Below, piece after piece: positions 1 through 41,141 of a stretch of DNA of 41,141 nucleotides (position 1 is the first letter of the stretch; every line of letters begins with the position of its first letter). Origin of the DNA: Dehalococcoidales bacterium (GTDB lineage Bacteria > Chloroflexota > Dehalococcoidia > Dehalococcoidales > RBG-16-60-22); assembly GCA_016783105.1 (NCBI GenBank), contig JADHXF010000008.1, forward strand, positions 1 through 41,141. The letters run 5' to 3'. The position numbers and the translations under genes are program-made. The notes below the pieces were generated by a model that did not search any database, was not told the DNA's origin, and saw only the letters and a program-made list of their open reading frames with translations.

Positions 1-537
1 CCTTTCCTCGGCTGCCGTGACCTCGAAGAATTCGCTGGCCTTGAAACCCATCATGCCAGCTATCATGTTAGAAGGAAACATCTGAGTCTTGTTGTTATAC
101 CTCAAGACTGAGTCATTGTAGTATTGGCGTGAAAAGCCTATTTTGTTCTCTGTTGAGGTCAACTCCTCCTGGAGAGCGAGGAAGTTCTGGTTGGCTTTCA
201 GGTCAGGATAGTTCTCAACCACAACCAGAAGCCGGGCCAGAGCGCCGCTGAGTTCACCCTCAGCTTTGGACTGGGCACCGACACCAGTACCGACTGCCTT
301 CTGGGCCAAGTTACGAGCCTTGGTAACTGCTTCAAATGTCCCTCGCTCGTGCGTCATATAACCCTTGGCTGTTTCCACCAGGTTGGGGATGAGGTCGTGC
401 CTCCTCATGAGCTGGACATCGATTTTTGCCCAGGCGTTCTTCACCCGGTTGCGCAGCCTTACCAGGCCGTTATACGTTGAAGCCATCATGATAAGAATAA
501 TTGCAACAATGCCGATGATAATGTAGACCGTAGTCAT
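1..537 (-). CDS. lemA: LemA family protein (3' part cut by window edge)
   Basis: The reading frame is open from the ATG at 537 to the window edge (179 codons, no stop), so the C-terminus is missing. The product starts with one N-terminal hydrophobic helix (residues 3-19). A helical domain follows with the LemA-type stretches YNGLVRLRNRV, NAWAKIDVQL, RRHDLIPNLVE and, further on, YPDLKANQNF and ENKIGFSRQYYND. LemA proteins are membrane-anchored with a helical cytoplasmic domain; their function is not established. A strong Shine-Dalgarno (GAGGAGG) sits just before the ATG and overlaps the stop of the tiny ORF at 549-632, so the two are probably translationally coupled. Identification is secure; role unknown. 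Confidence 0.93.
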   Translation of the reverse strand, partial: MTTVYIIIGIVAIILIMMASTYNGLVRLRNRVKNAWAKIDVQLMRRHDLIPNLVETAKGYMTHERGTFEAVTKARNLAQKAVGTGVGAQSKAEGELSGALARLLVVVENYPDLKANQNFLALQEELTSTENKIGFSRQYYNDSVLRYNNKTQMFPSNMIAGMMGFKASEFFEVTAAEER

Positions 538-548
538 TTAAAGCCTCC

Positions 549-632
549 TCAACAATTTTTCTTTTTTGTAGCGCTCGGGGAATTCTCATATCTGGAGCCA
601 TCAGACTTCTTACACATACAGGAACACGTCAT
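549..632 (-). CDS. 27-aa cysteine-rich small protein (putative)
   Basis: A short ORF lies between the zinc-ribbon gene and lemA. It begins with ATG at 632 behind AAGGAG at 8-nt spacing and ends in TGA immediately before the lemA ribosome-binding site. The product starts MTCSCMCKK, ends NC, and has four cysteines in 27 residues (C3, C5, C7, C27), suggesting metal binding. There is no hydrophobic segment. I do not recognise a family. The good ribosome-binding site and the tight fit between two co-directional genes argue for translation, but an ORF this short could be chance. It might instead serve only to couple translation into lemA. Confidence 0.5.
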   Translation of the reverse strand: MTCSCMCKKSDGSRYENSPSATKKKNC

Positions 633-657
633 CCCGGCCGCTCCTTCTTGGCCTGCC

Positions 658-1077
658 TTAGTCCCGCACTCTGAACACTTCTCCCAGGAAGGTGATGACA
701 CGTCCTTGGGAATCTGATTTCTCAGACGGCTTGTCGGGTAGCTGTGTTATCAATTGGCCAACCTCTCCACTATCAAACCAAAGCCCATCTCCCCATGAGC
801 AGGCGTCAATAATCACCTCTGGTTCATGACCAACTGTTGCCTTTTTCATTTTCCTGCCGCAGATTGGGCAGTTCCGCTTCTTCTCCGCTGACTTGGCTTC
901 AGGTGAGGTGAGAATATTATCCAAAGATAGGCTGGTTCCTTCCAGTTGCATAGCCTCTAGCAAAAGCTCCAGTTCCTCAGCATCGAACCAAACCCCAGAG
1001 CAGTTCAGGCAATAATCAAGCTCGATCTTCTCATGCTCAACCACTATCATTAAACTGTTGCAGGCAGGACATTTCAT
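658..1077 (-). CDS. TFIIB-type zinc-ribbon domain protein
   Basis: This 139-aa protein is built from two zf-TFIIB-like modules. The first is intact: CPAC at residues 3-6, then YCLNCSGVWFDAEEL. The second starts CPICGRKM and ends ACSWGDGLWFDSGEV, so its second metal pair has lost one cysteine (C-x-x-G where C-x-x-C is expected). Proteins of this type are common small bacterial proteins without a settled function. The start at 1077 has GGAG 9 nt upstream. The gene begins 41 nt downstream of tRNA-Val on the same strand and may share its transcript. It precedes the 27-aa ORF and lemA. Confidence 0.85.
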   Translation of the reverse strand: MKCPACNSLMIVVEHEKIELDYCLNCSGVWFDAEELELLLEAMQLEGTSLSLDNILTSPEAKSAEKKRNCPICGRKMKKATVGHEPEVIIDACSWGDGLWFDSGEVGQLITQLPDKPSEKSDSQGRVITFLGEVFRVRD

Positions 1078-1118
1078 AGGTGTAATCTCCGAAAAGCGCT
1101 TTCTTGTATTGTACAGTA

Positions 1119-1195
1119 TGGTGGGCAGTAGAGGACTTGAACCTCTGACCTCTGCGATGTCAACGCAGCGCTCTAACCAACTGAGCTAACCGCCC
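1119..1195 (-). tRNA. tRNA-Val (GAC anticodon), CCA encoded
   Basis: The minus strand folds into a full cloverleaf. The acceptor stem is GGGCGGT/ACTGCCC with one G-T pair. The D arm is GCTC/GAGC. The anticodon stem CTGCG/CGCAG carries the loop TTGACAT, so the anticodon is GAC. The T arm is AGAGG/CCTCT with loop TTCAAGT. The discriminator A is followed by an encoded CCA (1121-1119). Without CCA the gene is 1122-1195. Confidence 0.96.
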
Positions 1196-1206
1196 ACTGC
1201 ACCATA

Positions 1207-1235
1207 ATTCTACAAAACGCTCTGTCATTCGTCAA
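1207..1235 (-). promoter_or_regulatory. Promoter of tRNA-Val
   Basis: On the minus strand TTGACG (1235-1230) and TAGAAT (1212-1207) are separated by exactly 17 bp, a near-consensus sigma-70-type promoter. The predicted start point is a few bases before the tRNA 5' end. Confidence 0.8.
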
Positions 1236-1351
1236 CTATATATATTTTATGGCATTGCCGATGTCAGCCCGTTTTTAAGCAATAAACCAGTGTAATTCGA
1301 CCTCCGGTATGCTAAAATACTAGCTAAATTTAACCGGAACGGAGGCCTGTA

Positions 1352-2260
1352 ATGAACTTTCTGAAAGGTCTGCTGACGATGCTTCTTACATTTTTACTCT
1401 TTTTAGCGCTGGCTGCTTTTGGCTCGCTGTTTGCGCTGCGCAGCACGCTGCTCGACCCTGACTTCGTCGTAGCGCAGGTAGAGAAACTGGATGTGGCGGC
1501 GCTGGCAGAGGAGATGACTGATTTTCAATCCGGTGGGCAGGTTCCACCGGAAGCGTCCTTTCTGGAAGAGGCGCTCTACAGTGCCATTGTGGAAAGTGAA
1601 CCACAACTGAAAGAGCAGGTGAGTGCCGCCATCTACGACGGCTACGATTACCTGCTCGGGAAGAGCGACAGACTGAATATGGTTATCTCTCTGGAACCAG
1701 TAAAGAAAGGCATGAGGGATAAAATGTGGCAGCTTTTCCAGCAGAATAAAGAAAGCCTGCCGCCGGAGGTTGCCGCCCTGCCACCGCAAATGCTGGAGCA
1801 GTATTTTGAGGAATTTTACCGGCAATTCGAGGCTGAAATTCCATCGGAATTCGCCATCGATGAAAGTTCCGTCCCGCCGGAGATTATGGCTCTGGTCGAT
1901 ATTTTGCGTGAGAACGCCCGTTATATCCAGACGGCTTATTACGGACTGATAGCGCTGATGGTGGTACTGGTGGCGGGGATTATTCTGCTGCACCGCAGCG
2001 TCAAGGGTGCTACCCGCGAGCTGGGCATCACCTTTTTCATTTATGGAATCCTTGAGTATGCCGGTGTCTGGGCGACGCAGCGCTATCTGCCGAGCATGCC
2101 AATGCCGGATATGCCGCCTTCTTTGCAGACCTGGCTCAACGGATTCATTGCCGACCTGGTTGCCCCGATGCAGGTCCTGGGCATTGGTCTGATGGTGGGT
2201 GGTGCGGTACTGATTATTGTCTCCATCGTTTACCCGCGCCTGCGGCCGGCGGAGGAATAG
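1352..2260 (+). CDS. Multi-pass membrane protein of unknown function
   Basis: This 302-aa protein has an N-terminal hydrophobic helix (about residues 7-28). A long, acidic, probably extracytoplasmic region of about 160 residues follows, then three hydrophobic segments at the C-terminus (around 195-212, 223-240 and 268-293). I do not recognise a characterised family; similar architectures occur as hypothetical membrane proteins in Chloroflexota. ATG at 1352 is preceded by GGAGG at good spacing. An extended -10 (TGC TAAAAT at 1313-1318) lies upstream. Its 3' end overlaps the convergent gene at 2230-2913 by 31 bp. Coding is well supported; function is not. Confidence 0.8.
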   Translation: MNFLKGLLTMLLTFLLFLALAAFGSLFALRSTLLDPDFVVAQVEKLDVAALAEEMTDFQSGGQVPPEASFLEEALYSAIVESEPQLKEQVSAAIYDGYDYLLGKSDRLNMVISLEPVKKGMRDKMWQLFQQNKESLPPEVAALPPQMLEQYFEEFYRQFEAEIPSEFAIDESSVPPEIMALVDILRENARYIQTAYYGLIALMVVLVAGIILLHRSVKGATRELGITFFIYGILEYAGVWATQRYLPSMPMPDMPPSLQTWLNGFIADLVAPMQVLGIGLMVGGAVLIIVSIVYPRLRPAEE

Positions 2261-2913
2261 AGATATCCACCCACTCCTCCTAGAATTACCGCCCCCACTG
2301 CTGTCGCGATGGTGATGAATAGCGCGGCGTCGTACCAGAAGCCGCGCGGGAAGAGCATTATCAGGTAGTCCTGGCTCGGGTCAAGCCGCCAGAACTCGTT
2401 GGTGAAGCTGAACAGGTGGAACTGGAGAAAAAACTGGTCGAAGTTAAGCATTGTAGTCAGTCCCAGTACCACCATCAGGCCAATGGTGAGGCCACTGCCC
2501 CAGACCAGTCCCCGCGCCAGTTGACGCCATCCCTTCAGCCAGATAAGGAAGCCGGCGTAAATAAGTGCGTAAATCAAAGTGCCCAGAAATACCCAGTAGT
2601 CCAGCCGGAATAGCCCTTTCACGTCCCTCAGGTGAATGACCTCTCGCTGGTTGAAAAGGGTGAACGTCTGATTGCCCTTGACTACGGTCAGGTTGATGTA
2701 TTCATCACTGGAATTAAAGTAATGGACCAGTCCTCTGGCGGCTCTATCCAGCTCGACTTCAGACAGGGCCGTTGTTCGGCCGACCTCATATTTAGTAAAA
2801 CCATAATGGTAAAAGGCAAGGCTGTTGGCCACCCCGCCAATGCTTGCCGAAAGCAAAAGCAGGGGCAGGCAGAGGATAAAGAGCCATTTCGTGACTTTAT
2901 GAAAAACTCTCAT
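2230..2913 (-). CDS. DUF1461 / TIGR01906 family integral membrane protein
   Basis: This 227-aa protein has an N-terminal membrane helix (residues 8-30), an extracytoplasmic region, and three further helices (about 110-127, 136-155 and 195-220). The soluble part contains NQREVIHLRDVKGLF. That matches the E-x-x-H-(M/L)-x-D-V-K signature I associate with the TIGR01906/DUF1461 membrane proteins, whose biochemical role is unknown. The length is typical. It is convergent with, and overlaps, the membrane protein on the plus strand. It is transcribed divergently from dnaE, with about 100 bp between the two starts. Confidence 0.75.
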   Translation of the reverse strand: MRVFHKVTKWLFILCLPLLLLSASIGGVANSLAFYHYGFTKYEVGRTTALSEVELDRAARGLVHYFNSSDEYINLTVVKGNQTFTLFNQREVIHLRDVKGLFRLDYWVFLGTLIYALIYAGFLIWLKGWRQLARGLVWGSGLTIGLMVVLGLTTMLNFDQFFLQFHLFSFTNEFWRLDPSQDYLIMLFPRGFWYDAALFITIATAVGAVILGGVGGYLYSSAGRRRG

Positions 2914-2987
2914 TTTTCACTTCACCGGATACTAAGATTTTACACTTTTAAGGCTGAAAATGATACTGCACCCGCGGGCCCCTGTGT

Positions 2988-2993
2988 TATAAT
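2988..2993 (+). promoter_or_regulatory. -10 element of dnaE
   Basis: TATAAT, preceded by TG at the extended -10 position, lies 26 nt before the dnaE start. A GAAGGAG ribosome-binding site sits between it and the ATG. I see no convincing -35. Confidence 0.55.
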
Positions 2994-3019
2994 GAGGTAG
3001 ATTTTTCACTGAAGGAGCC

Positions 3020-6000
3020 ATGTTTACTCATCTTCATGTCCATACCGAATACAGTCTGCTCGACGGCATGTGCCGCATTCCGCAGCTGTTTTCACGAGCT
3101 AAAGAGCTCGGTATGGACAGCCTGGCCATAACCGACCACGGCGCCATGTATGGCGTCATCGAGTTCTACCGTAACGCCAGGGAGGCGGGTATCAAACCCA
3201 TTATCGGCTGTGAGGTATACCTTGCGCCGGGAAGTCGCTCCGGCCGCGATGTAGCTGACAGGAACCATTATCATCTCATTCTCCTCGCCAAAAATTACAC
3301 TGGCTACCAGAACCTTATCCAGCTCGTGACCAAGGCGCACCTCGAGGGCTTTTACTACCGGCCACGGGTGGATAAAGAACTTCTGGAGCAGCACCACGAT
3401 GGATTGATTGCCCTTTCCAGCTGTCTGGCCGGAGAGATATCGCGGTTGATTCTCAACGGAAGACTTCAGGATGCCAAAGAGGCGGCACAGTGGTACCGGC
3501 GGGTTTTTGGCGATTTTTATCTTGAGGTACAGCGGCAGCCCATATCCGAGCTCGAGCAGGTGAACCAGGCCCTTATCGCCATGAGCGATGAGCTTGGCAT
3601 TCCGCTGGTGGCCACCAATGACATCCATTACATCAGGCAGGAAGATGCTCAGGCTCATGACCTGCTCCTGTGTATCGGCACCAACTCCTCCATTCACGAT
3701 GAGAAACGGATGAAAATGGCTTCGGATACCCTGTACCTCAGGAGCCCGGAGGAGATGGCCGAGCTCTTTCGGGATATCCCGCAGGCCCTGGACAATGCGG
3801 AGCGGATTGCCGAAATGTGCGACCTCACCCTGGAGTTCGGACGGCTGCACCTGCCCGAGATTGACCTGCCGCCGGGGAAAACGGCCGACGAGTTTCTCGC
3901 TGCTCTGTGCTACGAGGGCCTGCCCCGCTACTATCCCCAACCCACTGAGGAAATAAAACAGCGGCTCGACTATGAGCTCGAGGTTATCAAAAAGACCCAG
4001 TTTGCCAACTACTTCCTCGTGGTCTGGGACATCATTTCCTTCGTTAAAGAACGTAAAATCCTGTTCGGGGTGAGGGGCAGTGCTGCCGCCAGCATCGTTC
4101 TGCACTGCCTCGGTATCACTGAGGTTGACCCGATTGAGCACAAGCTGGTCTTCGAGCGATTCCTGAATTTAGAGCGCAAGGAGATGCCGGACATCGACCT
4201 TGATTTTCAGGATGACCGGCGTGACGAGGTTATCGCCTACGTTTCTCAGAAGTACGGACAGGACCACGTGGCCCAGATAATCACCTTCGGTACGCTGGGC
4301 GCCAGGGCGGCCCTCCGGGACGTGGGTCGGGCGCTGGGCATGCCCTACAGCGATGTTGACCGTGTAGCCCGGCTCGTGCCGTATTCGCCGACCATGACGC
4401 TGACCAGGGCCCTGAATGAGAACAACGAGCTCAGGAGCATACACCATGATGACCAGATAATCCGCAACCTGGTCGACTCGGCGCGGAAGGTGGAAGGGAT
4501 AGCCCGCCATGCCAGCACCCACGCCGCCGGAGTGGTCATTTCCCGCGAGCCGCTCACCAGATATGTCCCGCTGCAGTGGAGCAGCAAGGCCAATGGTCAG
4601 GAATCGGTTATGACCCAGTTCTCCATGGGAGATATTGCCGAGATTGGTCTTCTCAAGATGGACTTCCTCGGTCTGGCCAACCTGACTATCCTGGAGAAGG
4701 CGAAGGAAATCATTGCCGAGAACCACGGCGTTGAAATTGACCTGCACCATATACCGATGGATGACGCCAGGACGTTTGCCCTGCTGTCTTCCGGAGAAAC
4801 GACCGGCGTTTTCCAGCTGGAAGGGGCGGGCATGCGCCGTTATATCAAGGAACTGAAACCGACTATTTTCAGTGACATCGCGGCCATGGTGGCGCTTTAC
4901 CGTCCCGGCCCGATGGAGCATATTCCCACCTTCATAAAAGCGAAGCACGGCCTCGAACCCATCCGTTACCCCCACCCCGCCCTGAAAAACATCCTGCAGG
5001 AAACGTACGGGGTGATCGTCTATCAGGACCAGGTGCTGTTCATCGTCAGGGAATTTGCCGGCTACAGCCTGGGACAGGCGGATATTTTCCGCAAGGCGAT
5101 GGGCAAGAAAATCCCCGAGGTGATGAAGAAAGAAAGGCGCCGCTTTATCGAGGGTGCCAGGAAAAAGGGGTTCTCGGCCGACCTCGCCACCCAGGTCTTC
5201 AATCTTATTGAGCCGTTCGCCGGCTATGCTTTCAACAAGGCTCACAGCGTGAGCTATGCGCTTATTGCCTACCAGACGGCGTATCTCAAAGCAAACTACC
5301 CGGCGGAGTACATGACCGCGTTCCTTATCATCCACGCCGACCAGCCGGAGAAGGTGGCCAGCGCCGTGGCCGAGTGCCGTCGTTTGGGTATAAGCATACT
5401 GCCGCCGAATATAAATAGCAGTCTGGTTAACTTCTCTATTGAGAAGGATGGCGCGGCACCCGCCATTCGCTTTGGGTTGTCCGCCATAAAGAATGTGGGG
5501 CCGGGCGCAGTCGAGCCGATGGTGACGGAAAGAGATAAAAACGGGGAGTTCAAGTCTATTGAGGACCTGTGCCGTCGCTGCGACCTGCGCGGCATCAATC
5601 GGCGAGTCGTTGAGAGTCTGATTAAAGCCGGTGCCTTCGATTCTCTGGGCAGTCGGGCGGCACTGCTGAGCAATGTGAACCGTATCATCGCTCTGGCCCA
5701 GCGGGAGCAGCGACTGCGTGAGTCAGGACAATCTACCATGTTTGACCTGTGGGGAGAAAAAACGCCGGTACCAATGTCGAGCCTTGACCTCGGCACAACG
5801 GACGATGTCCCCATGAAGGAAAAGCTCGCCTGGGAGAAGGAATTGACCGGAGTATACCTTTCCGAGCATCCCTTTAGTGCCGTGGCCAGTGAATTGAGTG
5901 CCGAAACAACAATGGTGGGGCAGATTGATATTGAGCTGGTCGGGCAGATGGTGGACATTGTGGGCATGGTAGGAGCAGTCCGTCAGCTCTTTACCAGAGA

Positions 6001-6553
6001 GGGGAAGCCATTTGCCAGTGTCGTGCTGGAGGACCTCAGCGGGCAGGTTGAAACCATGGTCTGGCCAAAGGTTTTTGCGGAAAAAGGTGAGCTGTGGCAG
6101 GAGGGGAATATCCTTGAAGTGAATGGCAAAGTGAGGATGAGGGAGGACAGGGTGCAGCTGAGCTGTGAAGATGCGCGCCTTTACCAGCCCCCGGAAGAGA
6201 CGGAAGAGAAAGTAGAGGTAGCGGCGGCGGAAGAGGAAGTTGCTCCACCACCCATCGAAGCCGAACAGCCCGTTGCGGAGACGAAGCCAAAGGAGACACC
6301 GATGGAAAATCGCCGGCTGGTCATCAGCCTCAGCCAGACCAGTGATGCCGAGAAAGATAGAGCCAGTCTGTACAGAATAAAAGAGATACTGCAGAGCTTT
6401 CCCGGACATGACGAAGTGAACCTGAGGGTGACCAACGGAAATAAGACAACGCGCATGCGCTTTTTCGATATTTTCGCTGATTACTGCCCCGAACTTCACG
6501 CGCGTCTGGCAGAGGTGGTGGGGGAGGAAGGCTTAAAACTGGAAAAGAAGTGA
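3020..6553 (+). CDS. dnaE: DNA polymerase III alpha subunit
   Basis: This 1177-aa protein is the replicative polymerase catalytic subunit (DnaE1 type). Residues 4-8 (HLHVH) open the PHP domain. The palm aspartates are visible in PDIDLDFQDDRR (about residue 390) and KMDFLGLANL (about 549). Finger and little-finger motifs follow (ALYRPGPMEHIP, YGVIVYQDQV, GYAFNKAHSVSYA). A helix-hairpin-helix region and an OB-fold (MVDIVGMVGAVRQLF to VETMVWP, about 975-1020) come next. After an acidic, proline-rich linker there is a C-terminal extension (about 1090-1177) resembling the module found in many DnaE1 proteins. The ATG is preceded by GAAGGAG. radC follows 41 nt downstream and is probably co-transcribed. 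Confidence 0.98.
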   Translation: MFTHLHVHTEYSLLDGMCRIPQLFSRAKELGMDSLAITDHGAMYGVIEFYRNAREAGIKPIIGCEVYLAPGSRSGRDVADRNHYHLILLAKNYTGYQNLIQLVTKAHLEGFYYRPRVDKELLEQHHDGLIALSSCLAGEISRLILNGRLQDAKEAAQWYRRVFGDFYLEVQRQPISELEQVNQALIAMSDELGIPLVATNDIHYIRQEDAQAHDLLLCIGTNSSIHDEKRMKMASDTLYLRSPEEMAELFRDIPQALDNAERIAEMCDLTLEFGRLHLPEIDLPPGKTADEFLAALCYEGLPRYYPQPTEEIKQRLDYELEVIKKTQFANYFLVVWDIISFVKERKILFGVRGSAAASIVLHCLGITEVDPIEHKLVFERFLNLERKEMPDIDLDFQDDRRDEVIAYVSQKYGQDHVAQIITFGTLGARAALRDVGRALGMPYSDVDRVARLVPYSPTMTLTRALNENNELRSIHHDDQIIRNLVDSARKVEGIARHASTHAAGVVISREPLTRYVPLQWSSKANGQESVMTQFSMGDIAEIGLLKMDFLGLANLTILEKAKEIIAENHGVEIDLHHIPMDDARTFALLSSGETTGVFQLEGAGMRRYIKELKPTIFSDIAAMVALYRPGPMEHIPTFIKAKHGLEPIRYPHPALKNILQETYGVIVYQDQVLFIVREFAGYSLGQADIFRKAMGKKIPEVMKKERRRFIEGARKKGFSADLATQVFNLIEPFAGYAFNKAHSVSYALIAYQTAYLKANYPAEYMTAFLIIHADQPEKVASAVAECRRLGISILPPNINSSLVNFSIEKDGAAPAIRFGLSAIKNVGPGAVEPMVTERDKNGEFKSIEDLCRRCDLRGINRRVVESLIKAGAFDSLGSRAALLSNVNRIIALAQREQRLRESGQSTMFDLWGEKTPVPMSSLDLGTTDDVPMKEKLAWEKELTGVYLSEHPFSAVASELSAETTMVGQIDIELVGQMVDIVGMVGAVRQLFTREGKPFASVVLEDLSGQVETMVWPKVFAEKGELWQEGNILEVNGKVRMREDRVQLSCEDARLYQPPEETEEKVEVAAAEEEVAPPPIEAEQPVAETKPKETPMENRRLVISLSQTSDAEKDRASLYRIKEILQSFPGHDEVNLRVTNGNKTTRMRFFDIFADYCPELHARLAEVVGEEGLKLEKK

Positions 6554-6594
6554 GGGGTATATACTTTATTAAAGCTGGTTGAGGACGCTTGGAG

Positions 6595-7374
6595 ATGCCT
6601 TCCGACGAGATACATAAAGGTCACCGCAGGAGGCTCAGGGAGAAGTTCCTGAGGACCGGGCTGTCCGGTTTCCACGACTATGAAATAGTGGAGCTGCTTT
6701 TAACGCTGGGCTCACCACGTAAAGACTGCAAGCCGCAGGCGAAAGAAGCGATAAAACGGTTCAAGACGCTGAGGGGGGTGCTTTCGGCCTCCGCGGGGGA
6801 GTTACAGCAGATTGAGGGCATTGGCCCGCACAGCGCCTTCGGCATCAGGCTGGTTCAGGAACTGGCAAGGGAGTTTCTTAAAGGGAAAATTGTGGACCAG
6901 ACCTTCTTGAAATCCTCGCGCGAAATATTTGACTATTTATACCACGCCATGCGCGACCTGAAAAAAGAACTGTTCAAGGTCATTTACCTCAGCAGCCAGA
7001 ACCAGATCATCGAGGTGACCGACCTCTTTGAAGGTACGGTGGACAGCAGTTTCATTTCGCCGCGTGAAATCGTGGAAGGGGCGCTTAAGGATAAGGCGGC
7101 AGCCCTGATATTCGTCCACAATCACCCCTCCGGCAACCCCGCCCCCAGCACCAGTGACCGGGAGCTGACCAGGCAGCTGGTTTACGTCGGGAAAATCATG
7201 CAGATGAAAGTCGTCGACCATATCATTATCGGCAACAACCGGTATTACAGCTTTACCGATGAGGGGTTGATTGAAGAGTACGAAATGGACTTCCTGAACA
7301 TGAAGCTGCGGGGGACTTCGGAGGCGAAACGGCGGATTTACCGGGCGAGGCTGGCTTCTGATAAATATACTTAG
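6595..7374 (+). CDS. radC: RadC family JAB-domain protein
   Basis: This 259-aa protein has an N-terminal UPF0758/HhH region (GHRRRLREKF; QQIEGIGPHSAFGIRLVQEL). Its C-terminal MPN/JAB domain carries the metal-site signature FVHNHPSGNPAPSTSD followed by LTRQL. The family was named for DNA repair, but a direct repair function has been disputed; JAB domains are often metal-dependent peptidases. I chose ATG 6595 (GAGG 10 nt upstream). A TTG at 6589 would add two residues and sits only 4 nt from that site. It lies directly behind dnaE. The family assignment is secure. Confidence 0.92.
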   Translation: MPSDEIHKGHRRRLREKFLRTGLSGFHDYEIVELLLTLGSPRKDCKPQAKEAIKRFKTLRGVLSASAGELQQIEGIGPHSAFGIRLVQELAREFLKGKIVDQTFLKSSREIFDYLYHAMRDLKKELFKVIYLSSQNQIIEVTDLFEGTVDSSFISPREIVEGALKDKAAALIFVHNHPSGNPAPSTSDRELTRQLVYVGKIMQMKVVDHIIIGNNRYYSFTDEGLIEEYEMDFLNMKLRGTSEAKRRIYRARLASDKYT

Positions 7375-7393
7375 CTTCTATACTAAACTAAGC

Positions 7394-7651
7394 TCAGGTT
7401 CTGTCCGCCTGGTAGCGGCGCTGGATGGTGGCCCCGATTACAATAAGCACGGCACCGAGCACAATGCTGACCACCACCTTTATCAAGAGCGGGAAGGTCA
7501 TGCTGAGGAAGAAGGCGAAGGTGTACAGGCCGGTGAGATAGGCAATCGCCCGGACAATGGTGTGTGCCCGGATTGGCTTCTGTCTTACCCCCCGGTAAAT
7601 AAGCCAGCCGATAATCGCCAGAGAAGCAAGTACGGCCACAGCAGTCAGCAT
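7394..7651 (-). CDS. Small membrane protein (85 aa), unknown
   Basis: The product has three hydrophobic segments (about residues 3-20, 34-52 and 56-76) with short basic loops and ends in a charged tail. I recognise no family. ATG at 7651 follows GGTGG at 8-nt spacing. It is the last of three co-directional small membrane genes (171, 60 and 85 aa) with gaps of 5-15 nt, clearly one transcription unit behind hpf. The shared context suggests a common envelope-related role, but this is inference. Confidence 0.7.
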   Translation of the reverse strand: MLTAVAVLASLAIIGWLIYRGVRQKPIRAHTIVRAIAYLTGLYTFAFFLSMTFPLLIKVVVSIVLGAVLIVIGATIQRRYQADRT

Positions 7652-7656
7652 TTAGT

Positions 7657-7839
7657 TCACCACCCTATGTCCTCAAAGTATTTGCTTAAAAACGCGAACA
7701 TGGCCACGGTAAGCAGCAGAGACACCAGTTTTCCCGCTTCGGAGAGGTTTTTCACATACTCGGCGGCCAGGTAGCCAACGCCAGCCAGACAGAAGAGGAT
7801 ACCGAAGACAAATAAAATGTATTCCAGTCTTATATTCAC
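7657..7839 (-). CDS. Small membrane protein (60 aa), unknown
   Basis: The product has two hydrophobic helices (about residues 7-27 and 37-53) joined by a short charged loop. The start is GTG at 7839, supported by GGAGG with 8-nt spacing that overlaps the end region of the upstream 171-aa gene. The stop lies 5 nt before the start of the 85-aa membrane gene. No family is recognised. Coding is supported by the ribosome-binding site and the compact arrangement. Confidence 0.65.
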   Translation of the reverse strand: MNIRLEYILFVFGILFCLAGVGYLAAEYVKNLSEAGKLVSLLLTVAMFAFLSKYFEDIGW

Positions 7840-7854
7840 TTAGCTTACCTCCGG

Positions 7855-8370
7855 TTACCGTGGCGGTGCCGGAACAGTCTTTATCGCCGATGATGGGATT
7901 GGGTTGATATAGAGAATTACGTTCCGCTCTACTTCCCCGCGTTTGATTTTCAGGGTGTAATCAAAACTCTGCTCGGGCGGAGCATCCGGTGGGAGAAGCT
8001 CGGTGGTGTCAATCTCCCATTGCACCTCTACCTTGTCGAAAGACCCGACGGCGATATGCTGGGAGAGCACATCGCGGACCTTTTCCTGCATCCGCCAGAC
8101 TGATACCTCAATGTCAGCCTCATATCCGGAAAAGCGGCGGTTGTCCACTTCATAGCTGATGAAGCCTTTCTCACCCCTGGTTATCCCGCTGGACCAGTAC
8201 GGGTCATTGCGTTGCCAGACATCCGATTCTATCTTCTGTTCTCGCTCGCCGGCAGTGATATAGACGGTATCATAAATGCCCATGTACCCGTCTACAATAA
8301 AGATGGCGATGATGCCGAAAAAGCAAACCAGGGTAAAGTACAGGTAGATACTTCTTCTTTTAATTGCCAT
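7855..8370 (-). CDS. Membrane-anchored protein of unknown function (171 aa)
   Basis: A basic N-terminus (MAIKRRSIYLY) leads into one membrane helix (about residues 9-27). An approximately 140-residue, mainly beta-looking, soluble domain is predicted outside the cytoplasm, and the C-terminus is proline-rich. I see no catalytic motif and do not recognise the family. It is the first gene of a three-gene membrane cluster and starts 43 nt downstream of hpf. Confidence 0.7.
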   Translation of the reverse strand: MAIKRRSIYLYFTLVCFFGIIAIFIVDGYMGIYDTVYITAGEREQKIESDVWQRNDPYWSSGITRGEKGFISYEVDNRRFSGYEADIEVSVWRMQEKVRDVLSQHIAVGSFDKVEVQWEIDTTELLPPDAPPEQSFDYTLKIKRGEVERNVILYINPIPSSAIKTVPAPPR

Positions 8371-8413
8371 TTACCATCTCATTATCGCATAAATGGTGCC
8401 AGTTTTTAAATCT

Positions 8414-8956
8414 TTATCCCAGTTCCGATTCAATCAAGCCGTAGTTACCGTCCTGGCGCTGGTACAGCACGTTAAATTCGTCCGTGTCAGTGTTGAGAAA
8501 GAAGAAAAAGCTGTGCTCCAGTATAACCATCTGTTCGGCGGCCTCAATTACGGACATCGGCTTCATGGCAAATCGCTTTACTTTGACCACTTCTGGCTGG
8601 AACGGGTTATCCGTCTCTGTTTTTAATTCACCCCGCGTCAACGAGTTGCCCTTACCCTTTTCATAGAGCTTTCCCTTCTGGCGCTCCAGTTGTCTATCCA
8701 GCGCTGAGGCAACCTTATCGATTGCCTGAAACAGGTCTTCGCCGCGCTCCTGGCTGTGCAGGCGGATACCATTGCCGACAACACTGGTTCGCACCACAAA
8801 TTGCTGTCGGGGAGACCGGGTCTTTTCCTGGTTTATTTCCACAATGGACTCAATGATATTGGGGAAATGGCGGGTTAATTTCCCGATCTTGCGCTCAACG
8901 TAGCGGCGCACTTCCGAAGATACTTCTATGTTCTGTCCCGTAATCTGCAGCTCCAT
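8414..8956 (-). CDS. hpf: Ribosome hibernation promoting factor, long form
   Basis: This 180-aa protein has the N-terminal HPF/RaiA fold (MELQITGQNIEVSSEVRRYV, then RHFPNIIESIVEINQEK). A basic linker and the long-form C-terminal dimerisation domain (VVKVKRFAMKPMSVIEAAEQM to NVLYQRQDGNYGLIE) follow. Long HPF dimerises 70S ribosomes into inactive 100S particles. I place the start at the ATG at 8956, which has GAGGTG upstream and matches the family N-terminus. An in-frame ATG at 9004 would add 16 unconserved residues and run into comFC. It follows comFC by 17 nt. Confidence 0.94.
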   Translation of the reverse strand: MELQITGQNIEVSSEVRRYVERKIGKLTRHFPNIIESIVEINQEKTRSPRQQFVVRTSVVGNGIRLHSQERGEDLFQAIDKVASALDRQLERQKGKLYEKGKGNSLTRGELKTETDNPFQPEVVKVKRFAMKPMSVIEAAEQMVILEHSFFFFLNTDTDEFNVLYQRQDGNYGLIESELG

Positions 8957-8973
8957 CTTCTCACCTCTGACTG

Positions 8974-9675
8974 TTAAATCTCTCTTGCCATGACCAATCC
9001 CCATACTGAGGCGACCCCGCTGGCTTTTAACACCGTAGCGCAGGCATCCAGCGTGGTTCCGGAGGTGGCCACATCATCAAGCAGCAGCACGCGCCTGCCC
9101 CGGAGTCCATTGCCACGGCAGGCAAAGGCATCAGCTATATTATGCGTCCGTTCTTCTATGGTCGCGGTTCGGGCCTGCGGAGGCGTATGTCTCTGGCGAA
9201 TAAGAACATCGTCTACTACCGGTGTATTTATCAGTTTTCCCAGTTCCTTTGCCAGCAGGCTGGCCTGATTGTAACCGCGCTCTCTCAATCGTTTCCGGTG
9301 CAGAGGTACCGGTACCAGAACATCAATGTCGAGCGGGCTGGCGATAAGGTATTCCTGCAGCATTCCGGCCAGAGAGGCTGCCAGAGCCCTCAGGTTCTGG
9401 TATTTAAGCTTATGAATTGCCTCGCGCATCACGCCTTCGAAGCGAAACGGGGAGCGAATACCGTCTATGGATGCCTGCCAGCGTATGCAATCGGGACATA
9501 ATACCCCGCTGGAGTGGGGCCGACCGCACCTGGGGCAGATGGGGGGTATTATTCGGGGCAATGACTGGCGGCAGGCAGGGCAAATAAAAGCGCCTTCCCT
9601 GCCACAGCCGACGCAGTACGGCGGAAAAATGAAATCAAGCGCTGCCCCTTTGAGTCTGACTAACTGAGGAAGCAC
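8974..9675 (-). CDS. comFC: ComF family phosphoribosyltransferase-like protein
   Basis: This 233-aa protein has an N-terminal zinc-binding region with CVGCG, CPAC, CPRCG and CPDC pairs (residues 21-63). A type I phosphoribosyltransferase fold follows, with the PRPP loop RVLLLDDVATSGTTLDAC near the C-terminus. In Bacillus ComFC takes part in handling transforming DNA; in many bacteria its role is undefined. The start is GTG at 9675 behind AGGTGA. hpf follows closely on the same strand, an arrangement I recall from other bacteria. Confidence 0.93.
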   Translation of the reverse strand: MLPQLVRLKGAALDFIFPPYCVGCGREGAFICPACRQSLPRIIPPICPRCGRPHSSGVLCPDCIRWQASIDGIRSPFRFEGVMREAIHKLKYQNLRALAASLAGMLQEYLIASPLDIDVLVPVPLHRKRLRERGYNQASLLAKELGKLINTPVVDDVLIRQRHTPPQARTATIEERTHNIADAFACRGNGLRGRRVLLLDDVATSGTTLDACATVLKASGVASVWGLVMAREI

Positions 9676-9717
9676 GTTATCACCTGAATTATAAGGTCTA
9701 TCCAGAAAACTGACGTG

Positions 9718-9930
9718 CTATCGGGCGCGACTGTTATGCATCGCGCCACTCATAATGGGCTCGTTAATGTAGACATCACCATTCCTGATCTTCAGATTGA
9801 AGCCACATTCAGGATTGGTGCAAACCCAAGCTTTATAATGAATCGCAGCCCCCTGACTGCCGAAATCGGAAAGGGGCACCAGGTCACCAGCCTGACATTT
9901 CTGACATTTGGGGAAACTGATCTGTTCCAT
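9718..9930 (-). CDS. Small zinc-ribbon protein (70 aa)
   Basis: The product has a CQKC pair (residues 9-12) and a second pair in CTNPEC (37-42), giving a single zinc-ribbon. Aromatic and charged residues lie between them, and the tail is unstructured. GGAGGAGG upstream of the ATG at 9930 is an excellent ribosome-binding site. I recognise no specific family; such proteins are often nucleic-acid or protein-binding. It sits alone between thpR and comFC. Confidence 0.7.
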   Translation of the reverse strand: MEQISFPKCQKCQAGDLVPLSDFGSQGAAIHYKAWVCTNPECGFNLKIRNGDVYINEPIMSGAMHNSRAR

Positions 9931-9975
9931 GAAGTCCTCCTCCCATCCTAAAGTTGTTTTTAAGTATACAATTAA

Positions 9976-10581
9976 TCATAACTTTTTGACAAGGGTTTTT
10001 TTCAGGCTGACGGCGGTAATCTGGCGATAAATGGCACCTGCTGTGGTCAGCTGGCTTTGCATCAGGTTGACACTGTCCACCGTAAAATGATGGGCGGTCT
10101 CGAACTTGGCACCAGCGATGAGCTGTCCGAAGTTTTGTCGCGCGGGCGGTGGCACATTTTCTCTGACGCGCGCCAGAGTCAGGTGAGGGGTGAATGGTCG
10201 TGACTCCCGGGCAAAGCCGAGTGGTGCCAGATTGGACTCAATGCGCTGCTGGAGCAGCTTCAACCGGGCGATATCTCCCCCCACGCCAACCCATACCACC
10301 CGGACTCGCATGAGGTCGGGAAAAACTCCCAGTCCTTTGATTTCAAGCGGAAAGGGTGGCAAACCCCGGGCCGCTCCCTCTATGGCGCGGGTGATATCGC
10401 TGATTTTGGCCACGGCGATGTTACCCAGAAACTTCAGGGTCAGGTGTATGCCATACGGGTCAGCCCATTTTACGGAAGTCTGTTTGTCCGTTTGCAGGCT
10501 GGCCTGCAGTTCAGCCAGTGCTGACCTTACCTCGTCAGGCAGTTCAATGGCGATGAACGAGCGTATATGCTCTGTGCTCAT
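9976..10581 (-). CDS. thpR: RNA 2',3'-cyclic phosphodiesterase (2H family)
   Basis: This 201-aa protein has the two H-x-T-x motifs that define the 2H phosphoesterases: HLTL at residues 46-49 and HLTL at 133-136. The N-terminus is RSFIAIELPDEV. The family hydrolyses 2',3'-cyclic phosphate RNA ends to 2'-phosphate and was first described as 2'-5' RNA ligase. The ATG directly abuts the TAG of the upstream amidohydrolase gene (TAGATG), so translation is probably coupled. The length is typical. Confidence 0.93.
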   Translation of the reverse strand: MSTEHIRSFIAIELPDEVRSALAELQASLQTDKQTSVKWADPYGIHLTLKFLGNIAVAKISDITRAIEGAARGLPPFPLEIKGLGVFPDLMRVRVVWVGVGGDIARLKLLQQRIESNLAPLGFARESRPFTPHLTLARVRENVPPPARQNFGQLIAGAKFETAHHFTVDSVNLMQSQLTTAGAIYRQITAVSLKKTLVKKL

Positions 10582-11421
10582 CTAGATTCCAAGCAGCTTT
10601 CTGGCATTTTCGCCGGTAATCAGGCCCTTCTCTTCATCGGTTAGAGCCGCCGAATTGATTTCCTGGAGCAAGCGGGTCTGCGGAAGCAAAGGATAATCAC
10701 TGCCGAAGAGTATCTTATCCGCGCCGACCAGCTGGCTGACCAGGGCATATATCTGGGGCTGGTAAAGAAATGACGAAGCGGCAGTGTCAAAGTAGACGTT
10801 CCGCAGCGCCTTCTGCACCTCGGGCATCAGCGCGTAAAACGGCAGACCGCCTCCCCAGTGGGCACAGACAATAGTGACATCGGGATTAGCGGTGATAAAG
10901 GGGTAAAGAATATCCGGCGTGATGATTCCCTTGCCGGGGTAGTCGTGCCCGGCGGGCTCGGAGGTGTGAGTGAGGAAGATGAGCCGGTGTTGCTTAATTG
11001 CTTCCATAAATGGAGTGATAATGGGGTCATCGCCCAGGTCCAGCAGCTGCATGTCGGGTCGCATCTCACCGATGCCTCTGGCACCACCCCGGGCACAGCG
11101 CTCAATTTCGGCAATGGCGGCATCGAGCGACTGCGGTTGCACGGTGCAGAAACCAATCAGCCGCTTGGGATAGCGGGCGATTGATTCCAGGATGTAGTCA
11201 TTGGTCTCCACACAGAGCTCATGGGTTATCCAGCCCAGGTTGACAATGACCGAGATGTCAATGCCGGCCCGGTCCATGCTTTCAATAAGCTCTTCGGTGG
11301 TGGCGATTTTGGCCTCTTTTTTGTCATAGAGGAGCGCAAAGCAGGGGTCGCGGTCAATGTACTGGCTGCGTTTTTGCTTGACACGGGGAGGGAAAACGTG
11401 CGTATGGAAGTCAATAATCAT
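10582..11421 (-). CDS. Amidohydrolase-family (amidohydrolase_2) metal-dependent hydrolase
   Basis: This 279-aa TIM-barrel hydrolase shows DFHTHVFPP at residues 4-12 (metal ligands H6 and H8), then FLTHTSEP, VCAHWGGGLPFY and LFGSDYPLL with the conserved aspartate. These features place it in the amidohydrolase_2 (ACMSD/resorcylate decarboxylase-like) group, but the substrate cannot be read from sequence. It is the first gene of a pair with thpR. The cognate reaction is unknown. Confidence 0.88.
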   Translation of the reverse strand: MIIDFHTHVFPPRVKQKRSQYIDRDPCFALLYDKKEAKIATTEELIESMDRAGIDISVIVNLGWITHELCVETNDYILESIARYPKRLIGFCTVQPQSLDAAIAEIERCARGGARGIGEMRPDMQLLDLGDDPIITPFMEAIKQHRLIFLTHTSEPAGHDYPGKGIITPDILYPFITANPDVTIVCAHWGGGLPFYALMPEVQKALRNVYFDTAASSFLYQPQIYALVSQLVGADKILFGSDYPLLPQTRLLQEINSAALTDEEKGLITGENARKLLGI

Positions 11422-11462
11422 CGCCTGGTACTTTATACGTTGCTATTGTGATTTACCACACG

Positions 11463-12125
11463 CTAGCGCTCTTCCGCTGACTCCTCTTTTTCAGCGGGAG
11501 CCGTCGCTTCTTCCTCAGCCAAAGCCTTCTCCTCTTCGACCTCGGGCACTTCCTCGACCTCTTCCTTAACCATCACTTCGCTTATCTTTACCACCAGCTG
11601 CTCGGGGTCAGCATGAACCGTAATCTCCGGGTCAAGGATGATATCTTTGACGTGGACTGCCTGTTCCACCTCTTCCAGCCCGGTGATGTCAATATCAATC
11701 TGGGGTGGTACGTTGGCGGGCAGGCACTCAATGCTCAGGCTATTGATGCCGTGAACAAGCATGCGTCCCTTGGATTTCAGCGCCGGCGCCTCTCCAACGA
11801 GGACAATAGGCACGTCGACGGCGATCTTCTCCGTCCGCTTTACCTGATAGAAATCGATGTGCAGCAGTTCTCTGGTAATGACATCGCGCTGAATCTCGCG
11901 AACAAAAGTAGTCTTTGATTTTTCACCATCAACCTCAAGGTTAACGAGCCTGGTCTTCCCGGCGTGGGCAACCAGGTTGACCAGTTCATTGGTATCACAC
12001 TGTAGCGCCAGCGACTCAATACCGTGGCCGTAGAGGTGAGCCGGTGTTATCCCCTGGCGTCGTAAAAACCTGGCCTTCTTTCCCAGCACCACGCGGTGCG
12101 TTGCTTTCAATCGTAAATCTTCCAC
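11463..12125 (-). CDS. rplY: 50S ribosomal protein L25 (general stress protein Ctc type)
   Basis: This 220-aa protein binds 5S rRNA. The L25 N-terminal domain (residues 1-90; GKKARFLRRQGITPAHLYG) is followed by the TL5/CTC beta-domain (to about 185). A highly acidic tail, rich in Glu and Ala, covers roughly the last 30 residues. The start is GTG at 12125 with AAAGGAG upstream. It is transcribed divergently from threonine aldolase, with a 126-bp intergenic region. Confidence 0.95.
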   Translation of the reverse strand: MEDLRLKATHRVVLGKKARFLRRQGITPAHLYGHGIESLALQCDTNELVNLVAHAGKTRLVNLEVDGEKSKTTFVREIQRDVITRELLHIDFYQVKRTEKIAVDVPIVLVGEAPALKSKGRMLVHGINSLSIECLPANVPPQIDIDITGLEEVEQAVHVKDIILDPEITVHADPEQLVVKISEVMVKEEVEEVPEVEEEKALAEEEATAPAEKEESAEER

Positions 12126-12251
12126 GTCTCCACTCCTTTACAAAGCCTATTTAAACATATATGGCGATAAAAATCAATGCTGAAGACTGCCAGCCCATCA
12201 ATCTTTGTGATATTATAGAAGTTAAAAACAAGCACAGAAAAGGTGGCTATA

Positions 12252-13286
12252 ATGAAGATTATTGACCTGCGCAGCGATACCATAACCCTGCCGACGGAGG
12301 AAATGCGGCGAGCGATGTACGAGGCGGAGCTGGGGGATGATGTTCACCAGGAAGACCCCACGGTCAGCCGCCTTGAAGAGCTGGCCGCTGAAGTGACGGG
12401 TAAGGAGGCAGCGCTCTTCACCACCAGCGGCACGATGAGCAACCTCCTTGGCGTCCTCACCAGTACCCGGCCCGGCGATGAAATCATTATCGGCAGTGAG
12501 GCTCACATAGTCTGGTACGAGGTCGGCGGGGCATCAGCGCTGGGCGGGGTGGTAATCCGCACCGTGCCCAATGATGAGGATGGGAAGCTCGACGCGGCCG
12601 ATGTGGAGAAGGCGATACGTGCGGATAATATCCATTTCCCGAAGAGCACCCTGCTCTGCCTGGAAAACACCCATAATCGCTGCGGCGGTGCGGTACTGAC
12701 CCGCGAATATACGGAGGAAATTTCCGGGCTCGCCCATCAGCATGGAATGCAGGTTCACCTTGACGGGGCCCGCATCTTCAATGCCGCCGTTGCCCTCGGT
12801 ATACCCGCCAGGGAGCTGGCGGCACCGGTGGACACAGTCAATTTCTGCCTCTCGAAGGGTCTCAGTGCGCCCGTGGGCTCGCTTTTCTGCGGGACAAAAG
12901 AGGCCGTGGAGAGGGCGCGGAAGTGGCGCAAGATGCTGGGAGGGGGAATGCGGCAGGCGGGGGTTATCGCGGCGGCGGGTATCGTGGCTATTGAGAAGAT
13001 GGTGGAACGCCTCGCTGAGGACCACGCCAACGCCAGGCGCCTGGTGGAAGGACTGGCCCGGATACCCGGCTTTTCCGTGAGGCCGGAGAAGGTATCGACG
13101 AACATAGTGAATTTTGAATTTCCGCCGGAAGTCAGTGATTTTGTCATCAAAATAGGGGAGCGTGGCGTCAGGTTCCTATCGCGGGGCGGTCAGAGTGTGC
13201 GGGCGGTAACCAACCGCATGGTCGGCGCTGAAGATATCGAAGAGGCCCTGAGGCGCATCAACCGGCTGGTAAAGGAAGCAAGCTAG
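12252..13286 (+). CDS. ltaE: Low-specificity L-threonine aldolase
   Basis: This 344-aa PLP enzyme cleaves threonine or allo-threonine to glycine and acetaldehyde. The N-terminus IDLRSDTITLPT is diagnostic. Visible active-site elements are TTSGTMSNLL (about 57-66), H85 in GSEAHI, HLDGARIFNAA with D171, and the Schiff-base lysine K202 in FCLSKGLSAPVGS. I start at the ATG at 12252, which has AAAGGTGG upstream; a GTG at 12243 in the ribosome-binding site is less likely. It is convergent with the DUF362 gene. Confidence 0.95.
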   Translation: MKIIDLRSDTITLPTEEMRRAMYEAELGDDVHQEDPTVSRLEELAAEVTGKEAALFTTSGTMSNLLGVLTSTRPGDEIIIGSEAHIVWYEVGGASALGGVVIRTVPNDEDGKLDAADVEKAIRADNIHFPKSTLLCLENTHNRCGGAVLTREYTEEISGLAHQHGMQVHLDGARIFNAAVALGIPARELAAPVDTVNFCLSKGLSAPVGSLFCGTKEAVERARKWRKMLGGGMRQAGVIAAAGIVAIEKMVERLAEDHANARRLVEGLARIPGFSVRPEKVSTNIVNFEFPPEVSDFVIKIGERGVRFLSRGGQSVRAVTNRMVGAEDIEEALRRINRLVKEAS

Positions 13287-13319
13287 GGCTGTCAGCCACA
13301 TCAATATACAATAATTTTA

Positions 13320-14468
13320 TTATCCTGACTCAAAAAACGGGGCCAGGCGCTGATGGATTGTTTCCCGCTCGGGTGGGCAGCCGGCGATGCAGTTCGCTGT
13401 TTCCTCTCTACCGCTGGTGGCGCAGTCGCCGATGAGCAGATAGTCGCTACTTTCTGGAACATCGGGTTCAGTGCCCACGCATATGCGCAGCGGCGTTTTC
13501 AGTTTCGCGTTCTGCTCACTTAACATAAGAAGACTGGACAGAAGAGGTATCAGGCAGCCGCTGCACGCTCTATCTGTGCCGCTTATCTCCAGCTGCGGAA
13601 AGCTCTGTCGTAGCTGCTCCTGGGGCAATTTTACCTTGAACTTCAGTCGTTTCAGTTCCTCGCCGATGATTTCGATTCTGGTCAGGTTGCTTTCCCCCAG
13701 CCCGGCCGCCGCCCCCAGGGTTACCGTCGGCACGGTGTCGGGGTCGATGCCCATGAGAGCGCAGCCGACGGCGTCCACCGCCACCGCGTCCGTGCTGGCG
13801 AGCAGCAGGCGCGCGTCGCTGGGTTGACGGCGCGCAGAAGAGCCAACGCTGCCGATAGTCCTGGCGGTGGCGTCGATGATGTTGAGCGACGGCCTGACTA
13901 TCTTGTTCAGCTCCACGATGGCCTGTTGCAGGTCTTTGCGGTGGAAACGTGGTTTATCTTCCCGTTTCAGGCAGCCTTTCAGGTTCTTCATCGCCAGCGT
14001 GACCGTGGTCTGGTAGTGCGTTTTCATCACCGGCACGTTGATTAATTTGTCGCAGGCAAAGGCAAACTCGGTAACCCTGAATTCATCGGGCGTGGCCTTT
14101 GAGATATTCCTGAAAGTCCGGTATTCATGCTCGTCAAAAAGCACCCACTCGATACCCAGTCGGTCGGCAACCTCGCTGATGCCAGTCTGGGTGAAGCAGG
14201 GCCTGAGACTCGACTCTGACTGATAGTAGCTCGGCCCCTCCCCGATAATCACCCGGCTTGCGCCGGCGTCAAGGCAGTATCTGGCCACGGCCTCAACCAG
14301 CCGGGGATTGGTTATATCACCGCTATCTGGCGCATGCGGCTCGTAGAGATTGGGCTTGATGAGCACGCGGTCGCCCCGGTTAACCGACTTTTCTCCGAGG
14401 TCGTCAAGCGCCCGGAGAAGCGCGCCATAATAATCGTTTTCGACTTTGACGATGGAAACCGTACTCAT
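13320..14468 (-). CDS. DUF362 domain-containing protein
   Basis: This 382-aa protein carries the DUF362 core: VLIKPNLYEP (about 47-56), TNPRLVEAVARYC, VIIGEGPSYY, INVPVMKTHYQTTVTLAMKN and AVDAVGCALMGIDP. Beyond the core is a cysteine-rich C-terminal part (CSGCLIPLL, GDCATSG, CIAGCPPE). Those cysteines could bind a metal or an Fe-S cluster, although no classical ferredoxin motif is present. DUF362 proteins have no settled biochemical role. It is the last gene of a minus-strand group behind dCMP deaminase (26-nt gap). The ribosome-binding site is weak. Confidence 0.85.
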   Translation of the reverse strand: MSTVSIVKVENDYYGALLRALDDLGEKSVNRGDRVLIKPNLYEPHAPDSGDITNPRLVEAVARYCLDAGASRVIIGEGPSYYQSESSLRPCFTQTGISEVADRLGIEWVLFDEHEYRTFRNISKATPDEFRVTEFAFACDKLINVPVMKTHYQTTVTLAMKNLKGCLKREDKPRFHRKDLQQAIVELNKIVRPSLNIIDATARTIGSVGSSARRQPSDARLLLASTDAVAVDAVGCALMGIDPDTVPTVTLGAAAGLGESNLTRIEIIGEELKRLKFKVKLPQEQLRQSFPQLEISGTDRACSGCLIPLLSSLLMLSEQNAKLKTPLRICVGTEPDVPESSDYLLIGDCATSGREETANCIAGCPPERETIHQRLAPFFESG

Positions 14469-14494
14469 TGATGTTATCCGCTTGCGATTTCAGG

Positions 14495-14986
14495 CTAATC
14501 CAGAAAGCTGATCTGGGCCGGGGGCCTTTCTTTGGCCTCGATTTCAATGCCCGCTTCCCGGAATAAATCGGCAAAGGTGCTGTCATTGTAGCTGCCGAAG
14601 CTGACAAACCGTTTGATCCGGGCGTTGACCAGCATCTTGGCGCAGAGGACGCAGGGAGTGTGCGTGCAGTAGATGGTGCTCCCTTCCAGGCTGACTCCGT
14701 GGAGGCTGGCCTGAATGATGACGTTCTGCTCGGCGTGAATGCCGCGGCAGATTTCATGCCTCTCCCCGGAGGGTATCCCCATCTCGTCGCGCAGGCAGCC
14801 CAGTTCCAGGCAATCTTTAGAACCGGCGGCGGCGCCATTGTAGCCTGTGGCCAGAATGTGCTTGTCCTTCACCGCCACGGCACCGACGTGGTGACGGAGG
14901 CAGGTGGCGCGCTCCGCCACCACCGAGGCGATTTTTAAGAAATATTCGTCGGCATTTGGCCTGTTAATCGCTTTTTTCATTTCCAT
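14495..14986 (-). CDS. dCMP deaminase family protein
   Basis: This 163-aa zinc deaminase has HAEQNVI (H84, catalytic E86) and [11 protein letters not shown] (C112, C115). An extra insert with C59, C64 and H77 is seen in dCMP deaminases. They convert dCMP to dUMP for thymidylate supply; the ComEB-type Gram-positive enzymes look the same. Two starts are possible. ATG 14986 overlaps the upstream gene by 10 nt. ATG 14980 would give a 4-nt ATGA overlap. Either way it is coupled to the kinase-like gene upstream. Confidence 0.92.
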
Positions 14987-15531
14987 CCCGCCAGTAATTT
15001 ATTCGCCTGCGCCTCCAGGTCGGATAGCGAAGACTCATTGGTAATGGTGTAATCGGCCATGGCAATCGGCCCGCCCTTGTTGGTGTTCTCGATTTCCGTG
15101 CGGTCGCGGCTGGAGGCTTCTTTATGAGTAAGCGGTCGTACCGCCCGGCTGCTGAGTCGGCTATACCTCGTTTGCGGCGATGCCCAGACGGCCACGACAG
15201 ATAAGTCATCGCCGTAGTGGTCTTTCAGCAGGGTGTACTCCTCCCAGGAGTACAGTCCATCAACCACGACATTCGACTTTTTCCGGGCGGCATCGATTCG
15301 GGGCAGGTTTAGAATGGCATACGCAGCCATGCCGTGCTCTTTTCTTAAAAGTTCCCGGGTGCGCCGCTCGTTGTCCTCATTGAGGGCAAGGCCTCTCTTT
15401 TTCACCTCTTCATCGGTGACATCGCCGAACCTGATTCTGGTGAAGCCGTGCTGCTCAAAGACGCGGGCGACCTCCGACTTGCCTGACCCGGCCATCCCCA
15501 CAATGGCGACCACTTTCCTGTTTTCCGACAC
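14977..15531 (-). CDS. UPF0200-like P-loop kinase (dephospho-CoA-kinase-like)
   Basis: This 184-aa protein opens with a P-loop, [18 protein letters not shown], then [27 protein letters not shown] and [12 protein letters not shown]. The pattern resembles the archaeal UPF0200 family and dephospho-CoA/nucleotide kinases. Phosphate acceptor unknown. I start at GTG 15531. A TATAAT at 15547-15542 leaves about 10 nt before the GTG and no ribosome-binding site is present, so the mRNA is probably leaderless. An upstream in-frame ATG at 15681 would overlap the divergent pcnB-like gene. Its end overlaps the dCMP deaminase start, which hints at a role in nucleotide metabolism. Confidence 0.82.
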
Positions 15532-15541
15532 TATGGGATTA

Positions 15542-15603
15542 ATTATAACGAAGATGGAGGAGAAATTAAAATGGGGAAGTGCGTCAGCTACCTGTGCTAT
15601 AAT
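15542..15603. promoter_or_regulatory. Divergent leaderless promoters
   Basis: Two -10 boxes lie in the 82-bp gap between divergent genes. On minus, TATAAT (15547-15542) lies 10 nt before the GTG at 15531. On plus, TGC TATAAT (-10 at 15598-15603, extended by TG) lies 10 nt before the ATG at 15614. Neither gene has a Shine-Dalgarno in the remaining 3-4 nt of leader. Both -35 regions are poor. Confidence 0.6.
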
Positions 15604-15613
15604 TTTGACTGTA

Positions 15614-16876
15614 ATGATTGAGGTTACCAATTTAGCCAGTAAAATAAAAGAACAGCTGCCGGCAGAGCTGATAGAGTTCATGCGGCTGGCCGGCGAGATG
15701 GCGCAGCGGCGGGGGCAGAAACTTTATCTGGTGGGGGGAGTGGTGCGCGATTTGCTCCTGGGGCGGGGTAATTTCGACCTTGACCTGGTGGTGGAGGGCG
15801 ACGCCATCGCCCTGGCGCGGGAACTGGCGGAGGGGAAACAGTGTAAGCTGACAACCCATCATCGCTTCGGCACGGCCAAGCTGTGCTGGAATGGCTGGAG
15901 CGCCGACATAGCCACCGCCCGCTCCGAGACCTACGCTAAAGCCTGCGCCCTGCCCACGGTCAATCCCAGCACCATCAGAGACGACCTTTTCCGTCGGGAC
16001 TTCACCATCAATGCCATGGCCGTAGAGCTCAATCCCGGCTTTTACGGCCAGTTGCTCGACCTGTACGGAGGTCTGGCCGACCTCGAAAAGAAATTGATTA
16101 AAGTTCTCCATGACAGGAGCTTTATCGATGATGCCACCCGCATCTGGCGTGCTATTCGGTACGAGCAGCGACTTGATTTCCAGTTAGAGCCGCTGACGCT
16201 GGAGCTGGTGAAGCGTGACGTCGGCTACCTGAAGAAGGTGAGCGGCGACCGCCTGCGCCACGAGCTGGAGCTAGTCTGTAAAGAAGAATGCCCGGAAAAA
16301 GCACTGTGCCGCGCTGGTGAACTCGGCGTGCTGGGGAAACTGCACTCGAAATTGAAGGCAGATGGCTGGCTATCGGCGAAATGCGAGCAGGCACGCCGGT
16401 GGAGTTCACCCGACGTTCCCTCGTTCGGGCTCTACCTCGCCCTGCTGGTCTACCGCATGGGCAGCAGCGACGTTGAGGAGCTTGTTTCCTGCCTGAAACT
16501 GAGAAAATCGACTATCATGACTCTGTGTGACACGATTGACCTTAAGGCCAACCTGGGACACCTGGCAGCCCCCCGGATAACCCCGGGCCAGGTTTACAGA
16601 CGGCTTATCGGTTATGCCACGGAAGCGGTGGTGGCCAACGTGATTGCCGCAGAGGTGCCGGAGGCAGTCCGGTGCCTTACTGAATTCATAAAAAAATGGC
16701 GATATATCAAGCCCGCCCTCAACGGCGAAGATTTAAAAAGATTGGGGGTAGCTCAGGGGCCGGAAATTAAAGACATGCTGCAACGGCTGCTTGAAGCCAG
16801 GCTGGAGGGTGAAGCTGTAACCAAACGTGATGAGGAGGCTCTGGTCAGAAACTGGCTCGCGGGTAAAAACAGGTAA
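15614..16876 (+). CDS. CCA-adding enzyme / poly(A) polymerase family nucleotidyltransferase
   Basis: This 420-aa class II nucleotidyltransferase shows LYLVGGVVRDLLLGR and the catalytic FDLDLVVEGD. TVNPSTIRDDLFRRDFTINAMA and DDATRIWRAIRYEQRL (head, neck and body domains) follow. These enzymes add CCA or A residues to RNA 3' ends. Whether this one adds CCA, A or both cannot be decided by eye; the local tRNA already encodes CCA. The frame is open from 15233, but family homology begins only after the ATG at 15614, which also has a -10 box 10 nt upstream. The next gene starts 3 nt after its stop. Confidence 0.88.
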   Translation: MIEVTNLASKIKEQLPAELIEFMRLAGEMAQRRGQKLYLVGGVVRDLLLGRGNFDLDLVVEGDAIALARELAEGKQCKLTTHHRFGTAKLCWNGWSADIATARSETYAKACALPTVNPSTIRDDLFRRDFTINAMAVELNPGFYGQLLDLYGGLADLEKKLIKVLHDRSFIDDATRIWRAIRYEQRLDFQLEPLTLELVKRDVGYLKKVSGDRLRHELELVCKEECPEKALCRAGELGVLGKLHSKLKADGWLSAKCEQARRWSSPDVPSFGLYLALLVYRMGSSDVEELVSCLKLRKSTIMTLCDTIDLKANLGHLAAPRITPGQVYRRLIGYATEAVVANVIAAEVPEAVRCLTEFIKKWRYIKPALNGEDLKRLGVAQGPEIKDMLQRLLEARLEGEAVTKRDEEALVRNWLAGKNR

Positions 16877-16879
16877 GCC

Positions 16880-17620
16880 ATGGAAAAGAAGAAATCGTTT
16901 TATATTTTATTCGGCTTGCTGGTACTGGTGCTGGCTCTCTTCGGCTGGGCGTTATCCGCTCAGATGCAGGTTCGAAAGCTGGAGAAAACAGTGCTGCCCC
17001 TGCACCAGCAGTTTTTCTATAAGGGCAGCGAGCACAACCTGACCCTTTCCATACCATTGACGGAACATCTCTATTACCGGGAAAAGCCCAGGCCGTCGTG
17101 GTTGAACTACCCCTACCGTCATCCCTACTATTTTTTTACAGAATACGTGGCTATGGCGGCAGACCCTGGTGATGACGCCACCATAGACGCGATTGCCGGT
17201 TATCTTGATGCTGCGGCCGCGTCTGAAGACCTGGATTACCGGGGGAAAGTTGAGTTGGCGCTGGCCTTTGTCCAGAGCTTCGCCTACATCGGGGACAATA
17301 TTACCACAGCGCAGGATGAGTATCCCCGCTACCCGGTGGAAACGCTTTTCGACCGCAAGGGGGACTGCGAGGATACTTCCATTTTGCTGGCCGCGATTTT
17401 AAATGATATGGGCTGCGATGTGGCAATGCTCCTCTTCGAGGAGTTCGACCACATCGGGCTGGGCATCAACATGCCGCCGGAATACCACATGTATGGCAAC
17501 TCCTGGATTTACGAGGGCAGGCGGTACTGGTACCTTGACACGGCGGGGAAACGGTCAATCGGCTGGTGCCCGGAGCCTTACGACAAGACCTCGGCGTATG
17601 TCTATCCGGTGGGGAGATAA
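16880..17620 (+). CDS. Membrane-anchored transglutaminase-like cysteine protease family protein
   Basis: This 246-aa protein has an N-terminal membrane anchor (about residues 7-26) followed by an exported domain. A transglutaminase-like catalytic triad is readable: C163 in RKGDCEDTSILLAAIL, H191 in FDHIGLGI and D220 in YWYLDTAG. The motif YPVETLFDRKGDCED is typical of bacterial transglutaminase-like peptidases. The substrate is unknown, possibly envelope proteins. It starts 3 nt after the nucleotidyltransferase stop and is surely co-transcribed with it. Confidence 0.85.
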   Translation: MEKKKSFYILFGLLVLVLALFGWALSAQMQVRKLEKTVLPLHQQFFYKGSEHNLTLSIPLTEHLYYREKPRPSWLNYPYRHPYYFFTEYVAMAADPGDDATIDAIAGYLDAAAASEDLDYRGKVELALAFVQSFAYIGDNITTAQDEYPRYPVETLFDRKGDCEDTSILLAAILNDMGCDVAMLLFEEFDHIGLGINMPPEYHMYGNSWIYEGRRYWYLDTAGKRSIGWCPEPYDKTSAYVYPVGR

Positions 17621-17645
17621 TTAAACTAATTTGGAGGAAATCAAA

Positions 17646-18245
17646 GTGCCATTGCATGAATCATGGGCGTTACCTGAAGATTTTGCAACATTATTCCAAT
17701 ATTTTTGGCATCGAGATTTCCCTATTGACCAGATAGCAACGGGTGCAAAACGTACAGATTGGACTATTCATATCGGCGTTGTGGTGCGAAATATCGCTGA
17801 CTTGATGGGTTTAGTTACCAGATTTGAGAGGAGAGGAAGAAAGGACGCCGTGCTGCGGAGCACAGATGGAGATGAAATAGCTATAGAATGGGAGTGGGGT
17901 GGTGTATGGGGTCAAAACGAGATAGAAAAACTAAAGCAGCACATATGGAGTAAGAGAAAGGAAGATAGAGATAGATTACTAAAATATGCAGTTTTAATAA
18001 CATACACGCATACTCCAAATATAAACAAAGTATATGAGGAAGTGATGAAACGATGGGAAGGGGCACGGTGGCCACTTCTGCTTATCCTGATTGATTTAGT
18101 AAAATCCAAAATATTTTCTTCGGGTAAAGAATTTAAGAATATTCAAATGTCTATATTTGATGGGGAAAAGCGAAGGGAAATTCGAGTTGCTCCGGCATTT
18201 CCTTGGGAAGTTAGTGGTACACGCTGGTCACTAGAATCAAAATAG
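17646..18245 (+). CDS. Hypothetical protein, AT-rich gene (199 aa)
   Basis: The GTG at 17646 is preceded by GGAGG at 8-nt spacing; a TTG at 17631 is in frame but lies on that ribosome-binding site. The product is soluble and mixed alpha/beta. The stretch DGDEIAIEWEWGGVW, followed by a Lys/Arg-rich helix (KLKQHIWSKRK), superficially resembles a PD-(D/E)xK nuclease core. I cannot confirm this and do not recognise the family. Base composition is clearly more AT-rich than all neighbours, suggesting acquisition by transfer. It ends 12 nt from convergent ispE. Confidence 0.7.
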   Translation: MPLHESWALPEDFATLFQYFWHRDFPIDQIATGAKRTDWTIHIGVVVRNIADLMGLVTRFERRGRKDAVLRSTDGDEIAIEWEWGGVWGQNEIEKLKQHIWSKRKEDRDRLLKYAVLITYTHTPNINKVYEEVMKRWEGARWPLLLILIDLVKSKIFSSGKEFKNIQMSIFDGEKRREIRVAPAFPWEVSGTRWSLESK

Positions 18246-18257
18246 ATATATCTGTGA

Positions 18258-19109
18258 TTAGCCGATATCAGCTAAAGTCTCCACCAGATACGTCTCCATG
18301 TTCTGTTGTTTACACCGTGTATGTAGTTCTTCGGCTCTGGTTTTATCTTTATAAATCGTAAAGAGCGCCGGGCCCGAGCCGGCCAGGTGGACATGGGGCG
18401 CACCGAGCTTGCGGATATGGTCGCGGTAGACCTTTAACTCCGACCCACGGGCAAAGGCGACGTTCTCAAAGGTATTGAAAAGCGTTGACGGCTCCTTTCC
18501 CTCCTCCAGTTCTTTCACCAGTTGCTCTGTGATACGCCCATCGGTGAAGTGACTCGTATTTAAGCTGGCGTAGAGCCTGGCCGTTTTGCCTGGTGGGTGG
18601 GGCACATCGGGCATGACCAGAACCACCCGGTGTTGGGGTAAAGAAGGGAGCGGCGTTATCACCTCGCCTCTTCCCGCCATCATGGCCGTGCCGCCGTGGA
18701 GGAAGAAGGGCACATCCGAGCCAAGCTGCGCCGCAAGTTCAAATAACTTTTCCTCCGACAGGTTCAGTTCCCAGACTTGGTTCAGGCCGCGCAGGGTGGC
18801 GGCGGCCGCGCTGCTGTCACCTCCCAGTCCTGAAATAAGGGGAATGCAGTTTTCAATTTCAATAGCGATTCCTCCGGTAACGCCTATCGTCTCCCGCACC
18901 AGGTTTACCGTCTTTGAGACAAGGCTTTTCTCCGCTGACCATTGCGGAGAGTCTGTCCTGATATCCACCGATGGGCTGGCGCGAAAGGTGAGCCGGTCGC
19001 AGAGGCTGATGGTCTGGATGACGCTCCTGATTTCGTGGTAGCCATCGGGGCGCTTGACCAGCACCTCGAGGGTTAAATTCAGCTTGGCCGGTGCCAGGAT
19101 GGTCAGCAT
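18258..19109 (-). CDS. ispE: 4-diphosphocytidyl-2-C-methyl-D-erythritol kinase
   Basis: This 283-aa GHMP kinase of the MEP isoprenoid pathway phosphorylates the 2-hydroxyl of CDP-methylerythritol. APAKLNLTLEVL and RPDGYHEI are at the N-terminus. The ATP loop is PLISGLGGDSSAAAATL, and LAGSGPALFTIY lies near the C-terminus. I start at the ATG at 19109, overlapping the end of rsmA by 7 nt (ATGCTGA) with GAAGAAGG upstream; a longer form from 19130 is possible. The rsmA-ispE neighbourhood is common in bacteria. Confidence 0.95.
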   Translation of the reverse strand: MLTILAPAKLNLTLEVLVKRPDGYHEIRSVIQTISLCDRLTFRASPSVDIRTDSPQWSAEKSLVSKTVNLVRETIGVTGGIAIEIENCIPLISGLGGDSSAAAATLRGLNQVWELNLSEEKLFELAAQLGSDVPFFLHGGTAMMAGRGEVITPLPSLPQHRVVLVMPDVPHPPGKTARLYASLNTSHFTDGRITEQLVKELEEGKEPSTLFNTFENVAFARGSELKVYRDHIRKLGAPHVHLAGSGPALFTIYKDKTRAEELHTRCKQQNMETYLVETLADIG

Positions 19110-19966
19110 GCCGCCTTCTTCCTCTGGCATTTTTTATATGCCTGCCACAATTGTGCCCACTCCTCAAGGGTGAGGGTCTCGGCACGGCGCGGCGACGCTA
19201 TGCCGGCTTCCGCTAACACGTTAAGTACATCGGCCTTGGGCCAGCTTAGTCCCTGCGCCAGAGAATTGGCGAGCTGCTTGCGGGGGCTGGCGAAGCCCGC
19301 CCTGACCAGTTCAAAGAAGCTATCTACGTCATCCACCGCCACCGCCGGCCGGGCGTACAGGTCGATGCGCAGTATGGCGGAATCGACCTTTGGTGCCGGG
19401 TAAAATGCTTTCGCCGGTACCTTGCCGATAATCACGGGCCGACCGTAAAACTGCACGCCGATGCTGAGCAGTCTCCTTTTCCCCGGCCCGGCGGCAATGG
19501 CCTCGGCCACCTCTTTCTGCACCATCACCACCATCAAATCTGGCTTCAGGGAGGCTTCCAGGAAGTGGCGCAGCACCGGAGAGGTGATGTAGTAAGGGAG
19601 GTTGGCCACCACCTTGTACCGCTCTGGCCTGGCCAGTAGCGCCGCCGGCTCAACTTTGAGGATGTCCTCGTTGATAATGGTAGCATTGGGGAGAGAGGCC
19701 AGTTCCTGTTGCAGAAAATCGGCCAGTTTGTCGTCCATCTCGATGGCGATGACCCGCCGTGTCCTCTGGGCAAGCTCTCTGGTCAGGATTCCCAGCCCCG
19801 GTCCAACCTCCATTACGGTGTCGTCGGGGGTGAGTTCGGCCGCGGCCAGTATCTGCTGCCGCACGTCGTCATCGATGAGGAAATGCTGCCCCAGCCGCTT
19901 CCTTGCCTTTAAAGCAAAGCGGCGCAGCAATTGTTTGGTTTCGGCCAGCAGCGATTCTTCTTTCAA
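19103..19966 (-). CDS. rsmA: 16S rRNA (adenine1518/1519-N6)-dimethyltransferase
   Basis: This 287-aa KsgA-type methyltransferase dimethylates two adjacent adenines in 16S rRNA helix 45. RKRLGQHFLIDD, SAM motif I (VMEVGPGLGILT) and the catalytic NLPYYITSPVL are clear. I place the start at TTG 19966, giving the family N-terminus. The frame stays open to 20068, but that part lies inside the SRP RNA gene (20002-20272) and cannot be protein. The upstream RNA gene is on the same strand, 35 nt away. Confidence 0.94.
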   Translation of the reverse strand: MKEESLLAETKQLLRRFALKARKRLGQHFLIDDDVRQQILAAAELTPDDTVMEVGPGLGILTRELAQRTRRVIAIEMDDKLADFLQQELASLPNATIINEDILKVEPAALLARPERYKVVANLPYYITSPVLRHFLEASLKPDLMVVMVQKEVAEAIAAGPGKRRLLSIGVQFYGRPVIIGKVPAKAFYPAPKVDSAILRIDLYARPAVAVDDVDSFFELVRAGFASPRKQLANSLAQGLSWPKADVLNVLAEAGIASPRRAETLTLEEWAQLWQAYKKCQRKKAAC

Positions 19967-20001
19967 ATGGCACCCGCCTGCATATTGCTCCTGAAAATAG
20001 T

Positions 20002-20272
20002 GAGGCCGTGCACCTGCCCTCGACCCTGCCCAATAGCTTGCTCGGGCCAGCCAGCTCCAGCCAGGCAACCCTGCGGCACCCGGAAAGTACCATTTACCGC
20101 TGCTTCCTTTCGGACCTGACGGGGTTCATAGCCTTCCGCCGCGCAAGACCCGGCCTTCAACACCACTTGACCAGAGTAGTCCAACCAGACAAGAGCCTCA
20201 AGCTGGAATTCAACCCTGCTGTAGCGGATTGCAGGTTCAGGGCACCGCTAGCTCCCCATCTAGCACGACCTC
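20002..20272 (-). ncRNA. ffs: Signal recognition particle RNA, long (Bacillus-type)
   Basis: The minus strand contains the universal SRP domain IV core GTCAGGTCCG-AAAGGAAGCAGC (around 20119-20098). It also contains GGTGCCGCAGGGTTGCCTGG and the Alu-domain blocks GGTGCCCTGAACCTGCAATC and GTGGTGTTGA known from the Bacillus scRNA. The ends pair perfectly: GAGGTCGTGC (5') with GCACGGCCTC (3'). At about 271 nt this is the long form with an Alu domain, not the short 4.5S form. Confidence 0.95.
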
Positions 20273-20278
20273 AACAAA

Positions 20279-20307
20279 ATGCTAAATCGCCCGTGCCATT
20301 TTGTCAA
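20279..20307 (-). promoter_or_regulatory. Promoter of SRP RNA
   Basis: On minus, TTGACA (20307-20302) and TAGCAT (20284-20279) are separated by exactly 17 bp. The predicted start, 7 nt on, coincides with the 5' end of the closing SRP helix. Confidence 0.82.
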
Positions 20308-20330
20308 GAGTAGCTGCACTTGATATCGGC

Positions 20331-21062
20331 CTACATGCCGTGTCGCAGTCGTACCGCCAGCCGTATGGGGAGCCCTTTCGCCATCATTTTTTCCTGCGTG
20401 GCGTCAATGTCATAGGGTATGCGGTACAACCTTAACATTCTGGTGTTGCTGTCGTATATAACGTAGCTGGCGCGTGGGTCTCCGTCGCGCGGTTGCCCCA
20501 CACCTCCGGGATTGATAATCAGACGGCTTTCGCCCAGCGCCAGTCCGATATTGGCCACCAGTCGACTGAACGTACAGGAGCCGTCTTCTTCCTTGAAAAC
20601 CAGCGGGACGTGGGAATGGCCGAGCAGGCAGTAGGGCGACTGGAAAAAACTGAAGTTCTCCCGGGCAATACCGGTTGATATAACGTATTCCCATATCGGC
20701 TCTCTCGGGCTGCCGTGTACCAGCGTGAATGTATCTTTATCGATTGCCAGGGGCAGGTCCTCCAGGTACTGAATATCTGCCTGGCTTAATTGCCCGGCGG
20801 TCCACTGGCAGGCCAGCGCGGCATCGGGATTGAACTCGGCGGTGCTTATCTTGCCGATGGCGGCCCAGTCATGGTTCCCGGCCACGCAGACGTGACTGTA
20901 CCGTTGCAGCCGTTCAATGCACTCGTGGGGGTCAGGCCCGTAGCCGACGATATCGCCCAGGCACCATATTTCCTCCACCCCTCCCCGCTGCTCCATGTCA
21001 TCAAGCACGGCGTTGAAGGCGGCCAGGTTGGCGTGAATGTCTGCCATAATGGCGTAACGCAT
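20331..21062 (-). CDS. Calcineurin-like metallophosphoesterase
   Basis: This 243-aa protein carries the complete set of metallophosphoesterase motifs: ADIHAN (D8, H10), GDIVGYGPDP, GNHDW, VHGSP and GHSHVP, with a C-terminal NPGGVGQPRDG. It belongs to the COG0639/YfcE-like group, generic dinuclear-metal phosphodiesterases whose substrates cannot be inferred. It ends shortly before the SRP RNA promoter on the same strand. Confidence 0.92.
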   Translation of the reverse strand: MRYAIMADIHANLAAFNAVLDDMEQRGGVEEIWCLGDIVGYGPDPHECIERLQRYSHVCVAGNHDWAAIGKISTAEFNPDAALACQWTAGQLSQADIQYLEDLPLAIDKDTFTLVHGSPREPIWEYVISTGIARENFSFFQSPYCLLGHSHVPLVFKEEDGSCTFSRLVANIGLALGESRLIINPGGVGQPRDGDPRASYVIYDSNTRMLRLYRIPYDIDATQEKMMAKGLPIRLAVRLRHGM

Positions 21063-21090
21063 GGTACTACTATATCAATTTTAGTATGGG

Positions 21091-21213
21091 ATGAGAAAGC
21101 GGCAGGTGGGAAATATTGGTTTGAAGGGCAGTAGGGTTAGGGCTGCGAAACTCACAAGCGCAAGGCGAATTGAGATAGCTAAGAAGGCAGCTCAGGCTAG
21201 GTGGGGTAAATAA
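21091..21213 (+). CDS. Possible 40-aa basic protein
   Basis: An ATG-initiated ORF, opened by a stop just upstream, encodes a very basic peptide ending SARRIEIAKKAAQARWGK. That ending resembles tails of many small DNA-binding or hypothetical proteins (RREIAKKAAxARW type). No clear ribosome-binding site is present. It could be a real small protein convergent to hicB or a remnant of a larger gene. Confidence 0.3.
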   Translation: MRKRQVGNIGLKGSRVRAAKLTSARRIEIAKKAAQARWGK

Positions 21214-21225
21214 TTAACACCACAT

Positions 21226-21570
21226 TCATTGTGCGGCCAACTTAGCGCTGACAAGGCGATTAAAGCTGACATCAGCTTCTGCTGCTTGTATATGGAGATT
21301 TCTGTGTAAATCTGGCGGTATACGAACCGTGAAATTGCCCGAATACTTCCTGATTGCGAGAGGTTGGGGAATAGACTCGTTGTTGGAACGCATATCCGAG
21401 ATGACTTCTGCTACAACATCTCGTATCCCCCGCAACGCCTCCTCATAACTACCAGCTAGCCAACTTAGGCTAGGGAACTCCGCACATAAGCCCACATACT
21501 CCCCGTCTTCATCAGACCAAGTAACCCGATAGGTATAGCGGTCATTTTTTATTGCTACTTCTGTTGTCAT
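21226..21570 (-). CDS. hicB: HicB family antitoxin
   Basis: This 114-aa protein has the HicB partial RNase-H-like fold (YTYRVTWSDEDGEYVGLCAEFPSL in two parts, then GSYEEALRGIRDVV). A C-terminal ribbon-helix-helix follows (GNFTVRIPPDLHRNLHIQAA). It neutralises the HicA mRNA interferase and represses its own operon. It overlaps the upstream hicA by 29 nt, as often seen in hicAB pairs. Confidence 0.9.
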   Translation of the reverse strand: MTTEVAIKNDRYTYRVTWSDEDGEYVGLCAEFPSLSWLAGSYEEALRGIRDVVAEVISDMRSNNESIPQPLAIRKYSGNFTVRIPPDLHRNLHIQAAEADVSFNRLVSAKLAAQ

Positions 21571-21811
21571 ATTGTGCCTCCAGTTTGTTTATAGCCTTTA
21601 GTACCTGTCTAACTTGATATGCCTTACCCTTACCATTGTCGTTTTGTATATTTATTCTGGGGTCGCCCCGCCATGGTGTTTTATATATGTTATGACCACT
21701 TTTCTGGCGGCTTTCCCCAAAGTAATAGTCGCAGACTTTACAGAGGTCAGCGAATCTAACATCATTCGGGTTCCTTGCCATTTGTTGAACTATTTTATCT
21801 ATGGAACCCAT
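21542..21811 (-). CDS. hicA: HicA family toxin (mRNA interferase)
   Basis: This 89-aa protein matches the HicA double-stranded-RNA-binding-like toxin. RFADLCKVCDYYFGE replaces the usual 'L..L...G', the catalytic histidine H40 lies in KSGHNIYKT, and GKGKAYQVRQVLKAINKLE is at the C-terminus. It presumably cleaves mRNA when free of HicB. The N-terminal extension is slightly longer than the minimal toxin. The gene order is toxin first, then the overlapping antitoxin. Confidence 0.85.
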   Translation of the reverse strand: MGSIDKIVQQMARNPNDVRFADLCKVCDYYFGESRQKSGHNIYKTPWRGDPRINIQNDNGKGKAYQVRQVLKAINKLEAQYDNRSSNKK

Positions 21812-21826
21812 CTTCTCAGCTTATAC

Positions 21827-21853
21827 GGTATCATTAATGATACCATTTGTCAA
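21827..21853 (-). promoter_or_regulatory. hicAB operator/promoter
   Basis: A perfect 18-bp palindrome, GGTATCATTAATGATACC (21827-21844), lies 15 bp before the hicA start. It directly follows a TTGACA -35 box on the minus strand (21853-21848). The palindrome fills the promoter spacer, which is ideal for repression by the HicB ribbon-helix-helix domain. Confidence 0.65.
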
Positions 21854-21932
21854 GTGCAGTGAAACATAATTGCTAAATATTTAGAAAAATAATTTTAAAT
21901 TGTCCCCAAAATACTGCAAAGTGTGTTTTCCT

Positions 21933-21961
21933 TTGACTAATTCAGCGATTAATTATATAAT
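21933..21961 (+). promoter_or_regulatory. Promoter of the homocysteine cluster
   Basis: TTGACT (21933-21938), a 17-bp spacer and a perfect TATAAT (21956-21961) give a strong sigma-70-type promoter. The expected start is near 21968, about 123 nt ahead of the first gene. Confidence 0.8.
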
Positions 21962-21967
21962 TTAACT

Positions 21968-22090
21968 TTCTAGTGCCTGACAGGATTGGTGGGATGAAGC
22001 GCGGCTTTGTAAGTGTGGTGATGAATATATGTATCATGCGTTGCCCGCAAGGGCTAGCGGCTGGTGAAACTATGTCGTGGAAGGTGACGC
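21968..22090 (+). promoter_or_regulatory. 123-nt 5' leader with Met/Cys-rich uORF
   Basis: The leader of the homocysteine cluster contains a GCCC-GCAA-GGGC hairpin (22043-22054) and a possible stem GTGAT/ATCAT around 22018-22037. An ORF begins at ATG 21994 and runs, out of frame, into the first gene (stop at 22156-22158). Codons 10-17 of that ORF read M-N-I-C-I-M-R-C. I do not recognise a known riboswitch; SAM-I, cobalamin and T-box signatures are absent. Confidence 0.4.
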
Positions 22091-23299
22091 ATGATGAAAA
22101 CAATAGCGGAAATCAACGAGAAGATACGGCAGGGCAAGGCCGTAGTCGTCAATGCTGAAGAAGTCATTGACCTGGTCAAAGAAAAAGGCGTAAAGCACGC
22201 CGCTCAACATGTAGACGTGGTGACCACGGGCACCTTCGGCCCGATGTGCTCATCCGGTATCTATTTCAACACCGGTCACAGCAAACCGAGAATCAAGCTG
22301 GGTGGCGGGCGTGTTTATTTCAATGATGTCCTCGCTTATCCCGGGCTGGCGGCGGTGGACGTTTTTCTGGGGGCAAATGCCCTGCCCGACGATGACCCCA
22401 GAAACCGGGTGCATCCCGGCGATTTCAATTACGGCGGCGGTCATGTCATCGAGGAGCTGGTGGCGGGCAGGGATATCCGGATGACGGCGACCGCCTACGG
22501 CACCGATTGTTACCCCAGGAAACGGCTGGAGACCTGGCTCAATATCAAGGACCTCAATGAAGCGGTGCTGTTCAATATCCGCAATGCGTACCAGAACTAT
22601 AACGTCGCCGTAAATCTATCCGATAAGACCATCTATACCTACATGGGGGTGCTCAAGCCGCGCCTGGGCAATGCCAACTACTGCAGTGCCGGGCAGCTGT
22701 CGCCACTGCTCAACGACCCGCACTACCGTACCATCGGCATCGGCACCAGGATTTTCCTGGGTGGTGGCGTCGGGTATGTGGCCTGGCAGGGAACCCAGCA
22801 TAACCCGAATGTGCTTCGCACCGAAGCGGGTGTGCCCAAAAGGAGTGCCGGGACGCTGGCCGTAATCGGCGACCTGAAGCAGATGAGCCACAGGTGGCTG
22901 GTGGGAACGAGCATGTACGGCTACGGCGTTACTCTGACCGTGGGGGTCGGCGTGCCCATACCCATCCTCAACGAGGAAATCCTCCGCAGCACGGCCGTCA
23001 CCGATGAAGAGATATATGCCGGGGTGGTCGACTATTCGGACGCCTATCCCAACGTGAAGCCGGACATCGTCGGTGAGGTAAACTACGCTCAGTTGAAGAG
23101 CGGCGCGATAAAGTTGCAGGGCAAGAATATGCCCACCGGTTCTCTGTCCAGCTACTCCCGGGCGTTGGAAATCGCTGAGATTCTGAAGGACTGGATAAAA
23201 CGCGGCGAGTTTCTGCTCACCGAGGCAGTGGCACCGCTGCCGGGTGTTGAGTCCGACATTGCTTTCAAACCATTGCCGGAACGCCCGCTGGAGATTTGA
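22091..23299 (+). CDS. COG1900/DUF39 homocysteine biosynthesis protein
   Basis: This 402-aa protein is of the HcyBio (DUF39, COG1900) family. The Methanosarcina homologue MA1821 is needed, as I recall, to make homocysteine from aspartate semialdehyde and sulfide. Conserved blocks include TTGTFGPMCSSGIYFN (C53), TAYGTDCYPRKR (C140), NANYCSAGQLSPLLNDP and GVGVPIPILNEE. The two cysteines fit the positions reported important in the archaeal enzyme. The start is ATG 22091 with AAGGTGAC upstream (22094 is also possible). The next two genes complete the known partner set. Confidence 0.9.
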   Translation: MMKTIAEINEKIRQGKAVVVNAEEVIDLVKEKGVKHAAQHVDVVTTGTFGPMCSSGIYFNTGHSKPRIKLGGGRVYFNDVLAYPGLAAVDVFLGANALPDDDPRNRVHPGDFNYGGGHVIEELVAGRDIRMTATAYGTDCYPRKRLETWLNIKDLNEAVLFNIRNAYQNYNVAVNLSDKTIYTYMGVLKPRLGNANYCSAGQLSPLLNDPHYRTIGIGTRIFLGGGVGYVAWQGTQHNPNVLRTEAGVPKRSAGTLAVIGDLKQMSHRWLVGTSMYGYGVTLTVGVGVPIPILNEEILRSTAVTDEEIYAGVVDYSDAYPNVKPDIVGEVNYAQLKSGAIKLQGKNMPTGSLSSYSRALEIAEILKDWIKRGEFLLTEAVAPLPGVESDIAFKPLPERPLEI

Positions 23300-23351
23300 C
23301 TCCATATTTGAAGCAATAAATAACTGTGGATATTAACTGGAGGTAATGACA

Positions 23352-23768
23352 ATGGCAGTTACAAAAAGAGTGGTTCTGCACTTCCCAAGACGATTGGTGG
23401 AGCAACCGGTCATCTACCATCTGGTCAGGGATTTTAACCTTGAATTCAACATTTTAAGGGCGTCCATCACCGCCGAACCGGAGGAGGAAGGGCTGCTGGT
23501 GTTGCAACTGAAGGGCGAGCAGGACGAATATGATAAGGGCGTTAAATTCCTGCTCAAGGCCGGGGTGAAAATTCAGTCGCTCAGCCAGGACGTCACCCGG
23601 AATGAGGCGCGCTGCACTCACTGCGGCGCCTGCGTCACCATCTGTCCTCCCGGCGCCTTTGTAATTGACTCGAAAACGAGACAGGTCAGGTTCGAAGATG
23701 AAAAATGCGTGGCCTGCGGGCTGTGCATCAAGGCCTGTCCGCCACGGGCGATGGAAGTTCACTTTTAA
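23352..23768 (+). CDS. NIL domain plus 2[4Fe-4S] ferredoxin protein
   Basis: This 138-aa protein has an N-terminal NIL domain (residues 1-78; VVLHFPRRLVEQPVIYHL). A bacterial-type ferredoxin with two complete motifs follows: C88xxC91xxC94xxxC98P and C119xxC122xxC125xxxC129P. It is the MA1822-type partner of COG1900, thought to deliver electrons or sulfur for homocysteine formation. The start is ATG 23352, with GGAGG 8 nt upstream; the ATG at 23346 is too close to that site. Confidence 0.92.
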   Translation: MAVTKRVVLHFPRRLVEQPVIYHLVRDFNLEFNILRASITAEPEEEGLLVLQLKGEQDEYDKGVKFLLKAGVKIQSLSQDVTRNEARCTHCGACVTICPPGAFVIDSKTRQVRFEDEKCVACGLCIKACPPRAMEVHF

Positions 23769-23772
23769 GCAG

Positions 23773-24498
23773 ATGTATCAGCCGCGTACCTACCGCCACT
23801 GGGTAAAGGGCGATGACCTGGTCGTCTTCAGCGTCGTGGTAAAGGAGACGGACCTGCACCTGAGCGCCGCGAGCAACCTGCGGCGCAAAGCACATAGAAT
23901 GGTGCTGAAGTACCGCGACAGTCTGGAGAGGTACATTGCCCGCCACCCTGATTTTTTAACCTCCCTCGAGCCGCTCGAGGTTGAGAAAGATGCGCCGATA
24001 ATTGTCCGCGATATGGCCGAGGCTGCCCGCTTGTGCGGCGTCGGCCCGATGGCGGCGGTGGCGGGCGCCATTGCCGGGTTTGTCGGCAGGGAGTTGCTTG
24101 AGTTCTCTCCGGAAGTCATCGTGGAGAACGGCGGCGACATTTTTATAAAAATTCAGCGGCAGAGGACGATAGGTATTTTCGCCGGCAACTCTCCGCTGAC
24201 CGGCAAGCTCGGCCTTGAGCTCAATCCGGAGGACACGCCGCTGGGTATCTGCACCTCATCGGGGACGGTGGGGCACTCGCTGAGCTTTGGCCGGGCGGAC
24301 GCGGTGATTGTGCTCGCCGACTCGGCCACGCTGGCCGATGCCGCGGCCACCGCCATCGGCAACCGGGTCAGCGAAGTGACGGATATAGAGAAGGGCATTG
24401 AGTTTGCGCAGGGTATCGGCCAGCTTAAAGGGGTGGTCATCATCAAGGACGACCGCCTGGGGGTGTGGGGAGATGTGAAAATGGTGCCCACGAACTAA
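23773..24498 (+). CDS. UPF0280 (COG2122, ApbE-like) family protein
   Basis: This 241-aa protein shows the UPF0280 pattern: YRHWVKGDDLVVFSVVVKETDL, GPMAAVAGAIAGFVG, VENGGDIFI, GICTSSGTVGHSLSFGRAD and the DAAATAIGN stretch of ApbE-like folds. COG2122 clusters with COG1900 and NIL-ferredoxin in methanogens and has been linked to sulfur transfer for homocysteine. The ATG at 23773 lies 4 nt after the ferredoxin stop. A longer frame from 23665 would overlap that gene and is rejected. Confidence 0.9.
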   Translation: MYQPRTYRHWVKGDDLVVFSVVVKETDLHLSAASNLRRKAHRMVLKYRDSLERYIARHPDFLTSLEPLEVEKDAPIIVRDMAEAARLCGVGPMAAVAGAIAGFVGRELLEFSPEVIVENGGDIFIKIQRQRTIGIFAGNSPLTGKLGLELNPEDTPLGICTSSGTVGHSLSFGRADAVIVLADSATLADAAATAIGNRVSEVTDIEKGIEFAQGIGQLKGVVIIKDDRLGVWGDVKMVPTN

Positions 24499-24520
24499 TG
24501 AGTAATCAGGTATTTTCTGT

Positions 24521-24549
24521 TAGACAATGTGTCCATTCCGTTGTATAGT
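24521..24549 (+). promoter_or_regulatory. Leaderless promoter of the 282-aa gene
   Basis: TAGACA (24521-24526), a 17-bp spacer and TATAGT (24544-24549) are followed by only 6 nt before ATG 24556. This places transcription start at or next to the start codon. Confidence 0.6.
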
Positions 24550-24555
24550 TTTGCT

Positions 24556-25404
24556 ATGCATCCGCTCGATGGGCCAAGAGCTAAGGCCAAGAGGGCAAAG
24601 AGCCAACTCGTAACCCTCCAGAAGGTTACTCAACGGTTCTTCGAAATAAATCGCTACACCGTCGTCTTGGCCGAGTTCGATAGAAAAACCGGCGGTCAGA
24701 ACGTCCGAGTTAATGATTGTCCCACACTTCCCGATGAGTGGATGGTAATAATTGGAGAGATTGCCCATGACCTGCGTTCTGCCCTTGACCTCTTGGCTTG
24801 GCAACTGAGGTGTGTCAGAGACGACTCCGACACCATTACTCAATTTCCCATCTGCAAGCGAGCACGGACAAGAGATAATAGGAAACATAGAACTAGTTTC
24901 CGATATTGGACGAGGGTGAATGGTTGGGTCGTCAATAGAGACATTACTAACATCGACAAGAGGTTTCTTAAAATACTCGAGTCTTTTCAGCCATACAAGC
25001 GAGGGAATAAGGGTAGGCATAACCCCCTTTTTCTTCTTCAGCAGCTTAACAATACCGACAAACATCGCCTCATTACTGTCTTGACTCCAGCTTTGGGGAG
25101 TTTCACTTTTCACGGACTTATCGGTGGAGGAAGCAAATTCAATAAAAGGATGCCTTTGCATCCTAATGCAAAAGTTGGGTATGTTATGCCTCTTCAAAAA
25201 GGTGGCGTTCCTACCCTTAGTTTTGTTGACGGACATCCCAAAATGGTGATGAGAGAAGAGGTGGAGGTGAATTTCGATATCGCCCCTGGCATACGCTTCG
25301 GCAACAGTTGTAATGCCGTAAAACGCCTTCCAGTCATTAAAACTCTTCATCGCATTTCTAACGAAGTCTCTCGCATCATTGAATCTTTCGCCAATGATTT
25401 CTGA
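24556..25404 (+). CDS. Conserved hypothetical protein (282 aa)
   Basis: This soluble protein contains IGEIAHDLRSALDLLAWQL (about residues 73-91), FPICKR, LESFQPYKR and LLQQLNNTDKHRLITV. I recognise this set from a widespread uncharacterised family; the histidines and acidic residues in the HDLRSALD and DKHR motifs could be functional. The minus-strand frame over the same stretch (24520-25422) has no such pattern and is a shadow. Start at ATG 24556: the promoter lies 6 nt upstream, so translation would be leaderless; a GTG at 24529 lies within that promoter. It appears monocistronic and somewhat AT-richer than its neighbours. Confidence 0.75.
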   Translation: MHPLDGPRAKAKRAKSQLVTLQKVTQRFFEINRYTVVLAEFDRKTGGQNVRVNDCPTLPDEWMVIIGEIAHDLRSALDLLAWQLRCVRDDSDTITQFPICKRARTRDNRKHRTSFRYWTRVNGWVVNRDITNIDKRFLKILESFQPYKRGNKGRHNPLFLLQQLNNTDKHRLITVLTPALGSFTFHGLIGGGSKFNKRMPLHPNAKVGYVMPLQKGGVPTLSFVDGHPKMVMREEVEVNFDIAPGIRFGNSCNAVKRLPVIKTLHRISNEVSRIIESFANDF

Positions 25405-25467
25405 TTGATTTATTACTTCCATAGTTTCGCAACTGCCTCTATTTTGTCCCCCATACGCTCAACGTGC

Positions 25468-25473
25468 TATAAT
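25468..25473 (+). promoter_or_regulatory. Leaderless -10 element of thiL
   Basis: TGC TATAAT (extended -10) is followed by exactly 7 nt (TTTCACC) and then ATG 25481, so the predicted start point is the A of the ATG. No ribosome-binding site is present. TTGTCC 18 bp upstream may serve as the -35. Confidence 0.65.
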
Positions 25474-25480
25474 TTTCACC

Positions 25481-26491
25481 ATGAAAGTCTCGGCGCTGGG
25501 AGAGTTCGGTCTGATTGACCTCCTGGCCAGAATGATTTCTGATTCACAGGATAAGGGCGCGGTGTCCTACCGGAAACTTATCATCGGCATCGGGGATGAT
25601 GCCGCCGCCTGGAAAGGCGATGCCACCACCCAGCTGGTAACCACCGACTCGCTTTTTCAGGACGTCCATTTCCGGCTGAGTACCACTCCCTGGCACGAGC
25701 TCGGCTGGAAATCGCTGGCGGTGAACCTGAGCGACATCGCCGCCATGGGCGGCGTACCGATGTACGCGGTGGTCTCGCTGGCGCTGCCGCCGGATACGGA
25801 GGTGGATGACGTCCGGGCGCTCTACCAGGGGGTGATTGAGCTGGCGCAGCGATTCGGGGTCGCCCTTATCGGCGGCGACACCTGCCGGGCGCCTCTGGTT
25901 TCAATTACGATTACCGTGCTGGGCAGCGCCAGCGATAAAAATGGGAAAATGCTCACCCGTTCCGCCGCCCGCCCCGGTGACAAAATCGCCGTGACCGGTG
26001 CGCTCGGCGCCGCCGCGGCCGGCATGGAAATGCTGGATAAAAAGCTTGAGTTAGATGCTGAGTCGGGCGGCCAGTTGCGCCGGTCTTTCCTGCAACCCGA
26101 GCCCCGGGTGGCCGAGGGGCAGCGACTGGTGGCGCTGGGCGTGAAAGCGGCCATCGACATCAGCGACGGGCTCATAGCTGACCTGAAGCATATCTGCCAG
26201 TCCAGCGGGGTCGGGGCCAGGGTTGAAATGGCGCAGATACCGGTTGCGCCCGCGGTCAGGGCTCATTTCCGTGACCGGGCGCTTGAGCTGGCCACCACCG
26301 GCGGTGAGGACTATGAGCTGCTGTTCACCGCGAGCGATGATGTAATTGACAGGGTGAAGGCAGAGCTTCCCTGCCCGGTAACAGTTATCGGCGAGGTTGT
26401 GGCTGAGAAGCCGGGCAGCGTGGTCACGGTTGACGAGCATGGCGGGCTCCTTAGCCTGACAAAGACCGGCTGGGAGCATTTCAGGGCATAA
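25481..26491 (+). CDS. thiL: Thiamine-monophosphate kinase
   Basis: This 336-aa ATP-dependent kinase makes thiamine diphosphate from thiamine monophosphate. Family motifs are GEFGLIDLL, IGIGDDAA (metal-binding aspartates), VTTDSLFQDVHF, KSLAVNLSDIAAMGG, GGDTCR, DISDGLIADL and TTGGEDYELLF. The length is typical. A -10 box 7 nt before the ATG indicates a leaderless message. No other thiamine gene is near. The downstream fusion gene begins 24 nt after its stop. Confidence 0.96.
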   Translation: MKVSALGEFGLIDLLARMISDSQDKGAVSYRKLIIGIGDDAAAWKGDATTQLVTTDSLFQDVHFRLSTTPWHELGWKSLAVNLSDIAAMGGVPMYAVVSLALPPDTEVDDVRALYQGVIELAQRFGVALIGGDTCRAPLVSITITVLGSASDKNGKMLTRSAARPGDKIAVTGALGAAAAGMEMLDKKLELDAESGGQLRRSFLQPEPRVAEGQRLVALGVKAAIDISDGLIADLKHICQSSGVGARVEMAQIPVAPAVRAHFRDRALELATTGGEDYELLFTASDDVIDRVKAELPCPVTVIGEVVAEKPGSVVTVDEHGGLLSLTKTGWEHFRA

Positions 26492-26515
26492 AACAGTATC
26501 CAGGTGAAGAAAAGG

Positions 26516-27607
26516 ATGAAAGAAAAAAACCAGTTACCTTCTGCGGCGAGTGCCGGTCAGGGCATGTGCTTCGGCTGTGGAAAGAAGAACCCGCTGGGCC
26601 TGCGTCTGAAATTCAGGCGGGACGGCGGAGGTGTCAGCACGGAGTTCACGCCCGGAGAATACTATCAGAGCTGGGCGAATATCATTCACGGTGGCATCAT
26701 CACCACCGTCCTTGACGAGGCAATGGGACATGCCGCTCTGATGAGCGGCCACTTCGGTTTCCTGACCGCGTCAATACAGATCAATCTCAAGCGCCCTGCC
26801 TGCGTGAATAGTAAACTTATTGTCAAAGCTGAGGTGGTAAAGAACCAGGGGAGAAAGATTGAGGTGGCGGGAAGCCTGTCTTTGCCCGATGGCACCCTGG
26901 TGGCGGAGGGTAAGGCGGTACAGATTATCCTTGAAGGGGACCAGCTAAAGGCGGTGGTATGGGACATGGACGGGGTTATCGCCGATACGGCCCCCTTCCA
27001 TTTTCAGGCGTGGCAGGAGGTTTTCCGCAAAAGAAAGATACCGTACTCCAGAGAGGTCTTTCAGGGCAATTTCGGCAAACGGAATGACGTCATCGTGCGG
27101 AGCATTGTCGGGGAAGGTTACCCGGAAAGTGAACTGGAGGCCATTCTGGCGACCAAAGAGGGGCTGTTCCGCAAGAAAGCGGCGGGGAATCTCAGGTCGT
27201 TTCCGGGTGCTCTGGAGTTGATTGATGAATTAAAAGAATATAAGGTCAGAATTGCTCTGGCCACTTCCTCCCCGATTGAGAACGGCCAGTTTGTTTTACG
27301 GCAACTGGGCATAGAGGACCGTTTCGATGTTACCGTGTGGGGTCGGGAGGTTACCGAGGGTAAGCCAAGCCCGCTGATTTTCCTGCTCGCCGCCGAGCGA
27401 TTGAATATCGACCCGAAGAACTGCGTCGTTATCGAGGATTCTGTGTCCGGTGTTACCGCCGCAAAACGTGCCGGTATGAGATGCCTTGCGGTAACCAACA
27501 GCCACCCGGGAGAAAAGCTCGGGGACGCTGACCTCCTGGCTGACGGTCTGGAAGATGTCAGCGTGGCCGACCTGGCCGGGATTTTCAATGCGTCGGAGAA
27601 AGGATGA
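26516..27607 (+). CDS. Fusion of hotdog thioesterase and HAD phosphatase/mutase domains
   Basis: This 363-aa protein has two unrelated domains. Residues 1-140 are a PaaI-like hotdog (GMCFGCGKKNPLGLRLKF; IIHGGIITTVLDEAMGHAA; ASIQINLKRP). Residues about 145-363 are a subfamily I HAD hydrolase of beta-phosphoglucomutase type: VWDMDGVIADT (nucleophile D), ALATSS, EGKPSPLIF (motif III lysine) and VVIEDSVSGVTAAKRAG. The frame is continuous across the junction (around 26945). Start at ATG 26516, with AGGTGA at good spacing; GTG 26504 is possible. Substrates are unknown. Confidence 0.85.
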   Translation: MKEKNQLPSAASAGQGMCFGCGKKNPLGLRLKFRRDGGGVSTEFTPGEYYQSWANIIHGGIITTVLDEAMGHAALMSGHFGFLTASIQINLKRPACVNSKLIVKAEVVKNQGRKIEVAGSLSLPDGTLVAEGKAVQIILEGDQLKAVVWDMDGVIADTAPFHFQAWQEVFRKRKIPYSREVFQGNFGKRNDVIVRSIVGEGYPESELEAILATKEGLFRKKAAGNLRSFPGALELIDELKEYKVRIALATSSPIENGQFVLRQLGIEDRFDVTVWGREVTEGKPSPLIFLLAAERLNIDPKNCVVIEDSVSGVTAAKRAGMRCLAVTNSHPGEKLGDADLLADGLEDVSVADLAGIFNASEKG

Positions 27608-27619
27608 GAACTTAAAATT

Positions 27620-28057
27620 ATGGCAGTAACGGAAAGGTCTCTGGTGCTGATTAAACCCGATGCCGTGCGGAACGGGCAAAGCGATGAGATTATCAGCCGT
27701 TTTAAGAAACTGGGGCTCAGAATGGCGGCGCGCAAGACGTTGCGTATGGATAGAGCCCTGGCCGAGCAGCACTATGCGGTGCACCGGGATAAGCCATTTT
27801 TTGAAATCCTGGTCGGTTACATGACGTCGGCGCCGGTAGTGGCGATGGTTTTCGAAGGGGAAAAGGCGGTGGCTAAAATCAGGCAGGCGATGGGCGCCAC
27901 CGACCCGGCCAAGGCAGAAACAGGAACGATACGGGCCGACTTTGGCCTGGACGTAACGCGCAATGCAGTACACGGCTCCGACTCGGGTGAGACGGCGGAG
28001 GAAGAAATCAGGCTTTTCTTCACCGGGGATGAAATCGCTGCCACTGAGAAGCGCTAG
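27620..28057 (+). CDS. ndk: Nucleoside diphosphate kinase
   Basis: This 145-aa enzyme transfers gamma-phosphate between nucleoside triphosphates and diphosphates. It has SLVLIKPDAVRNG at the N-terminus, HYAVHRDKPFF, GATDPAKAETGTIRADFG and the catalytic histidine in RNAVHGSDSGETAEEEI. It starts 12 nt after the hotdog-HAD gene and ends before a strong hairpin terminator. Confidence 0.97.
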   Translation: MAVTERSLVLIKPDAVRNGQSDEIISRFKKLGLRMAARKTLRMDRALAEQHYAVHRDKPFFEILVGYMTSAPVVAMVFEGEKAVAKIRQAMGATDPAKAETGTIRADFGLDVTRNAVHGSDSGETAEEEIRLFFTGDEIAATEKR

Positions 28058-28086
28058 GCGGTTGATGAAAAGCATGTTCAAGTCGT

Positions 28087-28126
28087 TCCCTCTCCCTTTC
28101 GCAAAGGGAGATTGAGAGGGATTTTT
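28087..28126 (+). terminator. Terminator after ndk
   Basis: An inverted repeat (CTCCCTTT-CGC-AAAGGGAG, with an outer TCCCT/AGGGA arm) is followed by TTTTT, typical of rho-independent termination. Its sequence also resembles dispersed CCCTCTCCCTTT-type repeats seen in many genomes. Confidence 0.6.
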
Positions 28127-28133
28127 AGCTTGG

Positions 28134-28170
28134 AAATCCCCCTTATTCCCCCTTTTTCAAAGGAGGAAAT
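28134..28170. repeat. Imperfect palindrome of dispersed-repeat type
   Basis: AATCCCCCTTATTCCCCCTTT is followed by a complementary AAAGGAGGAAAT arm around a TTC loop. The sequence resembles small CCCCCTT/AAGGGGG repeats found between genes in many bacteria. It lies between convergent ndk and rsfS and could terminate from either side. Only one copy is visible here. Confidence 0.35.
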
Positions 28171-28208
28171 GGCCGAAGAAGGCTTTTTCAGCACCCTGCT
28201 AGGCGGTA

Positions 28209-28553
28209 TTACTGAATCCGCAGCACCAGGTCAGCCTGGCCCCAGAGTCGGTCAAGCTGGTAGAACTCCCGCTCTGATGAGGAAAATATGTGCACGATTA
28301 CGTCGCCGTAGTCGAGCAGGAGCCAGCCCGAGTCCGCCGTGCCTTCGTGGTGGATGGGGAGAACCCCATCCTTTTTCAGGCTTTGTTCCGCTTCTTCATA
28401 AATAGCCCGTATCTGCCGCTCGCTCTCTCCGCTGCAGATGACAAAGTAGTCGGCGAAGCTGCACACCTTTCTGGTATCAAGCAGCACAATGTCGCTGGCC
28501 TGCCTTTCACCGGCGGCGTCCACGGCTCTGCGGGCTATTTCTATTCCTTCCAG
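28209..28553 (-). CDS. rsfS: Ribosomal silencing factor RsfS, apparent CTG start
   Basis: This is a 114-aa RsfS/Iojap protein, which binds L14 and blocks subunit joining under starvation. ASDIVLLDTRKVCSFADYFVICSG, DSGWLLLDYGDVIVHIF and REFYQLDRLWG are diagnostic. The first ATG/GTG-type codon (GTG 28523) would cut the N-terminal helix. Family-like residues EGIEIARRAVDAAG extend upstream to a CTG at 28553, and GGGGAGG lies 8 nt before that CTG. I take CTG as the start; ATT at 28556 is the alternative. A TATAAT at 28590-28585 lies upstream. It is divergent from the aromatic operon. Confidence 0.85.
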   Translation of the reverse strand: MEGIEIARRAVDAAGERQASDIVLLDTRKVCSFADYFVICSGESERQIRAIYEEAEQSLKKDGVLPIHHEGTADSGWLLLDYGDVIVHIFSSSEREFYQLDRLWGQADLVLRIQ

Positions 28554-28584
28554 AATTCGGGCCTCCCCAGCTTTGGTACTTAAA

Positions 28585-28590
28585 ATTATA
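28585..28590 (-). promoter_or_regulatory. -10 element of rsfS
   Basis: On minus, TGT TATAAT (extended -10) lies about 30 nt before the proposed CTG start. A second TATAAT-like box lies at 28610-28605. The -35 regions are weak. Confidence 0.45.
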
Positions 28591-28620
28591 ACATAGCCGT
28601 GGTAATTATACAGTTGTGTA

Positions 28621-28650
28621 TTGACAAATGATTTTAAGTTGTGCTATGTT
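28621..28650 (+). promoter_or_regulatory. Promoter of the aromatic operon
   Basis: A perfect TTGACA (28621-28626), an 18-bp spacer and TGC TATGTT (-10 at 28645-28650, extended by TG) precede the attenuator leader. The predicted transcript start is near 28657, about 230 nt ahead of the DAHP synthase gene. Confidence 0.75.
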
Positions 28651-28684
28651 TAACATAATAAAAAGCAATTAGTTTTTGGTCGAG

Positions 28685-28765
28685 ATGGTCAGTCAAAAGT
28701 TTAACGCCTATTATTATTTTTATTACTTTTTCTGGCACCCAGGTGCTGGGGAGGGCTTCGTATGA
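28685..28765 (+). CDS. Aromatic leader peptide of the aro operon attenuator
   Basis: A 26-codon ORF (ATG 28685, TGA 28763-28765) encodes MVSQKFNA, then YYYFYYFFW, then HPGAGEGFV. Residues 9-17 are nine consecutive aromatic amino acids (five Tyr, three Phe, one Trp), and two more Phe lie at positions 6 and 25. Such a run by chance just upstream of an aromatic biosynthesis operon is very unlikely. The peptide itself is probably non-functional; its translation senses charged tRNA-Tyr, tRNA-Phe and tRNA-Trp. The ribosome-binding site is weak (GGTCGAG). The antiterminator half-site (28748-28757) is inside its last codons. Confidence 0.82.
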   Translation: MVSQKFNAYYYFYYFFWHPGAGEGFV

Positions 28766-28824
28766 GTTAATTACGGCCAAGAGATAAAGAAATCGGAAAT
28801 GAAGCAAGCAGCAGAGCCCTCCCC
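28748..28824 (+). promoter_or_regulatory. Antiterminator pairing of the aro attenuator
   Basis: GGGGAGGGCT (28748-28757) pairs perfectly over 10 bp with AGCCCTCCCC (28815-28824), extendable by G-U and C-G pairs. The 3' half is also the 5' arm of the terminator, so the two structures exclude each other. A ribosome reaching the stop codon at 28765 would cover the 5' half and favour termination. One stalled on the aromatic run (28709-28735) would leave it free. A small hairpin GCAC-CCAG-GTGC (28735-28746) lies just after the Trp codon. Confidence 0.78.
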
Positions 28825-28838
28825 GGAAGGGCTTTTTT
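28813..28838 (+). terminator. Attenuator terminator
   Basis: AGCCCT (28815-28820) pairs with AGGGCT (28828-28833) around a 7-nt loop, extended by flanking A-T and G-T pairs. It is followed by a run of six T, a classical rho-independent terminator 50 nt before the DAHP synthase start. Confidence 0.85.
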
Positions 28839-28887
28839 ATTTGCCCGTTATTGAAAAAACTAATCGGACAAACTGAGGAGAAAGAAG

Positions 28888-29967
28888 ATGATAATCATGG
28901 ACTCGACAGCAACCAAAGAAGAAATCGCCAACGTGGTGAAGGAAATCAAAAAATTTGGCCTTAAGGCCGATGTCTCGCGGGGCGAGTTCCGGACGGTAAT
29001 CGGGCTGATTGGCGACGAAAGAAAAGCGGACTTCTCTCACTTTGCCACTCTTCCCGGAGTGAAAGAGGCTTTCATGGTAGAAACGCCGTACAAACTGATC
29101 AGCCGGGATTACGGGCGGCGTTTTAACGGTGGGGGTGAATCGCGATTGATACGGGTGGGCGAAGTAACCATCGGTGGCGATGACCTGGTGATTATCGCCG
29201 GACCATGCACCGTTGAAAGCAAATCTCAGCTATTCCGCATTGCCGAAAAGGTAAAGAAGGCCGGGGCTCATATGCTGCGGGGTGGTATCTTCAAACCCAG
29301 GAGCTCTGTCCATTCTTTTCAGGGGCTGGGGGCTAATGGCCGTAATGAAGCGGAAGAGGCGCTGCGCTGGCTGCATGAAGCCGGGCAAAAATTTGAAATG
29401 CCGGTGGTAACCGAGGTGAGGGGTGAGGCGCAGGTTGACCTGGTGGCCGGTTACGCTGATATAATGCAGATTGGTGCCCGCAACATGTACAATCAAGACC
29501 TGCTCGCCAGTGTGGCCAGAGCCGATAAACCGATACTGTTCAAGCGGCATTTCGGCGCCGGGATTGATGAGTTTTTATCTTTCGCCGAATACATGGCAGC
29601 GGAAGGCAACAAGGATATAATATTGTGTGAGCGCGGCATCCTGCCCGTGGGCAAGGGGAAAAACTACACCCGCTATACTTTTGACCTGTCGGCGATTCCG
29701 GTCATTCAGAAGGAGACCTATCTGCCGGTGGTTGCCGACCCCAGCCACGCTACCGGGCGGCAGGACCTTGTTTTCAACATGAGCTGCGCGGCGGTGGCCG
29801 CCGGAGCGTGCGGCCTGATGATTGAGACACACTACAACCCGTCAGAGGCTTTGATTGATGGTATGCAGATGGTGACGCCGGAAGAACTGAAAGAGATTAT
29901 CAGTGCCTGCCGGAAAATCCATAAACTGGTTGCTCAAAAACACAGGGCGAAGGTGTTAACTGGATGA
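28888..29967 (+). CDS. aroF: 3-deoxy-7-phosphoheptulonate (DAHP) synthase, class I-beta
   Basis: This 359-aa enzyme condenses PEP and erythrose-4-phosphate, the first step of the shikimate pathway. Residues 1-70 form the ferredoxin-like regulatory domain typical of Thermotoga-type enzymes. This domain mediates feedback by Tyr or Phe in several relatives, so allosteric control is plausible. The barrel shows IIAGPCTVES, GGIFKPRSSVHSFQGLG, QIGARNMYNQDLL, KRHFGAG and DPSHATGRQDL (metal and substrate residues). AGGAG precedes ATG 28888. It is the first structural gene after the attenuator, and its stop overlaps aroB (ATGA). Confidence 0.96.
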   Translation: MIIMDSTATKEEIANVVKEIKKFGLKADVSRGEFRTVIGLIGDERKADFSHFATLPGVKEAFMVETPYKLISRDYGRRFNGGGESRLIRVGEVTIGGDDLVIIAGPCTVESKSQLFRIAEKVKKAGAHMLRGGIFKPRSSVHSFQGLGANGRNEAEEALRWLHEAGQKFEMPVVTEVRGEAQVDLVAGYADIMQIGARNMYNQDLLASVARADKPILFKRHFGAGIDEFLSFAEYMAAEGNKDIILCERGILPVGKGKNYTRYTFDLSAIPVIQKETYLPVVADPSHATGRQDLVFNMSCAAVAAGACGLMIETHYNPSEALIDGMQMVTPEELKEIISACRKIHKLVAQKHRAKVLTG

Positions 29968-31040
29968 GAAGGATTGATGTGGCCGTCGGCGGTGGAGGCT
30001 ACCCGGTTTATATCGGGCCGGGCACGCTGGCACAGGCAGGTCGCTACTTGAAGGAACTTGGGCTTGCCGGCCGGCTGGTGGTCGTCACTGACGCTACGGT
30101 AAAAAAATTATATGGCGCGGCGCTGTGCCGGGCGCTGGCAGCAGACGGATTTCAGGTCAGTGTTCTTGAGGTGCCGCCCGGTGAGGAACAGAAGTCGCTG
30201 CAAAGTGCCGGCCGACTTTACCAGGAACTGACCGCCGTTCGTGCCGAGAGGACTACACCGATTCTGGCCCTGGGAGGGGGCGTAATCGGTGACCTGGCGG
30301 GCTTTGTGGCGGCCACCTATCAAAGGGGGATACCGCTGGTGCAGCTGCCGACCACACTGCTGGCCCAGGTCGACAGTAGCATTGGTGGCAAGGTGGCGGT
30401 GGACCACGGACAACTGAAGAACATGGTCGGCGCTTTTTACCAGCCGGAAATGGTCATTGCCGATACGGATACATTGAAATCTTTGCCTGGGGAAGAACTG
30501 AAAAACGGGCTGGCCGAGGTTATTAAAGGCGCTGCCATACGTGACGGGCGCTTTTTCTCTTTTCTTGAGGAGAATATGGAGAGGATAAAATCGCTTGATG
30601 AAGCTATTCTCGAGGAGATTGTATATCAGTCGGTAACCATCAAGGCGAACGTGGTGGCGGAGGACGAGCTTGACCTTGGTCTAAGAAATATTTTGAATTA
30701 CGGCCATACCATCGGACATGCCGTTGAGTCGGTCTCCGGTTTCAAGATAAAGCACGGTGAAGCGGTGGCCATCGGCATGGTAGCCGCTGCTCGAATATCG
30801 AACAAAATGGGCTTACTGGATGAAAAAGATGTAGATAGGTTGATAAATGTAATTGAATTAGCCGGGCTGCCCGCTAGGATGCCCGATTTCAGCATTGAAG
30901 CAGTAACGCAGGCGATGCAGCGCGACAAGAAAGTGCGGGAGGGAAAGGTCAGGTTCGTCCTGCTTCAGTCAATTGGAAATGCGGTGGTCACCGATGATGT
31001 GCCTCCGTCTTTAATCAAGGAGGTTTTGGCTCAAAAATGA
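29964..31040 (+). CDS. aroB: 3-dehydroquinate synthase
   Basis: This 358-aa NAD- and Zn/Co-dependent enzyme converts DAHP to 3-dehydroquinate. ALGGGVIGDLAGFVAATYQRG is split by the NAD loop, and PTTLLAQVDSSIGGKVAVDH, GLAEVIKGAAIRD and ILNYGHTIGHAVE (metal ligands Glu, His) are all present. It overlaps the upstream gene by 4 nt (ATGA) and the downstream aroD by 4 nt. Full length. Confidence 0.98.
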   Translation: MRRIDVAVGGGGYPVYIGPGTLAQAGRYLKELGLAGRLVVVTDATVKKLYGAALCRALAADGFQVSVLEVPPGEEQKSLQSAGRLYQELTAVRAERTTPILALGGGVIGDLAGFVAATYQRGIPLVQLPTTLLAQVDSSIGGKVAVDHGQLKNMVGAFYQPEMVIADTDTLKSLPGEELKNGLAEVIKGAAIRDGRFFSFLEENMERIKSLDEAILEEIVYQSVTIKANVVAEDELDLGLRNILNYGHTIGHAVESVSGFKIKHGEAVAIGMVAAARISNKMGLLDEKDVDRLINVIELAGLPARMPDFSIEAVTQAMQRDKKVREGKVRFVLLQSIGNAVVTDDVPPSLIKEVLAQK

Positions 31041-31693
31041 CCGGACTTAAAATCTGTGCCTCCATAGTAAATGATGACCTCGAAGCCGTCAGGCGTGTTG
31101 AGCCGCTGGTTGATTTATACGAGGTGCGAATCGACCTGATTGGCTCCGAATGGAGAGAGGTCGCCGGACAGCTGAAAAAGCCCTGGATTGCCTGCAATCG
31201 GAAATCAGATGAAGGGGGAACCTGGCGGGGTGGCGAGGAAGCAAGGATTGCCGAGCTGCTCAATGCCCTTGAGCTCGGTGCGGAGATAATTGATGTTGAG
31301 CTAAGCACGGAAGGCCTCGGCGACGTGGTGTCACGAATTAAAAAGCGGGCAGAATGCCTGATTTCTTATCATGATGTGGCAAAGACGCCTTCGATTGATG
31401 TGATAAAGGGACTGGCCAGGAAGCAGCTTGCCGCCGGGGCTGACATCTGTAAGGTGGTTACCACGGCACAGCAATTCGAGGACAACGTGAGCGCCCTGCG
31501 GCTTATTCGAGAGTTTCCTGAAGAGAGAATTATCTCGTTTGCCATGGGGCCGCTTGGCCTGGTGAGCAGGATTCTCTGTCCGCTGGTTGGCGGCGAATTC
31601 ATCTACGCTGCCATTGAAACAGGTAAGGAAGCGGCATCGGGGCAGTTAACGGTGAGCGACCTGCGGGAAATTTACCAGATGGTGAAGCGATGA
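31037..31693 (+). CDS. aroD: 3-dehydroquinate dehydratase, type I
   Basis: This 218-aa class I (Schiff-base) dehydratase makes 3-dehydroshikimate. The catalytic histidine lies in CLISYHDVAKTPS and the Schiff-base lysine in ADICKVVTTAQ; SFAMGPLGLVSRIL follows near the C-terminus. It is shorter than the E. coli enzyme but typical of compact bacterial and archaeal versions. ATGA overlaps at both ends indicate translational coupling. Confidence 0.97.
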   Translation: MTGLKICASIVNDDLEAVRRVEPLVDLYEVRIDLIGSEWREVAGQLKKPWIACNRKSDEGGTWRGGEEARIAELLNALELGAEIIDVELSTEGLGDVVSRIKKRAECLISYHDVAKTPSIDVIKGLARKQLAAGADICKVVTTAQQFEDNVSALRLIREFPEERIISFAMGPLGLVSRILCPLVGGEFIYAAIETGKEAASGQLTVSDLREIYQMVKR

Positions 31694-32553
31694 GTGCCAT
31701 AACTGGAAAAACAAAGGTCTGCGGGATAATCGGCGACCCCATCGAGCACAGCATGTCGCCGGTGATGCATAACGCGGCCTTTAAAGCTTTAGGCCTCGAC
31801 TATGTCTACTTTCCGTTTCACGTGCAGCGGGGGGAACTGCCCGGTGCGATAGCCGGCATAAGAGCTTTAAATGTCGTCGGCCTGAACGTAACCATACCGC
31901 ATAAAGAGGCGGTGATACCACTTTTGGACAGGCTGGAGCCGCTGGCGGAGAGGATGGGGGCGGTGAATACCATTGTCAATGAGGGCGGGTTGCTCACCGG
32001 ACACAATACTGACGCCCCCGGCTTTATGCAGGCGCTGCGGTCGAAAGGCATTGACCACGAAGGCAAGAGTATCCTCATACTGGGTGCCGGCGGTGCCTCG
32101 AAGGGCATCTCCTTTATCCTGGCCGAGGCCGGCGCCAGTCTGGTCATACTGAACCGTACTGTAACCAGAGCAGAGGAGCTGGCATCGCAGATTGCGCAAT
32201 ACTATCATCGGAGACCCGAAGCGTTGACATTAAGTGAGGAAAACCTGGCCAGGGGGCTTGATGGGGCCGATGTTCTGGTCAATACCACCAGTGTGGGCAT
32301 GGTTCCCGATGTCAACCAGACCCCTGTGCCTGCCAGCCTGCTCAATCACAATCTGGTGGTTTGCGATATCGTTTACAATCCCCTGGAAACAAAGTTGCTT
32401 CGAGAGGCCAAAGTGGCTGGTGCCCGGACCATAGACGGGCTGGATATGCTCGTCTGGCAGGGCGCGCTGGCTTTTGAGAAGTGGACCGGCCAGAAAGCAC
32501 CGTTTGAAGTCATGAAACAGGCAGCGATAAAGGCGTTAGGATATGAAAAGTAA
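31690..32553 (+). CDS. aroE: Shikimate dehydrogenase
   Basis: This 287-aa NADP-dependent enzyme reduces 3-dehydroshikimate to shikimate. GDPIEHSMSPVMHNAAF (substrate loop with SMSP), NVTIPHKEAV (catalytic Lys), GHNTDAPGF and the nucleotide-binding ILGAGGASKGISF are clear, as are VNTTSVGM and DGLDMLVWQGALAFE. It overlaps aroD by 4 nt and aroK by 11 nt. Confidence 0.98.
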   Translation: MSAITGKTKVCGIIGDPIEHSMSPVMHNAAFKALGLDYVYFPFHVQRGELPGAIAGIRALNVVGLNVTIPHKEAVIPLLDRLEPLAERMGAVNTIVNEGGLLTGHNTDAPGFMQALRSKGIDHEGKSILILGAGGASKGISFILAEAGASLVILNRTVTRAEELASQIAQYYHRRPEALTLSEENLARGLDGADVLVNTTSVGMVPDVNQTPVPASLLNHNLVVCDIVYNPLETKLLREAKVAGARTIDGLDMLVWQGALAFEKWTGQKAPFEVMKQAAIKALGYEK

Positions 32554-33070
32554 CATTGCCCTCATCGGTTTTATGGGGACGGGAAAGACGGCGGTGGGCA
32601 GATTGCTGGCCGAAAAGCTGGGCAGGGGTTTCATCGAGCTGGACGCATTGATAGAACAGATAGCGGGAAAGACCATCCCCGAAATTTTTGCGAAGGACGG
32701 GGAAACCGCTTTCCGCGAACTTGAGATTGAGGCGACCAGAGACGTGGCGGGGAAGGAAAACACGGTGGTGGCCTGCGGCGGCGGCGTTGTCCTGAACCAG
32801 ATAAACATCGACCGACTGAGAAAGCACAGTGTGATTGTTTATCTCACTGCATCGCCTGAAGCGATTTTGAAGAGGACTTTATCGGATACAAATGAGAGGC
32901 CGCTGCTGGTGGCGGAAGACAAGACGGGAGAGGTGAGAAAACTTTTAGAGTTCAGGCAGCCGTTCTATGAGCGCGCTGCTGACATAACTGTGGACACTTC
33001 CGGGCTGGAAGTGGCAGGGGTGGTTGAACAAATAATAACCGGATTAAAAGAGAATGAAAATTACCATTGA
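32543..33070 (+). CDS. aroK: Shikimate kinase
   Basis: This 175-aa NMP-kinase-fold enzyme phosphorylates shikimate at O3. It has the P-loop FMGTGKTAVGRLLAE, ELDALIEQIAGKTIPEIF (shikimate and Mg site), FRELE and the Walker-B-like VACGGGVVL, with the lid arginine in TNERPLL. It overlaps aroE by 11 nt and aroA by 17 nt. Confidence 0.97.
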   Translation: MKSNIALIGFMGTGKTAVGRLLAEKLGRGFIELDALIEQIAGKTIPEIFAKDGETAFRELEIEATRDVAGKENTVVACGGGVVLNQINIDRLRKHSVIVYLTASPEAILKRTLSDTNERPLLVAEDKTGEVRKLLEFRQPFYERAADITVDTSGLEVAGVVEQIITGLKENENYH

Positions 33071-34316
33071 GGGAAGTGACATCAGAGGCAAGGTGACCGC
33101 GCCTCCATCCAAGAGCTATACCATAAGGGGCCTGATGTGCGCCGCACTGGCTCGCGGAGAGAGCCAGATAATAAATCCGCTGTGTGCGGATGATACCGAG
33201 GCAGCGGTGCGGGTGCTGGGCAACATCGGTGTGGGCGTTGAGCGGTCGGAAGACATCTGGCGAGTCAGAGGCGGTAACTTCAGACAGCCTGACGCTGACC
33301 TCTGCTGCGGCGACTCGGCGGCGACGCTGAGGTTCATGACCGCGATATGCTCGATAGTCCCGGGAAGGTGCCATCTGACGGCGGGCGCTTCGCTGGCCAG
33401 GAGGCCGGTTGAGCCGCTGGTGAAGGCGCTGCAGCGCCTGGGCGTGGATTGCTCTGCAAATGGTGGCGTGGCGCCGGTGGTGGTCAACGGAGGGAGGTTA
33501 AGAGGTGGGGATACCGAGCTGCCCGGCGATGTCAGTTCCCAGTTCGTTTCGGCGCTGTTGCTGGTCTCGCCGTTAGCCGAGGAAGGGATGCGCATCAGGT
33601 TGACCACGCCTCTGGAATCAAAGCCCTATGTGGCCATGACCCTTGAATGCATGGCGAAATTCGGCGTAAAAGTGGCAGTATCCGAGAATATGGACGATTT
33701 TCGCACGTCCCCGCAGAAGTACCAGCCCGGCAGGTATGAGGTGGAAGGCGATTGGTCGTCGGCCTCGTACTTCCTGGCGCTGGGCGCGGTCTCGGATGGA
33801 GTGGAGATAGATAACCTGAACCCGGAGAGCCTGCAGAGCGATAAGTTTATGCTGGCATTCCTGAGCCAGATGGGCACAGATATGAATGTATCACCGCATG
33901 CTATCAGGGTAAAGAGTTCAAGGCTGAAGGCGCTGCGCGCCGATTTGTCCAATTGCATTGACCTTCTGCCCACCATGGCCACTCTGGCGGCGGTGGCCGA
34001 GGGAACCAGCGAGCTTGAAGGCATTGGCCGGGCACGGCTAAAAGAATCGGACCGCGTGGCTGCGGTTCGGGAGGGCCTGGAGAGGATGGGGGTGAAGGTG
34101 GTTGCGGAAAAGGACAGGATGGCCATCACGGGCTCGAAGCTGAAAGGTGCGGTCATTGACAGCCACGATGACCACCGTGTTGCCATGGCCTTCAGCGTCC
34201 TGGGCACACGGGTGGGGAACACCGTGATAAATGGCGCAGAATGCGTCAACAAGACATTTCCTGGATTCTGGGATATACTAAGAAACATTGGAGGCAGGGT
34301 GAAGGTAGATGGGTGA
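33054..34316 (+). CDS. aroA: 3-phosphoshikimate 1-carboxyvinyltransferase (EPSP synthase)
   Basis: This 420-aa enzyme joins shikimate-3-phosphate and PEP. The N-terminal APPSKSYTIRGLMCAALA, GDSAATLRFMTAI, LPGDVSSQFVSALLL, DLLPTMATLAAVAEG, LKESDRVAAVREGLERMG and DSHDDHRVAMAF motifs show a complete two-domain enzyme. The loop reads CCGDSAATLRF where many enzymes have G-N-(A/S)-G-T, a sign of divergence in the PEP/glyphosate loop. It overlaps both neighbours (17 and 8 nt). Confidence 0.96.
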   Translation: MKITIEGSDIRGKVTAPPSKSYTIRGLMCAALARGESQIINPLCADDTEAAVRVLGNIGVGVERSEDIWRVRGGNFRQPDADLCCGDSAATLRFMTAICSIVPGRCHLTAGASLARRPVEPLVKALQRLGVDCSANGGVAPVVVNGGRLRGGDTELPGDVSSQFVSALLLVSPLAEEGMRIRLTTPLESKPYVAMTLECMAKFGVKVAVSENMDDFRTSPQKYQPGRYEVEGDWSSASYFLALGAVSDGVEIDNLNPESLQSDKFMLAFLSQMGTDMNVSPHAIRVKSSRLKALRADLSNCIDLLPTMATLAAVAEGTSELEGIGRARLKESDRVAAVREGLERMGVKVVAEKDRMAITGSKLKGAVIDSHDDHRVAMAFSVLGTRVGNTVINGAECVNKTFPGFWDILRNIGGRVKVDG

Positions 34317-35397
34317 CAGTCTGGGGAAGCTTTTCACCATCACCGGCTTCGGTGAGAGCCACGGCGCCTGTATGGGTGTGGTGGTTGACGGCTGCCCGGC
34401 AGGCCTACCTCTCGCTGAGGCGGACATCCAGCCGGAGGTAGAGAGAAGGCGGCCAGGAGCCGCCGGCACCACAGAGCGGTGGGAGCCGGATAAAGTGGAG
34501 ATAACCTCCGGCGTCTACGACGGGCATACCACCGGTGCTCCCATCTGCATGCTCACCTGGAACAAAGACATTGATTCCGGGGTCTACAAGAAAAATCGGT
34601 TTGCCCTCCGTCCCGGCCATGCCGACTATACCGCCTTCATGAAATATGGCGGATTCAACGATTTCCGTGGCGGGGGCCGGTTTTCGGGGAGGATAACCCT
34701 GGCCTATGTCATGGCCGGGGCAATCGCCAGGAAGTTAATCGGACGCCTGGGCATTGATGTCTTCGCCCACACTGTTGCCATCGGTGGTATAAAAGCCCGG
34801 ACGCTGGAACTGGCCAGTATCAAGGGAAAAGCTGAAAGGGACCCGCTGTGGTGTGCCGACCCGGAAGCTGCCGACAAAATGGCCCGATTGATAGAGAAAG
34901 CGCGGGAAGAAAAAGACAGCCTGGGCGGTGTTATTGAGGGCATTGCCCTGAATGTACCTGTCGGACTGGGCGAGCCTGTTTTCGATAACCTCGATGGGGA
35001 GCTATCGAAAGCCCTGTTCGCTATTCCGGCGGTCAAGGGAGTGGAGTTCGGGGCTGGCTTTGCTGTCGCTGATATGAAAGGCTCGGAAAATAATGACCTT
35101 TACGATATAAGAGATGGGAAAATCGTTACCCGCACCAACAACGCCGGCGGGGTGCTGGGTGGCATCAGCACCGGCATGCCGGTACTCGTCAGGGTGGCCG
35201 TCAAGCCGACCGCCTCCATCGCCAGAAGTCAGGAAACGGTAGATATTCAAAAGATGGCAGAAACAAATCTCACGGTGACGGGCCGACATGATACCTGCAT
35301 CGTTCCCCGGGCAGTGCCGGGGGTGGAGGCGATGATGGCGGTGACCATATGCGACTTTGCCCTGCGGGCAGGGCTTATAACGAGGGTGTTGACATGA
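34309..35397 (+). CDS. aroC: Chorismate synthase
   Basis: This 362-aa FMN-dependent enzyme converts EPSP to chorismate. [19 protein letters not shown] near the N-terminus, [27 protein letters not shown] and [17 protein letters not shown] are family signatures; [18 protein letters not shown] lies at the end. It overlaps aroA by 8 nt and pheA by 4 nt (ATGA). Confidence 0.98.
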
Positions 35398-36476
35398 GCC
35401 TTGAAGAGCTACGGAAAAAGATTGATGACGTTGACGCCAGAATCGTCGAGCTTATCGGCGAGCGGATACGCATTGCTGAGGAGATAGGCAGGGACAAGCG
35501 GGCAAAGGGAAGCTCGATTGAAGACCGGGAAAGAGAAAAGAAGGTGCTGGAGAATGTCAAAAGCATTGCCAGAAAGCAAAATATCGACGTTGACGGGAGA
35601 GAACTGGAAAATATCTATGAGCGCATCATCTCTGCCTGCAAAAATAAAGAGGGCGTTACGGTTGCCTTCCAGGGCGAGGCGGGCGCTTACAGCGAGGAAG
35701 CCGCATTTCAATTCTTCGGTACGTCAATAGCGCTCAGGCCCCACGAGACGCTGGAAGAAGTCTTCAAATCGGTGGAGGAGGAAGGGGTGCAATTCAGCGT
35801 CGTGCCGGTGGAAAACTCGCTGGAAGGGAGTATTAATCGGGCCTACGACCTTATGCTGGAATCAGGTCTCCGCGTATGTGGCGAGACCGAGCTGAGAGTA
35901 ATCCACTGCCTCATTGCCGGCCCTGACGCCAATCTGGATACGGTGAAGAAGGTCTACTCGCATCCTCAGGCACTGGGACAGTGCCGCAGCTTCCTGAAGC
36001 ACCTGAACGCGACACTGATTTCCAGCTATGATACTGCGGGCAGTGTCAAGATGATCAAGGAACAGGGGTTAACGGACAGCGCGGCCATCGCCAGCGCCCG
36101 GGCCGCCGAAATCTATGGCATGAAGGTCATCGCCAGAGAGATAGAGGACAACCCCAACAATTTCACCCGCTTTTTCATCCTGGCCGGGAAAGACGCGCCA
36201 CCAAGCGGGCAGGATAAAACCTCGATTGTTTTCTCAACCAAGAACCAGCCAGGCGCACTGTACGAAGCGCTGGGTGAATTTTCCCGTCGCAATATAAACC
36301 TGAGCAAGCTGGAATCCAGGCCAACGCGGCAAAAGCCCTGGCAGTACAATTTCTACCTCGATTTCGAAGGTCACCGCGAGGATGCCGCCGCCCGCGAGGC
36401 ACTGGCGAATGTGGAGAAACTGTCAATTTTCCTCAAGGTACTGGGTTCGTATCCGAAGGCAAAAGGACGATTTTGA
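35394..36476 (+). CDS. pheA: Bifunctional chorismate mutase / prephenate dehydratase (P-protein)
   Basis: This 360-aa protein has three modules. Residues 1-85 are an AroQ chorismate mutase (LRKKIDDVDARIVELIGERI). About 88-265 is the prephenate dehydratase (VAFQGEAGAYSEEAA, VPVENSLEGSINRAYDLM, NPNNFTRFFIL). About 275-350 is an ACT domain with PGALYEAL and LESRPTRQKPW, the GALV/ESRP-type Phe-binding motifs, so feedback by phenylalanine is likely. The frame is open from 35349, but the ATG at 35394 overlaps the aroC stop as ATGA and gives the family N-terminus. Confidence 0.96.
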   Translation: MSLEELRKKIDDVDARIVELIGERIRIAEEIGRDKRAKGSSIEDREREKKVLENVKSIARKQNIDVDGRELENIYERIISACKNKEGVTVAFQGEAGAYSEEAAFQFFGTSIALRPHETLEEVFKSVEEEGVQFSVVPVENSLEGSINRAYDLMLESGLRVCGETELRVIHCLIAGPDANLDTVKKVYSHPQALGQCRSFLKHLNATLISSYDTAGSVKMIKEQGLTDSAAIASARAAEIYGMKVIAREIEDNPNNFTRFFILAGKDAPPSGQDKTSIVFSTKNQPGALYEALGEFSRRNINLSKLESRPTRQKPWQYNFYLDFEGHREDAAAREALANVEKLSIFLKVLGSYPKAKGRF

Positions 36477-36485
36477 GGTGCATAT

Positions 36486-37355
36486 TTGAAGGTTGCCATA
36501 ATCGGTGGTTCGGGGAAGATGGGGCGGTGGTTTGCCCGCCATCTGCGTGCAGAGGGCGACGACGTGGTAATCAGTGGCCGAACCGAAAGCAAAGTCTCGG
36601 AAACCAGGCGGGAGCTGGGTGTTGACGCTGCTTCAAGTGTAGAGGCGGTCAAAGACGCCGACGTTATACTGCTTTCGGTGCCGATAGAGACTTTTGAGGA
36701 CATCGTTGCCGAGCTGGCCCCCCATATCCAGCCGGGACAGGTGGTGGTTGATGTTACCTCGGTTAAGGTCATGCCCGTGGCCGCCATGCACCGGCACCTG
36801 AAGGCCAGACTGGTACTGGGGACACACCCGCTCTTTGGTCCGGGGGCGAAAGGGATTACCGGCCAGAACTTTGTATTAACGCCAACGAACAGTGAGGAAG
36901 AGGCGCTGGCTGAGAAGGTCAGAGGTTATCTGGAAACAAGGGGTGCCAGAGTCAGCCTGATGACGCCTGAAGAACACGACGATAAAATGGCCGTCATTCT
37001 CGGGCTCTCTCATTTTATTGCCGTGGTGGCTGCCGATACGCTCATCAGCTCGAACAAGGTCGCACCGCCAACGGCGCTCGGCGGCATCACCTATAAGGTA
37101 CTGCTTACCCTGGTGGAAAGTGTTATTTCGGAGAATCCGGAGCTTTATGCTTCGATTCAGATGAATTTGCCTGGCGTTGCGGAAATTGAGGCACTATTAC
37201 AGAGTAAGGTGGCAGCGTGGGCAGAGCTGGTGAAGAAGAAAGACAGGGACGGCTTTATCCGGCAGATGAAAACGCTGAAAAGCAGGCTGGAAAAAGACAA
37301 TCCCGATTTTGGCAAAGCCTACGAGAATATGTACCGGCTCGCCTCGGGGTTATAG
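36486..37355 (+). CDS. tyrA: Prephenate dehydrogenase
   Basis: This 289-aa NAD(P)-dependent enzyme oxidises prephenate toward the tyrosine precursor. The N-terminal Rossmann motif is VAIIGGSGKMGRWFARHL, then DVTSVKVMPVAAM, LVLGTHPLFGPGAKG and EEHDDKMAVILGLSHF (catalytic-region His). The start is TTG at 36486, supported by GAGGTG upstream. It begins 9 nt after pheA and is the last gene of the operon, ending 3 nt from a convergent gene. Confidence 0.94.
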   Translation: MKVAIIGGSGKMGRWFARHLRAEGDDVVISGRTESKVSETRRELGVDAASSVEAVKDADVILLSVPIETFEDIVAELAPHIQPGQVVVDVTSVKVMPVAAMHRHLKARLVLGTHPLFGPGAKGITGQNFVLTPTNSEEEALAEKVRGYLETRGARVSLMTPEEHDDKMAVILGLSHFIAVVAADTLISSNKVAPPTALGGITYKVLLTLVESVISENPELYASIQMNLPGVAEIEALLQSKVAAWAELVKKKDRDGFIRQMKTLKSRLEKDNPDFGKAYENMYRLASGL

Positions 37356-37358
37356 CTC

Positions 37359-37700
37359 TTACTTCACCTCGTATGAGCCGAAAATAAAGTCCAGGTCCGC
37401 CTGCAATGCGGACACCTTCTCTGGCGGGAAGAGCTTATCGTCACCGTCCAGCATTAACTTGGTTTCCGTTTTGGCCGAGCCAACAACGTGGGCCCGCAGG
37501 CATTCCTTTTCTTTGCCAGCGGCATCCTGGGCTCTGAAGGTCAGAGTACCCCTGGTGATAAATGAAGATGAATCGCTGGGCAGGGCGTACGTTTCCATCT
37601 TTTCCTCGCCCAGACTGGCCCCCTGCTTCAGGACGAAATCTTTTATTTCGGCGTAGAGCAGTTCGGGGTTAACCTCCCGGTAAGCCTTCCTTGTCTGCAT
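37359..37700 (-). CDS. Hypothetical protein (113 aa)
   Basis: This soluble protein has no signal peptide or membrane segment. Its look is mainly beta, with alternating charged strands (ITRGTLTFRAQDA, ECLRAHVVGSAKTETKLML). I recognise no family or motif. It is convergent with tyrA and lies upstream of nothing obvious on its own strand, with STT3 starting further along. Codon usage resembles its neighbours, which supports coding. Confidence 0.65.
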   Translation of the reverse strand: MQTRKAYREVNPELLYAEIKDFVLKQGASLGEEKMETYALPSDSSSFITRGTLTFRAQDAAGKEKECLRAHVVGSAKTETKLMLDGDDKLFPPEKVSALQADLDFIFGSYEVK

Positions 37701-37786
37701 GTAGTGTAACCTCCGCTTTCGTACCTAAATCATTGGATTTTCACGCGTATTTGTCAAGTTAAGATAGCACAGTTCAAAGGATAAAT

Positions 37787-40393
37787 CTATTCCACGTATT
37801 CGAATATTTTCACTTCGGGTACATTACCCACGCCGGCCTGATATGAGGACTCGGGCGACTGATAAACCAGTTTGTAATGCTTTAATTCCTCTAGGGGCAC
37901 CGGGCTGATAAACGGCGATTCGCCAACGATCTGGAACTGCCCCGATTTCTGGCCTGCTATGTAATTGTTTGCCTCTTCATAACTGGGGAAAAATTCGATG
38001 CTATTGACTACCTTGACCGTGCCACCCTGCTGGAATGGCTTTTCTTCGTAGGAAATGACGGCCGTCTGCGCCGGAGTTACCGCCATGCCATCGAAATGGT
38101 ACAGCCTGACCGCCAGTGAGCGGTAGTATTCAGGGTGAAATAGAGTTACCGGGACAAATTTATTTTCCTCCTGGGGCACGAAGTACGTATCAAGGTATTT
38201 TGTTCTTTCCAGTCGTGCCCAGTTTGCCAGTGCCCAGAACTTGCTCGTCGTGGTCTGGTTGTCAAGCATGATATATTTAGCGCCCAGTTTATCGATTATG
38301 GCGCTCTCCGGGATGGTTTCCTGTTCCCATCTTGTTTCCCACTCCACTTCCTGAGATGAGTTTTCGCCCTCGGAAAGGAAAAATCTGGCCACGTGAAACC
38401 CGCCCGGACCCGGAGTGAGGTTAACCGGTCGCTGGGCAATACGGGTGATCCAGTATCCGTGGTCAACCCAGGCCATGACGGCATAACAGGAGTCAGGATA
38501 ATCATATTGTTCACCGGGCAAGGGAGGCTCATAGAGCGCGTAATAGAAATTCGAATCGCCAAAAGGTTCCGGCGTATTTTCCTTCATCCAGTCAAGGGAA
38601 CGTACCCAGGCGTCGGACGGGGCAAAGTGCGCCCCGGAGGCAATGACTTTCGCCGATTTTATACTGGGAAAAAAGATAAGGAGAAAAATAACGATTATTA
38701 CCACAATGATATTTGTATAGTACAGGGCTGAAGAAAATCCGGCTGGCGACCGTTCTTTATGCTTGTCCTTTTTCTGCGGTTCAAGTTTGGGCCTGGAGAA
38801 CTGTAAAAAGCCGAAACCTTGAAAGAATTGCCAGAATATGTTGGCGATGAGCAGTGCTACCAGGATAGCTACTATCGCCGGGGTAATGTTGGAATGGAAA
38901 ACGAGGTAGATAACGGTACCAAGGGAGACGAAAATATTGAGGTGCTTGGCAGAACGGTGAACCCCCCAGTTTATCTTGAGGAATTGCCATGAGAGAAAAC
39001 CGGACAACAGGGCCACATTGATGGCTAAATAGTAGGCAAAGCGACGCTGCCCCAGCGTTGCCAGGAATATTATCAGGCTCCATATTAGTAGAATGTTTAT
39101 CTCGGTGGTAAGTGATTCAGGGAAAATGCTGCTGTTGCCTATTCTGAATTCAGAAACTCTCCTGCCGAGAAAAATACGCAGGATATAGTAAACGATGAAA
39201 TAGAGTAAGAAGATAGAAGTGAGGAAGAACCCGGTGTTGAAGTTTCCCCAGACAAGTTCGAAGGTAAACTCGCCCCTCGGTGCCATAATCGGCTGCATCT
39301 CCAGTATGGTGCGTGATGCGCTCAAGTTAAAAACATCTAACGCGTTTCTCATAAAGTCAGGGTAAATGGCGCGTCCAATGAAAAGGGCCGCCACGCCTAA
39401 CGCTACCAATGTGACGGGGTAATAGAATGATTTAATCTTCCAGGCCGTAAACCTCCTGGATATGAAGTGCAGGATGACTGGAACAGCCGTTGCCATAATC
39501 AGGGACAGCCACGGTATCACGCTGGAAGACTTCGTGGTGAACGTACCGCCGACGAATATCACATATATTATCAAAGCGATAAAAAACGTGGTTGTGCCTG
39601 CCAGCAAGAGGTAACCAGTGCTATTTCGCTTCAGGTGGTCGATGATGAACTGGATAAAAAAGTAAAGAAGGATGATGAAGACAAAGAGCAATCCGCCAAT
39701 CCAGGTGACGAGATAGATTCCCAGGGAGAGACCGGTAAGTAAACTGTAAATTACAGGTTTGCGGATTATTCCCCAGTCCCTGTTCCAGAGATGCTCAGGT
39801 TTCAGGCCGCTTTCCTGTGCCCGCTTGACTGCCATAATGAGAAACATCATGGTGATGGTGGTGAACAGCGTCTCGGCGACGTGGTGGTCGGTGAAGCCCA
39901 GAATCGAGCGCCCCAGGTATTCCCCGGGTAACGTGGCGATTAGACCGGCGGCAATAACCCCGGCTCCACGCCCGAATAGCTCTTTGCCGATGAAATAAAC
40001 AGGGATGACGGTGAGCGCAGCAAGTACAGTGGGGAAATAGACCGAGATGATATCAATGGTGTGCTGAGTTGGTGAGCCGAGGCCGAAGACCCAGATTATA
40101 CCGGCCAGAAGCCAGTCGAAGAACTGGATGTTGCCCAGATTCATGCCAGAGGGATAGAGCAGGTAAGGGTCAAAGTTGATGAGGTTGGGGAAGTTATGCA
40201 CCAGGCTATCCACCAGGCGCATATGAAAGTAGGCATCAACGCTGGAAAACTTGACCCATTCGCCACTGAAAATCTGGTCGTGCGGAAGATAGGCCCGGAT
40301 GAACAGTGAAACGCCAAAAAACAGCACCACGAATAGACCGGCTATAACTCCGGGGGAGAGTCTTTTTTTGGGGCTGGCGCTCTCACCATTCAT
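37787..40393 (-). CDS. STT3/AglB-type oligosaccharyltransferase
   Basis: This 868-aa polytopic enzyme has about a dozen membrane helices in residues 13-580 and a C-terminal exported domain. The first acidic motif is SSVDAYFHMRL (D53), the second FTDHHVAET (D169, H170, H171). The external-loop motif TILE (E365) matches archaeal AglB and bacterial PglB. The sequon-binding WWDYG motif appears as WVDHG (642-646), with V in place of the second W. Such enzymes transfer lipid-linked glycans to Asn in exported proteins. No other glycosylation genes are in the window. It lies 84 nt after rho on the same strand. Confidence 0.9.
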   Translation of the reverse strand: MNGESASPKKRLSPGVIAGLFVVLFFGVSLFIRAYLPHDQIFSGEWVKFSSVDAYFHMRLVDSLVHNFPNLINFDPYLLYPSGMNLGNIQFFDWLLAGIIWVFGLGSPTQHTIDIISVYFPTVLAALTVIPVYFIGKELFGRGAGVIAAGLIATLPGEYLGRSILGFTDHHVAETLFTTITMMFLIMAVKRAQESGLKPEHLWNRDWGIIRKPVIYSLLTGLSLGIYLVTWIGGLLFVFIILLYFFIQFIIDHLKRNSTGYLLLAGTTTFFIALIIYVIFVGGTFTTKSSSVIPWLSLIMATAVPVILHFISRRFTAWKIKSFYYPVTLVALGVAALFIGRAIYPDFMRNALDVFNLSASRTILEMQPIMAPRGEFTFELVWGNFNTGFFLTSIFLLYFIVYYILRIFLGRRVSEFRIGNSSIFPESLTTEINILLIWSLIIFLATLGQRRFAYYLAINVALLSGFLSWQFLKINWGVHRSAKHLNIFVSLGTVIYLVFHSNITPAIVAILVALLIANIFWQFFQGFGFLQFSRPKLEPQKKDKHKERSPAGFSSALYYTNIIVVIIVIFLLIFFPSIKSAKVIASGAHFAPSDAWVRSLDWMKENTPEPFGDSNFYYALYEPPLPGEQYDYPDSCYAVMAWVDHGYWITRIAQRPVNLTPGPGGFHVARFFLSEGENSSQEVEWETRWEQETIPESAIIDKLGAKYIMLDNQTTTSKFWALANWARLERTKYLDTYFVPQEENKFVPVTLFHPEYYRSLAVRLYHFDGMAVTPAQTAVISYEEKPFQQGGTVKVVNSIEFFPSYEEANNYIAGQKSGQFQIVGESPFISPVPLEELKHYKLVYQSPESSYQAGVGNVPEVKIFEYVE

Positions 40394-40477
40394 CTGCTAG
40401 CTCTCTCATGCCGCTCAAGTATTGGGTTTCAGGGAGTTGCCGCTGCGGTCGCTCTCACCGCGTATCGGCAGGGTAAT

Positions 40478-41141
40478 TTACGTCTCCTTGTTCAGGTTGT
40501 CCAGAAATTCAGCATTGGTCTTCGTTTTGCGCATGCGGTCAAGGATGCGCTCGGTGGCTTCAACGTAGTTCGGTGAGTCAGAGGAAATCATGGCGACCAT
40601 GCGCCGCAGCAGCCATATCTTGCTCAGGCTGTTTTCGTCGACGAGCAGTTCTTCCCGGCGTGTGCCGCTGCGCTGTATGTCCATAGCCGGGAAGATGCGG
40701 CGTTCTGACAGCCGCCGGTCAAGGTGCAGCTCCATGTTCCCGGTGCCCTTGAATTCTTCGTAGATGAGTTCGTCCATGCGGCTGCCGGTGTCAACAAGGC
40801 AGGTGGCGATGATGGTCAGGCTGCCGCCCTCGGCGGTGTTGCGGGCGGCGCCGAAGAAGCGCTTGGCGGGGTGGAGCGCCACCGGGTCAATGCCTCCGGA
40901 AAGGGTGCGACCGCTCGAAGGCATCGCCAGGTTGTAGGCACGGGTGAGGCGGGTGATACCGTCCAGGACAATAAACACGTCCTTCCCGCTTTCCACGATG
41001 CGCTTGGCTCTCTCCAGGGCCAGCTCGGCGACGCGGGTCTGGTTCTCCACCTGCTCATCGAAGGTGGCGCCGATTACCTCTCCTTTGACGGAGCGTTTCA
41101 TATCGGTGACTTCCTCAGGGCGCTCCCCGATGAGGCAGACG
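40478..41141 (-). CDS. rho: Transcription termination factor Rho (5' part cut by window edge)
   Basis: The frame is open to the window edge, so only the C-terminal 220 or so residues of this hexameric RNA helicase are present. Recognisable parts are [30 protein letters not shown] (Walker B), [20 protein letters not shown] (Q and R-loop region), [16 protein letters not shown] and [13 protein letters not shown]. The ATG at 41101 is internal, not the start. The C-terminus is complete (stop at 40478). Confidence 0.97.

Follow-up and report, generated by a model that had tools for sequence, protein, structure and literature searches.

The window, by which we mean the whole stretch of 41,141 nucleotides analysed here, contains at 28888-37355 nine close-packed genes, from aroF to tyrA, for the common trunk of aromatic amino acid synthesis and its Phe and Tyr branches. 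Naming these genes singly with Pfam and NCBIfam bears out the original prediction of a nine-gene operon that runs from DAHP synthase to prephenate dehydrogenase and contains no trp genes:

28888..29967, + strand: aroF-type DAHP synthase, the operon's first gene (PF00793; NF006421)
29964..31040, + strand: aroB, 3-dehydroquinate synthase (Pfam/NCBIfam)
31037..31693, + strand: aroD, type I 3-dehydroquinase (Pfam/NCBIfam)
31690..32553, + strand: aroE, shikimate dehydrogenase (Pfam/NCBIfam)
32543..33070, + strand: aroK, shikimate kinase (Pfam/NCBIfam)
33054..34316, + strand: aroA, EPSP synthase (Pfam/NCBIfam)
34309..35397, + strand: aroC, chorismate synthase (Pfam/NCBIfam)
35349..36476, + strand: pheA, chorismate mutase/prephenate dehydratase with an ACT domain (Pfam/NCBIfam)
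36486..37355, + strand: tyrA, prephenate dehydrogenase (Pfam/NCBIfam)

The operon is adjoined by a gene for an STT3/AglB-like oligosaccharyl transferase (37787-40393, minus strand), after which, near the window end, comes the C-terminal part of a Rho gene (40478-41101). On the other side lies rsfS, a ribosome silencing factor gene (28209-28583, minus strand) that is divergent to the leader described below; a plus-strand hairpin at 28352-28371, terminator-like, with a T-run and antisense to rsfS, may mark the end of the ndk transcript or be due to chance. Elsewhere, the minus strand encodes a large bacterial SRP RNA (RF01854, 20006-20268) and a tRNA (1122-1195).

The leader ahead of aroF

The region upstream of aroF contains the following features:

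28621..28650, + strand: sigma-70-type promoter match, TTGACA-18-TATGTT with TG preceding the -10 (sequence; exact TTGACA in 73 of 78 leaders)
28685..28765, + strand: leader peptide ORF of 26 codons plus UGA, MVSQKFNAYYYFYYFFWHPGAGEGFV (sequence; an aromatic mini-ORF is also present in relatives)
28709..28735, + strand: control codons YYYFYYFFW, nine aromatic codons in series (sequence; chance test)
28738..28750, + strand: possible protector hairpin CCCAG/CTGGG, weak, right after the control codons (window z +0.5)
28748..28757, + strand: candidate antiterminator 5' arm GGGGAGGGCT, within the ORF's final codons (sequence; duplex and covariation tests)
28815..28824, + strand: AGCCCTCCCC, candidate antiterminator 3' arm; also the terminator 5' arm plus part of the terminator loop (sequence; duplex test)
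28813..28838, + strand: predicted intrinsic terminator, hairpin (28813-28835) plus T-run (terminator match)

The -35 element occupies 28621-28626 and, after a spacer of 18 nt, the -10 element lies at 28645-28650. The ATG of the leader ORF follows 34 nt past the -10 and an in-frame TTG 25 nt past it; by eye, no clear Shine-Dalgarno sequence was found at this ATG. GGGGAGGGCT is the exact reverse complement of AGCCCTCCCC over 10 bp, and the terminator stem spans 28815-28833, with 8 pairs across 28813-28835 and the T-run next to it. The positions claimed earlier for the promoter, the 26-codon ORF with its nine aromatic codons, the 10-bp antiterminator and the overlapping terminator proved exact, and the antiterminator 5' half does fall inside the last codons of the ORF (28748-28757 within 28685-28765).

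In six frames of the 41-kb window, a 10-codon stretch with at least seven aromatic codons occurs a single time, in the leader ORF, which has nine; among 5000 dinucleotide shuffles of 28621-28887 the maximum was eight per ten, reached twice, and nine was reached by none. The antiterminator duplex of the window is predicted at -25.4 kcal/mol, a value equalled by 0 of 200 shuffles. The fold of the leader as a whole is no more stable than that of shuffled sequences (z -0.21), and the evidence thus rests on the specific alternative pairing rather than on overall stability. No Rfam family matched the window leader at its gathering score, the top sub-threshold score being that of Phe_leader RF01859 (24.3 bits, E 0.049), far under the gathering score of 55.

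Conservation among related DAHP synthase loci

A DAHP synthase search of genome contigs gave 102 confirmed loci, the best 80 of which were taken: nine are archaeal, four have at most 2 nt of upstream sequence, and in 67 it reaches 200 nt or more. A class-level search of 148 genomes, 123 of them with a match, contributed a further ten loci of the same gene type; the remaining three of its 13 best matches were the genomes of L011, L026 and L033 over again. The leader sample comprises 78 leaders, the window's included, and the controls are 26 loci, namely the nine archaeal ones and 17 same-class loci, drawn from 30 class-level loci read, in which the DAHP synthase is at most 49% identical to the window's. 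A quick tree of the DAHP synthases places the 78 leader rows together with the four short-upstream rows in one set, with a support of 100, and the 17 distant rows in another. Within the best 80 of the 102 loci and the class-level search, the archaeal DAHP synthases (L067, L069-L074, L078 and L080; mostly Bathyarchaeota), which have no leader, are 53-63% identical to the window's and hence closer to it than the distant type of the window's own class, which suggests gene transfer.

All 78 leaders have an ORF with four or more aromatic codons in ten, followed by a terminator match, a count that includes a hand-set ORF in L026 and a hand-set terminator in L036; at five in ten both are present in 76. 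Relatives with the same operon and neither aromatic leader nor terminator, which the original prediction had named as evidence against itself, were thus not encountered among the orthologous aroF leaders at the lower threshold. When all three elements were demanded automatically (ORF at four in ten, terminator, and an antiterminator equalled by at most 10 of 200 shuffles), 70 of 78 leaders passed and 0 of 26 controls. The lax ORF threshold alone does not discriminate, some ORF being found at four in ten in 7 of 9 archaeal and 1 of 17 distant controls; at five in ten there is no such ORF in 24 of the 26. ORF and terminator match occur together in 2 of 26 controls (1 of 9 archaeal), and a better-than-shuffled antiterminator was found in none of the 26, L133 offering no room for the test. 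An Rfam scan of the 17 distant-type loci returned one cobalamin riboswitch and no other family.

The order of genes from aroF to pheA is conserved in 38 of the 39 loci whose downstream sequence extends to 7.5 kb or more. In the one that departs from it, L055, aroF (L055:9986-11074) stands alone close to a phosphofructokinase gene and has a leader of its own, with Phe and Trp and no Tyr in the core. L056 (L056:686-1759) looks alike, with a lone DAHP synthase gene, an aromatic leader and a phosphofructokinase gene nearby. Both isolates have a second leader-bearing aroF, which is L049 for L055 and L048 for L056.

A promoter match scoring at least 9 lies ahead of 74 of the 78 leaders, with TTGACA exact in 73. 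The distance from the -10 to the first in-frame start (ATG, GTG or TTG, at least 4 nt from the -10) is 5-9 nt in 26 of these 74, 10-14 nt in 7 and 17-47 nt in 41. With a gap of 5-9 nt translation would begin at or within a few bases of the RNA 5' end, which makes a leaderless start probable, and these 26 may therefore be leaderless mRNAs. Leaderless translation of leader peptides has been reported in Streptomyces, in the account given in PMC8079986.

Aromatic residues make up 79% of the core of these ORFs in frame versus 9% and 16% in the shifted frames, a contrast that is partly built in because the core was picked for its in-frame content. Tyr and Phe are the constant theme, being present in 76 and 74 of the 78 cores, respectively. 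Trp accounts for 57 of 674 core residues; it occurs within or just past the core in 56 of 78 leaders, and Tyr, Phe and Trp are all inside the core in 52. By codon content, the claim that one leader reads the three amino acids together holds for these 52 cores, that of the window included, but is not universal, as Trp is absent in and just after the core in 22. Among the leaders without Trp are the near-identical ones of G043, G079 and G127 (...NYYYFTK...), genomes which we suspect to be Dehalococcoides. Order and length of the peptide vary among the leaders, and the residues after the run vary widely (e.g., GAGEGFV, PGSGLAT, GRAGL, PGGQC and CAWEALV). That the C-terminal residues differ by lineage while the G-rich arm stays points to selection acting on RNA pairing.

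Alternative pairing and the modelled choice

The best duplex between the post-aromatic stretch and the terminator 5' half has a mean z of -3.8 against dinucleotide shuffles over the 78 leaders; no more than 2 of 200 shuffles equal it in 62 of them and no more than 10 of 200 in 72. It is weaker in L030, L052, L122 and L123 (11-16 of 200 as good) and not clearly above shuffles in L033 (35 of 200) and L040 (76 of 200). In a swap test over 69 non-redundant leaders, native pairing gave -18.7 kcal/mol versus -14.9 kcal/mol for swapped partners, and 0 of 5000 permutations were as good; in the controls, the 40 nt immediately before the terminator paired worse natively than when swapped and for the 40 nt ahead of the run native pairing was slightly better, by 0.3 kcal/mol (202 of 5000). 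Separate alignments of arm and terminator, read in the next-best register (the top-scoring one paired the arm with the T-run) and against shuffles that treat the leaders without regard to kinship, gave 604 of 919 cells paired versus 551 (sd 7.5) after shuffling, a total reached by 0 of 1000. Double changes occur in 12 column pairs of the antiterminator register versus 7-10 in slid registers, the totals of registers slid by 1-3 are matched by 33 to 914 of 1000 shuffles, and at four column pairs of the eight-pair core no shuffle attains the observed pairing. The relatives, as the original prediction had anticipated, therefore share the Tyr/Phe/Trp-rich mini-ORF, and the arms covary in both the swap and the alignment tests.

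The leaders thus display three of the hallmarks by which attenuators are recognized, namely a mini-ORF rich in codons for pathway products ahead of a biosynthetic operon, a predicted intrinsic terminator between this ORF and the first gene, and a predicted antiterminator that shares a terminator arm and is maintained by covariation, weakly so in L033 and L040. Sequence comparison establishes the promoter match, the aromatic mini-ORF, the covarying choice between antiterminator and terminator and the tie to one operon. We consider it very likely that the leader is a ribosome-mediated transcription attenuator of the trp/phe type, which would sense the charging of aromatic tRNAs and control the whole aromatic trunk.

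In the proposed mechanism, RNA polymerase would start near 28657 and a ribosome would translate the mini-ORF behind it. When Tyr-, Phe- or Trp-tRNA is scarce, the ribosome would stall in 28709-28735 with its leading edge short of 28748, leaving GGGGAGGGCT free to pair with the emerging AGCCCTCCCC; the terminator would be blocked and the operon read. When all three are plentiful, the ribosome would reach the UGA at 28763 and cover 28748-28757, allowing the terminator to form. A ribosome with a codon in its A site covers about 10 nt beyond that codon. The arm starts 10-17 nt past the last aromatic codon in 66 of 78 leaders (the position of this codon is doubtful in L029 and L039, with distances of 47 and 48), so a stall would leave it just free.

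This choice was modelled as a co-transcriptional snapshot of the 69 leaders, in which a 31-nt ribosome footprint was masked and the RNA ended at the terminator loop. The antiterminator is predicted to form with the ribosome stalled in 62 of 69 leaders and to be blocked with the ribosome at the stop codon in 54, both being the case in 48; in the window its probability is 1.00 when stalled and 0.00 at the stop. In 15 leaders the arm is modelled as free again with the ribosome at the stop, mostly where the ORF extends well beyond the arm, and there the ribosome would have to hide the arm in passing, or a protector hairpin would have to act. Over 69 leaders, hairpins following the aromatic codons have a mean z of -1.5 in stability against shuffles, whereas that of the window shows no such gain (z +0.5). 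Without a ribosome the snapshot favours the antiterminator in 45 of 69 leaders, the window among them, which would make its default state ON, with translation switching the operon OFF; the other 24 may have a trpL-like default OFF. At full equilibrium only 12 of 69 leaders are predicted to switch, including the window (terminator 0.01 when stalled, 1.00 at the stop), and in most of the rest the finished terminator wins whether the ribosome is stalled or not, so that the choice there must be kinetic.

The Trp branch, rival explanations and known systems

Of 51 trpE loci in related genomes, 35 were analysed, the 16 omitted being partial matches or paralogues below the family cut-off, except L099, a partial match above it. 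A T-box core is present in 28 of the 35, and in two sets of loci the Rfam T-box scores at or above its gathering threshold in 10 of 14 and 9 of 16. In L094, L145, L148, L149 and L150 the core is missing and a leader with NNWWWR lies upstream of trpE, L150 showing the end of such a leader where the contig begins or ends. The four whose upstream stretch was read completely have, by eye, a hairpin resembling a terminator, with a T-run, and a promoter similar to that of the aro leaders. The genomes with this Trp leader (those of L032, L113, L114, L053 and L047) fall within one 11-row set of the aroF tree, with a support of 99. L155 and L156 have neither T-box core nor Trp leader. By these matches, trpE has its own predicted sensor in the related genomes, usually a T-box; T-boxes at trpE of Dehalococcoides are reported in PMC2494555, and a passage of PMC2965389 describes switching between such sensors as known in principle.

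In 5 of 39 genomes checked (G127, G043, G079, G183 and G184) trpE has another DAHP synthase gene no more than about 6 kb away, perhaps inside the trp operon. A link between this arrangement and loss of the Trp codons was considered but found no support, since the leaders of G043, G079 and G127 lack Trp but those of G183 and G184 have it. In G174 (C1:1105602-1106951) and G163 (C1:93828-95147) a trpE-like gene that falls short of the trpE cut-off, and is perhaps pabB, shares the strand of the leader-bearing aroF and follows it at about 8 kb, near the expected operon end.

The contribution of Trp is where the main rival reading departs from ours. The attenuator could act as a Tyr/Phe sensor, with the single Trp codon of the window incidental and Trp sensed only by the element of the trp operon. 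In favour of this are the 76 and 74 of 78 cores with Tyr and Phe, compared with 56 with Trp in or just after the core, as well as the T-box or Trp leader that most relatives have at trpE; moreover, in the review's description of the AroR leader of C. glutamicum, limitation of Phe acts and availability of Tyr has no effect (PMC11802643). Nevertheless, Trp makes up 57 of 674 core residues and is the last control codon of the window, the one closest to the arm, and its absence does not track the presence of a DAHP synthase gene beside trpE. We regard the Tyr/Phe sensor as less likely than not.

The remaining alternatives are far less probable. A short ORF before an amino-acid operon would fit in outline an arrest-peptide sensor like TnaC, in which the nascent peptide binds a metabolite and stalls the ribosome; yet aromatic content is kept while order, length and post-run residues diverge, as would be expected from a constraint on RNA pairing rather than on a peptide motif, and this reading is very improbable. 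That the whole-leader fold is no stabler than shuffles might be expected of a plain terminator with a chance AT-rich ORF, or of a stand-alone small RNA, without translation-coupled control, but the frame-specific aromatic conservation, the covariation of the antiterminator and the spacing from codons to arm make this highly implausible. Direct tRNA sensing of the T-box kind, or another riboswitch at aroF, is brought to mind by the T-boxes at trpE of related genomes and is scarcely credible, because the leader has no Rfam match at gathering score, lacks, by eye, the T-box core string and has so far shown no conserved specifier loop or T-box core; T-box RF00230 and other Rfam elements were rejected for the window leader on this ground.

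Leaders of the ilv/leu type, each of which reads more than one end product of a common pathway, are known, and the attenuator proposed here would resemble them in sensing several amino acids, although these are branched-chain and not aromatic. From enterobacterial trpL and pheL, with which it shares competing antiterminator and terminator structures and control codons for the product (as also in the account of PMC11802643), the window leader differs in mixing three amino acids, in governing the common trunk plus the Phe and Tyr branches, and in placing the antiterminator arm inside the end of the ORF. A close counterpart is AroR-aroF of C. glutamicum (Neshat et al. 2014, as cited in the review PMC11802643), a ribosome-mediated attenuator that precedes a DAHP synthase operon and whose small leader peptide contains aromatic codons. 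As summarized there, and thus compared by description rather than by sequence, it has Phe-Tyr-Phe with no mention of Trp and belongs to an actinobacterium; our guess is that the two leaders are of independent origin. The uORFC-13-1 motif upstream of aroF in Acholeplasma likewise combines a terminator with a candidate leader peptide that has one or more Phe codons, but is described from Acholeplasma and environmental DNA of unknown organisms, its description in PMC8632094 mentioning no Tyr/Phe/Trp run. The T-box (RF00230) at trpE of Dehalococcoides also senses tRNA charging, for the linked Trp pathway, but binds the tRNA directly and has no leader peptide (from the account in PMC2494555). A 2010 paper says of leader peptides that none had been demonstrated beyond the Proteobacteria and Actinobacteria until its own Firmicutes case (PMC2965389). 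No published description of this aro leader was found in searches of the open-licence PMC literature, in line with the statement in the original prediction that none was known. The mechanism is already known from trpL, pheL and AroR, while the host group, the scope and the mixed codon set appear to be new.

In all, the element is real and conserved, and it is very probably a ribosome-mediated attenuator. A more ambitious reading joins several steps, and we put it forward tentatively, at slightly below an even chance: the leader would be a three-input OR gate for the whole shikimate trunk, open when any one of Tyr-, Phe- and Trp-tRNA is short; it would be inherited in a clade of Dehalococcoidia, often on leaderless mRNA, with the window's default ON unlike that of trpL; and the same toolkit would have been copied or re-evolved at trpE in one clade, a Trp-Trp-Trp leader replacing the T-box. 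The proposed attenuator, for its part, would extend leader-peptide attenuation to the Chloroflexota group Dehalococcoidia, which include organohalide respirers, and a single leader would guard an entire branched pathway with all its end products. The 69 distinct leaders would form a natural series differing in codon content, arm position, start-site type and modelled default state. At trpE, the swap between two sensors of tRNA charging, the T-box and the leader peptide, could be placed on a tree, so that how such sensors replace each other would become a testable question.
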